From positions 124,001 to 188,000 of the forward strand of contig MSJI02000111.1 in assembly GCA_001931905.2 (NCBI GenBank): 64,000 nt of DNA, in the 5' to 3' direction. A program made the translations under genes and the position numbers. Positions within the stretch are counted from its first letter, which is position 1. The number at the start of each line of letters is the position of its first letter. Positions 1-64,000 of the stretch are shown in pieces. The notes beneath the pieces were generated by a model that ran no database searches, was not told the DNA's origin, and saw only the letters and a list, made by a program, of their open reading frames with translations. Origin of the DNA: Cladosporium sp. IMV 00045 (Eukaryota; Ascomycota; Dothideomycetes; Cladosporiales; Cladosporiaceae).

Positions 1-651
1 CGAGTCCTCGGCGGGGATTCGGGTCAATGCTCTGGTGCCGTCGGTATAGACTGTCATGTGCATTTTGCGGGTCTTCGTGACCGCATCTTTGTAGATGATT
101 TCTTCGAAATCCTCCTCTTCGTCCGGAGATCCATCAGACTCTGCCAGCATCGCCATGCTGTCATTGCCGTCAACATGGCCATTTCTGTCGGAATGATCGT
201 GGTCGGAATGATTGTGGTCGGAATGATTGTATTCGGAATGGTCCACCTCGTTAGAGGCCTCACCATCATCGTCGTCGCCATAGATAGCTTTCGAGTCCGA
301 AGAGTCACAGTCGACTTGAGTCTTCGGACGTGTCGAAAGATCGCTGAACAATTCATGCCCGTGCTGATCCCTGAGTTTCTTGTATACATGGTAATGAAAG
401 TCGCAGAGTGTTTTCTTATCCATGCATTTCGGAATTCGCAGATCGACTTCATCGCTGTGTTTTTTGTAGCCATGGAGCCTCTTGAACGCATCTTGCATCT
501 TCAAGAAAGCTTTGTCGCGACGTCGTTGAGCATCTTTCTCCAAGTCTTTGCCCAAAGAGCATTTTCGGACAAATTCTTTGTCGCCATGTCTGGCATCCAG
601 GAAGTCACGGAGGATGTCTTGCAAGGCAGCGGCTGCTAAACGCTCAGGCAT
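1..651 (-). CDS. N-terminal part of a hypothetical protein, T5orf172-gene neighbour type (partial)
   Basis: An open minus-strand frame starts at the ATG at 651 and runs 217 codons to the window edge without a stop, so the C-terminus is missing. The first 100 residues are Lys/Arg rich and contain IPKC followed about seven residues later by CDFH. The same arrangement (IPEC, then CDRHH) occurs near residues 74-88 of the T5orf172-domain protein at 34,530-36,911, which sits at the same place relative to copy B. I infer the two are diverged homologues, so the missing C-terminus may carry a GIY-YIG-like domain. The middle holds an acidic His/Asp/Ser repeat (HSDHN-like, residues 137-155). No function is assigned. 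Confidence 0.6.
   Translation of the reverse strand, partial: MPERLAAAALQDILRDFLDARHGDKEFVRKCSLGKDLEKDAQRRRDKAFLKMQDAFKRLHGYKKHSDEVDLRIPKCMDKKTLCDFHYHVYKKLRDQHGHELFSDLSTRPKTQVDCDSSDSKAIYGDDDDGEASNEVDHSEYNHSDHNHSDHDHSDRNGHVDGNDSMAMLAESDGSPDEEEDFEEIIYKDAVTKTRKMHMTVYTDGTRALTRIPAEDS
187..241. repeat. 15-nt tandem repeat inside the partial gene
   Basis: Three and a half copies of a 15-nt unit beginning gtcggaatgat lie head to tail. On the minus strand each encodes a five-residue His-Ser-Asp-His-(Asn/Asp) type unit. The period is a multiple of three, so copy-number change would keep the frame. Confidence 0.85.
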
Positions 652-1922
652 GTTGAGTGGTTGGGTTGCGGAAAATAACAGATGTTCAAGATATGCTAAA
701 AGATGTTTGCAAGGATGAATCTCGACGCTGGTACATACCAATTATATATACCCTCAGGCCCACCCGGAACTGCCATGGAGGCCCAACAGAGGGTGATGCA
801 TGTCTTGTCTACGCGACAACGCCGCAGAGCATGGTTTCTCAGCTTCAGGGCGCTACACTGTCGGACCTCAATGCAAAAGCAGGGAGGCGGGTCGGCGCAA
901 CTGCTGAATCAATTCAGGTCGATGTTGGCAGCAGAGATGAAGGTATATAGGAAGATGCCCGGGCCTAGTTGAGTGCATGCTATGAAACAGCGTGCGGCTG
1001 AAGGATGCTGTATGTTGGCTTGGCCAAACGCTATGTAAATAAGCGATTTTGCATCCTGTATTATCAGTGGTAGTAGCAGACTAGTGACCATGGCCAGCAA
1101 TTATCGTTGTTGCGGCCTAGCAGCCGCGGGTAAATCCTTGTTGCTCTCCCATGGGCTTGGTTCGCCCCAGACCTTGGGATGCTGGCCGGGATGGCTGAAA
1201 ATATGGTAACTGACTTGATCCAGCAAGCCAGATTAACAAGGCAAGAACATCACGCATCTCGTGGCAGGGCTCTCGTAGCGTTAGATCGCGTATGCATCAG
1301 CGGAGTGTAGCGAGTCTCTGCCGTCCTTTACCAATCTCGATTATTCTGGGCAAAATCATGCCCTGCTCTGCAAGACTACGCGCCGTGAGGTGTGCTGGTC
1401 AAGGTCAAAGCACGAAGTAGGCAGATCATCATAGTCGATCGTGGGGGTGTGTTGTAGCGAAGAGAAGGGAAATGAAGTGTTGTTGTCGGAAAGCATCCCC
1501 GATGCAAGTGTGTGGCACAGAAGCCTCGGCGTTTCAAAATCCTCGGATGCATCGAAGCGCTCTCACGTGGCGTTCACGTGGCCATTCTCCACACGCGGCT
1601 CAATCAAGACACTGTGGTCTTGAACTGCTGGCCATGGTTCCGTGTCAAGGATGGATTGGCGTGTGCCGTATAGCCGGACCGCAAGATCGGGCGACTAACC
1701 CGATGTTCACTACAAACAGCAGACTCTCGACACGGGCGACCAAGAGCATGGACACACTCATGCTCGCAGAGGAAGTTGCCTGCACCATGATAACAGGCTT
1801 ACCCAGATGCTGACAAGACATGCAGCTATCGCGGCTGAGTTGCATGGGCTTCGCCACCACTGTCATCATGCTCGATCACTGCTTTTCCCTCTCCAGTGTC
1901 AGAGTACTCAACAGCCTTGATT
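652..1922. other. Intergenic stretch containing the left edge of copy A
   Basis: No convincing gene. Small open frames here are not preserved in the copy-B counterpart (36,912-38,185). Similarity to copy B begins near 809 and is patchy until about 1,480, then strong up to the next gene. Confidence 0.6.
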
Positions 1923-3644
1923 ATGTTCAAACAAGCGATGTTAGGTCTGTTAGCCCGAAACCCTCATAACGTATCTGCCTTGCCTTCTAGAGATTGTTTC
2001 AACATGGCGACGCCAACAACCACACCGGCAGATCGGCCGAATCTGTCGACAGGGCCAATATCCGGTTCTGCGTCAGGTTCAACTTCCACTTCTGAGACCA
2101 ACCCCGTCTCAAGTGTCACCGCGACGAGCCCAACACCTGCACATCCGACGTCTACTCCCACGGCTTCGGTGGAATCATCTCCGCCGTCAACACCAACAGC
2201 ACAGACTGTTCAGCCACCCATGTCAACAAACCCCGCGCATCCAGTCCAACCTTCCAAAATATGGAAGTGGCGTGGTATTTTCAACACTTCCGTCGCGACT
2301 TGGATTGGACTCGCCATCGCCTTAGCTGCGTTCGTCGGGTTCCTATATTTCGAGCTGGCCTCAAAGGATCCTGAGCCTCTAGACGTTTGGAAAGCAAGGA
2401 ATGCCTTTCACCAGACTTGCATAATGGAGTTCACATCCGGGTCTGAGCGGAGATCGCCTGCATGTAGCGATGAGCTCTCAAACTTCGCGCAGCCACCGCC
2501 CATTTCTAAACGACAAACGACAATTGCAATTGAAGAGAATCCTTCTCAGTGGACAGCCTTCTACGGGTTTCGAACATTTTTCTATCTAGTCTCGGCATGG
2601 GGCCTTACGAAATTGAACAGCGTCTACATCCTTTCGCGACGTATGGAAGCGCCCAATTTTGCTCTAGGTCTTACTCGATGCGTGTGTGCCACCGTTTCTG
2701 TAGTGGTTACGGCCTTCTCCGCAGATTTCAGCAAAGGCAGTCCTATGGTAACACTCAAAAGCGTGGACGAAGTTCAAATACTTACCGAGGGACTATTTTT
2801 CAATCCCAAAAGTCTCATGGGCCTTGCGAAATTTGGTAGGCCTGGCGGAGGAGCAGCCTTTGGACTATTGATAATGTTCTTTGGCTGTGGAGTCTTCAGG
2901 GTATACGACATGTTGTCAAGAGATCAAGATTATTATCGAACGCCGGCAGTGCCGTCTCGGAGCCACAGAGCGCTGATAAGTCGCGACACGTACAACATCT
3001 GTCTCTTACCGCTTGCAATTGTCCCCATCTGCTGTGTTCCGACATGGCTATCAATCTCAGCGTTGTGTTGTACTTTTGCAACATACGAGACGTTGATTCT
3101 GGTCGGACGACGTGTAGGCATTCGACCTACCACCCCAATCTTGTGGATGGTGTTTCAAACCATGCTCTCATCTTACATGGCGTTCTTTCTCACCTGGACA
3201 CCGCTTATTCTGGATTTGCTGACGAGGCTCCTAATCAGCTCTGTTCAGAATGAGAATACGCAAAGAATGAGGACTCTCACTTTCAAAACTGCCATAACGT
3301 TACTCTCTTTGCCAGCAGCTGGCACCGCGCTGAACATATCTCGCCAAAACATTCGGGGATTTGCACTGATAGGGACCTTTGCTGCGTACGTCCAACTTTG
3401 CCTCAAATCAAGCATTCACTTCACTAAACAATACAGTTATATGGTTATCATCTACGCATTTGATCATGCGCATTCTGTATGGCTCGATTCTTATGTCAGA
3501 TGCTGCGCTATGCCCTTCGAAGCAGCACCTGATGAGCTTAACCACGGCGTACACGAGGGTGGCGAGATCCCATCATGGCTCTTAGAAGCAGTGTTCGCCA
3601 AGTGCTTGAGGAGCGAAAGATCGTTCAGCTACCAGTCACTCTAA
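1923..3644 (+). CDS. Multi-pass membrane protein of unknown function
   Basis: The frame encodes a Ser/Thr/Pro-rich N-terminal stretch of about 100 residues, a first hydrophobic helix (TWIGLAIALAAFVGFLYFEL), a Cys-containing loop and several further hydrophobic segments, with a short polar tail. I use the ATG at 1923 because it is shared with the copy-B gene (38,186); the frame continues upstream in both but without a shared Met. A 51-nt intron at 3,386-3,436 is likely: it has a GT donor, a CACTAAA branch-like site and an AG acceptor, and its copy-B equivalent has a better CACTAAC. It is a multiple of three, so either form is open (573 aa unspliced, 556 spliced). I do not recognise the family. 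Confidence 0.75.
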   Translation: MFKQAMLGLLARNPHNVSALPSRDCFNMATPTTTPADRPNLSTGPISGSASGSTSTSETNPVSSVTATSPTPAHPTSTPTASVESSPPSTPTAQTVQPPMSTNPAHPVQPSKIWKWRGIFNTSVATWIGLAIALAAFVGFLYFELASKDPEPLDVWKARNAFHQTCIMEFTSGSERRSPACSDELSNFAQPPPISKRQTTIAIEENPSQWTAFYGFRTFFYLVSAWGLTKLNSVYILSRRMEAPNFALGLTRCVCATVSVVVTAFSADFSKGSPMVTLKSVDEVQILTEGLFFNPKSLMGLAKFGRPGGGAAFGLLIMFFGCGVFRVYDMLSRDQDYYRTPAVPSRSHRALISRDTYNICLLPLAIVPICCVPTWLSISALCCTFATYETLILVGRRVGIRPTTPILWMVFQTMLSSYMAFFLTWTPLILDLLTRLLISSVQNENTQRMRTLTFKTAITLLSLPAAGTALNISRQNIRGFALIGTFAAYVQLCLKSSIHFTKQYSYMVIIYAFDHAHSVWLDSYVRCCAMPFEAAPDELNHGVHEGGEIPSWLLEAVFAKCLRSERSFSYQSL

Positions 3645-3935
3645 TGCAGACGATCGATGCCCAAGGATTCCAGGAAAAGCTGATCTACCAGGACGCCATC
3701 TCACGTCACGCCACGCCGTTTCTCCCAACTCAATCTCGAAGCCAGTCTCCTCACATGGGCTCTGTTGCCATGAATATTCAATCTCATCTACCATCCAACG
3801 AACTCTCTCGAATTTGAAGCACACGAATGTGATGATGTATATCTATTGCATTTTGACTCGTATCTACAGATTTCGTCGTTCGTAAACTGCATTTCAACTC
3901 CGCAGACTCTCCATCACTCATCGCCTGGCAGGCTC

Positions 3936-4967
3936 TCACCGCCTGTCTTCCTTAATCTCGCCGCATCCGGGCGCAATGCTGATGGCGCTGCTGAGATAAC
4001 CAGGCTCGCCCCTCTCAACAGACAAAGCGATCGCCGGGCACTTGCCTTCGTCGGCGTAGAAGTTCGTGCAGACGATACGGGAGTCTGACTCAGAAAACTG
4101 CGAGGCAATGCAGTTGTCGTTGTCCTGGCAAGCTTGGCAGCATGTCGAGGCGTCCTTGGAAGCCTCGCCTTCGAAGAAATCCTCCGAGTTGCTGTAGCTG
4201 GTGCCCTCGCGGTAGTTGATGAATTCCACGTTCGAGACGAGGTTCTTCGGCGCGCATTTTGCGGTCTGCGTGGCGGTGGCAGATGCGGTGGCAGTGTAGA
4301 CGGTGGAGGTGCAGGAGGTGGACAACGTGTTGGTCTCGACGATAGAGGAGTACTCGATGGGAGTCTCGGTCTCAGTGGCAGTGCTGGCGTAAGAAGTAGT
4401 TGTGGTCGTGCCGGCCGGGGTGTAGACGACGATCAAGGAGGGGTTGTACGTCTTGGTAGTGGTGCCAGACTCAGTCACGGTACCGCCAATGTAGTTGTAG
4501 ATGTACTCGGTCGACTTTGAGCAGAATGGGGCCAGAGAGGAAGAGTAAGCACCAGTGTAGACCGTGCGGGTCCATTCCTGGGAACTGGAACAGAGAGTTA
4601 GTCGATCATGCTTTCTTTCGAGGCCTGGAAGATGCTCTTACGTGGTGATCGTGTTGTCGCAAGTGTAAGTATACACGTCGGAAGTGATGATGTATCTTGT
4701 GCTTGTCTCGTCGGTCAAAGTTACAGTACTGGTTCTGGGGTCAACGCCGTCGTCGGTGATGGTTGCGGTGGCATTGTAGGAATCGAAAGTCCTCGTAGAT
4801 GTCTCAATGGGAGCGGTGTATGTAACGTAATCGCTCTTGGTCGATGTACCTTGGTAGGTACGAGTTTCAGTGATAGTGTCGATCTCCTTGGGACAGTCCG
4901 TGGGACGAGTGTACTGAGCGAAGCCCACGCTGGCGCAGAGCGCAACAGTGGCGAGGAAGGATGCCAT
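3936..4967 (-). CDS. Secreted Thr/Ser-rich protein with a C-terminal PAN/apple-like cysteine motif
   Basis: Two exons, 4,967-4,642 and 4,584-3,936, joined across a 57-nt intron (4,585-4,641), give 324 aa. The first 18 residues (MASFLATVALCASVGFA) form a typical signal peptide. Residues 20-220 are dominated by Thr, Ser and Tyr with TXT-type runs, consistent with heavy O-glycosylation. The last 100 residues contain CCQACQDNDNCIASQF and further cysteines, as in PAN/apple-like carbohydrate- or protein-binding modules. There is no visible GPI signal; the protein ends in a charged EDRR. Inference: a wall-associated or extracellular adhesion protein. Partner copy at 40,188-41,219. Confidence 0.85.
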
Positions 4968-6191
4968 TGGGAATATTGAAATCTTGAAAGTGAAGGCTGT
5001 CTGTGCAGGTGTGCGATGGTGAGAGTAATCTTCTGGGTGGACGGCGGACGTCTGGTTTTATATATTGATGATGGTCCAGCTTCTTCCCGTATTGCACATC
5101 ACTATACTGTTGACTAGTCGCTCGTCTCCGCCTGAGCGCATTTCAACGCATGCAGAAGTTCGTATTCGGGCTGGATGGAGCGACCTAAAGCCCAAGCTAG
5201 ACATGTCTTGCCGTCCATGACATACAACAAAACCGGCTGAATCGGGGGACCCATCGAGCACGCCGAAGTCATAATTATCATCATTAGCGCAGCGGTCAAG
5301 CTTGTAGGCTAGCTTACTAACGGCACGTGGCTCTGCAGAACGGCATCGTACCGGAGGTCTTGTGTGAGCTTGCTGCTTGTGAGTTCTTTTCGCGGGCGAG
5401 TATGTTGCCTAGAAGCGAGCAGGCTGCACTGCATAGTAGTCTGCGTCTCGCGTAGAAATTCCGCTCTATCGATCTTGCTCCATTATTGAGGTAAATATAG
5501 TTCGGAAGGATTCAGCAAACCGCGCTTGCCCTATCCGCTATCATTAGCTAAGCGAGAAGAACCCACAAACGTGGAATAGTCACTACAGTAGTTAGGTTGC
5601 ACAAAATCCAGGTGAAGTGATAAGGCACGAAGTCCGCAAATTTGCCTACCTAAGTAATTGCTCGATGCTTATTTTATGCAAAGTCCAAGCCTTTCGCCCC
5701 GTGTTACCGGCACGGGGCGTGGTCCGCAGAGTGACGTCGATGTGCTCCAAATTGCCAATGGCTCCAATGGCCAGGGAGCCCAGACAACAAGAAACATGCA
5801 AGATATGGTCGCAATGGTAAATACGATCCATTAATCAAGCCCAGATCTCCTGCAGCATCGTGCATTCAATACGACGTCGATATGTAAGCCAAGCTGAGCT
5901 TCAGGTCGACCAGCTTTTTGTTGGTATTGGCTTCGGTGTGTTCCTGGCCAATCGGTTCATATTGTAGACTGCCATTGCTCATTTCAAACAGAGGAGAACC
6001 AGCAAATTTGATGAGCTGCAACCTTGAAGGCAAGTGAGAGCATGAGGTAGCGATGTTGTCAGAATCTTGGGTTATGGAGTGTTTACAAGTCGGCTCCAAA
6101 AGCTGGAGAAGGTACTGGTCTTCCTATACGAGAATGATGCTTGAACGATACAAAACTACATGGTTATATTTACCTTTAAACAACAGCTGTT
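4968..6191. other. Intergenic stretch before the 5S rRNA gene
   Basis: No gene that I can support. It contains the 5' region of the secreted-protein gene, with a TATATA-like run near 5,059 that copy B lacks because of a 16-nt length difference. At 5,310-5,311 is the empty TA corresponding to the TACAGTA in copy B (41,541). Confidence 0.55.
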
Positions 6192-6310
6192 ACATACGAC
6201 CATAGGTCAGTGAAAACTGGGCATCCCGTCCGCTCTGCCATACATAAGCACTGAACCGGGCGACTAGTACTAGAGTGGGTGACCATCTGGGAATCCCGCC
6301 TGTTGTATGT
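6192..6310 (+). rRNA. 5S ribosomal RNA
   Basis: The 119-nt stretch begins ACATACGACCATAGG and ends CTGTTGTATGT, so the two ends pair as helix I of fungal 5S rRNA. Inside are the conserved CCCGTCCGCTCTGCC and GGGTGACCA blocks; the latter region contributes the internal Pol III control region. A T4 tract directly follows and should terminate Pol III. The copy at 42,430-42,548 is identical over all 119 nt although the flanks have diverged, which argues that both are functional or have been homogenised. Dispersed 5S genes of this kind are normal in filamentous ascomycetes. Confidence 0.95.
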
Positions 6311-6684
6311 TTTAGATTTCTTATTCTTTTTGGTCTAGATTCAAGGTTCTCAATGTTATCTATGGGCGACGAGATTCCTTGCAATCCTGTCGGTACAAAG
6401 CTCTCCCAGACGTTAGCCATACGCCGCTCCAAGAAGAAGTCATGTTGCTGGGGACGTGGAGCTTTCATCGCTGCAAAGAAGGGTTTAGCGACAGGTAAGT
6501 ATAACAGTCATGGAGATAAAGCGCACATTCACATCCAAGCGATTCTATGAACAGATATGGCTTGTCCCGAAGAGAAATATCAACCAAGGAGATACGCTGC
6601 AGTAGTACAGACTCGGAACGCGTTGCGTTTGCAAGCTCTATAGTTTCAAGACGCTGAGTATTATGTGCATATCATAGCTAAAAC
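6311..6684. other. Spacer between 5S rRNA and SGNH hydrolase, not homologous to copy B
   Basis: From roughly 6,402 to 6,660 I see no counterpart in copy B, where a different and shorter stretch (about 42,655-42,780) occupies the same place. No gene is recognised in it. Confidence 0.6.
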
Positions 6685-9600
6685 TTATTCCGAATCATCG
6701 GCGCTCGCACCACCAGTAAACGTGAACCTCGCACACTTCAGATCAACGTAACCTCCAATGCCACCATTGTTGCAATCGTCGAACGCCGTGTCGAAGAGAC
6801 TCTGGCAGGTCGGATAACCATCGTAGTCCGTTGTTCCAGGGATTTTATTTCTCGTTGCGTTGCAACCTTCGACCCAAGAAACCCCGTATTGATACAGAAC
6901 GCCGCCGGCTTCCCGCTTTTGGTACCATTTGTCTGGGTCGTCGTCGAACTGTATGAGTTTGTCGCCGAACGTGTCGCAGACTTCTTCGCTCAGAGAGTGG
7001 ACGGTGCCTGGGTCCACTGCTCCAGTGTCTGGGAAGTCTTCGGCGCTGTGGCACACTGGGTCGCTGCTGGAGAGTGATTCATCGCCCTCGGGAGACTCGT
7101 TGGTGTTGACGTTGGCGTTCACTTCGTTGATTGCATCGATGATGCTGTCGCGGTAGGCAAGCATGCCTGGGGTGCGAGGGTGGAAAGTCTTGATCTGGCG
7201 CGTGGCAGCGAACCAGCCGATGCTCTCGGCGTGGAAGTCCTGAGCCTCGATGTCGGCATTGGCCTCCTCGAGCTTCTTCGCCCAGGGCCCATCTGGGTTG
7301 TTAGCCACATCCTGAGCGACCATACACTGCCACTTCGCATATGGATCGGGGTCAGTGCCCAGATTCTCTTCGCAGGAATCTGCGTCCGGTAAATTGATCC
7401 CGCCTTGCTCGATCAGACTGTTCACTTCTGCCACATCATTTGTTGCGTTCTGTGAGATGAAGGTTAGCGCGAAATGGTCGCATATGGGGCATTTGGAATA
7501 CCTACCTCAGCGTCGCCGTTGCCTGGCAGTAAGCCAAGGATATTTGAGCTTTCGATATCTTTCCATCCACTAAGGAAGAACCACGTATCCGTCCTGTTCG
7601 CATTGGGCTCGTGGACGTCAGGATCGTCGCTATTTTCGCACCAGCGATGACCGTCGAAGTAAGGACTGACATCAACGAAATGGACCTGCTCCGACCCGAC
7701 CTCTTCGTTGACTTGTTCCACCGCGGCCTGCGTTACATTGTTCAGCTTTTGGACGAGTCCATTGAGCTCCTGTCTCAAAGCAACGGTGAGGTAGACGTTG
7801 TCTCTCGAATAGCATCCCTGGTACCAGTGGGGGCAATATGTAGACTTCCAGTATTCGAACATTGTATTCTTGCAGTCGACAGGTTGCGCATCATCGTCCC
7901 TAAAAAAGCCGCCAGGATAGCCAGAGACGTAGAGGTGGAAGTCCTAGTTAGACATGATCTGCGCCCACGAACTCCAGCCGAGTCAATCTCGCACCGATAC
8001 TCACATTTCTCGTCGACTTTTCCACTATCCTTTTGTACGCCGCAGCTAGTTTGGGTCCTATTCCATCCTTACTGTCGTCTTCCAGGATCCGATTAGCCTT
8101 CTCCTTTGCTTTTTTACACCAATTCCTGTAGGTCGGGTACATATGCAAACGTGGGACAAGAACGCAATTTTCGACAATGTCGCCGAACCCTAGATCGTTG
8201 CCGCCCATGGTGACAGTCGCGATGTCGGCATTCTCGGGGTTTTCCCATTCGTCGATTTGGCGATTGAAGCCAGTCGTAGTGTCACCGGAACACATTTTTC
8301 GCTGGTAGTCAATGCCGGTAGGATTCTGCGCATTGATCAAGTCGCCAACGTTCGCAGTCCCAATGCGGCAGTGGCCTGTACCGGTCACGCCAGTACCCAT
8401 ACCAGCAGCAAAGCTGTCTCCAAAAGCGACATAGCCCTTCGTGACGGGCCCATCTCCCTCCAGACCTAAGAGATGTTAGTGGAGCGACCTTGTTTTGAAG
8501 GAAGAAAGGAGCACTGACTGCAAGAAGCATCTCTTCGTCTCTTCCCGTTGACTTGCTTGCTTGTCGCGTCCCAATTTCTGTCGATGACAGGCACATTGTC
8601 GCCTTGAGCGTACACGCGAACTTTAGCTTGTGGTGTGCAGCCGTCATCACCTCCCAGTTCCTGAAAAGGAGTGTACTGGACTGCGACCACGCCTCTGCCC
8701 ATAGTAACTACGGTTTCATCGTGCTCCACATATGTTTTCAGGGTGTGCTTCGCGCCCTGAAAGAGAGTATCGCCCTTGAATTTGTTGACTAGCGATTTGA
8801 TTTGGGTCTTGTACATCGGCTCTTCCCGCCCTTCTCCTTCGGTCCTATAATACGTTAGAACGATTTCGCATTCATCGGATTCAATGAGAGCACACGTACG
8901 AACGGGCCTTCGTGAGAATGAAGACCTCTACGTCTCCAACGCCTTTGAAGGGTTCACCGAACTTAACGCTATTGGCCACATCCGGCAGACTTTTCCAGTT
9001 CGGACGCGTTTTTGGGTCTACACCACGGCGACCTGTTGGGAGAGGTTTATCGAAGATGTTGACCGCAATCTTCTCAAATTCATCCTTTCCACGCACTCTC
9101 ACATCCTTTCGACCTGTGCCATACCTGTGGAGGAAAGAGCTGCCGCCGTCGATGGACGTTGACGACTCCCACAGATGGCCAGCCCAGATGCCATTTTTAG
9201 ACTGCGATGGGGTCAGACGCCAATGGCCTAAAGTGTGTGACCGATTGCACTTACAACTACGAAGATTGCCGTGCATCCCGTCAGACCCTGCATGACAAAG
9301 TTTTCCTTTCTGTTGGTGAATGGGTGATAGACACCTGTTGCCCCAATAGGAATGTCTTTATTATCAACATTGATCTTCCAGGTCTCCAGCTGTATTTTTT
9401 GTGGAAAGATAGACAATTGCGTGCCTCCGGGGGAGGGGGGTTTCTCCCTCTCGACAAATGTGTCGAAAAAATCATCCACTTCATCGTCAGTTTCGCCCGG
9501 CTCCTCCAGTGGCTGTGGTTCTTTCGCCGGCTTCTTCTTTGGGCCTTGTCGGCGGGACAAACTCGTAGACACGACAGGTTGCAGAGACCGCTTGCTGGAA

Positions 9601-9833
9601 GAATCTTGAGACTGATTAGCGACAGGTTGTTTAGGCCAGGACAGGAAAATAGTATCTTGGGATCCGAGCTCGCAAATCCCTCGAACTCCATCGTCCTGTC
9701 TCCTGAAGACAGTCGCATTGCCGGAAGTGGCGATCCCATTATATGGAGCGGTCCCGCTTTCAAACGAAAGAACGTGCGAGAGCTGAGTGAACAGTATTAC
9801 CGAAGAGAGCGTTTGGAAGGGTTTGAATAGCAT
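6685..9833 (-). CDS. Secreted SGNH/GDSL-type hydrolase with a long N-terminal extension
   Basis: Six exons are joined across introns at 9,202-9,254, 8,845-8,899, 8,466-8,518, 7,944-8,004 and 7,450-7,505, giving 956 aa. A hydrophobic N-terminus suggests secretion. The SGNH blocks are clear: GDSFAAG with the nucleophile Ser near 420, GGND with Asn near 492, and TFHPRTPG with the catalytic His near 792. Residues 30-400 match no family I know; they include a KKKPAKEP Lys/Pro patch around 120. The likely role is an extracellular esterase or lipase; the substrate is unknown. Copy A reads through 9,605-9,655, an intron in copy B, because the donor is AT rather than GT; 51 nt keeps the frame and adds 17 residues. 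The ATG at 9,833 matches the copy-B start. Confidence 0.85.
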
Positions 9834-10796
9834 CTTGAGCAAAGGACAACAGAGCGCAATTCTGCTCTTTTTCCTGTGGAAGTGAACGAATGTGGAAGTG
9901 TGCTTTGCCTACTACTCACCGCCGATGCGGTACCTTTTATCTTCAATGTGGTGGTACTTGGTCCGACCTCTTTTGGCCAGCCTGTAATCTTTCATTCTTG
10001 CAGAAGTGAAACTACCAAAATGCAGCATGAACTCGAGCCAAGTACGACAATCAAAGGAGATAGGGTCTCGATCCTTCGTAGACACTGGCGTTTGACACTC
10101 ATACTAGTTAAAGAGCACTCGCGGAGGCGCATATTAGCAGAAGAACGCGCAACTCAGTAGAGCTGGTGGTGCGAATGGCGGTCTCGTTACTCGTAGACTT
10201 CACATAGACACGAGAATACGAGCATCCCAGCAGTGTCGTTGGCATGTACCTCATGCATAGGGTCTCGAGGAGTTTGGGTAAGTGGCGAATACATGCCAGG
10301 CTTGATACCTTAAGCGATTAGATACTACAAAGCCCAGAAGAACCGTACTCAACAGGCATGATCTAGGAGGACTGTGGGATGGCACCGTCGAGCACGAGGG
10401 CTTGAGGGTGTGTTACGACACCATGGCTTGCAACGAAGGATCCTGTTGAGGTCCTGATACCTTGGAGAGGCGCCATCACGACAATGTACAGGGAAAGCTT
10501 GCTCGCCAACGGCGCTTACAGCCAAAGCGCAGATGCGGTGACATTCCGCGGAACAAGCGAAGTAGAAACGAAGGATGCTGGTGGAGCATTTGATATTGCA
10601 GGGTTGTAGTGTCGAAGGACTCAGGTCTGGGCTTTGGCAACGAAACGAAGAGGAGTCAGGTTGTCAGGCTGCCACCTGAGTCAAGAAAGGACCGATTTTC
10701 GGCCGAGCTTTAAGGCGCCTCACGAACCCACGACATAAGGTATGTGTAGCTGCCGATGTTCCTCTGTTGAGGACAGACTTCTTCAATCCCCAAAAG
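9834..10796. other. Intergenic, shared promoter region of the SGNH and ankyrin genes
   Basis: The flanking genes are divergent, so both promoters must lie here. No RNA gene or conserved frame is seen. Two sites at which copy B carries an extra 5 bp after a TA fall here, at 10,458-10,459 and 10,736-10,737. Confidence 0.5.
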
Positions 10797-11938
10797 ATGT
10801 TTTCAGATAGCGATGTAGACCAGGAAGACCTCTGCTCAGCAAGTCGCGACGGCGATGTCGCACTTCTATCACAACTCCTCGCCGACAATCCCTTTGACGC
10901 CGATGATGCCACAGCAGCTTTAGAAAAGGCCGGTAAGAACCCTACGATCATTCGTCTTCTGCTCCAGTATGGCGCCGACGCCAACGTCGTCCCTTTACGC
11001 AGGCTCCGGCGGTATGACGCGCCTGGTGAGCTCATGGCACTCCTCGCCAAGTATGGATACGACTTCAAGTCAAAGGGTCACAACACACTTCAGTGAGTCT
11101 AGACCAGGACCTCTTGCTTGCAATGGGTAGACTAATCCTTCTCATCAGAGACTTCGCCCATGACCGCGAGACGCTCGACTGCCTGCTTGACCTAGGTGCA
11201 GACATCAACCGTACAGACAACCGAAGACGCGACGACGGGTCCGTTCTTGCAGTAGGTGAGACGGACTCCTCCTTGCGTTTACTCAACAACGTAGCGGCAA
11301 GTGGCGACATCGAACTGTTCGACCACCTAGTCAGCCGCGGAGCCGACCCATCTCTCTGTACAGCTCTGCACGCTGCATCGAAATGCAAAGACACTGAAGC
11401 GTCCAGAGCCATGGTCTGCCATCTACTGGACAAATACAACATGGACATCGACCGGAACAGGGACGACCTACGCCACTTCGCCCACGACTCTATGGATGGC
11501 GGCTCGCCTCTCTGTAGCGCTATCCTCCACAAAAATCTTCCCGTCATCCACGAACTGCTTAAGAGAGGCGCAAGAATGAACGATCCGCCCTGGTTCCCGG
11601 TTTACTACGCCGTGGAAGCCGGAGGATTTCTTCCTGCTCTAGAGCCGCTCTTGCGTGCTGGAGCTGATGTAACTGAGGCTTTAAAGATATCGGCGTCGAC
11701 GACGAACATCGATGCTGCCAAAGCCTGTTTACAATATGGGCCAGATCCTACTCTCGCTTTGCGCGAAGCCACCGAGCGGGAGGAGCGCAGAGCGCACAGA
11801 ATAGCATCGGATGCGGAGTATGATAGAAAGCATCCGGAGTCGAGCTACGAAAAGAGCGACAGAGAGGTCGAGGAAGAAAAGGCGGAAGAGCGGGAGAGTC
11901 AGGCGATGGTCGAATTACTGAAGAGCGCCGTGAAGTAA
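10797..11938 (+). CDS. Ankyrin-repeat protein
   Basis: Two exons joined across a 56-nt intron (11,093-11,148) give 361 aa. Ankyrin-type helices and loops recur: RLLLQYGADANVVPL, CLLDLGADINRTD, LVSRGADPSLCTALHAAS, LLKRGARMNDPPW and LLRAGADVTEAL. The C-terminal 60 residues are strongly charged (Glu/Arg/Lys) and look like a coiled helix. No catalytic domain or signal peptide is visible, so a cytosolic protein-binding role is likely. The ATG at 10,797 is chosen because the longer in-frame Met in copy A is absent from copy B, whereas this one is shared. Confidence 0.85.
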
Positions 11939-12509
11939 TTCGGTGCTTGATGCCGCTGTTTCTTACCAGAGGCTTCAAGTCTTGAGGTTTGAGCCCATTT
12001 GTTACATGTGTACCGTGAGCTCAAGTCTTGGTGCTGGCTTTTCCGTTCGCTTCGCAAAGCCTGCGTCATGCTGCCTTTCATTCTGTCATTGTAGTATCAC
12101 ACTGCGTTTCCATTGAGTCAGTATGCTGTTCTCGGATATAATCGTTGTTGACTTTGCTACAATTTTCACAGGCGTCCATTCGAGTATTGACTCGCAATCG
12201 AACATTCTCTACACGTGCGAAACAAAGCACATCACGGCGACTCGTAGCAGGGTTCATGAACAGCTAGTGGAGAAGGCCCATTTGTTTCGCCACGATCATC
12301 CTGGGTCAGCCAGCGTTGGCGCTAAAGGGCACGAAGGAATCGCCTGTGACTTAGCGAAACATGCCGGAATGGAATGGGTTTACAAGATTAGTAGTTCACC
12401 TGCAAGGTTGCAAACGCTCAAATTCTCTCTTAAAACGATCGAAGCTTCCGGCATTGCCTTTCGTTCACATCACAATATACGAAATCCATCATTCCTACTG
12501 TTTTACAGC
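11939..12509. other. Intergenic between ankyrin and PQ-loop genes
   Basis: Nothing recognised. An open frame at 12,123-12,545 is broken in copy B by small indels, so it is not counted as a gene. Confidence 0.5.
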
Positions 12510-13491
12510 ATGGCGAACCTCCTCGATATATTGGCGCGACTGTAAGCTCTTGTCACAGCCTTGACTAGCACTTGGCCAACCGATGCTAACGCTTTCGAAC
12601 CGCAAGTCTACTCGTGGTGTGTAGCATAGCATCTTTCGCGCCACAAGTCAATCGCATCAAGAGCAAAGGAGCCTGCATCGGCATTTCGGTCAATTACATT
12701 CTCTACAACACCATCCTCGCGACTTACAATTTCGCACTGCTGCTCTGGGCCGCGCTCAAGTATGATCAGGAGAACATGTTCTTTCCGCAGAAGCCTGGGG
12801 TGGCAGCTTGGTTGAACCTTGTACAGTTCACCGTCGCGTGGCTGGGGCAGCTTTTCTTGTACGTCCTGGATCCTCCGATTGTTGTACAATGCCGAAGTCG
12901 ACAAGACAACCTGGCCTGACTGACCATGGCAATTTTTCCAGATTCTACTACATCCTCACACTCCCACCATTTCGACCAGCCAAAACCCGCTTCGCCACAA
13001 TCGCATACCTGATTTTCTTAGTAATCAGTCTGGGTCCCACCATCGCCGAACCGATCATCATGCTCGACCCCGTCTCCAGGTCGGATCGCGGGTGGTATGA
13101 AACCCTCTACATTGTCGGCCCGATGTACCTCATGGGTCCGATAGTTCAGATCCTCGGATTTGCAGCGTTATGGGCTCAAGCCTCTGAGATCAAGAGGCCG
13201 CGGAGCTCTGATGGCAATGCGACAGACGACGCCCTCAGCGTGCAAGGGTTGGTGGTGCAGGCTGTGGTTTTCCTGCTGGTTGGGCTTTCGTTTGTGTGGA
13301 GGATGAGGCTTCCGGAGGAGGAGCTGGACGAGCATTTTATTGTCAATTTGCGGACATGGTATTGGACGTTTGGATGGGCGACTGTCAACAATGTCATCTT
13401 CGCAGTGACTCAGGGCGTGCTGGCGTTGATCGCATGGCGCAATAAAGATGATGGAGGCAATCTTAGTGAGCGAAGTGCTTTGTTGGAGTAG
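12510..13491 (+). CDS. PQ-loop-like multi-pass membrane protein
   Basis: Three exons with introns at 12,542-12,606 (65 nt) and 12,859-12,941 (83 nt) give 277 aa. The first exon is only 32 nt and encodes MANLLDILARL. Residues 19-45 contain SFAPQVNRIKSKGACIGIS, where the Pro-Gln pair after a helix is the hallmark of PQ-loop transporters (the family of lysosomal cystine and basic amino-acid exporters). About seven hydrophobic segments follow and the tail is polar (NLSERSALLE). The second PQ motif is not obvious, so exact family membership is inference. Exon lengths are identical in copy B although both introns differ in length there, which supports the model. Confidence 0.8.
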
Positions 13492-13789
13492 TTGGGTTCT
13501 AAGGCTTTGGAGGCACTACTGCCTATACAGGCGTATAGTTCTAGAGTTGACAGGGCAAATCATGTTCCTTTTTCCAATACCTGCTCTGGAATGTAGGCTG
13601 GGATGCGTCATGTCTTGGCGGAGCTGACATGACGCGCATAGGTAGTGGCCGTAGAAGGAGTAGGGAATTGATCCGAACGATCGATCAGTGATAACGAGTG
13701 GAGTCCGCATGTCGCTGTAGAGACCCTAATTCCTCGCAAAAAAGTCATCTTAGTAATCTTGTGTGAAGTCCATTAGATGTATAGAAGCA

Positions 13790-15847
13790 CTACTCAACTA
13801 ACACTAAAGTTCCTGAGGATAGGCCCTTGTCTACCTTAGCGTAAACTTGTATCATGAAGCTATCCTTTGGGATGGTAGCGAGAGGGGGATATTTCTCGGT
13901 CTTTATAGGAAGAGTAAGGAGACCTTGCCAAATCCATTGATCTCCCTGAAGGGACGGCGGATGTGAAGTAGCTCCGTTGACGAATATGCTCAAGTCCACA
14001 ACTCTCTCCGAGGATTCTGATGATCTCAATGTTCCTTTTAGTACCACCGCTCTTCGTTTAAAGCAGTCGTTGTCAAGATTTGTCACCTCATGTAACTCGG
14101 CAGTCAGAGAAGGTCTTGTCGAACTTTTGGAGCTTATGATGGCGCCACTCTCTATGAATTTGTCGGATGGTAGTGCAGGTGTCAAAGGTGGAGCTTCTCG
14201 GTGTTGAGACACCGCTTCGTAGGCGTATGCATATCTTAGAAGCTCGGTATCTTGATATGCCTTACCAAGAAATGAAAGTCCAACCGGAATTCTGTTGTCC
14301 TTGATTGTCCCCATGGGCACCGTGATAACCGGAATGCCCAGATGTTTGAATGAGCGGCCGCCGTTCGAGTATTTGACACCATCCCTAAGCGCATCTTTCA
14401 TCGACTCGTAGACTTCGTCCGAGTCTGCTTTTGCGACATCTCCGTTTGTGGGGAATACAACAAGGTCATAGCTGTTGTGATCCATCCAGTCTTCCAAGTC
14501 TGTCTTGCGCATGGCTTCGAGAGCCGCCAAAGCATCTTCACAGCCAGGTAAGTCGTGCAACTCTCCTTTGCGAGCCTGTACTGCGGCATACATTTCTTGA
14601 TAGCGGACCTGGTTCTGTGACTCAGTGTGCCCGACCGGGTCATCCATTGGCGCAATATGAGGATGGATCTTTGCAAGATCGGCGGAGGTGAGGCTCGAAA
14701 TCAACTTGTCACCGTTCGAGCGCAGAAAGTTGTCCCAGCCTAGAGCTATCATCTCACAACGCTCACGCGCAATCCATTCGGCTGAAAGACCCGGAACATT
14801 GACGCTTTGGCCAGGAAACTCTTGTCTTGTATAGTTTTCGAACACAGGGAAATCTGTCTCCATAATAATGGCCCCCAGCGACTCTAGATCGTTGCGAGCA
14901 CGGTCCCAGAGAGATTCAACTGCAGCTGAGCAGACATGTTCGGGCTGTGCACCGGGACGTCCCAGGAAACACTTTGGAACAGCGATGCGTTTCCCCCTGA
15001 GCGAGTCTTTGTCAGCGAGAGAGAGAAAGTTGGTGGGTCGAACATCCTTAATAGCTGGCAGTTCCACGAAGGGCTGTGAGCGCCAGAAGTCTGCGTTTCC
15101 AGCTAGTGGATCCTCCGCAACGATGACGTTAAGTACATAGAACAAATCGGTCATCGTTCGGGTATGTGGCACAACAAGATCGCATGTAGGGTAAAGTGAC
15201 CACTGTCCCCGTATGGGTATCATGCCACGCGATGATGTATAAGCGACTAAGGCATTGTTTGAAGCGGGTGAGCGACCAGAAGTGACAGTCTCGCCGGCAA
15301 ATCCGAGTGTCGCCAGGCTCGCCGCAGTGGACACAGCGCAGCCGTATGATGAGCCCGAAGCATATGCGGTGCTTAACCATTCGGGATTGTAAGGACTCTC
15401 TGAACGCCCGTAAAGGCCTCGCTGGCAGCCTCCATCAGCCATAGGCGGCATATTCGTCTTCCCTAGAACGACTGCTCCAGCTGAACGCATCAGCTCGACG
15501 ATTGCTGCATCAGATGACGCGACTAGATCCGCGAACGCTGGAGAGCCTGCAGCAACAGTCAAGCCCTTGACTTTGAAGCTATCTTTGACAGTGAATGGTA
15601 TTCCTTCGAGTGAGCGTGGATGCTTCCCAGATGCTCGCCAGTCATCTGACGTTTGAGCTTCTTCGTAGACATCTGGGTTCAGGACGCAAATTGAGTTGAG
15701 GCAGGGGCCTCGTGTGTCGTAAACTCCAATCCGACGTAGATATAGGGTCACCAGATCCACACTGGTGATGATACGGCTGTCAAGCAGCCTTTTGAGACTG
15801 GGTATGTCGGCTTCAGTGAGGTCGAGAGGAAATGAATCGTGCGTCAT
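13790..15847 (-). CDS. Amidase-signature enzyme with a C-terminal extension
   Basis: A single 685-aa frame. Amidase-signature features are IPFTVKDSF with the catalytic Lys at 88, ASGSSYG with the cis-Ser at 166-167, and GETVTSGRSPASNN, a degenerate form of the GxDTGGSIRxPA block in which Ser near 190 would be the nucleophile. The region around 480-520 (GIPVITVPMG) is also family-typical. The last 110 residues lie beyond a normal amidase fold and resemble nothing I know. The reaction should be hydrolysis of a carboxamide to acid and ammonia; the substrate is unknown. It is divergent from the Zn2Cys6 regulator, sharing a 683-bp promoter region, and the permease follows, suggesting a nitrogen-source module. 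Confidence 0.85.
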   Translation of the reverse strand: MTHDSFPLDLTEADIPSLKRLLDSRIITSVDLVTLYLRRIGVYDTRGPCLNSICVLNPDVYEEAQTSDDWRASGKHPRSLEGIPFTVKDSFKVKGLTVAAGSPAFADLVASSDAAIVELMRSAGAVVLGKTNMPPMADGGCQRGLYGRSESPYNPEWLSTAYASGSSYGCAVSTAASLATLGFAGETVTSGRSPASNNALVAYTSSRGMIPIRGQWSLYPTCDLVVPHTRTMTDLFYVLNVIVAEDPLAGNADFWRSQPFVELPAIKDVRPTNFLSLADKDSLRGKRIAVPKCFLGRPGAQPEHVCSAAVESLWDRARNDLESLGAIIMETDFPVFENYTRQEFPGQSVNVPGLSAEWIARERCEMIALGWDNFLRSNGDKLISSLTSADLAKIHPHIAPMDDPVGHTESQNQVRYQEMYAAVQARKGELHDLPGCEDALAALEAMRKTDLEDWMDHNSYDLVVFPTNGDVAKADSDEVYESMKDALRDGVKYSNGGRSFKHLGIPVITVPMGTIKDNRIPVGLSFLGKAYQDTELLRYAYAYEAVSQHREAPPLTPALPSDKFIESGAIISSKSSTRPSLTAELHEVTNLDNDCFKRRAVVLKGTLRSSESSERVVDLSIFVNGATSHPPSLQGDQWIWQGLLTLPIKTEKYPPLATIPKDSFMIQVYAKVDKGLSSGTLVLVE

Positions 15848-16530
15848 GTTGCAATGCCGGCAAAGACTGGCTCAGGTGTGTCCTTTAATGATTGCCAGGA
15901 GTCTAACAAACTGTGTTCGCTGAAGCGTGTTTCTGGTCCTCAATTTCGACGAAGTGGTTGAAAAGACGAGATTGGAGCCACAGAGGTACTATCTAGCTAC
16001 CAGGCTTCTTATACCTTAGATATGCCGCTGGCCCTGCGCCTGTTCGCAGTCCTCGAACTGAGGCCTCAGCTTTGACCGCCGCTCTCATTTTCGGAGTACG
16101 TCCCCTAAGCAGTGTTAGTCTTTACATCGAAGAGTTCATGGCGGAGCTGATGCTCTAGACCGCCGAATGACGGTGACGAAATCTCTTTTCGGCGGAACCA
16201 GCATCTTCGTTTCCTCGCTTTTCGTACCATGGGCACTGGAGTGTTACATTCAGATATTCTCGGCCCGAGCTTCTGAGCTCGGGTCCAGGTTCCAGATGTT
16301 CTGTTCATCGGCTCGACCTTCCCAGATATTTCTACCGAGGCTTCAAATTCAAGCCCTCTTCGGCCTTTGAGCTGTCGACCTTCCAATCTCCTCGGCTCGA
16401 GATTCCATCACGTCCAAACTCCACTCACGACACGTCCACGTCAACACAAATCTCTTGGAAAAAGATACCATCTGTACGACAAGACTTATGAGACGAGGCT
16501 ATTATCGGGGCGCAGAGTTCTCGTGTTCAC
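15848..16530. other. Divergent promoter region of amidase and Zn2Cys6 regulator
   Basis: No gene is supported. The region is well conserved between copies near both ends and carries small indels (+3, +4 nt) near 16,370-16,440. A regulator binding its own divergent promoter would bind here, but I cannot define a CGG-type site with confidence. Confidence 0.5.
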
Positions 16531-18214
16531 ATGCCTCCAAGAATTCTGTCACATAGCGGATGCTGGACCTGCCGTATTCGACACAAGAAATGTGACGAAG
16601 CTCGGCCAGAGTGCAATGAATGCAAATCAAGAACGATCACCTGCCACGGTTATCATGAGAAACCCGATTTCATGAAAGACCCGGAGCTGCTTCGCTCGGA
16701 GATTTCACGCATCAAATTGATAGTGAAGGAGAATCTTCGCCACAAGAAGCGACTGCAACATCGCACAACAGCCAATCCCGGCGCACAGTGCGGCTTTGAG
16801 TCGAAGGCCGATGGCACTGATATCTTGGCCCCTAAAGCCGCTGGCACGAGTCCTTGGATTGCGGGTGCCAGTAAGGAAACTGTTTTCCGAGAAGCAGAGC
16901 TCACCATGTACTACCTGGACCTCATTTTCCCGATATTATTTCCGTACTGTCAATGGAATCCAGTCGATGGTGGGCGAGGATGGCTATTCTGGCTTTTATC
17001 CCAGGATGCGCCTTTGCGGCAGGCCGCGCTATCTCTCGCTGCATTGCATCAACGAGCTCAAAGAGCAAGTTGTCCGTTCGGAATGAAGACTGACGAAACC
17101 GAGCTACTCGAATATCATACGAGCGCCTTGAGCGGGCTGCGACAAACTCTTCAATATACCAACGAAATGAGTTTGATCAACGATATAGGTCAACTGACAC
17201 ATTTGATGGCATGTGGCTGCTCGTTGATTAGTTTTGAGGTAAGTCATGCCCACTCTCGCATCAATCACAACATTAATGATTGGACTTTAGGTATGCCAAG
17301 GAAAATCTGAACAGTGGCAGGCTCATCTTCAGGCGCTGGTATCCGTTGCTCGCCACCTGGTTCCCAAGGATATCGCTTGTATCGCGACGCGGAAGGGCTG
17401 TAGCCAATCTTCGACGGCACATGGGATTCTAATGGACGAACACAAAAGCAGCTTGGAGTTAGGGCGAATGCACGCACTTGGATTTTTCGTTGCTCAGGTA
17501 CTCTGGTACGAACTGCTTGCTTGTGCTTCGATTGGGACTGAGCCACGAATGCCATATCGTATTTGGCTTGATGCGGATTGCATTAATATGGTGAACCTGA
17601 TGGGCTGTGAGCACTGGGTGCTTGAAGTTATAGGCGACATCGCCTCACTCGATGCGATGACAGCTCAGCTACACGACGAACAGATCTTTGAGACCATTAC
17701 AGGCTGTGAACATGAATTAAGACGCGGCATCGACGCCGTCAAAGCGAAACAAGCTGCTCATCAGCCTCGGAGCAACTCGTTTAGCGAGTTAGATTGCCAA
17801 AGACGCCAAACCAGGACATGTTACGTGACTTTGGCATTTGCGACAACAGCAAGGCTTCTGTTGAACATCATCAAGCCGGCCGAGGCCTCCCCAGAGCATT
17901 GCGTAGGCGAATGTTCGAACACAATCGTGGATCAACTCATCGTCATTCTAAACCAAGCCGCTCAAATCATGTCGCTGCGCGGTCTTGTATGGCCAATTTG
18001 TATCGCAGGTTCTTTGGCAAACACTGCTCAACAAGAACAGATCGGCGAGATAATGAAGGTCGTCGCGTCCAGTGGTGACACTTCATTTGGGAATTGCGAC
18101 TCGGTCATGGGTGTTCTAAAATATTGTTGGCGGAATGAGACGAGTGGTGGCACAAACGCTAAACCATGGCGGACAGCTATGGCAGCCATGGGCCATTGTG
18201 TCCTCTTGATATAA
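16531..18214 (+). CDS. Zn2Cys6 (Gal4-type) transcription factor
   Basis: Two exons joined across a 52-nt intron (17,239-17,290) give 543 aa. Residues 11-38 are a perfect binuclear zinc cluster with spacing CX2CX6CX6CX2CX6C (Cys 11, 14, 21, 28, 31, 38), starting CWTCRIRHKKC. A basic linker follows, then a mostly helical middle region typical of fungal-specific regulator domains. It is nuclear by family. Its place between a divergent amidase and a downstream permease suggests a pathway-specific regulator of that module. The copy-B version is equally intact with the same intron length. Confidence 0.92.
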
Positions 18215-18453
18215 ATCGAGTAAAACAAACACAACACGAGGCCGGATCGACAGTTGGTCAACAAAGACCGAGTTGCAAAATGTGTAGCTGTGTCACGACC
18301 TTATCTTTCGCTTGTCTTGATCTTCAAAGCCTCAATCGATTCTTGGTCTGGACATGTCCGTCCGGTATCGCCCAGCTCCTATTAGATGTTGCGATGGTCG
18401 CGCCGCGTGAAATCTTGGAACTCGAGCCGAGACATGAGACTATCCTGCGTGTA

Positions 18454-18708
18454 CGTTCTCCGCAGGAAAGTCGAGCCGAAGTGATCACAGACTCCACCTC
18501 CAACGCTTAAACCGCGATCAGGCGCATTTTGATTGCGCTGATCGTTAGCAATGTGGTTGAAGTCAAGGGAGAAGTCGAGCCGAAGCTGGGACTCATTTTG
18601 TTACTACATTCTCCGCGAGAGAGTGGAGATGAAGTGATCACAAACGCAATTTCCATCGCTTGAACCGCGATCAGCCGCATTTTGAATGCGCCGGACATTA
18701 GCAACATG
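18454..18708. repeat. Pair of 102-bp imperfect direct repeats upstream of the permease
   Basis: Unit 1 (18,454-18,555) and unit 2 (18,607-18,708) share blocks such as GAAGTGATCACA, CGCTT(A/G)AACCGCGATCAG and CGCATTTTGA in the same order, 153 bp apart. Both units exist in copy B (54,572-54,673 and about 54,725-54,832), so the repeat predates the large duplication. Confidence 0.8.
18515..18544. promoter_or_regulatory. Conserved 30-bp palindrome
   Basis: The left arm CGATCAGGCGCA and right arm TTGCGCTGATCG are inverted repeats with one extra G on the left, around a 6-nt centre. In copy B (54,633-54,662) both arms are identical while the centre changes from TTTTGA to TTCACA. Candidate binding site for a dimeric factor or a transcribed hairpin. 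Confidence 0.55.
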
Positions 18709-18862
18709 ATAACAGCTATGACACACATCGCAAGTGCGCAGTGGATGGCAGGGTAAGACATCAGGTCGTGACCATTCGTAAGGTCCAATCGCTGCCCTCG
18801 TGATGAGCTTCTTTCGCTTGTAACATAAAAGCAATGTTCCCAGCGGCATACTCTTCGGTCCA

Positions 18863-18869
18863 TAACTTA
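18863..18869. mobile_element. TA-ACT-TA candidate excision footprint (copy A)
   Basis: Copy A has five extra bases after a TA where copy B has a single TA at 54,987-54,988. Form and size fit a Tc1/mariner-type excision scar. Confidence 0.5.
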
Positions 18870-18928
18870 CCATAACCCCACGACTCCAGCCAAGATTCCA
18901 CGACGACAACACATCAATGCCAATCTGA

Positions 18929-20371
18929 ATGATGCCATCCACAGCTTTATACGACTACAGCTGCGGACTTGATTCCTACAGTCCGCCACAGGAAATGGAT
19001 CACCCAAAGAAAGGAGCTCTGGAGGACCCCGAGCGTCCGACCATGCCCGACGACAACGGCCTTACTCAGCAAATCACTCTCGAAGAGGGTGAACAGAGAT
19101 TTCACAAGCTAGGCTGGAAGGGCCTTACGATTTGCCTCATAGTGGAAGCCATTGCCTTGGGCTCTCTAAGCCTTCCCTCTGCATTCGCGGATCTCGGTAT
19201 GGTGCTCGGAATCCTCATCACGATCGGCTTTGGCATACTTGCGATGTACACCAGCTACCTCATTGGACAAGTGAAGCTCAGGTACCCTCACGTATCGGAC
19301 TATGCAGATGCTGTTGGTTTGATCTGGGGCCGCTTTGGATATTGCCTCGCCAGTGCGATGTTTGTCGGGCTCTTGATACTAGTGGTCGCGTCACATGTAT
19401 TGACGGGCACTATTGCATTCATTGCCATTGTCGACCGACCAGACATATGTGCTCTGGTATGGGGTGCAATCTCAGCTGTTTTGCTATTCCTCCTCGCCCT
19501 CCCTCCTACCTTTTCGGACTTCGCAATACTGGGATACATCGACTTCTTATCTATTATTTTAGCTATTGGGATTACTATCATAGCTACTGGAGTCGATGGT
19601 GTTAACGCCGAGGGTGGACTTGGGGTCGTAGGCTGGCGGTTCTGGCCTGCGAGGAATCTAACTTTCAGCTCAGCATTCTTGTCCATCACGAATATACTTT
19701 TCGCGTACTCTTTCGCTCTGGTCCAATTCAGCTTTATGGATGAGATGCATACTCCCTCGGACTACATCAAGTCCACCTACGCAATTGGTACAATCGAAAT
19801 CTTCATTTATACTCTGACGGGAGCGCTCATTTATGCGTTCGTTGGAGACGAGGTTGGGAGTCCCGCGCTGCTCTCGGCAGATAAGCTGATTGCACGAATA
19901 GCGTTTGGTGTTGCTCTACCAGTAATATACATCTCTGGATCGATCAACTCCACCGTATTAGCAAAATACATCATCAGAAGAGCGTTTCCATATTCGAACA
20001 TTCGCTTTGTCAACGACGTACGGGGCTGGATCGTGTGGGTTTTTATCATCGCAATCGCCACTATCACGGCTTGGATTATTGCTGAGGCAATCCCTTTCTT
20101 CAGCGCTCTCCTAGGAGCCATCTCGAGCCTGTTCATTAGCGGCTTCACTGTGTACTTTCCGGCAATCTTCTGGTTCACGATCCTTAAGAAAGGTAAATGG
20201 AACGCGAACTGGGCCAATCTTGCTCTTTCCTTGCTGAATGCTGGAATAATTGTGGTGGGCATGATAGTGCTCGTATGCGGTACTTATGCTAGTGTGCAAA
20301 GCATCGTTGATTCCTTCAGCGACGGCTCAGTCGGTACAGCATTTGCCTGCGCTTCCAGTCAGTACCTGTAG
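18929..20371 (+). CDS. Amino-acid permease (Aa_trans / AAAP family)
   Basis: An intronless 480-aa frame. A polar N-terminal tail of about 70 residues is followed by WKGLTICLIVEAIALGSLSLPSAFADLG, the first helix signature of the AAAP family (fungal neutral amino-acid permeases such as Neurospora mtr are members). About eleven hydrophobic helices follow. It should be a proton-coupled amino-acid importer in the plasma membrane or vacuole; the substrate cannot be read from sequence. It lies downstream of the Zn2Cys6 regulator on the same strand. The copy-B counterpart is a pseudogene. Confidence 0.9.
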   Translation: MMPSTALYDYSCGLDSYSPPQEMDHPKKGALEDPERPTMPDDNGLTQQITLEEGEQRFHKLGWKGLTICLIVEAIALGSLSLPSAFADLGMVLGILITIGFGILAMYTSYLIGQVKLRYPHVSDYADAVGLIWGRFGYCLASAMFVGLLILVVASHVLTGTIAFIAIVDRPDICALVWGAISAVLLFLLALPPTFSDFAILGYIDFLSIILAIGITIIATGVDGVNAEGGLGVVGWRFWPARNLTFSSAFLSITNILFAYSFALVQFSFMDEMHTPSDYIKSTYAIGTIEIFIYTLTGALIYAFVGDEVGSPALLSADKLIARIAFGVALPVIYISGSINSTVLAKYIIRRAFPYSNIRFVNDVRGWIVWVFIIAIATITAWIIAEAIPFFSALLGAISSLFISGFTVYFPAIFWFTILKKGKWNANWANLALSLLNAGIIVVGMIVLVCGTYASVQSIVDSFSDGSVGTAFACASSQYL

Positions 20372-21137
20372 TTGTACCGGCCTCCAGAGCTATTGGGATT
20401 TCTCAAACAACATATGCAGCAGTCGCGAGAGTTCCCAGGAATTGATACTGCGTTGCAAGATTTGTTCCTCATTTCTCGCAAACGTCGAGCGCGACGAGAG
20501 ACGTCTGATCCACACGCATCACGCACAAGACTACCTTCGGGCACCACTCAAGGAGTAAGGAGGTGCCATCAGACTATCAAGTATTTCGCCATCGGATGAC
20601 GATGTTGTGGACATCAGGTCTGTCTTAGTTATCGGTCGAAGATCTTGTCGCCGGCCACTTCCTTCTCATTTCCTAATGGAAAAAGGGTTTGAAAGTCACT
20701 CACGAATTCATCTTGGCAGAGACGGGTGGCCTAGCGAGCACGTTGAAGATTGAAATGGCTCTAGTGTATGAATGGATTGCGCTATTCTCGGCCTTACGCT
20801 GAGAATTACGGTCAGCAACCATCAAGCGTGTCCAGATCCCTTTTGATCTAGACGGTCGATGGTGGCTAGCTTCTGTGGCAGAAATGGACGATCTCAACGC
20901 ATGGAAACGTCCAGATAATCTCAGTAACAACAAATCTACTCTTGTTCACGATAAAATCGTGATGTTTGGAACATCTACCAAGTACTTCTCTCCAACTGAA
21001 AGCCATTGGAAGGCTTTGCGCTCAAGTGCAGTAGATACGATTTTGAAACATGTTAATAAGCATGCACGTGATGGGTTTTTTCATGAGCTGAATCATTAAC
21101 TTAGTGACATAGGTACACCCAATCTGTTGCCTGAATT
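20372..21137. other. Intergenic between permease and gasdermin-like gene
   Basis: No supported gene. A 77-codon minus frame at 20,700-20,933 survives in copy B but about one residue in six differs, with no sign of selection. A TAACTTA near 21,098 is present in both copies and so is older than the duplication. Confidence 0.5.
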
Positions 21138-22019
21138 CTAAAGTGTCTGGCCCAGTTCCAGTAGAACGCCTTCCTCAGGGTGGAAGAGGCGTACTTCCTT
21201 CATGAAGCCATCCTCCTTAAAAGTAACGTCTCGGCTTTGTGCAAAGAAACTATCCTCTGATCCGTCGACAACATCTTCTAACTTGAATTCCCCCAAGTCC
21301 AAAACCTCGTCCTCGCTTTCGGAATCATCGAGGTCATACGATGCACCGCTCTGATGGCTCTTGGAAGCTAAGTGACCATTCTTATAGGTCAACAATCTCA
21401 CTTTCAGCCCGAAAATGAAGTCCAATTTCCCCGAAGACAGTCTTTCTCCGACTTGGAAAGACGTGTGAGCTTCAGAACCAAGTTCTCCGAGAGCAGGGCC
21501 ACGCATTTTCAACTCTGCATTGGATGATCGCTCTTGATCGCTCTCGATGATCCTGATCGCGCCATAGGCCTTCTTCAAGCCAGTGACAAGGAAGACTTTA
21601 GACCTCGGTCTTGGTGCTGTGAAGGCATTTCGCACTCCAGTATCCTGCAAGATCTTCTCGAGGTACGTTTCGTCCGGGAAAAATTCTTCCGTTGCCAATT
21701 TGTCTGCTCTGTAAGATATGCTGTAATTCTGCTTGATCCCTCCCTTGAGATTGGCCTCGAGACCTAGCAGTTGCAGGAAGTTGGCGAAGATCCCTGCACT
21801 AAGAGTCTTCTGGGTGTTGCTTGTCCAGGACCAGTCGGATTCATCAGGTCGTTCTCGTGTGAGTGAATTCGAAATCGATGCAGGCTTTTCGTTGTTGAGC
21901 CGATCTTGTGGTTCCCAGGGAGACAGGATGACGTGGCCGAGCGATACTACAGAAACTCCGAGCAGATCACGCGTGCCCACCGTAAACCACACAGGCTTGG
22001 GTAAGGGTGGTGCAGACAT
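21138..22019 (-). CDS. Gasdermin-like pore-forming protein (HET-Q1/RCD-1 type), candidate
   Basis: A single 293-aa frame without signal peptide. Recognition rests on overall layout: a short N-terminus with FTVGTRDLLG, a central SKVFLVTGLKKAYGA block resembling the conserved strand of gasdermin N-domains, alternating amphipathic strands, then an acidic linker (DLDDSESEDE, about 222-231) and a short C-terminal tail. Fungal gasdermins of the HET-Q1 type are about this size and are activated when a protease removes a short C-terminal piece, after which the N-part permeabilises membranes and kills the cell. The gene directly upstream on the same strand is a subtilisin-like protease, the known partner arrangement. 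The family call is from memory and context, not a search. ATG at 22,019; no in-frame ATG lies just upstream. Confidence 0.7.
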   Translation of the reverse strand: MSAPPLPKPVWFTVGTRDLLGVSVVSLGHVILSPWEPQDRLNNEKPASISNSLTRERPDESDWSWTSNTQKTLSAGIFANFLQLLGLEANLKGGIKQNYSISYRADKLATEEFFPDETYLEKILQDTGVRNAFTAPRPRSKVFLVTGLKKAYGAIRIIESDQERSSNAELKMRGPALGELGSEAHTSFQVGERLSSGKLDFIFGLKVRLLTYKNGHLASKSHQSGASYDLDDSESEDEVLDLGEFKLEDVVDGSEDSFFAQSRDVTFKEDGFMKEVRLFHPEEGVLLELGQTL

Positions 22020-22696
22020 CTTGACTGGATATGAAGAATGATTCTCGCGTGTGTATGTTACGAAATACGATCTGGGCAAGAGCGCAATCGAGCTTTTTAG
22101 ATATTTCTATATAGCATGGGTACTTCTCAAATATGTGGCTTACCTTTAGTTTAGTAAGCACATCGCATAGAGGGGTAAAGTGCTCTCACGAGAAGCTCTT
22201 CCAATGGCGTATTGCAACCCGCGACGCCAACCTAGTTCTCATCGGTACTGTACCTAGATCAGCAAAGGATGAGGGCTATGGGTGCAATTTACATAATTAT
22301 CGGCTACCAGTATTCTACAGATCCGGGCTAGGATTGTGCATTCACCCAAACACTTGCATTCAGATAGTATAGTCGCCGAAATCGCGACGACTTGGGTCTC
22401 AAAACATGTGGTGAGTCTCGTGAATGATTACAGAGCTTAGCAAGCATTCCCGCGAAGGTACGCAAGAACTCTTGTTTCATGACAACGTAAAGGGAAAAGA
22501 GATGTTGGATGCATTCAATTAGTTACAATGCCTTAGGTCCCACATTTGCGTCAGTGCCTACTCAATCAAAAGCGACAGAAAGATTAATCCATTCAACAGC
22601 AATCCTTCATGCGACAGTTTTGTTTTTGTGATCTATCATAGATTGAGCCAGAGAAGAACCGGGGAGCTCGTGACCCACTCAGCACTGGAACAAACA
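22020..22696. other. Spacer between the protease gene and the gasdermin-like gene
   Basis: It must hold the promoter of the gasdermin-like gene and the 3' end of the protease gene. Conserved with copy B and free of larger indels. No other gene recognised. Confidence 0.5.
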
Positions 22697-24949
22697 TCAA
22701 AGTGGCCCCTTGATCTTGATAAACCTCTCTCTCAATGCGAAGATCACTTGGTCCAGCGCGTGACCGCGGTGAGAACGTTGTCCATCATTGACATACTCTG
22801 TAGGTTCGCTATGGCCCAACAGTTGCCACGGCTTCACGTAAGAGTACCCGTGCAGTTCGCGGTTCTTGCACATGCTCTTGAAGATGAGAGTCATGCCGGC
22901 AAAAGTCTTGATTTGTCCCTCGAGCTCCTTGATCTTCGGCTCTGAGCTCACTTGCTGTCGGACAAGGTCCAAGACCAAAGCTGCTATTCCAGCTGCGATG
23001 GGCGTAGCATAGGAAGCTCCCTTCGCTCTGCCAAAGCCTTGAACGGGCTGCAATCGTTTGTCTAGGATTGCAACATCTTCACCGGGAAGCATCAGGCTGA
23101 CCTCGCCCGAGGCAGCGGGCGTGAAAGGAGACGGTTTTCCTAGATGGTCGCACGAGTGCACGCGGAATATCCCTGGGTGATTTGCCGGAAAGGCGCCCCC
23201 AAGGGGACCATTCTCACCATCGTTGGATACTGCGGCAAACATGAGAATCTTGTCTCGAGCAAGATTGAGCTGACGAGATACTTGTTCTTGCACAAGTTCC
23301 CAACCAAATGACATACTCACAATATCCACTTCTTCACTGATTGCCCAGGCGAGCGCAGCAGCAACGGCTTGTGGCTGAATTCTGTCCCTCCCTCTCTTCC
23401 GCACGTTCGCAATGAAGAGTTTTGCTTGAGGGGCTGTTTGTAGCACGAGCGATGCGCATCGTGATCCATGCAGGTCTTTACCCGTTTCTTGCCAATCCTC
23501 GTTACCTGCGAAGTCCTTGTATTGTAAGACGTTGTCCTTCAGATAGTCGCCCCAGCCGCCAAAGTCTGTTCCATTACGACCACCTTGGTTTTTCATACGA
23601 TCGTGATCAATTCCGGAGTCAATAATGGCAACACGGACGCGTTTCCGCTGCCATTTGTTGCCGTATGGAGTCAGCTGGGGGTAGAGCATCTCATGAGTAT
23701 GCTCTTGCAGCTTGGAAAACCAAACGTCTCTTTTGTCTATTGTGCCATATGCTTCAGCCTCGCTTTCAGTGTCTTGTGAATAGGCAAGGGCGACATCCTC
23801 AGGCAAGCCCTGAATCGAATGTTTGAGTGGGCTTGGCCGCGTAACACGATCAATATGTCGTCTGGAGACCTCGAGGCCTCCTGATCCGGTTCTCTCCAAA
23901 CTCGAAAGTGAGCCAGTAGAGCGACGGATTCCTGTGGTCCGACGCAGTGAGTGTTGTTCTTTCCGTTTATGGCGTTTTGTAGGACGTACATCCGTCTCGC
24001 TGAGGGCATCGGATTTTCGTTTACGTTGAACCATCGAGACTTTACGTGGAGGGTCCATGGATGCAAGGCCTTGGTCGCCAGTTTGTTTCAAAATTGTCTC
24101 GACCTCAGAGTCTCTCCAAGTCGAGTGAGTATTTACGCTCTGGGCAAAGGAATCCATGCTAGGGCTTTGTCTACCACCATTCGCAATTCGAATGGCATCG
24201 GTGCAATTCCTGATGTATTTGTCCACATTTCGAATGTTGTCCTGTATCGAGTATATCGTTGCATTGTCGAGCTCAGAATTGTCTTGAAGATGCTGTCGAA
24301 GTATCTGTTTCAGTCCCAGGAACCCTCGTTTTGAGCTTTCATGGCGTCCGAGAGAATATAGCGCCGCCGAAAGGCCGTGCCTCACTGCGATAGTCCATTG
24401 CAAGTCTGCATTCACCGAGATTGGAGTGTCTTCAAGTAGACCGTTGTAGATGCGTTCTGCTTCCAGAAACATCTCAAGTTCTTGATAGATTTTAGCCAGA
24501 TGCAGTCGTGTATCTTGCAACATCTCGGCTCCACATTCGTCTTCTCCCAGCTTCATGTTTCGGACATGTAGCTGCTCAGCTTTGAGGAGTCTTGCCCTTC
24601 GAGCTTCTTTTGTTTCAAATGTGGGACTTATGGCTCCAAGATTTCTCGCAAGATTGTACCGTATGCGAGGGACGCTTTTCCGAGTTTGGCCAGAGTCACT
24701 TCTGTCCAGAAGCTCTAATGTCTCTTCGTTCCTGGATGCTGCACCGGAGAATTCGCCGAGCCGATGTTCACATTCACCGATGAACTCGCGGAGCTCGTAT
24801 GTCCATTTTGTCTTCATCTCTTTCTCTTCGACGAAGGTCAGTGCTTCCAGATAGAGTGACTTTGCCTCATCGTATCTCTCGGCCTCGAAGTCCTTTTTGC
24901 CTCGAGAGAGTAGGTCGAAGACTTTTGCCTTATCTTCAGCAGTTGCCAT
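22697..24949 (-). CDS. TPR-containing subtilisin-like serine protease (S8), HET-Q2-like partner
   Basis: An intronless 750-aa frame from the ATG at 24,949. Residues 1-240 contain TPR-like helix pairs (for example around 17-45, 150-172 and 190-220). Residues 255-405 are a basic, Ser-rich, probably disordered linker. Residues 435-670 are a subtilisin domain with VAIIDSG (Asp 444), DLHGSRCA (His 494), VSNDGENG (oxyanion Asn 576) and GASYATPIAAG (nucleophile Ser 646). All catalytic residues are present. There is no signal peptide, so the enzyme is intracellular. In fungi, S8 proteases of this kind sit beside gasdermin genes and activate them by cleavage; TPRs would sense or recruit a trigger. The linker is the fastest-diverging part between the two copies. 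Confidence 0.85.
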   Translation of the reverse strand: MATAEDKAKVFDLLSRGKKDFEAERYDEAKSLYLEALTFVEEKEMKTKWTYELREFIGECEHRLGEFSGAASRNEETLELLDRSDSGQTRKSVPRIRYNLARNLGAISPTFETKEARRARLLKAEQLHVRNMKLGEDECGAEMLQDTRLHLAKIYQELEMFLEAERIYNGLLEDTPISVNADLQWTIAVRHGLSAALYSLGRHESSKRGFLGLKQILRQHLQDNSELDNATIYSIQDNIRNVDKYIRNCTDAIRIANGGRQSPSMDSFAQSVNTHSTWRDSEVETILKQTGDQGLASMDPPRKVSMVQRKRKSDALSETDVRPTKRHKRKEQHSLRRTTGIRRSTGSLSSLERTGSGGLEVSRRHIDRVTRPSPLKHSIQGLPEDVALAYSQDTESEAEAYGTIDKRDVWFSKLQEHTHEMLYPQLTPYGNKWQRKRVRVAIIDSGIDHDRMKNQGGRNGTDFGGWGDYLKDNVLQYKDFAGNEDWQETGKDLHGSRCASLVLQTAPQAKLFIANVRKRGRDRIQPQAVAAALAWAISEEVDIVSMSFGWELVQEQVSRQLNLARDKILMFAAVSNDGENGPLGGAFPANHPGIFRVHSCDHLGKPSPFTPAASGEVSLMLPGEDVAILDKRLQPVQGFGRAKGASYATPIAAGIAALVLDLVRQQVSSEPKIKELEGQIKTFAGMTLIFKSMCKNRELHGYSYVKPWQLLGHSEPTEYVNDGQRSHRGHALDQVIFALRERFIKIKGPL

Positions 24950-25457
24950 CACTCTACGAGCAATGTCGGATTTCTCCGCTCGGTTTATACCCTTCCCCAG
25001 TATATCAGTAGCGTTTATCCGACAGCTGAGATGTCTACCGACGAGATGTCAGCTGCAGTCACGAGGCGATATCAGCAAATGCACGACCCCGTCCAATATG
25101 CGCCATTATCGGCACAATTCACCGCTCAGCCTCACATTGTCGGCTCTGACGATGCACTTATCTTCGGTGCAGCTGCTGCGAACATAGTGCGGGCGAAACG
25201 GCCAGTGACTTTATTACAAACTTCACGAGAAAAGCTTATTAATTATACAACACTTCACTCAACGTCGAATCCTTCTATTGCGCCGCCAGAGAAAGTGATT
25301 GGTGACTGGAGTGCGCTCGAATCACCACACCATGGTAGAATACGGTCGACAATGCGAATGTTTTCTCCAGCGATAGCCGTCAAGTTCTTCCACTACATCG
25401 GTTTGCCTGGGCATTTTTGCGGCTGCAGGGCACCTCGATCCAATCAAATCGCCCGAT
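24950..25457. other. Region between protease and single-pass membrane gene
   Basis: It contains a frame starting at 25,031 whose first 65 codons (MSTDEMSAAVTRRYQQMH onward) are open in both copies and moderately conserved; copy B then stops. No conserved splice donor connects it to the next gene. It may be a small gene or the 5' part of the 25,458 gene; I leave it unassigned. Confidence 0.4.
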
Positions 25458-26231
25458 ATGGCACCAGTATCTGGACATTGCACTCAAATCAAGAGAGACA
25501 CGAGCAGCTCTTCGCTCGCCTCACAACAACACCGATGGATAATAGTGGGAGTTGTATTGGGCCTTCTGGTCTTTGGTCTCCTGTTATGCTGCTGCTGCGC
25601 CAGAGGAACTTATCGTCGAACATACAGAGAAACAGATTCGCCGGAACGTCCCTTCTCGAATCCGGAACGATTTACTTCTATTCCAACCCAAAGACCTTCT
25701 TCCATAGTGTCATTGACCAAACCAAGGAAGGCAAAGAAGCGTCGGCCTAGTGTCATACCTGAAGAGAGAAGTCACCCTACGGCCCCGCATGCCAGGACTG
25801 AGCGTGTAGCGCATGAGCCTCAGGATGATGGGCTCCCCAATGACCCGCCGTTTGCTGGTTGGTCTGAGGAGGCCATTAAACGCGCAGAGGTCCCCCAGCA
25901 GATGCAACAACAATACATGGAACCCGTCGCAGCTCGTTTAACGTCATTAAGGCCCCAACGAGCATCGATCCACCATTCAGAATCGAGGATTCACAGGCCC
26001 GCGCGTCGACCGCGTAGACCAAGGAACTCCCTTAGACCAGAAAACATTACAGACCGTGGCATTCCCAACCTGGCTTCACCGCCTCCACCTCTCGTGAGGC
26101 GAGAGGAGATCACATTGGAAGGTTCTTTCAGGGGAGTTTTCGAGCACCCAAGTGGAGCAAGAATGGAGGGTCTGTTTGACGGGACCTTTCGCGGGATGTT
26201 TGACGAGGACAATCCGCCTAGGCCGCTGTAG
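25458..26231 (+). CDS. Single-pass membrane protein with Arg/Pro-rich cytoplasmic tail
   Basis: The frame encodes a Ser-rich lead (TSSSSLASQQHR), one strong transmembrane helix (WIIVGVVLGLLVFGLLL) followed by CCCCARG, a likely palmitoylated juxtamembrane Cys cluster, then a long basic tail. The C-terminus has EGSFRGVFEHPSG and EGLFDGTFRGMF, repeats with a weak MORN-like look. 257 aa from the ATG at 25,458, but that ATG is ATC in copy B, so the true start may lie in an upstream exon that I cannot define. This is a common architecture for fungal mid-size membrane proteins of unknown function. Confidence 0.65.
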   Translation: MAPVSGHCTQIKRDTSSSSLASQQHRWIIVGVVLGLLVFGLLLCCCCARGTYRRTYRETDSPERPFSNPERFTSIPTQRPSSIVSLTKPRKAKKRRPSVIPEERSHPTAPHARTERVAHEPQDDGLPNDPPFAGWSEEAIKRAEVPQQMQQQYMEPVAARLTSLRPQRASIHHSESRIHRPARRPRRPRNSLRPENITDRGIPNLASPPPPLVRREEITLEGSFRGVFEHPSGARMEGLFDGTFRGMFDEDNPPRPL

Positions 26232-26537
26232 GTGTTAGAAGAAATTATGGATTTTCGACAATGAAGGAGAACAGTGTTTTGATAGCCGCAGCGTGGTTTT
26301 TGTTGTCCTGAAAATTGTTGATATTTCATTGGTGAGTGAGCGTCCTGATGGACGGAAGTTGTATATAAGATGAGAGAGTAGTGGAAACATTATGCTAACA
26401 CGAAGGCTTGATTCAATCCGTCGAGAATCGACGAAGCGAACCAAGCTTGGTCGAAAAGGCCCACCAGAGGCATTCGACAATAGAAGTGAAGAGAGAAGTC
26501 AATATAAAACGCGGAAGAAAGCTTTCTTCAGACCCAA
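26232..26537. other. Convergent 3' spacer
   Basis: Lies between the 3' ends of the membrane-protein and pectin lyase genes. A TATATAAG at about 26,361 is shared with copy B but faces no start codon. Nothing else seen. Confidence 0.5.
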
Positions 26538-27735
26538 TTAGATCTTGCCGAAACCAGCGTTCTTGGTGACGCTAGCAACAACACCCGAAGCTTGAGCAGC
26601 AGAAGCGATGTTCTTGCCCTTGTAGTTCGACAAGAAGCTAGTAGAGCCCATGCTGTTGAAAGCGCCGGAGCTGCCGAAAGCGTTAAGCTGGCAAGTGTGG
26701 CCGAGGGTAGAGGAGCAGGCCGCGTTGGCAGAAGTGCTCGGGGCGGTGAAGATTTGACCGCCGGTGGTCTGGGTGTCGATAGGGTTGTCGACGTTCTGGA
26801 AAGCGTTGCCTTCGGCGACGATGGAGGCGCCGGTGCCGACCTCGAAGGCGTGGCCCTCGACCGCGTACCAGTAGTTGTTGACGGCGTGGAGGAGGGTGTT
26901 GCCGCCGACCTTGGGGGCGCGGCCGCTGACGTGGTGGACGTAGTTGCCCTTAAAAGTGACCATGTCGTTAGAGCCGGTGAAGTAGAGAGCCCAGTAGTGG
27001 TGGTTGTTGCAGGTGGCGGACCAGCTACTGCTGCCGTCGATCTCGGAGTTGGAGATGGTCACGCGGTTGCTGGCCCCATTGCCGAGAACGATGTGCTGGC
27101 GTCCGATCAGGGAGGTCTGATATCTTTTTAGCAGAGTAGTAGAGATGAGTGGGATGCTATGATCTTACCTTGACGTGATCAATCCAAACCATGTCAGCAC
27201 CGTCGAGGGTGATAGCGTCGCCACCCCAAACGTACTGAGGGTTCAGGTTGGTAATGTGAATGTTCTGGAAGATGATGTTGTTCGCTCCAGAGGTGATACG
27301 GAGACCCTTGCCCTTAATGACACCCTTGCTGCCCTCGCCAATGAGAGTCTTCTTCGACTTAACGATGATGGGGTTGAGACCAGCTTTGTCGTATTTCACG
27401 CTAACGCTAGGAGCACTCGACTGGTAGTTCTTGCACCAGTTGTCCTTGTTGATCGCCGTTTGGCAACCGGATCCAGTTCCCCAGGGAGCGCAACCAGTCT
27501 CAGAAGCGGTTCCCTCGGTGCCAGTGAAGTCGAAAGTCTTTTGCAGGACGATGACACGAGCGGAAGAGTCGCCGAGGTAAGAGACCAGCTCGTCGTTGGT
27601 TTTGGGATAGACTGGAGAAGCAGAACCACCACCAGTAACGCCTTTGGCGAAGCCTTCAGCAGCACCAGAGACACCAATGGCCGCTACGTTCGAAGCAAAG
27701 GCGGCAAGCGCCGTGGTGAAAAGGGAGAACTTCAT
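26538..27735 (-). CDS. Secreted pectin lyase (polysaccharide lyase family 1)
   Basis: Two exons joined across a 52-nt intron (27,117-27,168) give 381 aa. [19 protein letters not shown] is a signal peptide. The parallel beta-helix family is recognised by [64 protein letters not shown] and [17 protein letters not shown], typical of fungal pectin lyases, which cleave methylated pectin by beta-elimination outside the cell. It suits a plant-associated lifestyle. Copy B differs by five residues only. Confidence 0.92.
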
Positions 27736-27810
27736 GTTGAAGAATGATTGAGAATGTAGAAGAGATTTGTCTGGAGGATTTACCTTTGAAGCTGGTGTCG
27801 CTGTGGCTAT

Positions 27811-27818
27811 TATTTATA
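27811..27818 (-). promoter_or_regulatory. Possible TATA box of the pectin lyase gene
   Basis: On the minus strand TATAAATA lies about 75-80 nt upstream of the ATG at 27,735. Copy B has TATAAGTA at the same place. Position and sequence fit; no functional evidence. Confidence 0.4.
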
Positions 27819-28154
27819 CATTTTTGAAGAATCTCATGTCCTCGGTAGGGCAGACAGCAATCTTCAGAATACCAATCTATTGCATTTAGGGTCTTTAGGG
27901 TCGAGGGCATCGTGCTTTGACAGATGGAAAAATCAAGCCTTTACATTAAGGTTCGCTACCAGATGTTTCATATAAGCATTCGTGTGGCTTTGGTGGCAGG
28001 CCTTTGGGCGCCTAGCCTTGTGTCGCCTTGTTTGGTACCGTCTAATTTCCCAGGGCTGAAGTGGACGAACGAATCGTTAGGCGATTTTCACCGGGGTCGG
28101 TCTGTTTTTAGTATAGTTCCTCCGGAGCGTTCCTGCCTCGCTTGCAGCCTTGCT

Positions 28155-28174
28155 NNNNNNNNNNNNNNNNNNNN
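28155..28174. other. Run of 20 Ns (assembly gap)
   Basis: Twenty N bases mark a scaffold join or unresolved sequence. The real length may differ. It lies only about 240 bp past the last visible copy-A position, so it matters for how the duplication is judged. Confidence 1.
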
Positions 28175-28807
28175 TTCTTCGCCCAGCTCCAGAGAATGGA
28201 TGGGTTGGTGAGATGGTAGATAAAAGCTACGCCAGGAAAGCCTGAAAAATGGGGAAACCCCGAAAAAATGTCAAGCAAACGTTTCGATCAATCATGTCTG
28301 AATGAGGCGATCGGTGGACTTCATGCCTCACGCTAGATGAGGCGGCACATGTAGTCTAGCTTGAGCCAAGACTGAGATCAGTTTTCTTGCCTTCTTTCCT
28401 CTCATGAACATATCTGATCTGTTTCCTGTCTCATGTGCTGCTGTGATGTTGTGAAATCGTAAAGTCGTGTATGTTACCCCAGTGAATGCTCTGTTGTGTG
28501 TTTTGCAGTCTGAGATGAAGATTATGCTCACTAAGCACACATGAATAGGTAAGACGTGAGTTCGATCGTAATTGGCTTTGACCATGATTCTCAGGAATAT
28601 TCCTGCAAGGCCTGCTTATCTAACTATAGAAAACGGAACATTTTTCGCACGCTATGAACGCTCTGAATCGAAGCAACGATTTCTGCAAAACAGGACCATG
28701 TCAACGACACCATCCTTCCCTTTTCGCAGCAAGAAGGTCATTGACGCAATGCACGAAAGAGACAAGAACGGATGGCGAGAAAAAGGACGATGCTTTCCCA
28801 AATCTCA

Positions 28808-30121
28808 TCAAGCCCACTTCCCAAGCAATGCCATCAAACCCGCCCCGACAGCCATGGTCGCCACAGCGCCCAGGACCTCTTTCAACGGTGCGCGCTGCAT
28901 GTACCCGCTGAACATGAATTCGTGCGCCATCAACTCCACCAGGCCCGTGTAAATCAGAATACCAGCTGAGATGGCGTCAAAAACACCGTTGACGATCAGC
29001 GTCGTCTGACTCCCCGGCGCGAAGGACTGGCGCACGCCCAAGCCGATGGCGATGGCAATGGGTGTTGAGACCGCGTAGCCCGCGCCGAGGAGGTAGGGGG
29101 TCCAGCGTTTCGATTTGGGCCAGTCGATGGACGCCAGTCGGCTGCCGAGCGCGAGGCCTTCGAAGGTTTGGTGGAAGACGAGCACGACGTAGAGGGTGGG
29201 GAATTCTTCGCCGGCCACGGCGAGGGTGAGGCCGATGAAGACTGAGTGGAAGATCACGCCGAATTCGAGGATGGCGATGGCGGTGAGTTGCGCGGCGTAG
29301 GATTCTGGGTCGAATGTCCGTTTGGAGGCGCCGTGGGTGTGCGCGGTGGTGTGGTCTGGTAGGCGGTGGTGGTTAGTTTGGCTGGTTTTTGGATTTGATC
29401 GCAGAGAGTGAGTGCTTACCATGACTTTCGTGTGGATGCTCTCTGGCGTGCGAGAGGTGGTCGTCGCCTGGGACATGCGGCCCGGCGCATGCTGATGGTC
29501 TTCTGTCGTCGAGGGGAGGCGAGTCTTGGAGAGGGATTTCAGAAGACATTTGTTGCGGAGAGTTCGTGGCGCCTTTGCTGTTCAAGGGCTCGTCACGGTA
29601 GCCGACGGAAGCTGTGTCGGGAGTTCTTTGAGAGGTCAGTATAGGTTTCTTGCAAGAATGTCGACGGGGCATATCATACCCAGGATGTTGCTCGACGTCG
29701 TGGTCGTGAGAATGGCCGAAGCGAGCGAATCGCATGACCATCAATTCGACGAAGAAGAGGACAAAGACTGCCATGAGGCAAATGCCCTCAACCCAAGAGT
29801 ACTCGGTTATGGGTCCATTGAGGCATTCATCGGTTAATGCTTCATTTGCTGGTGCCAGAAGCTGACGAAATTGTCAGTTTCGATGAGGAACCGTCCCAAT
29901 CCAGGATTACTTACATGTATGAAGGCTGTGGCAAGAATGACGCCCGATCCAAAATATTTTGCGATGAAGAAGGCCCAGGAAGGGACTCCGACCGCTTGAT
30001 GTCGTGCAGCGAAGACAGGAAACCATGTGCCCAGGAAAGATCCTACCAGAATGACAAAGATGGAGGAGATGCGGACGCCAATGCGCCCGTCGAAGTCATT
30101 GTCGGTAGGACAGTCCGACAT
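28808..30121 (-). CDS. ZIP-family zinc/iron transporter
   Basis: Three exons joined across introns at 29,862-29,914 (53 nt) and 29,356-29,419 (64 nt) give 398 aa. Helices 1-3 precede a long His-rich cytosolic loop (HSHDHDVEQH, REHPHESHDHTTAHTH), a ZIP hallmark. Helix 4 has HSVFIGLTLAV and helix 5 HQTFEGLALGSR, the metal-binding signatures of the family. It should import zinc (or iron) across the plasma membrane, like yeast Zrt1/Zrt2. Start MSDCPTDND at 30,121. No partner copy exists in the window. Confidence 0.92.
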
Positions 30122-32191
30122 AGTGAAGATGCGTGCTGCCTTTTCTTGAGAGATGAAGTCCAAGTTTGTCCAAGGTATAGAGTCAAGGCAAGTTCAAATC
30201 GACAAGAAGCTGTCAGAGCCAGGCAACGGAGCAGTAGTTCCAGAGAAAGAGAATATGGCACATAAGCAGAGATGCTCGGGCGTGGAGTGGGCGGGCACAT
30301 GTCTTTGAGCGAGACAGCGAGAAGCAATTCTTTGGCTTGACCATCAAGGTGGAAATCGAGTTTGCCGGCAGCAGCTACGACAGCGAGGCCAGCATGTTGG
30401 GTAGAACGAGGCCCTCTCGTGGCTTTCGCGTGGCAGTGGCATCATGTCTGGTGTCCGTTCATGATGTGCGGTAGGTCGATGCAGAAGCCATCCATCTCTT
30501 CTCCCCTTCCCCAGCCATATCTTGGCCTGCTTGTCTCCCCGTTCAAGATGCTTGTCGCGATGCTTGACCTCGAGTCGCCTCCATCACGGTGGGTCGGAAG
30601 TCTCGTCTAGCTTGATTTCATTTTCAGCCAAGCCCGCGCTAAGTGCATCCTACAGCAAAACGCTGAGCGACAACCTTTTCTCCTTATGGCTCGCTATCCG
30701 TCCACCCATCCCGACTGCCGCCAATCATGTTGGTTTGATTCAACGCTGGTATGAACTGTGGAATGGCTACTCTGACTTCGCTCCAAGGTTGCTTCTATTG
30801 CTGATAGCGCTCTGCCAACTTTTTCCATCTGACATCTCTGTTCGGCGAGATCCCTCTCGGCTTGTTCCGGAATGTGAGACATTCAATTGTGACTACTGGA
30901 GGTCGCTTAAGGGTATCTATTTGCCATGGCGATGGGAAAGCAATGCGCTATGTCGAAGCGAAGACGACCCGCGGTGCAATCTACTACCAGAATCTGACCT
31001 TACCAGTGCCATAAACCAGCACGCCTTTGGGTGTTTGGGTCTTACTTTGAACTCACTTTTCACAACTCTCTCCGCTGGCCTTCGTGAATTGACTTTGTCG
31101 TAAGCTGGCGAAAGCGCTGGTCTTGATGCTGCAGCTTACGGACTGAATAATCCCATTGGCCTCCGGCAGCAACAGCTAAAAACTGACATCGAGCTTCGGC
31201 ACTTGACAAGCTTCCTCGCAACCGATGAACTGTGATACGTTTGTACCAAGGTGCTTGCGGCCATCAACACGTAGCCGTTTTCCTATCTCAGCTCTGTGTT
31301 CGGCGAGATAGCATGCGCTAGACGAAAGTGACGGTGGGCGTTACCCCAACCCTAACCCTAGTGGGGAATGGCTGACAGAAACAGATTGCTGTGCACCTCG
31401 CCTACATAGTCTTCCAGTACACTCATCGCAATCTCCATGCATGATGGGATCTTGAATACCATATAGAATTTATTTGGAGTAGTGTCGCGGTCAGAAGGCC
31501 GGTTTGACCTCTTATCTCTGGGTTTTGAATCCACCTGGACAGTGAGCCTATACCATTTTATCAGTCTCTTGATATCTCGCCCGGAAATCTAAACGGATAC
31601 CTCGCAAATTTTGCCAACGCGTCGATACATATGTTTCATTGAAACTTACATTTCTATCTTGCTGCTACCTTCTCGACGGCTAAGAATGAAAGCCCACAAA
31701 AGCTGCGCGTCCAACACCGAAAACATCGCACATACAACGCGCCAAGCTGCTGACGTCCAACGATGCAAACCCGTCTTCGACATCGAACAATCATACCTGC
31801 GCCAGTGCTCTATAAACAGCGAAATAAATACGACCATCTTACCAGAGGGATCCTAGGCAATATTACTCTATCGATGTAGTGGCAGTCTCCCGCACAGCAA
31901 GAGATCTCAGCTTTGTGCGCCACACACGGAAAAAATATATTACCTGACCAATAACCACCATCCGACGTGAGCGAGGCGTCGCTGAGGTTACACTACGACT
32001 GGACGTCCCATACCCGAGCTGAGCGCTCATTCCTGGTCTGGAAGCTGTTTATAATGCTTGAATAGCAATGCCCAGAGATTCCTACGGACGCCTGGATGCC
32101 CATCCAGCAGAGCCATGAGCGGATTAATGTACTGCAGCCTCCGCCTTCGACAGAGAGGCGCCAATTTCTCTTCGCTTGATAGTCAAGTGAC
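30122..32191. other. Long gene-poor stretch
   Basis: Open frames (for example + 30,522-31,103 and - 30,694-30,882) have no recognisable domain and no second copy for comparison. The motif TCTGTTCGGCGAGAT at 30,837 recurs in similar form near 31,296. A short telomere-like tract lies at 31,341-31,360. I see nothing else. Confidence 0.45.
31341..31360. repeat. Short interstitial telomere-like tract
   Basis: TTACCCCAACCCTAACCCTA contains two adjacent CCCTAA-type units with a variant unit before them. It is only about 20 bp, so chance or repair-mediated origin is possible. Confidence 0.5.
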
Positions 32192-34370
32192 ATGGCGACC
32201 TCAATTTTCTCGTCAGCGACGTTCTCGTCGTTTTCGAACGTGTCAACAACGGCTTCCGTGACTAGCTGCGGACCTTGTGAAGGCGCTTACATCTACGGTA
32301 TGTTGAAGTCAGAGACTCTTTGAACTTTGCTATCACCCTGATTCGCATGATATGCTGACTTCTACCTCGCGTCTCTTATAGCGGTGCACGGAACCTGGGC
32401 CCAGAACACAACTCTGCCGGCTCTTCGAACCATTCAGCCGATCATCAATCCAGTCGACAACACAACTTCAACATCCGTCTCTTGCAATCCAGGCGCAGTG
32501 CCGAAGGAATATGAGACAGAGCTATGCCTGACGCTGCGCCTTGGAGAAAATTGCGATTTGCTATGCGAAGCCATCTATGACAACAAAGGGCCTTTTAACA
32601 TGTATGGCATTGCACCGCAGCTGAGCCTGATGGAACACCTGATACTGACACCCGCGCAGCACTCTCTCTAATGACAACGGAACCTTCATAGCATTCGACA
32701 ATGAACTCAGCTTCTATGGCGGGGTTCTCACAACGGACAGCGCTGGGGCATCCACCTGCCTGACCGGCCAAGCAACCCTTCCAGAACCTAGCTACGTGTA
32801 CTATGGTCCGAGGACACATTCAACCTTCACGGCTCCGGGAGAATCCACGGCGCAGGTTGGGATGGTGATACCCGAGTTGACCAACTTGTATCCCAACGAA
32901 GGACTGTTCAAGCAGTGCACCTACTACAGCACCGGACCGCCTCCGATCGCACTGACAGCTGCGAACGAGATCAAGTTGCCTGCAATAACTCTTCCGCGAC
33001 CGACTGCTGATCCTGAACCGACGCCTGATGAGCCACCTGCGCCGCCGCCGACTACGACTCCTCGACCAAGCAATCCGCCGCCTTCTACGCCCTCGCCAAC
33101 GTCTGTGCCTGATCCAGCGCCAAATCCAGACGATCCTGAAAGCCCTACGAATCCTCCTCCGGAGGATGAAAGCCCAGAGGAACCCGAAACCCCACAGAAT
33201 CCTCCACCAGCAGATGACAGCCCAGAAGAACCCGAAAGCCCTGAGAATCCTCCTCCGGAAGACGAGAGTCCAGAACAACCTCCCAACAATCCACAGACTC
33301 CACCGTCGCAAGGCGATACCCCCGACGAACCAGAAGGACAACCAGGAACAAACAACCCAGGAACTCCGACCGAAAGACCGCAGCCTCCGAAGGACGAGCC
33401 AGAAACCGGCAACGGAGGCCTCCCCGCAGTGACCGGAGGAAACCCCTCAACCACCGCCCCCGGCGCAGATATCAGCATCGTCCGAACAAGTCCCACCGGC
33501 GCACCAGGCTTCGCCCTGCCAGGTCCAACAATCACCGCAGGCGGCTCAGGCGTCGCCATCTCCGGCACAACATTCTCCGCCCTCCCGTCTGGCAATGGCA
33601 TAGTAGCCATCAGCGACTCCGGCTCAACCACCCTGCAAGGCTCCCAATTGCCAGCCAACGGCATAAACACCGTCCCCGAAGACTCTGCCGTCTACGTCCT
33701 GCCCTCCCAAACGCTGCAGGCAGGCGGCTCCGCAGTCATCGTCGCCGGCACGACGTACACCGCGCCTGGCTCCAACGCCGCGGCAGCAGGGAGCGATCAA
33801 TCAGGCGTAGTGGCCGTGACAGAAGCGACGAACCTCCCCGGCATCGGCCAGATAAGCGCCGTCGACAACGGCGAAGCGGGCGCGTACGTCCTCGCTGGAA
33901 GCATCACAGTCACACCCGGCGGCGCAGCCGCCACTATCTCCGGAGAAATCTACTCCGCCCTGCCTTCCGGTTTGGGAGTGGTAGTTTCTCCCAGCAGTGG
34001 CGATGGGGAGGATGAGTTTGCCGCGTTCATCGAGCAGGGTGTGTCCGGCGAGGACGACGGGGACGATGATGGAAGTTATGTCATTGGTCTTGGGCCGGAT
34101 TCTACCCAGCCGGTCACGGTCAGTGGGGTGGTTTATTCGGTTTTGCCGGAGGGGTCGGGCGTGTTGGTCGTGGAGGGTGGGAGGTCGACGACCGTTGCTG
34201 TTGTGCCGACGGGGACGGGGACGGCGGATGGGGGTGCGGGTGGGGATGGTGAGGGCGAGGATGAGAGAGAGGGTGTGGTGCCTTTTGCTGGGATTGCGTC
34301 TGGGTTGGAGGGCGTGGGATGGGGATGCTATGTGCTTTTGCTAGGGGCTGTGGGCGTGTATATCTTGTGA
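32192..34370 (+). CDS. Large Pro/Gly-rich surface protein, probably GPI-anchored
   Basis: Three exons joined across introns at 32,298-32,381 (84 nt) and 32,602-32,659 (58 nt) give 678 aa. The N-terminal 250 residues are a Cys-containing, N-glycosylatable domain. Next comes a low-complexity Pro/Glu/Asp section with repeats like NPPPEDESPEEPE. Then come Gly/Ser/Thr-rich beta-like repeats (TITAGGSGVAISGTTFSALPSG and three related units ending in YSxLPSG). The extreme C-terminus is hydrophobic (CYVLLLGAVGVYIL) after small residues, fitting a GPI signal. No clear signal peptide is seen at this start, so a further upstream exon is possible. Inferred role: wall structure or adhesion. Confidence 0.75.
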
Positions 34371-34529
34371 GGCTGGTCGTGAGCGTAATGGATTGGTTAT
34401 TCGGAGAGGCTGAAAGATATTAATGTATGGATGAAAAGTAATGAATCGATAATTATTGCAGCGCATACAGCCGATATGTGGTCTATGACTCAAAGCACAT
34501 CTATGCAAGTGCTACATCCGTCGATATCT

Positions 34530-36911
34530 TCAATCCAGAGATTCAGACTCAGGCGTTCTCGCTGCACGAAATCGAGCGTTTAGATTCGTCTTGCGGTGAC
34601 CACCATAACGATGTGGGAGTTCGGATTTTAGACCCGATGAACCGCCTTTGTGGGCACGCTCACGGCGAGGCCGATCATCTTCGCTCGACAGAGATTTTCT
34701 GGACCTCGACAGCAGTGTGAGCGTATCTTGTACAGGACGGACTGCTGCCTTCTCCCGGGATGCCTTCTCCTGAGGTAGTCTGGCTGATCGTCTGCGCGAT
34801 TTAGACGGAGTTGCATCTCGAGGCGAGACTTTTGTCGTGCGAGGAAGGTTATTGAGCCAAGTCCTGACCGCTTCAGAGACGTCAGGAGGCCCAGCGAGCT
34901 TTTCCGAAGCGTCGTCAACTTCAGTTTGAACCATCTCAAGCAGGGCACGCCATCGCCTTTCCCTCAGATGGTGGTCGCCGTGCGTCTCTGAGATGTCGAC
35001 GATTGGGGGTGCTGTCAAAATCTCGGTCCATTTCTCTAGAAGCTTGGCCGGTTTCTTCGGAGACAAACGACCCCAAGGATTCGAGTTGACGAAGTCGCCC
35101 CAAAAATCGAGGGTTCTTTTTGCTGTTTTGTCGTCGATGGAGAAGTACTCGTGGTGCTTGATAAATTTCTGTTTTACCTCTTCTTCGTCCTCGCAGTCCT
35201 CATAATCTCCATCCGAACCGTCTTCGCTTTCGTCCTCTCCTCCGTCAATTTCATCCGCCTGATCACTCCCGCTCCTTTCGGCCTCAGTGTATTCCTCATC
35301 CTGGGAGCTGTATTCCTCGTATGCGTGGCTCCGTCTTGTGTCGTCATCTGCATTCATCTCGTTGCTCTCTTCGTCTTCTTCGGTTTCCGTTGCCGAGTAC
35401 TCACTCCCCTCGTCCCCACTCTCTTCGTCTACGGTCCCTGTGAACTCACTCCCTTCGTACGCATTGACTTTGTTACAATTCTTTCTGGAAAGATTGTCTC
35501 TTGGATGGCTTTGCGCGTACCGAGTCCCTTCGTCCTCACTTGAGTTGGCCTCGCTCCTCCCATACGAGCACCGATCGTCCCATACAATCGAGCCATTTCC
35601 CGCACTCTCTTCACCATCTGCTTCATCTGTCAAACTCGGTTGACTCTCTCCATAATCTTCGTCCTCTTGAATCTCAGGCCGACCATGCTTGCAATCGAAC
35701 GACCATTGATGCGGCATTAGATCTTGGTGTATGATCTGCTCCAACCGCCGGTAAGCCACGACCTTGACCTGGGCAACGATCGTCAAGCCAGCAATAATCT
35801 CGCATTTGTCTTCCAGTTGACCCTTCCTCGTATGCAAATACTTCGCAGATCCTATCTTCACAAAGGGCAGCTCAGGGTCACGGAATGCATACACGAAACC
35901 CGCTCTTCTAGATGCCACGGTGAGCGGAGCCGCGATGCGACGGATTACTTCCATGGCGTTATCGGCGACGTCTAGATCCTTCTTGGCGTAACGCTCGATA
36001 GTCTTCGCCGCCTGCAAGCTGCGAGGGCTTGGGTTTGGATTTTTTCTAATGGTATTCACCAGAAATCTCTTAAGAGTTTCTCTGTCGTGCGGCGTAGCGG
36101 GCGGTGTAGTTCGTCTGGCTGGAGTGACCGGGGCTCGACCTAGGCGCTTGGGCGTACTCAGTAATTTTGTGGAATGCAGTGGAACCACGGATTCGAGCTG
36201 CGGACTGCCTCTGCTTGTGCTTGTCTCACTCTCATCAGCGGTTGTGTCAGCAGTGGTATTGGACACCGTCAGATTGGCAAACAAGTCAGCCGTATCTTTA
36301 GAGCCTTCGACACGAGGGCTGATGGGGCTTTTGCGGTTCCTTGAGGCTGAATCTTGACGAAGAAGCTCTTCCACATGGGTCGCTATCGCACGGCGGATTC
36401 TAGGTGTTGATGGAGTATCCTTGCCAAAATGAGTGTTGGGTTTGCTGCAGTCGTAGTCGACGTTGTTGTTGTTGTCGTCATGCCATTCGCTTGATTCGCG
36501 ACGCTGGCAACGAATCTCGACTTGATCGGCAGTAGTCTTGGGCTTAGGAGTATCCCGGAACTCTTTGCTCTTTCGTGAAGACGGCTTCATCGGATGATCG
36601 TGAGCCCTCTTGTCGCGACTTTTCTTCTTGAAACGTCTGCAGGCTTCGTGATGCCGATCGCACGGCGCCCGCTTGAAGATACATTCTGGGATCTCCAGCA
36701 TGCCTGCTTCGCCGTCGGAATCCTCGTAGCTCAGGAGCTTCGCGAGTGCATCATTGACCTCAACCACTCCCTTGTGGCGCTTACGACGAGCAGTCTTCTC
36801 CGATATTTCGATCCAGCAGCAGCCTTGGCTCCGTCTCCCACCGTCTTTGTCAGTGTTGAGGAATGTCCGAAGACTCTTCTTCAAGCCGGCGAGGGATGTA
36901 GGTCCGGACAT
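34530..36911 (-). CDS. T5orf172 (GIY-YIG-like nuclease fold) domain protein
   Basis: An intronless 793-aa frame. Residues 337-405 form a T5orf172-type domain: AGFVYAFRDPELPFVKIGSA, a conserved Arg in TRKGQLE, and YRRLEQIIHQDL with the Glu/His pair, all features of GIY-YIG-related folds. The N-terminus has IPEC and CDRHH (74-88), shared with the partial gene at 1-651. Residues 410-600 are extremely acidic (Asp/Glu/Ser), and the C-terminal 200 are basic. Fungal proteins of this design are uncharacterised; nuclease activity is inference from fold. It lies just left of copy B, as the 1-651 gene lies left of copy A. Confidence 0.8.
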   Translation of the reverse strand: MSGPTSLAGLKKSLRTFLNTDKDGGRRSQGCCWIEISEKTARRKRHKGVVEVNDALAKLLSYEDSDGEAGMLEIPECIFKRAPCDRHHEACRRFKKKSRDKRAHDHPMKPSSRKSKEFRDTPKPKTTADQVEIRCQRRESSEWHDDNNNNVDYDCSKPNTHFGKDTPSTPRIRRAIATHVEELLRQDSASRNRKSPISPRVEGSKDTADLFANLTVSNTTADTTADESETSTSRGSPQLESVVPLHSTKLLSTPKRLGRAPVTPARRTTPPATPHDRETLKRFLVNTIRKNPNPSPRSLQAAKTIERYAKKDLDVADNAMEVIRRIAAPLTVASRRAGFVYAFRDPELPFVKIGSAKYLHTRKGQLEDKCEIIAGLTIVAQVKVVAYRRLEQIIHQDLMPHQWSFDCKHGRPEIQEDEDYGESQPSLTDEADGEESAGNGSIVWDDRCSYGRSEANSSEDEGTRYAQSHPRDNLSRKNCNKVNAYEGSEFTGTVDEESGDEGSEYSATETEEDEESNEMNADDDTRRSHAYEEYSSQDEEYTEAERSGSDQADEIDGGEDESEDGSDGDYEDCEDEEEVKQKFIKHHEYFSIDDKTAKRTLDFWGDFVNSNPWGRLSPKKPAKLLEKWTEILTAPPIVDISETHGDHHLRERRWRALLEMVQTEVDDASEKLAGPPDVSEAVRTWLNNLPRTTKVSPRDATPSKSRRRSARLPQEKASREKAAVRPVQDTLTLLSRSRKSLSSEDDRPRRERAHKGGSSGLKSELPHRYGGHRKTNLNARFRAARTPESESLD

Positions 36912-38185
36912 GTTGAGCTATGTAAGTTGTTGGCTGTCAAGTGTACTGTGAAGAATGAAAAAGAGTCTCGAATGGACGTGAGAATTGAATCGCAGAACAT
37001 GGACTCCCAATATATGTTCAGTTCATATATCTCGGTCCTGACTTGCCATTGCCGATAGAGGGAAACCTAGGCCCACCATACCTACGCGAGAGCGCCGCAC
37101 AGTAGGGGTACTCAGCTTCAGGTCGCTACACCGTCGACCCTGAATGCAAGAACAGGGAGGCGGGTCGGCGCAATTGCTGAATCAATAAAGGGCGATGTTG
37201 GCAGCAGAGACAAATGTATATGGGGAGATGCTCGGGCCTAGTTGAGTGCATAGTATGAAACAGCGTGCGGCTGAAGGATGTTATATGTTGGCTTGGCCAG
37301 GACGCTATGTGAATAAGCGATTTTTCGTCCTGTATTATAAAGGGTAGTAGTAAGTCAGTGGCCATGGCTAGCGAATATCGTTCCTGTACCCGAGTAAGCA
37401 CGGGAAAGTCCCTGTTGCTCTTCTGTGGTCTTGGTTGAGATGATGTCCAAGATGGCTGACAATATGGTCACCGACCTGGTCCAGCAAGCCAGTCGGGCGA
37501 GACAAGAACATCATGCATCCTCGTGGCAGGGCTCCTGTAGCGCTAGATCGCGTATGCATCAACGGAGGGTAGCGAGGTTTGCCGTCCTTGACCAATCTCG
37601 ATTGTTCTGGGCGGAATAATCTCTCACGTCGCAAGGCTAAGCGCCGTGAGGTGTGCAGACCAAGGTCAAAGCACGAAGTAGGCAGATCATCGCAGTCAGT
37701 CGTGGGGGTATGTTGGAGCGGAAGAGAAGAGAAAGGAAATGTTGTTGTCGGAAAGCATCCCCGATGCAAGTGTGTGGCACAGAAGCCTCGGCGTTTCAAA
37801 ATCCTCGGATGCATCGAAGCGCTCTCACGTGGCATTCACGCGGCCATTCCATACACGCGGCTCATCAATCAAGATACTGTGGTCTTGAACTGCTGGTCAT
37901 GGTCCCGTGTCAAGGATGAATTGGCGTGTGCCGTGTAGCCGGACCGCAAGATCGGGCGACTAACCCGATGTTCACTACGACCAGCAGACTCTCGACACGG
38001 GCGACCAAGAGCATGGACACACTCATGCTCGCAGAGGAAGTTGCCTGCACCATGATAAAAGGCTTACCCAAATGCTGACAAGACACGCAGCTATCGCGGC
38101 TGAGTTGCATGAGCTTCGCCACCACTGTCATCATGCTCGATCACTGCTTTTCTCTCAACAGTCAAAGTACTCAGCACTCTTGATT
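36912..38185. other. Intergenic stretch containing the left edge of copy B
   Basis: Counterpart of 652-1,922. Similarity to copy A becomes visible at about 37,082. No gene is supported. Confidence 0.55.
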
Positions 38186-39896
38186 ATGTTCTCACAAGCG
38201 ATGTTAGGTCTACTAGCCCGAAGCCCTCATAACGTATCTGCCTTGCCTTCTAGAGATTGCTTCAACATGGCGACGCAAACAACCAAACCGGCAGATCCAC
38301 CAAATCTTTCAACAAGGTCTATATCCGATACTGCGACAAATTCTACTCCCACTCCTGGAGCCGACCCCGTCTCAAATGTCACCACGACAAGCCAAACACC
38401 TGCGTATTCGACGTCTACTCACACGGCTTCCGTGGAATCATCTCCGCCGTCAACACCAACAGCACAGACTGTTCAGTCGCCCGTGTCAACACAACCTACG
38501 CATCCAGTACAACCTTCCAAGAAATGGAAGTGGCGTGGTCTTGTCAACACTTCCGTCGCGACCTGGATTGGACTCGCCATAGCCTTGGCTGCGTTTGTCG
38601 GGTTCCTATATTTCGAGCTAGCCTCCAAGGATCCTGAGCCTCTGGACGTATGGAAAGCAAGGAACGCCTTTCACCAGACTTGCATAATGGAGCTCAAATA
38701 CGGGTCTGAGCGAAGATCGCCTGCATGTAGAGATGAGCTCTTAAACTTCGCGCAGCCTCCGCCGATGTTTAAGCGACAAATGTCATCTGAATTTGAAGAG
38801 ACTTCTTCTCAGTGGAAGGCCTCCTACTACTTCCGGACCATCTTCGTATTGATTTCGACATGGGGTCTTCTTAGATACACCACGGTCAGCAAAACACTTG
38901 GAAATCGGCTTGCAGGGCCAGATTGTGCCTCAAGTCTTGCTAGGCTTTTACTTGCCCTCCTTTCCATGCCGGTCACGGCGCTCTACGCAGCGAACAACAA
39001 AGGCGCTTCTGTAATAACGCTCGAGAGTGTAGAGGGGGTTCATGTACTCACTGAGGGAATGACTCTCCAGACCTTTAGCCTCATGGGGTTGGAGGTGCTT
39101 GGAGAGTATGGCTCGCCAGTAACCTTTAATTTGATCACACTTTTCTTCTTTTGTGGGATCTTCAGGACATACGACGTCTTATCAAGACCTCAAGTTTATC
39201 ATCGAAGGCCGGGATTGCCTCCTCCAAGCTACACCTCGCCAATCAGTCGCGACTCGTACAACATCTGTCTTTTCCCACTCGCAATTGTCCCTCTCTGTTG
39301 CGTTCCGACATGGCTATCATTGACAGCTGTGTTCTGTTCGTTGGCAACGTGCAAGACGTTGGTGCTGGCAGCGCATTACCTAGATCTTCGGCCTCCGAGC
39401 CTCACTCCTTGGACAATAATGCTATCGTCTTACATGTCATTTTTCCTCACATGGACCACGCTTATTCTGGATCTTTTGACAAGACTCCTGATCAACTCCT
39501 TTCACAACGACAATGCACAAAGAACTAGGACCTTTACTTCCGCGACTACCATGCTCTCTTTACCAGAAATTGGTTATCGTGCTGAGTATCTCTCGTATGA
39601 GGATTGGTGGATTCGCTTTGGCTGGCTCCATAGCTGCGTAAGTTCAATCTTGCCTCAGACCACGATTGTATTGCACTAACCATTCAAGTTACATTGCGGT
39701 CCTCTACGCGTTTGTGCGTGTGTATTTGGAATGGTATGGTTCTTATGTCAAAAGCTGCGCTATTCCCTTTGAAGCAGTACCCGATGAGCTCAGCCAGCGA
39801 CTGCAAGGGGGCAGTGAGATATCGCAATGGCTGTTAGAAGTGGCATTCGCTGAGTGTCTAAGGAGCGAGAGAAGTTTCAGCTACCAGTCCCTCTAA
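38186..39896 (+). pseudogene. Copy-B multi-pass membrane protein, frameshifted
   Basis: Counterpart of 1,923-3,644 with the same ATG context and membrane segments. Between the conserved LSLP and the intron (about 39,560-39,590) copy B has one extra base, so the upstream frame ends at 39,679 and the conserved C-terminus (ending SERSFSYQSL) is in another frame. The 51-nt intron at 39,638-39,688 does not repair this. An alternative GTATGA donor near 39,595 used with the same acceptor would restore the frame at the cost of some residues, so a functional product is not excluded. Confidence 0.55.
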
Positions 39897-40187
39897 TGCA
39901 GACGATCGATGCCCAAGAATTCCGTGGAAAGCTGATCTACCAGGGCTTCACCTCACGACATGCCACGCCGTTTCTCCCATCTCCATTCGGAAGCCAGTTT
40001 CCTCAAATGGGCTCTGTTGCCATGGATATTCAATCTCATCTACCATCCAACGAACTCTCACGAATTTAAAGCATACGAATGTGATGGTGTATATCTATTG
40101 CATTCTGATTCGTATCTACAGATATCGTCGTTCGTAAACTGCATTTCAACTCCGCAGACTCTCCATCACTCATCGCCTGGCAGGTTC

Positions 40188-41219
40188 TCAGCGCCTGTCT
40201 TCCTTAATCTCGCCGCATCCCGGCGCAATGCTGATGGCGCTGCTGAGATAGCCAGGCTCGCCCCTCTCAACAGACAAAGCGATCGCGGGGCACTTGCCTT
40301 CGTCGGCGTAGAAGTTCGTGCAGACGATACGGGAGTCTGTCTCAGAGAACTGCGAGGCAATGCAGTTGTCGTTGTCCTGGCAAGCTTGGCAGCATGCCGA
40401 GGCGTCCTTGGAAGCCTCGCCTTCGAAGGAGTCCTCCGAGTTGCTGTAGCTGGTGCCCGGGCGGTAGTTGATGAATTCCACGTTTGAGACGAGGTTCTTC
40501 GGCGCGCACTTTGCGGTTTGCGTGGCGGTGGCGGATGCGGTGGCAGTGTAGACGGTGGAGGTGCAGGAGGTGGCGACCGTGTTGGTCTCGACGATGGAGG
40601 AGTACTCGATGGGAGTCTCGGTCTCAGTGGCAGTGCTGGCGTAAGAAGTAGTTGTGGTCGTGCCGGCCGGGGTGTAAACGACAATCAGGGAGGGGTTGTA
40701 CGTCTTGGTAGTGGTGCCAGACTCAGTCACCGTACCGCCAATGTAGTTGTAGATGTACTCGGTCGACTTCGAGCAGAAAGGGGCCAGAGAGGAAGAGTAA
40801 GCACCAGTGTAGACCGTGCGGGTCGATTCCTGGGAACTGGAACAGGGAGTTAGCGGGTTGTGTTTTCTTTCGAGGCAGGGAAGATGCTCTTACGTGGTGA
40901 TCGTGTTGTCGCAAGTGTAAGTATTGACGTCGGAAGTGACGATGTATCTTGTGCTTGTCTCGTCGGTCAAAGTCACAGTGCTGGTCCTGGGGTCAACGCC
41001 GTCGTTGGTGATGGTTGCGGTGGCATTGTAGGAATCGAAAGTTCTCGTAGATGTCTCAATGGGAGCGGTGTATGTAACGTAATCGCTCTTGGTCGATGTA
41101 CCTTGGTAGGTTCGAGTTTCAGTGATAGTGTCTATCTCCTTGGGACAGTCCGTGGGACGAGTGTACTGAGCGAAGCCCACGCTGGCGCAGAGCGCAACAG
41201 TGGCGAGGAAGGATGCCAT
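40188..41219 (-). CDS. Copy-B secreted Thr/Ser-rich protein with PAN/apple-like motif
   Basis: Same gene model as 3,936-4,967: exon 1 41,219-40,894, intron 40,837-40,893 (57 nt) and exon 2 40,836-40,188, 324 aa. Signal peptide, Thr/Ser-rich body and CCQACQDNDNCIASQF are unchanged; scattered substitutions lie mostly in the low-complexity part. A longer frame extends upstream of the Met in this copy only. The signal peptide fixes the start at 41,219. Confidence 0.85.
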
Positions 41220-42429
41220 TGGGAATGTTGAAGGCTTGAAAGTGAAGGCTGTTTGTGCAAGTGTGCGATGGTGAGAGTAATCTTCTTCCGGCTTCATATC
41301 TTGATGATGGCCCAGCTTCTTCCCGTATTGCACATCACTATACTGTTGACCAGTCGCTCGTCTCCGCCTGAGCGCATTTCAACGCATGCAGAAGTTCGTA
41401 TTCGGGCTGGATGGAGCGACCTAAAGCCCAAGCTAAACATGTCATGCCGTCCATGACATACAACAAGTCCGGCTGAACTGAGGGACCCATCGAGCACGCC
41501 GAAGTCAGTCTTCATTAGCGCAGCGGTCAAGCTTATAGGCTACAGTAGCTTACTAACGGCACGTGGAGCTGCAAAACGGCATGCAACCGGAGGTCTTGTA
41601 TGAGCTTGCTGCTCGTGAGTTCCTCTCGCGGGTGAGTATGTCTAGAAGCGAGCAGGTTGCACTGCATAGTAGTCTGCGTCTCGCGTAGAAGACCGCTCTA
41701 TCGATCTGGCTCCATTGTAATTGAGGTAAATATAGGTCCGAAGCATTCAGCAAGCCGCGCTCTGCCCTATCCGCTATCATTAGCAAGCGAGAGGAACCCA
41801 CAAACGTGGAATAGTGACTACAGTAGTGAAGTTGCACAAAATACAGATGAAGTGATAAGGCACGAAGTCCGCAAATTTGCCTACCTAAGTAATTGCTCGA
41901 TGCTATTTTTATGCAAAGTCCAAGCCTTTCGTTCCGTGTTACCGGCACGGGGTGTGGTCCGTAGAGTGACGTCGATGTGCTCTAAATTGCTAATGGCTCC
42001 AATGGCAAGGGAGCCCAGACAACAAGAAACATGCAAGATATGGTCGCGATGGTAAATACGATCCATTAATCAAGCCTAGATCTCCTGCAGCATCGTGCAT
42101 TGGATACGACATATGCAAGCCAAGCTGAGCTTCAGGTCGACCAGCGTTTTGTTGGTATCGGCTTCGGTGTGTTCCTGGCCAACCGGTTCATATTGTAGAG
42201 TGCAATTGCTCGTTTCAATCAGAGGAGAAGTCGTCGAAATTAATGTGCTGCAATTTTTGAAGGCATTGGGGGCATAGCGATGTTGTCTGAATCTTGGGCT
42301 GTGCAGTGTTTGCAAGTCCGCTCCAGAGGTGGACAAGGTACCTAGGTGAGGTAGGTACTGATATACGAAAAATATGCTTGAGCGATACAAAACAATAGGG
42401 TTATATTTTTGTAAAGATGATTGCTGTTA
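41220..42429. other. Intergenic stretch before the copy-B 5S rRNA
   Basis: No gene. Compared with 4,968-6,191 it shows several short indels, including the TA-CAG-TA insertion at 41,541 and a 16-nt shortening near 41,290 that removes the TATATA-like run. Confidence 0.5.
41541..41547. mobile_element. TA-CAG-TA candidate excision footprint
   Basis: Five extra bases relative to the single TA at 5,310-5,311 of copy A. CAG between duplicated TAs is the form described for excision of the Fusarium Tc1-like element impala. Confidence 0.55.
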
Positions 42430-42548
42430 CATACGACCATAGGTCAGTGAAAACTGGGCATCCCGTCCGCTCTGCCATACATAAGCACTGAACCGGGCGA
42501 CTAGTACTAGAGTGGGTGACCATCTGGGAATCCCGCCTGTTGTATGTT
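42430..42548 (+). rRNA. 5S ribosomal RNA, copy B
   Basis: 119 nt, identical to 6,192-6,310, followed by a T5 tract for Pol III termination. The flanks differ, with an unrelated stretch beginning about 105 bp downstream. Confidence 0.95.
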
Positions 42549-42782
42549 TTTGATTTTTGATTCTTTTGGTCTAGATTTGGAGTTCTCAATCTCATCTATA
42601 GGTAATTGGTCCAACTTGGGCGACGAGATTCCTTGAAATACTGTCGATACAAAGCTCACTTATATTCCTCACTCGTAGCTAAGGTTGACGCACACAGCCT
42701 AGACATTACTTACAGTATAATTGACTATTCAAGAAAACCGATCTCAAGATGTTATGTACTATGTGATTATTATTGTTTCTAC

Positions 42783-45700
42783 TTATTCCGAATCATCGGC
42801 ACTCACACCACCAGTAAACGTGAACCTCGCACAATCCAGATCAACGTGCCCGCCAATGCCGCCATTGTTGCAATCGTCGAATGCCATGTCGAAGAGACTC
42901 TGGCAGGTCGGATAACCATCGTCTGCAAAGTTCGTTGTCTCAGGAATTTTTACCCTCGTCGCGTTGCAACCTTCGACCCAAGAAACTCCGTATTGATAGA
43001 GAACACCGCCGGCTTCCCGCTCTTGGTACCATTTGTCTGAGTCGTCGTCGAATTGTATGAGTTTGCCGCCGAACGTGTCGCAGACTTCTTCGCTCAGAGA
43101 GTGGACGGTGCCTGGGTCCACTGCTCCAGTGTCTGGGAAGTCTTCGGCGCTGTGGCACACCGGGTCGCTGATGGGGAGTGATTCACCGCCTTCGGGAGAC
43201 TCGTTGGTGTTGACGTTGGCGTTGACTTCGTTAATTGCTTCGATGATGCTGTCGCGGTAGGCAAGCATGCCTGGGGTGCGGGGGTGGAACGTCTTGATCT
43301 GGCGCGTGGGAGTGAACCAGCCGATGCTCTCAGCGTGAAAGTCCTGGGCCTCGATGTCGTTGTTGGCTTCCTCGAGATTCTTCGCCCAGGGTCCATCTGG
43401 ATCGTTAGCCACATCCTGAGCGACCATACACTGCCACTTCGCATATGGATCGGGGTCAGTGCCCAGATCCTCTTCGCAGGAATCTGCGTCCGGTAGCTCA
43501 ATCCCGCCTTGCTCGATTAGACTGTTGACTTCTGCCACATCATTTGTCGCGTTCTGTGAGATGAAAGTTAGTGTAGAGCGGAGTGTGGGTCACATGGGAT
43601 ACTTACCTGAGCAGCGCCATCACCTGGCAGTAAGCCGAGGATGTTTGAGCTTTCGATGTCTTTCCATCCACTAAGGAAGTACCACGTATCCATCCTGTTC
43701 TCATTGGGCTCGTGGACGTTAGGATCGTCGCTATTTTCGCACCAGCGATGACCGTCGAAGTAAGGACTAACATCAACGAAGTGGACCTGCTCCGATCCGA
43801 CTTCTTCGTTGACTTGTTCCACCGCGGCTTGCGTTACATTGTTCAGCTTTAGGACGAGTCCGTTGAGCTCCTGTCTCAGAGCAACAGTGAGGTAGACGTT
43901 GACATTCGAGTAGCATGCCTGGTACCAGTGGGGGCAATACGTGGACTTCCAGTATTCGAACATCGTGTTTTTGCAGTCGACAGGTTGCGCATCATCGTCC
44001 CTAAAAAAGCCACCAGGATAGCCAGAGACGTAGAGGTGGAAGTCCTAATCAGACATGATCAGCGCCCACGAACTCCAGCAAAGTAAATCTCGCACTGATA
44101 CTTACATCCCTCGTCGACTTTTCCACTATCCTTTTATACGCCGCAGCTAGTTTGGGTCCTATTCCATCCTCACTGTCGTCTTCCAGAATTCGATTAGCCT
44201 TCTCCTTTGCTGCTTTACACCTCTTGCTGTAGGTCGAGGCCCAATGATAACTTGGGACAAGAACGCAATTTGTGACAATGTCGCTGAAACCTAGATCGTT
44301 GCCGCCCATGGTGACAGTCGCGATGTCGGCATTCTCGGGATTTTCCCATTCGTCGATTTGGCGATTGAAACCAGTCGTAGTGTCACCGGAACACATCTTT
44401 CGCTGGTAGTCAATGCCAGTAGGATTCTGCGCATTGATCAAGTCGCCAACGTTCGCAGTCCCTATGCGGCAGTGGCCTGTACCGGTCACGCCCGTACCCA
44501 TACCAGCGGCAAAGCTGTCTCCGAAAGCAACATAGCCCTTCGTGACGGGCCAATCTCCTTCCAGACCTACAATATGTTAGTGGAGCGACCTTTTATTGAA
44601 AGAGCGAAGTAGGACTGACTGCAAGAAGCATCTCTTCTTCTCCTCCCGTTGACTTGCTTGCTTGTCGCATCCCAAGTCTTGTCGATGACAGGCACATTGT
44701 CGCCTTGAGCGTACACGCGGACTTTAGCTTGTGGTGTGCAGCCGTCATCACCTCCCAGTTCCTGAAAAGGCGTGTACTGGACTGCGACCACGCCTCTGCC
44801 CATAGCAACTACGGATTCATCGTGCTCCACATACGTTCTCAGGGTGTGCTTCGCGCCCTTAAAGAGACTCTTGCCCTTGAATTTGCTGACTAGAGAATTG
44901 ATTTGGGTCTTGTACAGCGGCTCTTTCCGTTCCTCTTTGTCGGCCCTATGATACGTTAGGATAATTCGGCATTCATCGGGTTCCATGAGAGCGCACGTAC
45001 GATTTGGCCTTCGTGAGAATGAAGACTTCCACGTCCCCAATGTCTTTGAAGGGTTTGTCGAACTGACTAGCCACATCCGGCAGACTTTTCCAGTTCGGAC
45101 GCGTTTTTGGGTCCACGCCACGGCGACCTGTAGGGAGAGGTGTATCGAAGATGTTGACGGCAATCTTCTCGAATTCTTCCTTTCCGCGTACTCTCTGATC
45201 ATTGTCACCTGGGCCATACCTGTGGAGGAAAGAGCTGCCTCCGTCGACGGTCTTTGACGCCTCCCACAGATGGCCAGCCCATATGCCGTTTCTAGACTGC
45301 GATGAGGTCAGATGCCGATGGCCTACGGGTGTGATTGAATGCACCTACAACTACGAAGATTGCCGTGCATCCCGTCAGACCCTGCATGACAAAATTTTCT
45401 TTTTTGTTGGTGAATGGGTGGTAGACACCTGTTGCGCCAATAGGAATGTCTTTATTGTCAAAATTGATCTTCCAGTTCTCTAGCTGGATATCTTCCGGGA
45501 AGATAGACAATTGCGTGCCTCCGGGGGAGGGAGGGTCGTCGGTCTCGACAAAGGTATCGAAGAATTCATTCACTTCGTCGGGGGTTTTGCCCGGCTCCTC
45601 CAGTGGCTTTGGTTTTTTCGCTGGCTTCTTCTTTGGGCCTTGTCGGCGGGACAAACTCGTAGACACAACAGGTTGCAGAGACCGCTTGCTGGAAGAATCT

Positions 45701-45926
45701 TGAGGCTGATTAGCGACAGGCTCTTTAGGCTAGGACGGGAAATAGTACCTTGGTTTCCGAGCTCGCAAATCCCTCGAATTCCATCGTCCTGTCTCCTGAA
45801 AACAGTGGCATTGTCGGAATTGGCGATTTCATTACCCGGGGCGGCTCCACATTCAAACGAAAGAACGTGCGAGATCTGAGTGAACAGTATTACGGAAGAG
45901 AGCGTTTGGAAGGGTTTGAATAGCAT
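42783..45926 (-). CDS. Copy-B secreted SGNH/GDSL-type hydrolase
   Basis: Seven exons with introns at 45,699-45,748, 45,297-45,348, 44,946-45,000, 44,567-44,619, 44,045-44,105 and 43,554-43,606 give 939 aa. The first intron (50 nt, GTACTA donor, GCTAATC branch-like site) is needed to keep the frame here; its copy-A equivalent has lost the donor and is read through. GDSFAAG, GGND and TFHPRTPG are all retained, so the enzyme looks functional. The ATG at 45,926 matches copy A at 9,833. Confidence 0.83.
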
Positions 45927-46562
45927 CTTGAGAAAAGGGCAACAGAGCGCAAGCCTGCTCTGTTCCCTGTGGAAGTGAACGAATGTGGGAGTGTGGTTTG
46001 CCTCTTGTCCACCGGCGATGCGGTACCTTTTATCTTCAACGTGGTGGTACTTGCCCCGACCTCTTTTGGCCAGCGTAATCCTTCATTCTTGCAGAAGCGA
46101 GTTCATCAAAATTCAGTATGGAATCGAGTCAAGTATGGCAATCAAAAGAGATGGGGTCTCGATCCTTCGTAGACGCTGGTGTTTGACGCTCGCGCTAGTG
46201 AGCGAGTATTTGCAGCGTCGCAGAGTAGTAGAGAAATCCTCAACTCAGCAGAGCTGGTAGTGCGAATGGCGACCTCGTTGCTCATAGACCTCGCGTTCGA
46301 GAGGGCGCATAGACACAGTATGACGAGCGTCTCAGCATCGTTGTTGGCATGCATTTCACGCAAAGGGCCTCGGGGGTTTTGGATGAGCGGCGGACATATG
46401 CAGGCTTGATCCCCTAAGCGATTCGATACTGGCAAGTTTAGAAGAGTCATGCTCGACAGGCATAATCCAGGGGGACCGTAGGAAGATACCGTCGAGCTCG
46501 AGGGCTCGAGGGTGTGTTACAACACCGAGGCTTGCAACGAAGGATTCTTGTTGAGGTCCTGA

Positions 46563-46569
46563 TAATTTA
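46563..46569. mobile_element. TA-ATT-TA candidate excision footprint
   Basis: Five extra bases relative to the single TA at 10,458-10,459 in otherwise matching sequence (tcctga before, ccttggag after). Confidence 0.45.
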
Positions 46570-46844
46570 CCTTGGAGCGGCGGCATCACGGTAATGTACA
46601 GGGAAAGTCTGCTCGCCAACGGCGCTTACAGCCAGAGCTAGAATTAAGTGACATCCCGTGGAACAGCCAAGCGGAAAAGAAGGATGCTGGTGGGAGATCC
46701 TGATGTGGAAGGGGATATTGAAGTGTCAAAGGATTCAGGCCTAGGCTTTGGCAGTCGGAAAGAAGAGTCGGGCTGAATCAAGTACAGCGCCGAGCTTCGG
46801 GCGAATTTTATGTCGCCTCGCAACCATAACAAGAGGAAGGTACA

Positions 46845-46851
46845 TAAGTTA
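46845..46851. mobile_element. TA-AGT-TA candidate excision footprint
   Basis: Five extra bases after the TA matching 10,736-10,737. AGT is ACT read on the other strand. The left flank is poorly aligned, so this one is weaker. Confidence 0.35.
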
Positions 46852-46909
46852 CCTTATGTGTAGCTGCGATGTCCTTCTTGTGACCACAGACTTCTTCAAC
46901 CCTCAAAAA

Positions 46910-48051
46910 ATGCTTTCAGACAGCGATGTAGACCAAGAAGACCTCTGCTCAGCAAGTTGCGACGGCGATGCTGCAATTCTATCACAACTCCTCGCCGACA
47001 ATTCCTTTGACGCCGATGATGCCACAGCGGCTTTAAAAATGGCCGGTAAGAACCCTACGATCATTCGCCTTCTGCTCCAGTATGGCGCCGACGCCAACGT
47101 CGTCCCTTTACGCAGGCTGCGGTGGTGCGACGCGCCTGGCGAGCTCATGACACTCCTCGCCAAGTATGGATACGACTTCAAGTCAAAGGGTCACAACATA
47201 CTTCAGTGAGTCTAGACCAGGACCTCTTGCTTGCAACGGGTAGACTAATGCTTTTCATCAGAGACTTCGCCCATGACCGCGAGACGCTCGACTGCCTGCT
47301 TGACCTAGGTGCAGACATCAACCGCACAGACAAACGAAGACGTGACGACGGGTCCCCTCTTGCTGTAGGTGAGACGGACTCATCCTTGCATTTACTCAAC
47401 AACGTAGCGGCAAGTGGCAACATCGACCTGTTCGACCACCTAGTCCGCCGCGGAGCCGACCCATCGCTCTGTACAGCTCTGCACGCTGCGTCGAAATGCA
47501 AGGACACCGAAACGTCCATAGCCATGGTCTGCCATCTACTGGACAAATACAACATGGACATCGACCGGAACAGGGACGACCTACGCCACTTCCATCATGA
47601 CCCTCGGGACGGCAGCTCGCCTCTCTGTAGCGCCATCCTCCATAAAAACCTACCCCTCGTCCACGAACTGCTCAAGAGAGGCGCAAGAATGAACGATCCG
47701 CCCTGGTCCCCGGTTTACTACGCAGTGGAGGCTGGAGGATTTCTTGCTGCTCTAGAGCCGCTTTTACGTGCTGGAGCTGATGTAACTGAGGCTTTAAAGA
47801 TATCGGCGTCGACGACGAACATCGATGCTGCCAAAGCCTGTTTACAATATGGGCCAGATCCTACTCCCGCTTTGCGCGAAGCCACCGAGCGGGAGGAGCG
47901 CAGAGCGCACAGAATAGCGAAGGACGCGGAGTATGACAGAAAGCACCCGGAGTCGAGCTACGAAAAGAGCGACAAAGAGGTCGAGGAAGAAAAGGCGGAA
48001 GAGCGGGAGAGTCAGGCGATGGTCGAATTACTGAAGGGCGCGGTGAAGTAA
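46910..48051 (+). CDS. Copy-B ankyrin-repeat protein
   Basis: Two exons joined across a 56-nt intron (47,206-47,261), 361 aa, same length as copy A. The Met at 46,910 is the first in frame that both copies share. Repeats and charged tail are conserved; changes are single substitutions, with no sign of decay. Confidence 0.85.
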
Positions 48052-48622
48052 TTCGGTCTTTGATGCCGCTGTTTCTCACCAGAGGCTTGAAGTCTTGAGG
48101 TTTGAGCCCATTTATTACATGTGTACCGTGAGCTCAAGTGTTGGTGCTGGCTTTTCCCTTCGCTTCGCAAAGCCTGCGTCATGCCGCCTTTCATCCTATC
48201 ATTGTAGTATCACACTGCGTTTCCATTGAGTCAGTATGCTGTTCTCGGATATTTTCGTGGCTGACTTTGCTACAAGTTTCACAGGCGTCCGTTCGAGTAT
48301 TGACTGGCAATCGAACATTCCCAACACGTGCGAACAAAGCACACCACGGCGACTTGTAGCAGGGTTCATGGATAGCTAGTGGAGAAGGCCCATTTGTTTC
48401 GCCACGATCATCCTGGGGCAGCCAGCGTTGGCGCTAAATGGCACGAAGGAATCGCCTGTAACTTAGCGAAACATGCCGGGATGGAATGGGTTTACAAGAT
48501 TAGTAGCTCACATGCGCGGTCGCAAACGCTCAATCTCTCTCTTCAAACGATCGAAGCTTCCAGCAATTGCTTTTCGTTCACATCACAATATACAAAGTCC
48601 ATCATTCCTACTGCTTTAGAGC
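48052..48622. other. Copy-B intergenic between ankyrin and PQ-loop genes
   Basis: Nothing recognised; small indels break the frame that is open in copy A. Confidence 0.5.
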
Positions 48623-49610
48623 ATGGCGAACCTACTCGATATATTAGCGCGACTGTAAGCTCTTGCCACAGCCTTGACTAGCACTGATCCAGGCCAACCG
48701 ATGCTAACGCTTTCAAATCGCAAGTCTACTCGTGGTGTGTAGCGTAGCATCGTTCGCGCCACAAGTCAATCTCATCAAGAGCAAAGGTGCCTGCACCGGC
48801 ATTTCGGTCAATTACATTCTCTACAACACCATCCTCGCGACTTACAATTTCGCACTGCTGCTCTGGGCCGCGCTCAATTATGATCAGGAGAACATGTTCT
48901 TTCCGCAGAAGCCTGGCGTGGCAGCTTGGTTGAACCTTGTACAGTTCACCGTCGCGTGGCTGGGGCAGCTTTTCTTGTACGTTGTGGATCCTCCGATTGT
49001 TGTACATTGCCGAAGTCGACAAGATAACCTGACCTGACTGACCACGGCAATTTTTTTCAGATTCTACCGCATTCTCACGCTGCCGCCATCCCGACCAGCC
49101 AAAACCCGCTTCGCCATAATCGTATACCTGATCTTCTTGGTAATCAGTCTGGGTCCCACCATCGCCGAACCGATCATCATGCTCGACTCCGACTCCAGGT
49201 CAGGTCGCGAGTGGTATGAAACCCTCTACATTGTCGGCCCGATGTACCTCCTGGGTCCGATAGTTCAGATCCTCGGATTTGCAGCGTTATGGGCTCAAGC
49301 GTCGGAGATCAAGAGGTCGCGGGGCTCTGATGGCAATGCAGCTGACGACGCCCTCAGCGTGCGAGGGCTGGTCGCGCAGGCTGTGGTTTTCCTGCTGGTC
49401 GGACTTTCGTTTCTGTGGAGGATGAGGCTTCCGGAGGAGGAGGTGGACGAGCATTTTATTGTCAATTTGCGGACATGGTATTGGACGTTTGGATGGGCGA
49501 CTGTCAACAATGTCATCCTCGCAGTGACTCAAGGCGTGCTGGCGTTGATCGCATGGCGCGATAAAGATGATGGAGGCAATCTTAGTGAGCGAAGTGCTTT
49601 GTTGGAGTAG
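48623..49610 (+). CDS. Copy-B PQ-loop-like membrane protein
   Basis: Introns at 48,655-48,724 (70 nt) and 48,977-49,060 (84 nt); both differ in length from copy A (65 and 83 nt) yet the spliced length is again 277 aa, which strongly supports this gene model. The APQV motif is kept. About a dozen and a half substitutions are spread along the chain. Confidence 0.82.
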
Positions 49611-49909
49611 TTGGGTTTTCAGGCTCTGGAGGCACTGCTGCCTATACAGGCGTACAGTTCTAAAGTTGACAGGGCAAAGCATGTTCCTTTTGCCAACACC
49701 TACTCTGGCATGTAGGCTGGGATGCGTGATGTTTGGTGGAGCTGACTAGACGCGCATAGGTCGTAGCCGTGGGGAGGAGTCGGGGAATTGATACAAACGA
49801 TCGATCAGTGATAATGAGTGGAGCCCGCATGTCGCTGCAGAAACCCTGAGCAGTCGCAAAGAGTCTTCCTAGTCATCTTATTTGAAGTTCATTGGATGTC
49901 TAGAAGCTA

Positions 49910-51967
49910 TTACTCGACTAACACCAAAGTTCCTGAAGATAGGCCCTTGTCTACCTTAGCGTATACTTGTATCATGAAACTATCCTTGGGGACAGTAGCG
50001 AGAGGAGGATATTTCTCGGCTCTTATAGGAAGAGTGAGGAGACCTTGCCAAATCCATTGATCTCCCTGAAAGGACGGCGGGTGTGAATTAGCTCCGTTGA
50101 CGAATATGCTTAAGTCCACATCTCTCTCTGAGGATTCTGATGATCTCAACGTTCCCTTTAGTACCACCACTCTTCGTTTAAAGCAGTCGTTGTCAAGATT
50201 TGTCACCTCATGTAACTCGGCAGCCAGAGAAGGCCTTGTCGAACTTTCGGAGCTTATGATGACGCCACTTCCTAGGAGGTTGTCGGATGGTAGTGCAGGT
50301 GTCAAAGGTGGAGCTTCTCGGCGTTGAGACACCGCTTCATAGGCGTATGCATATCTTAACAGCTCGGCATCTTGATATGCTTTACCGAGAAAAGAGAGTC
50401 CAACAGGGATTCTCTTGTCCTCAAGTGTCCCCATGGGTACCGTGATGACAGGAATACCCAGATGTTTGAATGAACGACCGCCGTTTGAGTATTTGACACC
50501 ATCCCGAAGCGCATCCTTCATTGACTCGAAGACTTCGTCCGAATCTGCTCTTGCGACATCTCCGTTGGTTGGGAATACAACAAGATCATAATTGTTGTTA
50601 TCCATCCAGTCTTCCAAGTCTGCCTTGCGCATTTGTTCGAGGGCAACCAAAGCATCTTCACAGCCAGGTAAGTCGTGCAACTCTCCTTTGCGAGCCTGCA
50701 CTGCGGCATACATTTCTTGATAGCGGACCTGGTTCTGTGACTCGGTGTGCCCGGCCGGATCATCCATTGGCGCAATATGAGGATGGATCTTTGCAAGATC
50801 GGCGGAGGTGAGGCTCGGAATCAACTTGTCACCGTTCGAGCGCAGGAAGTTGTCCCAGCCCAGAGCTATCATCTCACAACGCTCACGCGCAATCCATTCG
50901 GCTGAAAGACCCGGAACATTGACGCTTTGGCCGGGAAACTCTCGTCTTGTATAGTTTTCGAACACAGGGAAATCTGTCTCCATAACAATGGCCCCCAGCG
51001 ACTCTAGATCATTGCGAGCACGGTCCCAGAGAGATTCGACTGCAGCTGAGCAGACATGTTCGGGCTGTGCACCGGGACGTCCCAGGAAACACTTTGGAAC
51101 AGCGATGCGTTTCCCCCTGAGCGAGTCTTTGTCAACGAGAGAGAGGAAGTCAGTGGGTCGAATATCCTTGATAGCTGGCAGGTCGAGGAAGGGCTGTGAG
51201 CGCCAGAAGTCTGCGTTTCCAGCTAGTGGATCCTCCGCAACGATGACGTTAAGAACATGGAACAAATCGGTCATCGTTCGGGTGTGTGGCACAACAAGAT
51301 CGCACGTAGGGTAAAGTGACCACTGTCCCCGTATGGGTATCATGCCACGCGACGATGTGTAAGCGACCATGCCATTGTTTGAAGCGGGTGAGCGACCAGA
51401 AGTGACAGTCTCGCCAGCAAATCCGAGTGTCGCCAGGTTCGCCGCAGTGGATACAGCGCAGCCGTACGATGAGCCCGAAGCATATGCGGTGCTTAACCAT
51501 TCGGGGTTATAAGGACTCTCTGAACGCCCGTAGAGGCCTCGCTGGCAGCCACCATCAGCCATAGGCGGCATATTCGTTTTCCCTAGAACGACTGCTCCAG
51601 CTGAACGCATCAGCTCGACAATTGCTGCATCAGATGACGCGACTAGATCCGCGAACGCCGGAGAACCTGCAGCAACAGTCAAACCCTTGACTTTGAAGCT
51701 ATCTTTGACAGTGAACGGTATTCCTTCGAGCGGGCGTGGATGCTTCCCAGATGCTCGCCAGTCATCTGACATTTGGGCTTCTTCGTAGACATCTGGGTTC
51801 AGGACGCAAATCGAGTTGAGGCAGGGGCCTCGTGTGTCGTAAACTCCAATCCGACGTAGATATAGGGTTACCAGATCCACACTGGTGATGATACGGCTGT
51901 CAAGCAGCCTTTTGAGACTGGGTATGTCGGCTTCAGTGAGGTCGAGAGGAGATGAAACGTGCGTCAT
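49910..51967 (-). CDS. Copy-B amidase-signature enzyme
   Basis: 685 aa, no indel relative to 13,790-15,847. Lys 88, Ser 166/167 and the Ser-190 region are unchanged, so activity should be retained. Substitutions cluster in the C-terminal extension (about 565-650), which looks less constrained. Confidence 0.85.
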   Translation of the reverse strand: MTHVSSPLDLTEADIPSLKRLLDSRIITSVDLVTLYLRRIGVYDTRGPCLNSICVLNPDVYEEAQMSDDWRASGKHPRPLEGIPFTVKDSFKVKGLTVAAGSPAFADLVASSDAAIVELMRSAGAVVLGKTNMPPMADGGCQRGLYGRSESPYNPEWLSTAYASGSSYGCAVSTAANLATLGFAGETVTSGRSPASNNGMVAYTSSRGMIPIRGQWSLYPTCDLVVPHTRTMTDLFHVLNVIVAEDPLAGNADFWRSQPFLDLPAIKDIRPTDFLSLVDKDSLRGKRIAVPKCFLGRPGAQPEHVCSAAVESLWDRARNDLESLGAIVMETDFPVFENYTRREFPGQSVNVPGLSAEWIARERCEMIALGWDNFLRSNGDKLIPSLTSADLAKIHPHIAPMDDPAGHTESQNQVRYQEMYAAVQARKGELHDLPGCEDALVALEQMRKADLEDWMDNNNYDLVVFPTNGDVARADSDEVFESMKDALRDGVKYSNGGRSFKHLGIPVITVPMGTLEDKRIPVGLSFLGKAYQDAELLRYAYAYEAVSQRREAPPLTPALPSDNLLGSGVIISSESSTRPSLAAELHEVTNLDNDCFKRRVVVLKGTLRSSESSERDVDLSIFVNGANSHPPSFQGDQWIWQGLLTLPIRAEKYPPLATVPKDSFMIQVYAKVDKGLSSGTLVLVE

Positions 51968-52658
51968 GTTGCAATGCCGGCAAAGACTGGCTCAGGTGTG
52001 TCCTTTAATGATTGCCAGGAGTCTGACAAACTGTGTTCGCTGAAGCGTGTTTCTGGTCCTCAATTTCGACGAAGTCATTGAAAAGACGAGATTGGAGCCA
52101 CAGAGGTGTTATCTAGCTACCAGGCTTCTTATACCTTGGATATGCCGCTGGCCCTTTGCCTGTTCGCAGTCCTCGAACTGAGGCCTCAGCTTTGACCGCC
52201 GCTCTCATTTCCGGAGTACGTTCCCTAAGCAGTGTTAGTCTTTACATCAAAGAGTTCATGGCGGAGCTGATGCTCTAGACCGCCGAATGACGGTGACGAA
52301 ATCGCTTTTCGACGGAACCAGCGTCTTCGTTTCCTCGCTTTTCGTATCATGGGCACTAGAGTGTTACATTCAGATATTCTCGGCTCGAGCTTCTGAGCTC
52401 GGATACAGGTTCCATACGTTCTGTTCATCGGCTCAACCTTCCCAGATATTTCTACCGAGGCCTCAAATCCAAGCCCCTTCGGCTTTTGATGAGCTGTCGA
52501 GCTTCCAATCTCCTGCATCGGCTCGAGATTCCCATCATCTCCAAACTCCACCCACGACACCGTTCACGTCAACACAAATCTCTTGGAAAAAGATACCATC
52601 TGTACGACAAGACGTATGAGAAAAGGCTGTTACCGGAACGCAGATTTCTCGTCTTCAC
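51968..52658. other. Copy-B divergent promoter of amidase and regulator
   Basis: Counterpart of 15,848-16,530, well conserved next to both start codons. No gene. Confidence 0.5.
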
Positions 52659-54342
52659 ATGCCTCCAAAGATTCTGTCACATAGCGGATGCTGGACCTGC
52701 CGTATTCGACACAAGAAATGTGACGAAGCTCGGCCGGAGTGCAATGAGTGCAAGTCAAGAACGATCACTTGCCACGGTTATTATGAGAAACCCGATTTCA
52801 TGAAAGACCCGGCGCTGCTTCGCTTGGAGATTTCACGCATCAAATTGACAGTGAAGGAGAATTTTCGCCACAAGAAGCGACTGCAACATCGCACAACAGC
52901 CAATCCCGGCGCACAGTGCGGTTTCGAGTCGAAGGCCGATGGCACTGGTATCTTAGCCACTAAAGCCGCTGGCATGAGTCCCTGGAATGTGGGTGGCGGC
53001 AAGGAAACTGTCTTCCGAGAAGCAGAGCTCACCATGTACTACCTGGACCTCATTTTTCCGATATTATTTCCATACTGTCAGTGGAATCCAGTCGATGGTG
53101 GGCGAGGATGGCTATTCTGGCTTTTATCCCAGGATGCGCCTCTGCGGCAGGCCGCGCTATCTCTCGCTGCATTGCATCAACGAGCTCAAAGAGCCAGTTG
53201 TCCGTTTGGAATGAAGACTGACGAAACAGAGCTACTCGAATATCATACTAGCGCCTTGAGTGGGCTGCGACAAACTCTTCAATATACCAACGAAATGAAT
53301 TTGATCAACGATACAGATCAACTGACACATTTGATGGCATGTGGCTGCTCGTTGATTAGTTTTGAGGTAAGTCATGGCCGGTCTTGCGTCAATCACAATG
53401 TTAATGATCGGACTCTAGGTATGCCAAGGAAAGTCTGAACAGTGGCATGCTCATCTTCAGGCGCTGGTTTCTGTTGCTCGCCACCTGGTTCCTGAGGATA
53501 TCGCTTGTATCGCGATGCGGAAGGGCTGTAGCCAATCTTCGACGGCACGTGGGACTCTAATGGACGAGCAAAAAAGCAGCCTGGAGTTAGGGCGAAAGAA
53601 CGCACTTGGATTTTTCGTTGCTCAGGTACTCTGGTACGAACTGCTTGCTTGTGCTTCGATTGGGACTGAGCCACGGATGCCATATCGTACTTGGCTTGAT
53701 GCGGATTGCATCAACATGGTGAACCTGATGGGCTGTGAGCACTGGATGCTTGAAGTCATAGGCGACATCGCCTCACTCGATGCGACGGCAGCTAAGCTAC
53801 ATGACGAACAAATTTTTGAGATGATTACAGGCTGCGAACACAAATTAAGACGCGGCATCGACGCCGTCGAAGCGAAGACAGCTGCTCATCAGCCTCAGAG
53901 CAACTCGTTTAGCGATTTAGATTGCCAAAGACGCCAGACCAGGACATATTACGTGACTTTGGCGTTTGCGACAACAGCAAGACTTCTTTTGAACATCATC
54001 AAGCAGGCCGAGTCCTCCTCAGAGCCTTGCGTAGGCGAAAGTTTGAACGCAATCGTGGATCAACTTATCGTCATTCTAAACCAAGCCGCTGAAATCATGT
54101 CGCTGCGCGGTCTTGTATGGCCAATCTGTATCGCAGGTTCTTTAGCAAACGCTGCCCAGCAAGAACAGATCAGCGGGATAATGAATGTCGTCGCGTCTGG
54201 TGGCGACACTTCATTTGGGAATTGCGATTCGGTCATGGGTGTTCTAACATATTGTTGGCGGAATAGGACGGGTGATGGGACAAACGCTAAACCATGGCGG
54301 ACGGCTATGGCAGCCATGGGCCATTACGTCCTCTTGATATAA
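52659..54342 (+). CDS. Copy-B Zn2Cys6 transcription factor
   Basis: Two exons joined across a 52-nt intron (53,367-53,418), 543 aa as in copy A. All six zinc-cluster cysteines are kept. Its presumed target, the adjacent permease, is broken in this copy, so the regulator may now act on copy-A genes and on the amidase. Confidence 0.9.
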
Positions 54343-54632
54343 ACCGAGTAAAACAAACACGACTCGAGGCTGAATCGAACGTTGGTCAACACCGACCGAG
54401 TTGCAAAATGTGTAGCTGTGTCACAACCTTATCTTCCGCTTATTTCGATCTTCAAAGCCTCAATTGATTCTTGGTCTGGACATGTCCGTCCGGAATCGCC
54501 CAGCTCCTATTAGATGCTGCGATGGTGAAATCTTGAAAGTCGAGCCGAGACATGAGACTATCCTGCGTGTACGTTCTCCGCAGGAAAGTCGAGCCGAAGT
54601 GACCACAGACTCCACCTCCAACGCTTAAACCG

Positions 54633-54662
54633 CGATCAGGCGCATTCACATTGCGCTGATCG
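54633..54662. promoter_or_regulatory. Copy-B conserved palindrome
   Basis: Both arms are identical to 18,515-18,544 while the centre differs at three of six positions, a pattern expected if the arms are selected. Confidence 0.55.
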
Positions 54663-54813
54663 TTAGCAGCGTGGTAGAAGTCAAAGGAGAAGTCGAGCCG
54701 AAGCTGGTAATCACTTTGCTACTACAATTTCCACGAGAAAGTGGAGACGAAGTGATCACAAGAATAATTTCCATCGCTTGAACCGCGATCAGCCGCATTT
54801 CGACTGCGTCGGT

Positions 54814-54820
54814 TAACTTA
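54814..54820. mobile_element. TA-ACT-TA candidate excision footprint (intergenic)
   Basis: Five extra bases relative to copy A near 18,695. The copy-A target is ACA rather than TTA at that point, so a point change must be assumed as well. Confidence 0.4.
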
Positions 54821-55047
54821 TTATCAACATTGTAACAGCTATGACACACAACGCAAGTGCACAGTGGAAGGTAGAGTTGGGGACCAGGTCGTGACTATCC
54901 GCAAGGCCCGATCGCTGCCCTCGTGATGAGCTTCTTTCGCTTGTAACATAAAAGCAATGTTCCCAGCGGCATACTCTTCGGTCCAATACCATAAACCCAC
55001 GACTCCAGCCAAGATTCCACGACGATAATACATCAGTACCAATCTGA

Positions 55048-56494
55048 ATGATGCCATCCTCAGCTTTATACGACTACAGCTGCGGACCCGACTCCTACAG
55101 TCCACCACAGGAAATGGATCACCCAAAGAAAGAAGCTCTGGAGGACCCCAAGCGGCCAACCATGCTCGACGACAACGGCCTTACTCAGCAAATCACTCTC
55201 GAAGAGGGTGAACAGAGATTTCACAAGCTAGGCTGGAAGGGCCTTACGATATGCCTCATAGTGGAAGCCATTGCCCTAGGCTCTCTAAGCCTTCCTTCTG
55301 CATTCGCGGATCTCGGTATGGTGCTCGGAATCCTCATCACGATCGGCTTTGGCATACTTGCGATGTACACCAGCTACCTCATTGGACAAGTGAAGCTCAG
55401 GCACCCTCACGTATCGGACTATGCGGATGCTGTTAGCTTGATTGGGGTCGCTTTGGATATTGCCTCGCAAGTGCGATGTTTGTCGGGCTCTTGATACTAG
55501 TGGTTGCGTCACATGTATTGACGGGCACTATTGCATTCATTGCCATTGTCGACCAGCCAGACATATGTGCTCTCGTATGGGGTGGAATCTCAGCAGTGTT
55601 GCTATTCCTCCTCGCTCTCCCTCCTACGTTTTCGGAATTCACAATACTGGGATACATCGACTTCTTATCTATCATCTTAGCTATCGGGATTACTATCATA
55701 GCTACTGGAGTTGATGGTGTCAACGCTCAGGGTGGACTTGGGGCCATAGGATGGCGTCTATGGCCTGCGAGGAATCTAACTTTCAGCTCGGCATTCTTGT
55801 CTGTTACGAATATACTTTTCGCGTACTCTTTCGCTCTGGTCCAATTCAGCTTTATGGATGAGATGTATACTCCCTCAGACTACATCAAATCCACCTACGC
55901 AATTGGTATAATCGAAATCTTCATCTACACTCTAACGGGAGCGCTCATTTAACTTATGCGTTCGTTGGAGACGAGGTTGGGAGTCCCGCGCTGCTCTCAG
56001 CAGATAAGCTGATTGCACGCATAGCGTTTGGTGTTGCTCTACCAGTAATATATATCTCGGGGTCGATCAACTCCACGGTATTGGGAAGATACATCATCAG
56101 AAGAGCGTTTCCACATTCGAACATTCGTCTTGTTAACGACGTACGGGGCTGGATCGTGTGGATTTCCATCATCGCAATCGCCACTATCACGGCTTGGGTC
56201 ATTGCTGAGGCAATTCCTTTCTTTAGCGCTCTTCTAGGAGCCATCTCGAGCTTGTTCATTAGCGGCTTTACCGTGTACTTTCCGGCGATCTTCTGGTTCA
56301 CGATTCTTAAGAAAGGGGAATGGAACGCAAACTGGTCCAATCTTGCTCTCTCCTTGCTGAATGCTGGAATAATCGTCGTGGGCATAATAGTGCTCGTGTG
56401 CGGTACTTATGCCAGTGTGCAAAGCATCGTTGATTCCTTCAGCCACGGTTCAGTCGGTACAGCATTTGCCTGCGCTTCCAGTCAGTACCTGTAG
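55048..56494 (+). pseudogene. Copy-B amino-acid permease, inactivated
   Basis: Same start and C-terminus as 18,929-20,371 but broken twice. Near 55,443 one base is missing (copy A gatctgggg, copy B gattgggg), shifting the frame after residue 131. At 55,950-55,956 five extra bases create TAACTTA and an immediate in-frame TAA. The three open segments otherwise remain highly similar to copy A, so inactivation is recent. No splicing arrangement I can see bypasses both. Confidence 0.88.
55950..55956. mobile_element. TA-ACT-TA candidate excision footprint in the permease pseudogene
   Basis: Copy A has a single TA at 19,832-19,833 in an identical context (gctcattTAtgcgttcg). The insertion supplies the premature stop. 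Confidence 0.6.
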
Positions 56495-57254
56495 TTGTAC
56501 CGACCTCCAGAGCTATTGAGATTTGTCAAACAACAGATGCAGCAGTTGCGAGAGTTTCCAGGAATTGATACTGCGTTCCAAGATTTGTTCCTTATTTCGT
56601 GCAAACGTGGAGCGTGACGAGGGACGTCTGGCCCACACGCATCACACACAAGACTTCCTTCGGGCATCACTTAAGGAGTAAGGAGGTGCCATCAAACGAT
56701 CAAGTATTTCGCCATCTCATGACCGTGTTGTGGACATCAGGTCTGTCTTAGTTTTCGATCGAAGATCTTGTCGCCGGCTACTTCCTTCTCATTTCCTGAT
56801 GAAAAAGGGTTCGAAAGTCACTCACGGATTCATGTTGGCATAGACGGGTGGCCTAGCGAGCAGGTTGAAGATTGAAATGGCTCTAGTGTATGAATAGATT
56901 GCGCTGTCCTCGGCCATACGCTGAGAATCACGGTCAGCAACCATCAAGCGTGTCCAGATCCCTTTTGATCTAGACGATCGATGGTGGCTAGCTTCTGTGG
57001 CAGAAATGGACGACCTCAATGCGTGGGAATGTTCACATAATCTCAGTAACAACAAATTTACTCTTTGTTTACAATAAAATCATGATGTTTGGAACATCTA
57101 CTAAGCACTTCTCTCCAACTGAAAGCCATTGGAAGGCTTTGCGCTCAAGTGCAATAGATACGAACATGTTAACAAGCATGCACGTGATAGTTTGTTCCAT
57201 GAGTTGAATCAATAACTTAGTGACATAGGTACACCCAATCTGTTTGCCTGACTT
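56495..57254. other. Copy-B intergenic between permease and gasdermin-like gene
   Basis: No gene; a 7-nt deletion near 57,163 relative to copy A. Confidence 0.5.
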
Positions 57255-58141
57255 CTAAAGCGTCTGGCCTAGTTCCCGTAGAACGCCTTCCTCAGGGTGG
57301 AAGAGGCGTACTTCCTTCATGGAGCCATCCTCCTCAAAAGTAACGTCTCGGCTTTGTGCAAAGAAATTATTCTCTGATGCGTCGACAACATCTTCTAACT
57401 TGAAGTCCCTCAAACTCAAAACCTCGTCCTCGCTTTCGGAATCATCGAGGTCAAACGATGCACCACTCTGATGGCTCTTGGAAGTTAATTGACCATTCTT
57501 ATAGGTCAACAATCTCACTTTCAGCCCGAAAATGAAGTCCAATTTCCCCAAAGACAGTCTTTCTCCGACTTGGAAAGATGTGTGAGCTTCAGATCCAAAT
57601 TCTCCGAGAGCAGAGCCACGCATTTTCATCTCTGCATTGGATGATCGCTCTTGATCGCTCTCGATGGTCCTGATCGCGCCATAGGCCTTCTTCAAACCAG
57701 TGACAAGGAAGACTTTAGACCTCGGTCTTGGTGCTGTGAAGGCATCTCGCACTCCAGTATCCTGCAAGATCTTCTCGAGGTACGTCTCGTCCGGGAAAAA
57801 CTCTTCCGTTGCCAGTTTGTCTGCTCTGTAAGATATGCTGTAACTTAATTCTGCTCGATCCCTCCCTTGAGATTGGCTTCGAGACCTAGCAGTTGCAGGA
57901 AGTTGGCGAAGATCCCTGCACTAAGAGTCTTCTGGGTGTTGCTTGTCCAGGACCAGTCGAATTCATCAGGTCATTCTCGTGTGAGTGAATCCGAAATCGA
58001 TGCAGGCTTTTCGTTATTGAGCCAATCTTGAGGTTCCCAGGGAGACAGGATAACGTGGCTGAGCGATACTGCAGAGACTCCAAGCAGATCACGCGTGCCC
58101 ACCGTAAACCACACAGGCTTGCGTAAGGGTGGTGCAGACAT
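57255..58141 (-). pseudogene. Copy-B gasdermin-like gene, inactivated
   Basis: Aligns end to end with 21,138-22,019 (887 versus 882 nt). Two breaks are visible. Codon 57 is TGA where copy A has CGA (57,971-57,973). A 5-bp insertion at 57,843-57,847 adds an immediate TAA and shifts the frame. The remaining sequence, including the acidic linker and C-terminal tail, is still close to copy A, so the loss is recent. Either change alone would remove the central pore-forming region. Confidence 0.85.
57841..57847. mobile_element. TA-ACT-TA candidate excision footprint in the gasdermin-like pseudogene
   Basis: Copy A has a single TA at 21,724-21,725 (ctgTAattctg). Same inserted bases as in the permease pseudogene 1.9 kb away. 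Confidence 0.6.
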
Positions 58142-58818
58142 CTTGACTGGATATGAAGAATGATTCTCGCATGTGTATGTTACGAACTACGACCTGGACA
58201 AGGGCGCAATCGAGATTTACAGGTATTTCTATATAGCATCGGTACCTCTCAAATATGTGGCTTACCTTTAGTTTAGTAAGCACATCGCATAGAGGGGTAC
58301 AATGCTCTCATGAGAAGCTCTTCCAATGGCGTGTTGCAACCCGCGACGCCAACCTAGTTCACATCGGTACTGTACCTAGATGAGCAAAAGATGAGGGCTA
58401 CGGGTGCAATTTACGTAATCATCGGCAACCAGTATTCTACAGATACGGGCTAGAATTGTGCATTCATCCGAACAATTGCATTCAGATAGTATGGTCGCCG
58501 AAATCGCGAAGACTTGGGTCTCAAAACATGTGGTGAGTCTCGTGAATGATTACAGACCTTAGCAAACTTTCCCGCGAAGGTACGCAAGAACTCTCGTTTT
58601 GTGACAACGTAAAGGGAAAAGAGATGTTGGATGCATTCAACTAGTTACAATGCCTTATGCCCCACATTTGCGTCAGTGCTTACTCGATCAAAAGCGACAG
58701 AAAGATGAATCCATTCAACAGTAATCCTTCATGCGACAAATCTGTTTTTATGATCTATTATATATTGAGACAGAGAAGAACCGGGGAGCTCGTGACCCAC
58801 TCGGCACTGAAACAAATA
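58142..58818. other. Copy-B spacer between protease and gasdermin-like genes
   Basis: Counterpart of 22,020-22,696 with only scattered substitutions. No gene. Confidence 0.5.
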
Positions 58819-61062
58819 TCAAAGTGGCCCCTTGATCTTGTTAAATCTCTCTCCCAATGCGAAGATCACTTGGTCAAGCGCGTGACCGCGATGAGATCGT
58901 TGACCATCATTGACATACTCTGTAGGTTCGCTATGGCCCAAAAGTTGCCACGGCTTCACGTAAGAGTACCCGTGCAGTTCGCGGTTCTTGCACATGCTCT
59001 TGAAGATGAGAGTCATGCCGGCAAAAGTCTTAATTTGTCCCTCGAGCTCCTTGATCTTCGGCTCTGAGCTCACTTGCTGTCGGACAAGGTCCAAGACCAA
59101 AGCTGCTATTCCAGCTGCGATGGGCGTAGCATAGGAAGCTCCCTTCGCTCTGTGAAAGCCTTTAACAGGCTGCAATCGTTTATTTAGGATTGCGACATCT
59201 TCGCCGGGAAGCATCAGGCTGATCTCGCCAGAGGCAGCGGGCGTGAAAGGAGACGGTCTTCCTAGATGGTCGCACGAGTGCACGCGGAATATCCCCTGGT
59301 GATTTGCCGGAAAGGCACCCCCAAGGGGACCATTCTCACCATCGTTGGATACTGCGGCGAACATGAGAATCTTGTCTCGAGCAAGATTGAGCTGAAGAGA
59401 CACTTGTTCTTGCACGAATTCCCAACCGAATGACATACTCACAATGTCCACTTCTTCACTGATCGCCCAGTTGAGCGCAGCAGCAACGGCTTGTGGTTGA
59501 ATTCTGTCCCTCCCTCTCTTCCGCACGTTCGCAATGAATAGTTTTGCTTGAGGGGCTGTTTGTAGCACGAGCGATGCGCATCGTGATCCATGCAGGTCTT
59601 TACCCGTTTCTTGCCAATCCTCGTTACCTGCGAAGTCCTTGTATTGTAAGACGTTGTCCTTCAAATAATCGGCCCAGCTGCCGAAGTCTGTTCCCTCTTG
59701 GCTCTTCATTCGATCGTAATCGATTCCGGAGTCAAGAATCGCAACACGCACGCGTTTTCGCTGCGATATGTTGCCGTATGGAATCAGTTGCGGGTATAGC
59801 ATCTCGTGAGTGTACTCCTGCAGCTTGGAAAACCAAATGTCTCTTCGGTCTACTGTGCCAAATGTTTTGGCCTCGCTTTCAGTATCATGCGAATTCGCAT
59901 AGCCGATACCCTCGCGTAAGTCTTTCATCGAATGTCTAAGTGGCCTTGGCCGCGCGACATTACCAATCTGTGGTCTGAAAACATCAAGGTCTTCTGACCG
60001 GTATCTGTCCAACTTTGGAAGAGAGCCAGTGGAGCGACGCATTCCCTTACTCCGGTTCAATAAGTGTTGTCCTTTCCATTTGTGACGTTTTGGCGGGCGT
60101 ACATCCGCTTCGCTGAGGGTATCTGATTTTCGTTTACGTTCGTCCTCTGAGTGTTTATGCAGAGGATCCACGGATGTCCGATCGTGTCGTCTGTCTTGGT
60201 CCAAAGATGTCTCGATTCCCGAAAACCTCACAAGCGAGCCAACATGTGAATACTGTTCGAGGGTATCCGTGTTGTGCCTTTCTCTTGCAGTGCTCGCAAT
60301 TTTCATAGCATCAATGCAATTCCTGATGTACTTGTTCACGTTCCGGATATTGTCTTGCAACGATCGCGCAGTCGTCTCATCCAGCTCAGCATCGTTCTGG
60401 AGACACTGTCGAAGTACCTCTTTGAGTTTCAAGAAGCTTCGTTTCGAGCCTTCATGTCTTCCGAGAGAATAGAGCGCCGCTGAATGGCCGTGTCTCACTG
60501 CGATAGTCCATTGCAAGTCTGCATTCACCGAGGTTGACATGTCGTCAAGCAGACCGTTGTAGATGCGTTCTGCTTCCAGAAACATCTCAAGTTCTTGATA
60601 GATTTTAGCCAGATGCAGTCGTGTATTTTGCAACATCTCGGCTCCACATTCGTCTTCTCCCAGCTTCATGTTTCGGACGTGTAGCTGCTCAGCTTTGAGG
60701 AGTCTTGCCCTTCGAGCATCTTTTGTCTCAAGTGTAGGACTCATGGCTTCAAGGTTTCTCGCAAGATTGTAGCGTATACGAGGGATGCTTTTCCGAGCTC
60801 GGCCAGAGACATTTCTGTCCAGAAGCTCTAATGTCTCTTCGTTCCTGGATGCTGCACCGGAGAACTCACCGAGCCGATGTTCACATTCACCGATAAATTC
60901 GCGAAGCTCGTATGTCCATTTTCTCTTCATTTCCTTCTCTTCGACGAAGGTCAGTGCTTCCAGATAGATTGATTTTGCCTCATCGTATCTCTCGGCCTCG
61001 AAGTCCTTCTTGCCTCGAGAAAGTATATCGAAGACTTTTGCTTTATCTTCAGCAGTTGCCAT
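58819..61062 (-). CDS. Copy-B TPR/subtilisin-like S8 protease
   Basis: 747 aa, intact, with DSG, HGSRCA, SNDGENG and GASYATPIAAG all conserved. TPR and catalytic regions are nearly the same as copy A, but residues about 255-400 are heavily substituted and differ by small in-frame indels; here they include many changes to charged residues. The enzyme is kept although its adjacent gasdermin-like gene is dead, so it either acts on the copy-A gasdermin-like protein or has another substrate. Confidence 0.85.
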   Translation of the reverse strand: MATAEDKAKVFDILSRGKKDFEAERYDEAKSIYLEALTFVEEKEMKRKWTYELREFIGECEHRLGEFSGAASRNEETLELLDRNVSGRARKSIPRIRYNLARNLEAMSPTLETKDARRARLLKAEQLHVRNMKLGEDECGAEMLQNTRLHLAKIYQELEMFLEAERIYNGLLDDMSTSVNADLQWTIAVRHGHSAALYSLGRHEGSKRSFLKLKEVLRQCLQNDAELDETTARSLQDNIRNVNKYIRNCIDAMKIASTARERHNTDTLEQYSHVGSLVRFSGIETSLDQDRRHDRTSVDPLHKHSEDERKRKSDTLSEADVRPPKRHKWKGQHLLNRSKGMRRSTGSLPKLDRYRSEDLDVFRPQIGNVARPRPLRHSMKDLREGIGYANSHDTESEAKTFGTVDRRDIWFSKLQEYTHEMLYPQLIPYGNISQRKRVRVAILDSGIDYDRMKSQEGTDFGSWADYLKDNVLQYKDFAGNEDWQETGKDLHGSRCASLVLQTAPQAKLFIANVRKRGRDRIQPQAVAAALNWAISEEVDIVSMSFGWEFVQEQVSLQLNLARDKILMFAAVSNDGENGPLGGAFPANHQGIFRVHSCDHLGRPSPFTPAASGEISLMLPGEDVAILNKRLQPVKGFHRAKGASYATPIAAGIAALVLDLVRQQVSSEPKIKELEGQIKTFAGMTLIFKSMCKNRELHGYSYVKPWQLLGHSEPTEYVNDGQRSHRGHALDQVIFALGERFNKIKGPL

Positions 61063-61578
61063 CACTCCACGGTGAATTTTGGAATTCTCCGGTCAATCTC
61101 TAACTTTCTACAGTATACCGGTAGCTCTTATTATTCGGAAGCTGAGATGTCCATCGACGATATGTCAGCCGCAGTCACGAGACGATATCAGCAAATGCAC
61201 TACCCCGCCCAATATGCGCCATTATCGGCACAATTTAGCGCTCAGCCTCACATTGTCGGCTCTGACGATGCACTTATCTTCGGTGCAGCTGCTGAGAACA
61301 TGATGCGGATGAAACGACCAGTAACTTTGTTACAAGCTTCTTGAGGGAAGCTTAAATATTGAGCAACACTTCACTCAACGTCAAATTCTCCTATTGCGTC
61401 GCCAGACAAAACGATTGGTGTCTGGAGTGCATTCGAAGTACCTCACGCCATGGTGAAACACAGTAGTCGACGATGCAAATGTTTTTCCCAGCGATAGTCG
61501 TCAACCTCGTCCATTGCATCGGTTTGCTTGGGAATTTCTGCGGCTACAGGGCACCTCGATCCAATCACATCGCCCGAT
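61063..61578. other. Copy-B region upstream of the single-pass membrane gene
   Basis: Contains the short conserved frame starting at 61,147 that stops after 65 codons. No other gene. Confidence 0.4.
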
Positions 61579-62307
61579 ATCGCACCAGTATCTGGAACTT
61601 GCACTCGAATTAAGAGAGACACAAGCAGCTCATCGCTCGCCTCACAACAACACCGATGGATAATAGTGGGAGTTGTATTGGGCCTTCTGGTCTTTGGGCT
61701 CCTGTTATGGTGCTGCTGCGCCAGAGGAACTTATCGTCGAACATACAGAGAAACAGATTCGCCGGAACCTCCCTTCTCGAGTCTGGAGCGATTTACTACT
61801 ATTCCAACCCAAAGACCTCCTTCCATAGTGTCATTGAACAAACCAAGGAAGGCAAAGAAGCGTCGGGCTCATGTCGAACCTGGAGACAGAAGTCGCCCTC
61901 GGCCCCCGCAAGCCAGGGTTGAGCGTGTAGTGTATGAGCCTCAGGACCATGGGTTCCCCAATCAACAGGCGTTTGCTCAGCAGATGCCTCAACAAGACAT
62001 GGAACCCTTTCCAGCTCGTTTATCACGGCCCCAACGAGCATCAATCCGCCATTCGGAATCAAGGACTCACAGGCCCGCGCGTAGACCGCCTAGACCAAGG
62101 AACTCCCTTAGACCAGGAAACGTTACAGACCGCGGCATTCCCAATCTGGCCTCACCGCCTCCACCTCTCGTGAGGCGAGAGGAGATAACATTGGAAGGTT
62201 CTTTCAGGGGTGTTTTCGAGCACCCAAGTGGAGCAAGAATGGAGGGTCTGTTTGATGGGACCTTTCGCGGGATGTTTGACGAGGATAATCCACCTAGGCC
62301 GCTGTAG
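61579..62307 (+). CDS. Copy-B single-pass membrane protein, start uncertain
   Basis: In frame with 25,458-26,231: TM helix WIIVGVVLGLLVFGLLL, Cys cluster and the EGLFDGTFRGMF C-terminus are conserved, with a small in-frame shortening in the basic tail. The position matching the copy-A ATG is ATC (61,579-61,581), and no other Met precedes the TM helix nearby in this frame. Either the gene is dead or both copies start in an upstream exon. Confidence 0.5.
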   Translation: MAPVSGTCTRIKRDTSSSSLASQQHRWIIVGVVLGLLVFGLLLWCCCARGTYRRTYRETDSPEPPFSSLERFTTIPTQRPPSIVSLNKPRKAKKRRAHVEPGDRSRPRPPQARVERVVYEPQDHGFPNQQAFAQQMPQQDMEPFPARLSRPQRASIRHSESRTHRPARRPPRPRNSLRPGNVTDRGIPNLASPPPPLVRREEITLEGSFRGVFEHPSGARMEGLFDGTFRGMFDEDNPPRPL

Positions 62308-62621
62308 GCGTTGAAAGAAAATGGTGCACTTTCGGTCTGGTAATAGAGGAGAACGGTGTTGTGATACCCGCGTCGCGGCTTTTGTTGCCCCGACAATTGT
62401 TGATATTCCATTGGTGAAAAAGCGTCCTGATGGACGAAAGTTGTATATAAGATAAGAGAGTAGTGGAAACATTATGCTAACACGAACACTTGATTCAATC
62501 GATCGGAAACCGACGAAGCGAACCAAGCTTGGTCGAGAAGGCCCGCCAGAGGCGTTCGACAATAGAAGCGAAGAGAGAAAAGTTAACTAAGAACGCGACA
62601 GAAGACATCCTTCAGACCCAT
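62308..62621. other. Copy-B convergent 3' spacer
   Basis: Counterpart of 26,232-26,537; nothing recognised. Confidence 0.5.
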
Positions 62622-63819
62622 TTAGATCTTACCGAAACCAGCGTTCTTGGTAACGCTAGCGACAACACCGGAAGCAGGAGCAGCAGAAGCGATGTTCTTG
62701 CCCTTGTAGTTCGACAAGAAGCTAGTAGATCCCATGCTGTTGAAAGCGCCAGAGCTGCCGAAGGCGTTAAGCTGGCAAGTGTGGCCGAGGGTGGACGAGC
62801 AGGCCGCGTTGGCAGAAGTGCTCGGGGCGGTGAAGATTTGACCGCCGCTGGTCTGGGTGTCGATAGGGGCGTCGACGTTCTGGAAAGCGTTGCCTTCGGC
62901 GACGATGGAGGCGCCGGTGCCGACTTCGAAGGCGTGGCCCTTAACCGCATACCAGTAGTTGTTGACGGCGTGGAGGAGGGTGTTGCCGCCGACCTTAGGG
63001 GCGCGGCCGCTGACGTGGTGGACGTAGTTGCCCTTGAACGTGACCATGTCGTTGGAGCCGGTGAAGTAGAGAGCCCAGTAGTGGTGGTTGTTGCAGGTGG
63101 CGGACCAGCTGCTGCTGCCGTCGATCTCGGAGTTGGAGATGGTCACGCGGTTGCTGGCCCCATTGCCGAGAACGATGTGCTGGCGTCCGATCAGGGAGGT
63201 CTGATATCTTGTTAGCAGAGTTGAAGAGATGAGTGGGATGCTATGATCATACCTTAACGTGATCAATCCAAACCATGTCAGCACCGTCGAGGGTGATAGC
63301 GTCACCACCCCAGACGTACTGAGGGTTCAGGTTGGTGATGTGGATGTTCTGGAAGATGATGTTGTTCGCGCCAGAGGTAATACGGAGACCCTTGCCCTTG
63401 ATGACACCCTTGCTGCCTTCGCCGATGAGAGTCTTCTTCGACTTGACGATGATAGGATTGAGACCAGCCTTGTCGTATTTCACGCTAACGCTGGGAGCGC
63501 TCGACTGGTAGTTCTTGCACCAGTTGTCCTTGTTGATCGCCGTTTGGCATCCGGATCCAGTTCCCCAGGGAGCGCAACCAGTCTCATAAGCGGTTCCCTC
63601 GGTGCCAGTGAAGTCGAAAGTCTTCTGCAGGACGATGACACGAGCGGAAGAGTCGCCGAGGTAAGAGACCAGCTCGTCGTTGGTCTTGGGATAGACTGGG
63701 GAAGCAGAACCACCACCAGTAACACCTTTGGCGAAACCTTCAGCAGCACCAGAGACACCAATGGCCGCTACGTTCGAAGCAAAGGCGGCAAGCGCCGTGG
63801 TGAAAAGGGAGAACTTCAT
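62622..63819 (-). CDS. Copy-B secreted pectin lyase (PL1)
   Basis: Two exons joined across a 52-nt intron (63,201-63,252), 381 aa. It differs from copy A at five positions (Ser/Tyr in exon 1; Glu/Lys, Asn/Ala, Thr/Ser and Gln/Pro in exon 2). Signal peptide and beta-helix signatures are unchanged. Two active, nearly identical genes would raise enzyme dosage. Confidence 0.92.
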
Positions 63820-64000
63820 GTTGAAGAATGAATGAGAATGTAGAAGGGAGTTGTCTGGAGGATTTACCTTTGGAGCTGTTGTCGCTGTGGCTATTACTTA
63901 TACATTTTCAGGAATATCATGTCCTCGGTAGGGCAGAGAGCAATCTTCAGAACAACAATCTATTGCATTTAGGGTCTTTAGGGTCGAGGGCATCGTGCTT

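Follow-up and report, generated by a model that had tools for sequence, protein, structure and literature searches.

Gasdermins are a family of proteins that punch holes in cell membranes and thereby kill the cell. Their genes in fungi are commonly accompanied by protease genes: the reviews cited here place about 80% of fungal gasdermin genes near a protease gene and about 60% with one of the S8 family, and count TPR, ANK or WD40 repeats among the most abundant partner architectures (PMC12881547, PMC10989679, PMC10197012). The HET-Q1/HET-Q2 pair of Podospora anserina resembles the locus analyzed here in combining a gasdermin of similar length (278 residues, compared with 293 here) with an S8 protease. 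Two differences are apparent from its published description. HET-Q2 has 388 residues, whereas the protease here has 750 and carries N-terminal TPRs, and het-Q1 and het-Q2 are different genes that occupy one locus in different strains, whereas both genes are found together here. The Q2-L proteases that cluster with fungal gasdermins show, as far as the cited accounts describe them, no defining difference from the present arrangement. RCD-1 of Neurospora crassa is unlike it, being described as not controlled by cleavage and shorter (257 and 244 residues); from this shorter length we infer that it has no tail of the kind seen here. Bacterial defense systems are described in which a gasdermin gene is likewise clustered with a protease gene, but the cassette here is eukaryotic and the sequences are far diverged. 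The pairing is thus already known in fungi, and the present locus looks like one more example of it.

The window is the whole stretch of 64,000 nucleotides that was analyzed (C110:124001-188000, from a genome of 49.9 Mb in 954 contigs), and its features are listed in Table 1. A sequence-only reading had placed a gasdermin-like gene directly downstream of a TPR-bearing subtilisin-like protease gene, and both open frames are present at the coordinates and on the strand that it gave, separated by 677 bp. The two genes very probably constitute a cell-death cassette in which a fungal gasdermin is switched on by a HET-Q2-like protease through cleavage of its tail. The locus adds a clear TPR-S8 and gasdermin cassette from a genome in which every gasdermin-like locus found has an S8 neighbor. 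It also supplies two natural versions of the cassette, one in which the gasdermin frame is intact and one in which it is not, and comparing them could help to establish what the TPR-linker region senses. The stimuli of such sensors are named as a major open question (PMC12881547).

Table 1. Position, strand and basis of the features in the window.
Feature	Position	Strand	Basis
Fungal gasdermin-like gene encoding 293 aa in a single open frame	21138..22019	-	codons 21141-22019, stop 21138-21140
TPR-linker-S8 protease gene, HET-Q2-like, 750 aa	22697..24949	-	codons 22700-24949, stop 22697-22699
Possible third member, 257-aa frame containing a single hydrophobic stretch	25458..26231	+	position only, divergent from the protease gene
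Gap of 20 N at the exact junction of two 36-kb block copies	28155..28174	.	block comparison
Second gasdermin-like copy (B), frame broken	57255..58144	-	premature stop codon and 5-base length difference
Second TPR-S8 protease copy (B), open frame of 747 aa	58819..61062	-	four catalytic residues present

Family, fold and layout of the 293-residue protein

Pfam contained no family for the 293-residue protein at E ≤ 1, NCBIfam gave it no name, and a single-sequence phmmer search of the PDB returned no gasdermin. The PADLOC model bGSDM matches it at 1.5e-4; no PADLOC match was obtained for its paralogue on contig C34. Profile searches give matches to HET-Q1, RCD-1 and bacterial gasdermins, which is the sequence homology expected of an fGSDM, and the HET-Q1 pore 9uv9 is matched by the gasdermin profile at 1.5e-8. 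Among these profiles, one built from 8 sequences has only gasdermins among its matches, and one built from 5 sequences has no other match below E 0.2. A 37-sequence profile gave 12 rows at E ≤ 1, five of which belong to unrelated repeat proteins (one WD-40 repeat protein and four named WRAP-T), contain no passing stretch and were treated as noise; the gasdermin case rests on the two smaller profiles, of 5 and 8 sequences. Every profile was built with the broken copy B excluded. A decoy profile of reversed sequences, 3 sequences deep compared with 5 and 8 for the forward profiles, was empty.

The predicted model of the protein has the fold of a gasdermin N-domain, with gasdermins occupying the top 12 rows in Foldseek and the top 9 in VIA-align. 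RCD-1 is the best match by both methods, although Foldseek scores the similarity to its pore only modestly (TM-scores 0.45 and 0.54, rmsd 6.4). Profile search and fold comparison thus both bear out the gasdermin assignment, which had been made from motif layout and context. The fold was not unlike that of gasdermins, and no unrelated family was matched significantly by the profiles of 5 and 8 sequences; the spurious rows are those of the 37-sequence profile.

In the model, the pore-type N-domain covers approximately residues 8-212, with its last strand at 199-212, and is followed by a stretch with pLDDT below 50 (residues 216-226). Between about residues 241 and 281 the tail is modeled as strands and helices with fair confidence. 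The two parts differ in charge: residues 1-217 have a pI of 9.07, and residues 218-293, of which 21 are acidic and 6 basic, a pI of 4.06. A gasdermin controlled by a short inhibitory tail would be expected to have such a layout. In HET-Q1 the part reportedly removed comprises the 40 residues following F238 (PMC10989679), whereas the tail here is longer, at about 70-76 residues. No cut site could be read from the 293-residue sequence.

The protease and its pairing with gasdermins across the genome

The partner protein contains a Peptidase_S8 domain (Pfam, 4.8e-20, residues 436-666) and two stretches matching TPR_12 (4.5e-8), and is laid out as TPRs (about 1-250), a variable linker (about 251-425), the S8 domain and a C-terminal extension. 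Its catalytic residues are complete and its TPRs N-terminal, as had been read from the sequence: across 16 aligned sequences, both proteases of the window among them, D444, N576 and S646 do not vary and H494 hardly does. With a gasdermin gene less than 10 kb away and a fused repeat region, the latter frequent though not universal among Q2-L proteases, the protein shows the domain content and gene neighborhood of that group. Its best relative in the PDB is an intracellular serine protease (7.9e-14), and the PADLOC subtilase model matches it at 1.4e-8. No nucleotide-binding domain was among its Pfam matches at E ≤ 1, and no signal peptide is evident by eye at the start of either cassette protein. 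Among 16 database relatives, drawn from the 8000 database candidates with the most words in common, 4 combine TPR with S8, 7 combine DUF7580 with S8 and 5 contain S8 only.

All seven gasdermin-like loci found genome-wide (two on C110 and one each on C936, C386, C814, C407 and C34) adjoin an S8 match, with 0.2 to 3.6 kb between the matches. Four gasdermin queries were used: the window protein at E ≤ 10, and P0014, the C814 paralogue and P0032 at E ≤ 0.1. The first three each recover the same seven loci and P0032 recovers six, all except the broken copy B; no further gasdermin-like locus was found across the genome with any of the four. The corresponding search for S8 yielded 19 match rows, or at least 16 places after manual merging, and 9 of the 16 have no gasdermin-like match nearby. 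The probability that a random site falls within 5.5 kb of one of the 16 places is about 0.0035, and that four random sites all do so about 1.6e-10, a figure based on four locus types with homeologous copies counted once. The pairing therefore exceeds chance.

The partners are of two kinds. TPR-S8 proteases are found at both C110 copies and at C936, and C386 carries the same gene as C936. The C936 gene is an open frame of 901 residues, whereas its C386 counterpart (L018 2055-4812) lies in two overlapping frames, either through a frame break or through an assembly error. At C814 and C34, the two loci covered by the Pfam scan, the second kind consists of DUF7580 (PF24476) with S8 in the following same-strand frames; C407 is nearly identical to C814. 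The DUF7580 and S8 frames probably form one spliced gene at these loci, and the database contains proteins in which the two domains are joined in one chain. This partner stands head to head with the gasdermin gene at L019 and L020 and tail to tail at L021.

Taken as a mechanism, the preferred reading would begin with a gasdermin that is kept inactive by its acidic C-terminal tail. The protease, probably cytosolic, would sense a trigger or be regulated through its N-terminal TPRs and perhaps also through the variable linker. On such a trigger the S8 domain would cut the gasdermin in the poorly ordered stretch, at approximately residues 213-243, and the released N-domains would assemble into membrane pores, leading to cell death. 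A repeat-bearing protease acting as sensor and a gasdermin acting as executioner, with tail cleavage as the switch, is the reading published for such clusters.

Two copies of the locus and alternative readings

The cassette lies in a 36-kb block that is present twice, head to tail, as block A (C110:115955-152154) and block B (152175-188237). The BLAST pieces shared by A and B are 86-97% identical, and the 15-kb piece containing the cassette is 91.5% identical. The junction is probably the result of two homeologous contigs having been joined end to end by the assembler. A true tandem duplication was judged less likely, since the blocks meet exactly at the 20 N and the gasdermin loci elsewhere are paired across different contigs (C936/C386 and C814/C407); for the C34 gasdermin no partner locus was found in the genome.

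Between the copies, dN/dS of the protease is 0.20 in the S8 part, 0.25 in the TPR part and 0.51 in the linker, and that of the gasdermin is 0.78 over 169 codons, the comparison copy being the broken one. A flanking gene at 27160-27735 and 63250-63819, which looks by eye like a pectate lyase gene, contrasts with the cassette in that its protein hardly differs between the copies over 190 codons (dN/dS 0.013).

The locus might in addition be a het-like allorecognition locus, with A and B as alternative haplotypes united in a hybrid. This reading is compatible with the cassette but is itself unlikely. It draws on the state of copy B, in which the protease frame is open and the gasdermin broken, and het-Q1/het-Q2 is cited as a case of emergence by pseudogenization (PMC10197012). 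However, the amino-acid transporter gene of copy A (18929-20371, Pfam Aa_trans) is split over three frames in copy B (55048-56494), so copy B may be decayed or misassembled more generally. It draws further on the protease gene, where codons 201-450, a stretch selected after inspection of the divergence, differ between A and B at 27 of 68 fourfold sites, compared with 22 of 218 elsewhere (p 1.4e-7). The divergent patch of this gene (23641-24541) is sharp-edged, with an A/B identity of 64-85% per 300 bp; the divergence extends to silent sites and therefore exceeds what relaxed constraint would give. The copy-B version of the linker recurs in the database protein P0034, which is identical to B at 152 of 175 positions and to A at 95 of 175. 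Against this, the patch is not unique, since the 36-kb alignment, divided into 121 windows of 300 bp, has 8 that are lower than its lowest, and the sample consists of two copies in one genome. Low A/B identity also occurs over part of a 601-residue open frame (1839-3641), in which four 300-bp windows lie at 65.7-71.7%.

A more elaborate form of this idea is doubtful. It would see a het-Q-like system in the course of emerging, with two diverged cassette haplotypes in one hybrid nucleus, one of which has lost the gasdermin and keeps an active-looking protease with another sensor-linker. Loss of the gasdermin would have made the hybrid viable, recognition would depend on the linker patch, and the divergent membrane protein might tether the TPRs or signal to them.

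A mode of action like that of RCD-1, in which the gasdermin would be activated without cleavage by pairing with a variant gasdermin and the protease would have another substrate, is improbable. RCD-1 is the closest fold, and it is described as controlled by the coexistence of two variants rather than by cleavage (PMC12881547). However, the acidic stretch extends about 70 residues beyond the pore domain, the same review describes cleavage as the apparent mode of control for most fungal gasdermins (PMC12881547), and an S8 neighbor stands at all seven gasdermin-like loci found in this genome.

That the 293-residue protein is another pore-former of the MACPF/CDC group, or an unrelated protein with a profile artifact, is very improbable: complement, perforin and cytolysin chains do appear in both fold lists and the 37-sequence profile has its spurious rows, but these chains come further down than the gasdermins that fill the first rows, the two smaller profiles are clean to the extent given above, and the reversed decoy is empty.

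A candidate third gene

The 257-residue frame divergent from the protease gene encodes, as judged by eye, a candidate single-pass membrane protein. At the TPR-S8 loci on C936 and C386, too, the protease gene is accompanied by a divergent frame that contains a single hydrophobic stretch. The window frame and the C936/C386 frame match each other in pairwise BLASTP at E 8e-5, with the match confined to the hydrophobic part; when the whole genome is searched at E ≤ 1, neither recovers the other. Full-length matches of each frame occur only at its own locus pair, with weak partial matches elsewhere (best 3.7e-4). The frame is accordingly treated as a candidate third member of the cassette. Between copies, the dN/dS values of the two hydrophobic-stretch frames are 0.62 and 0.43.
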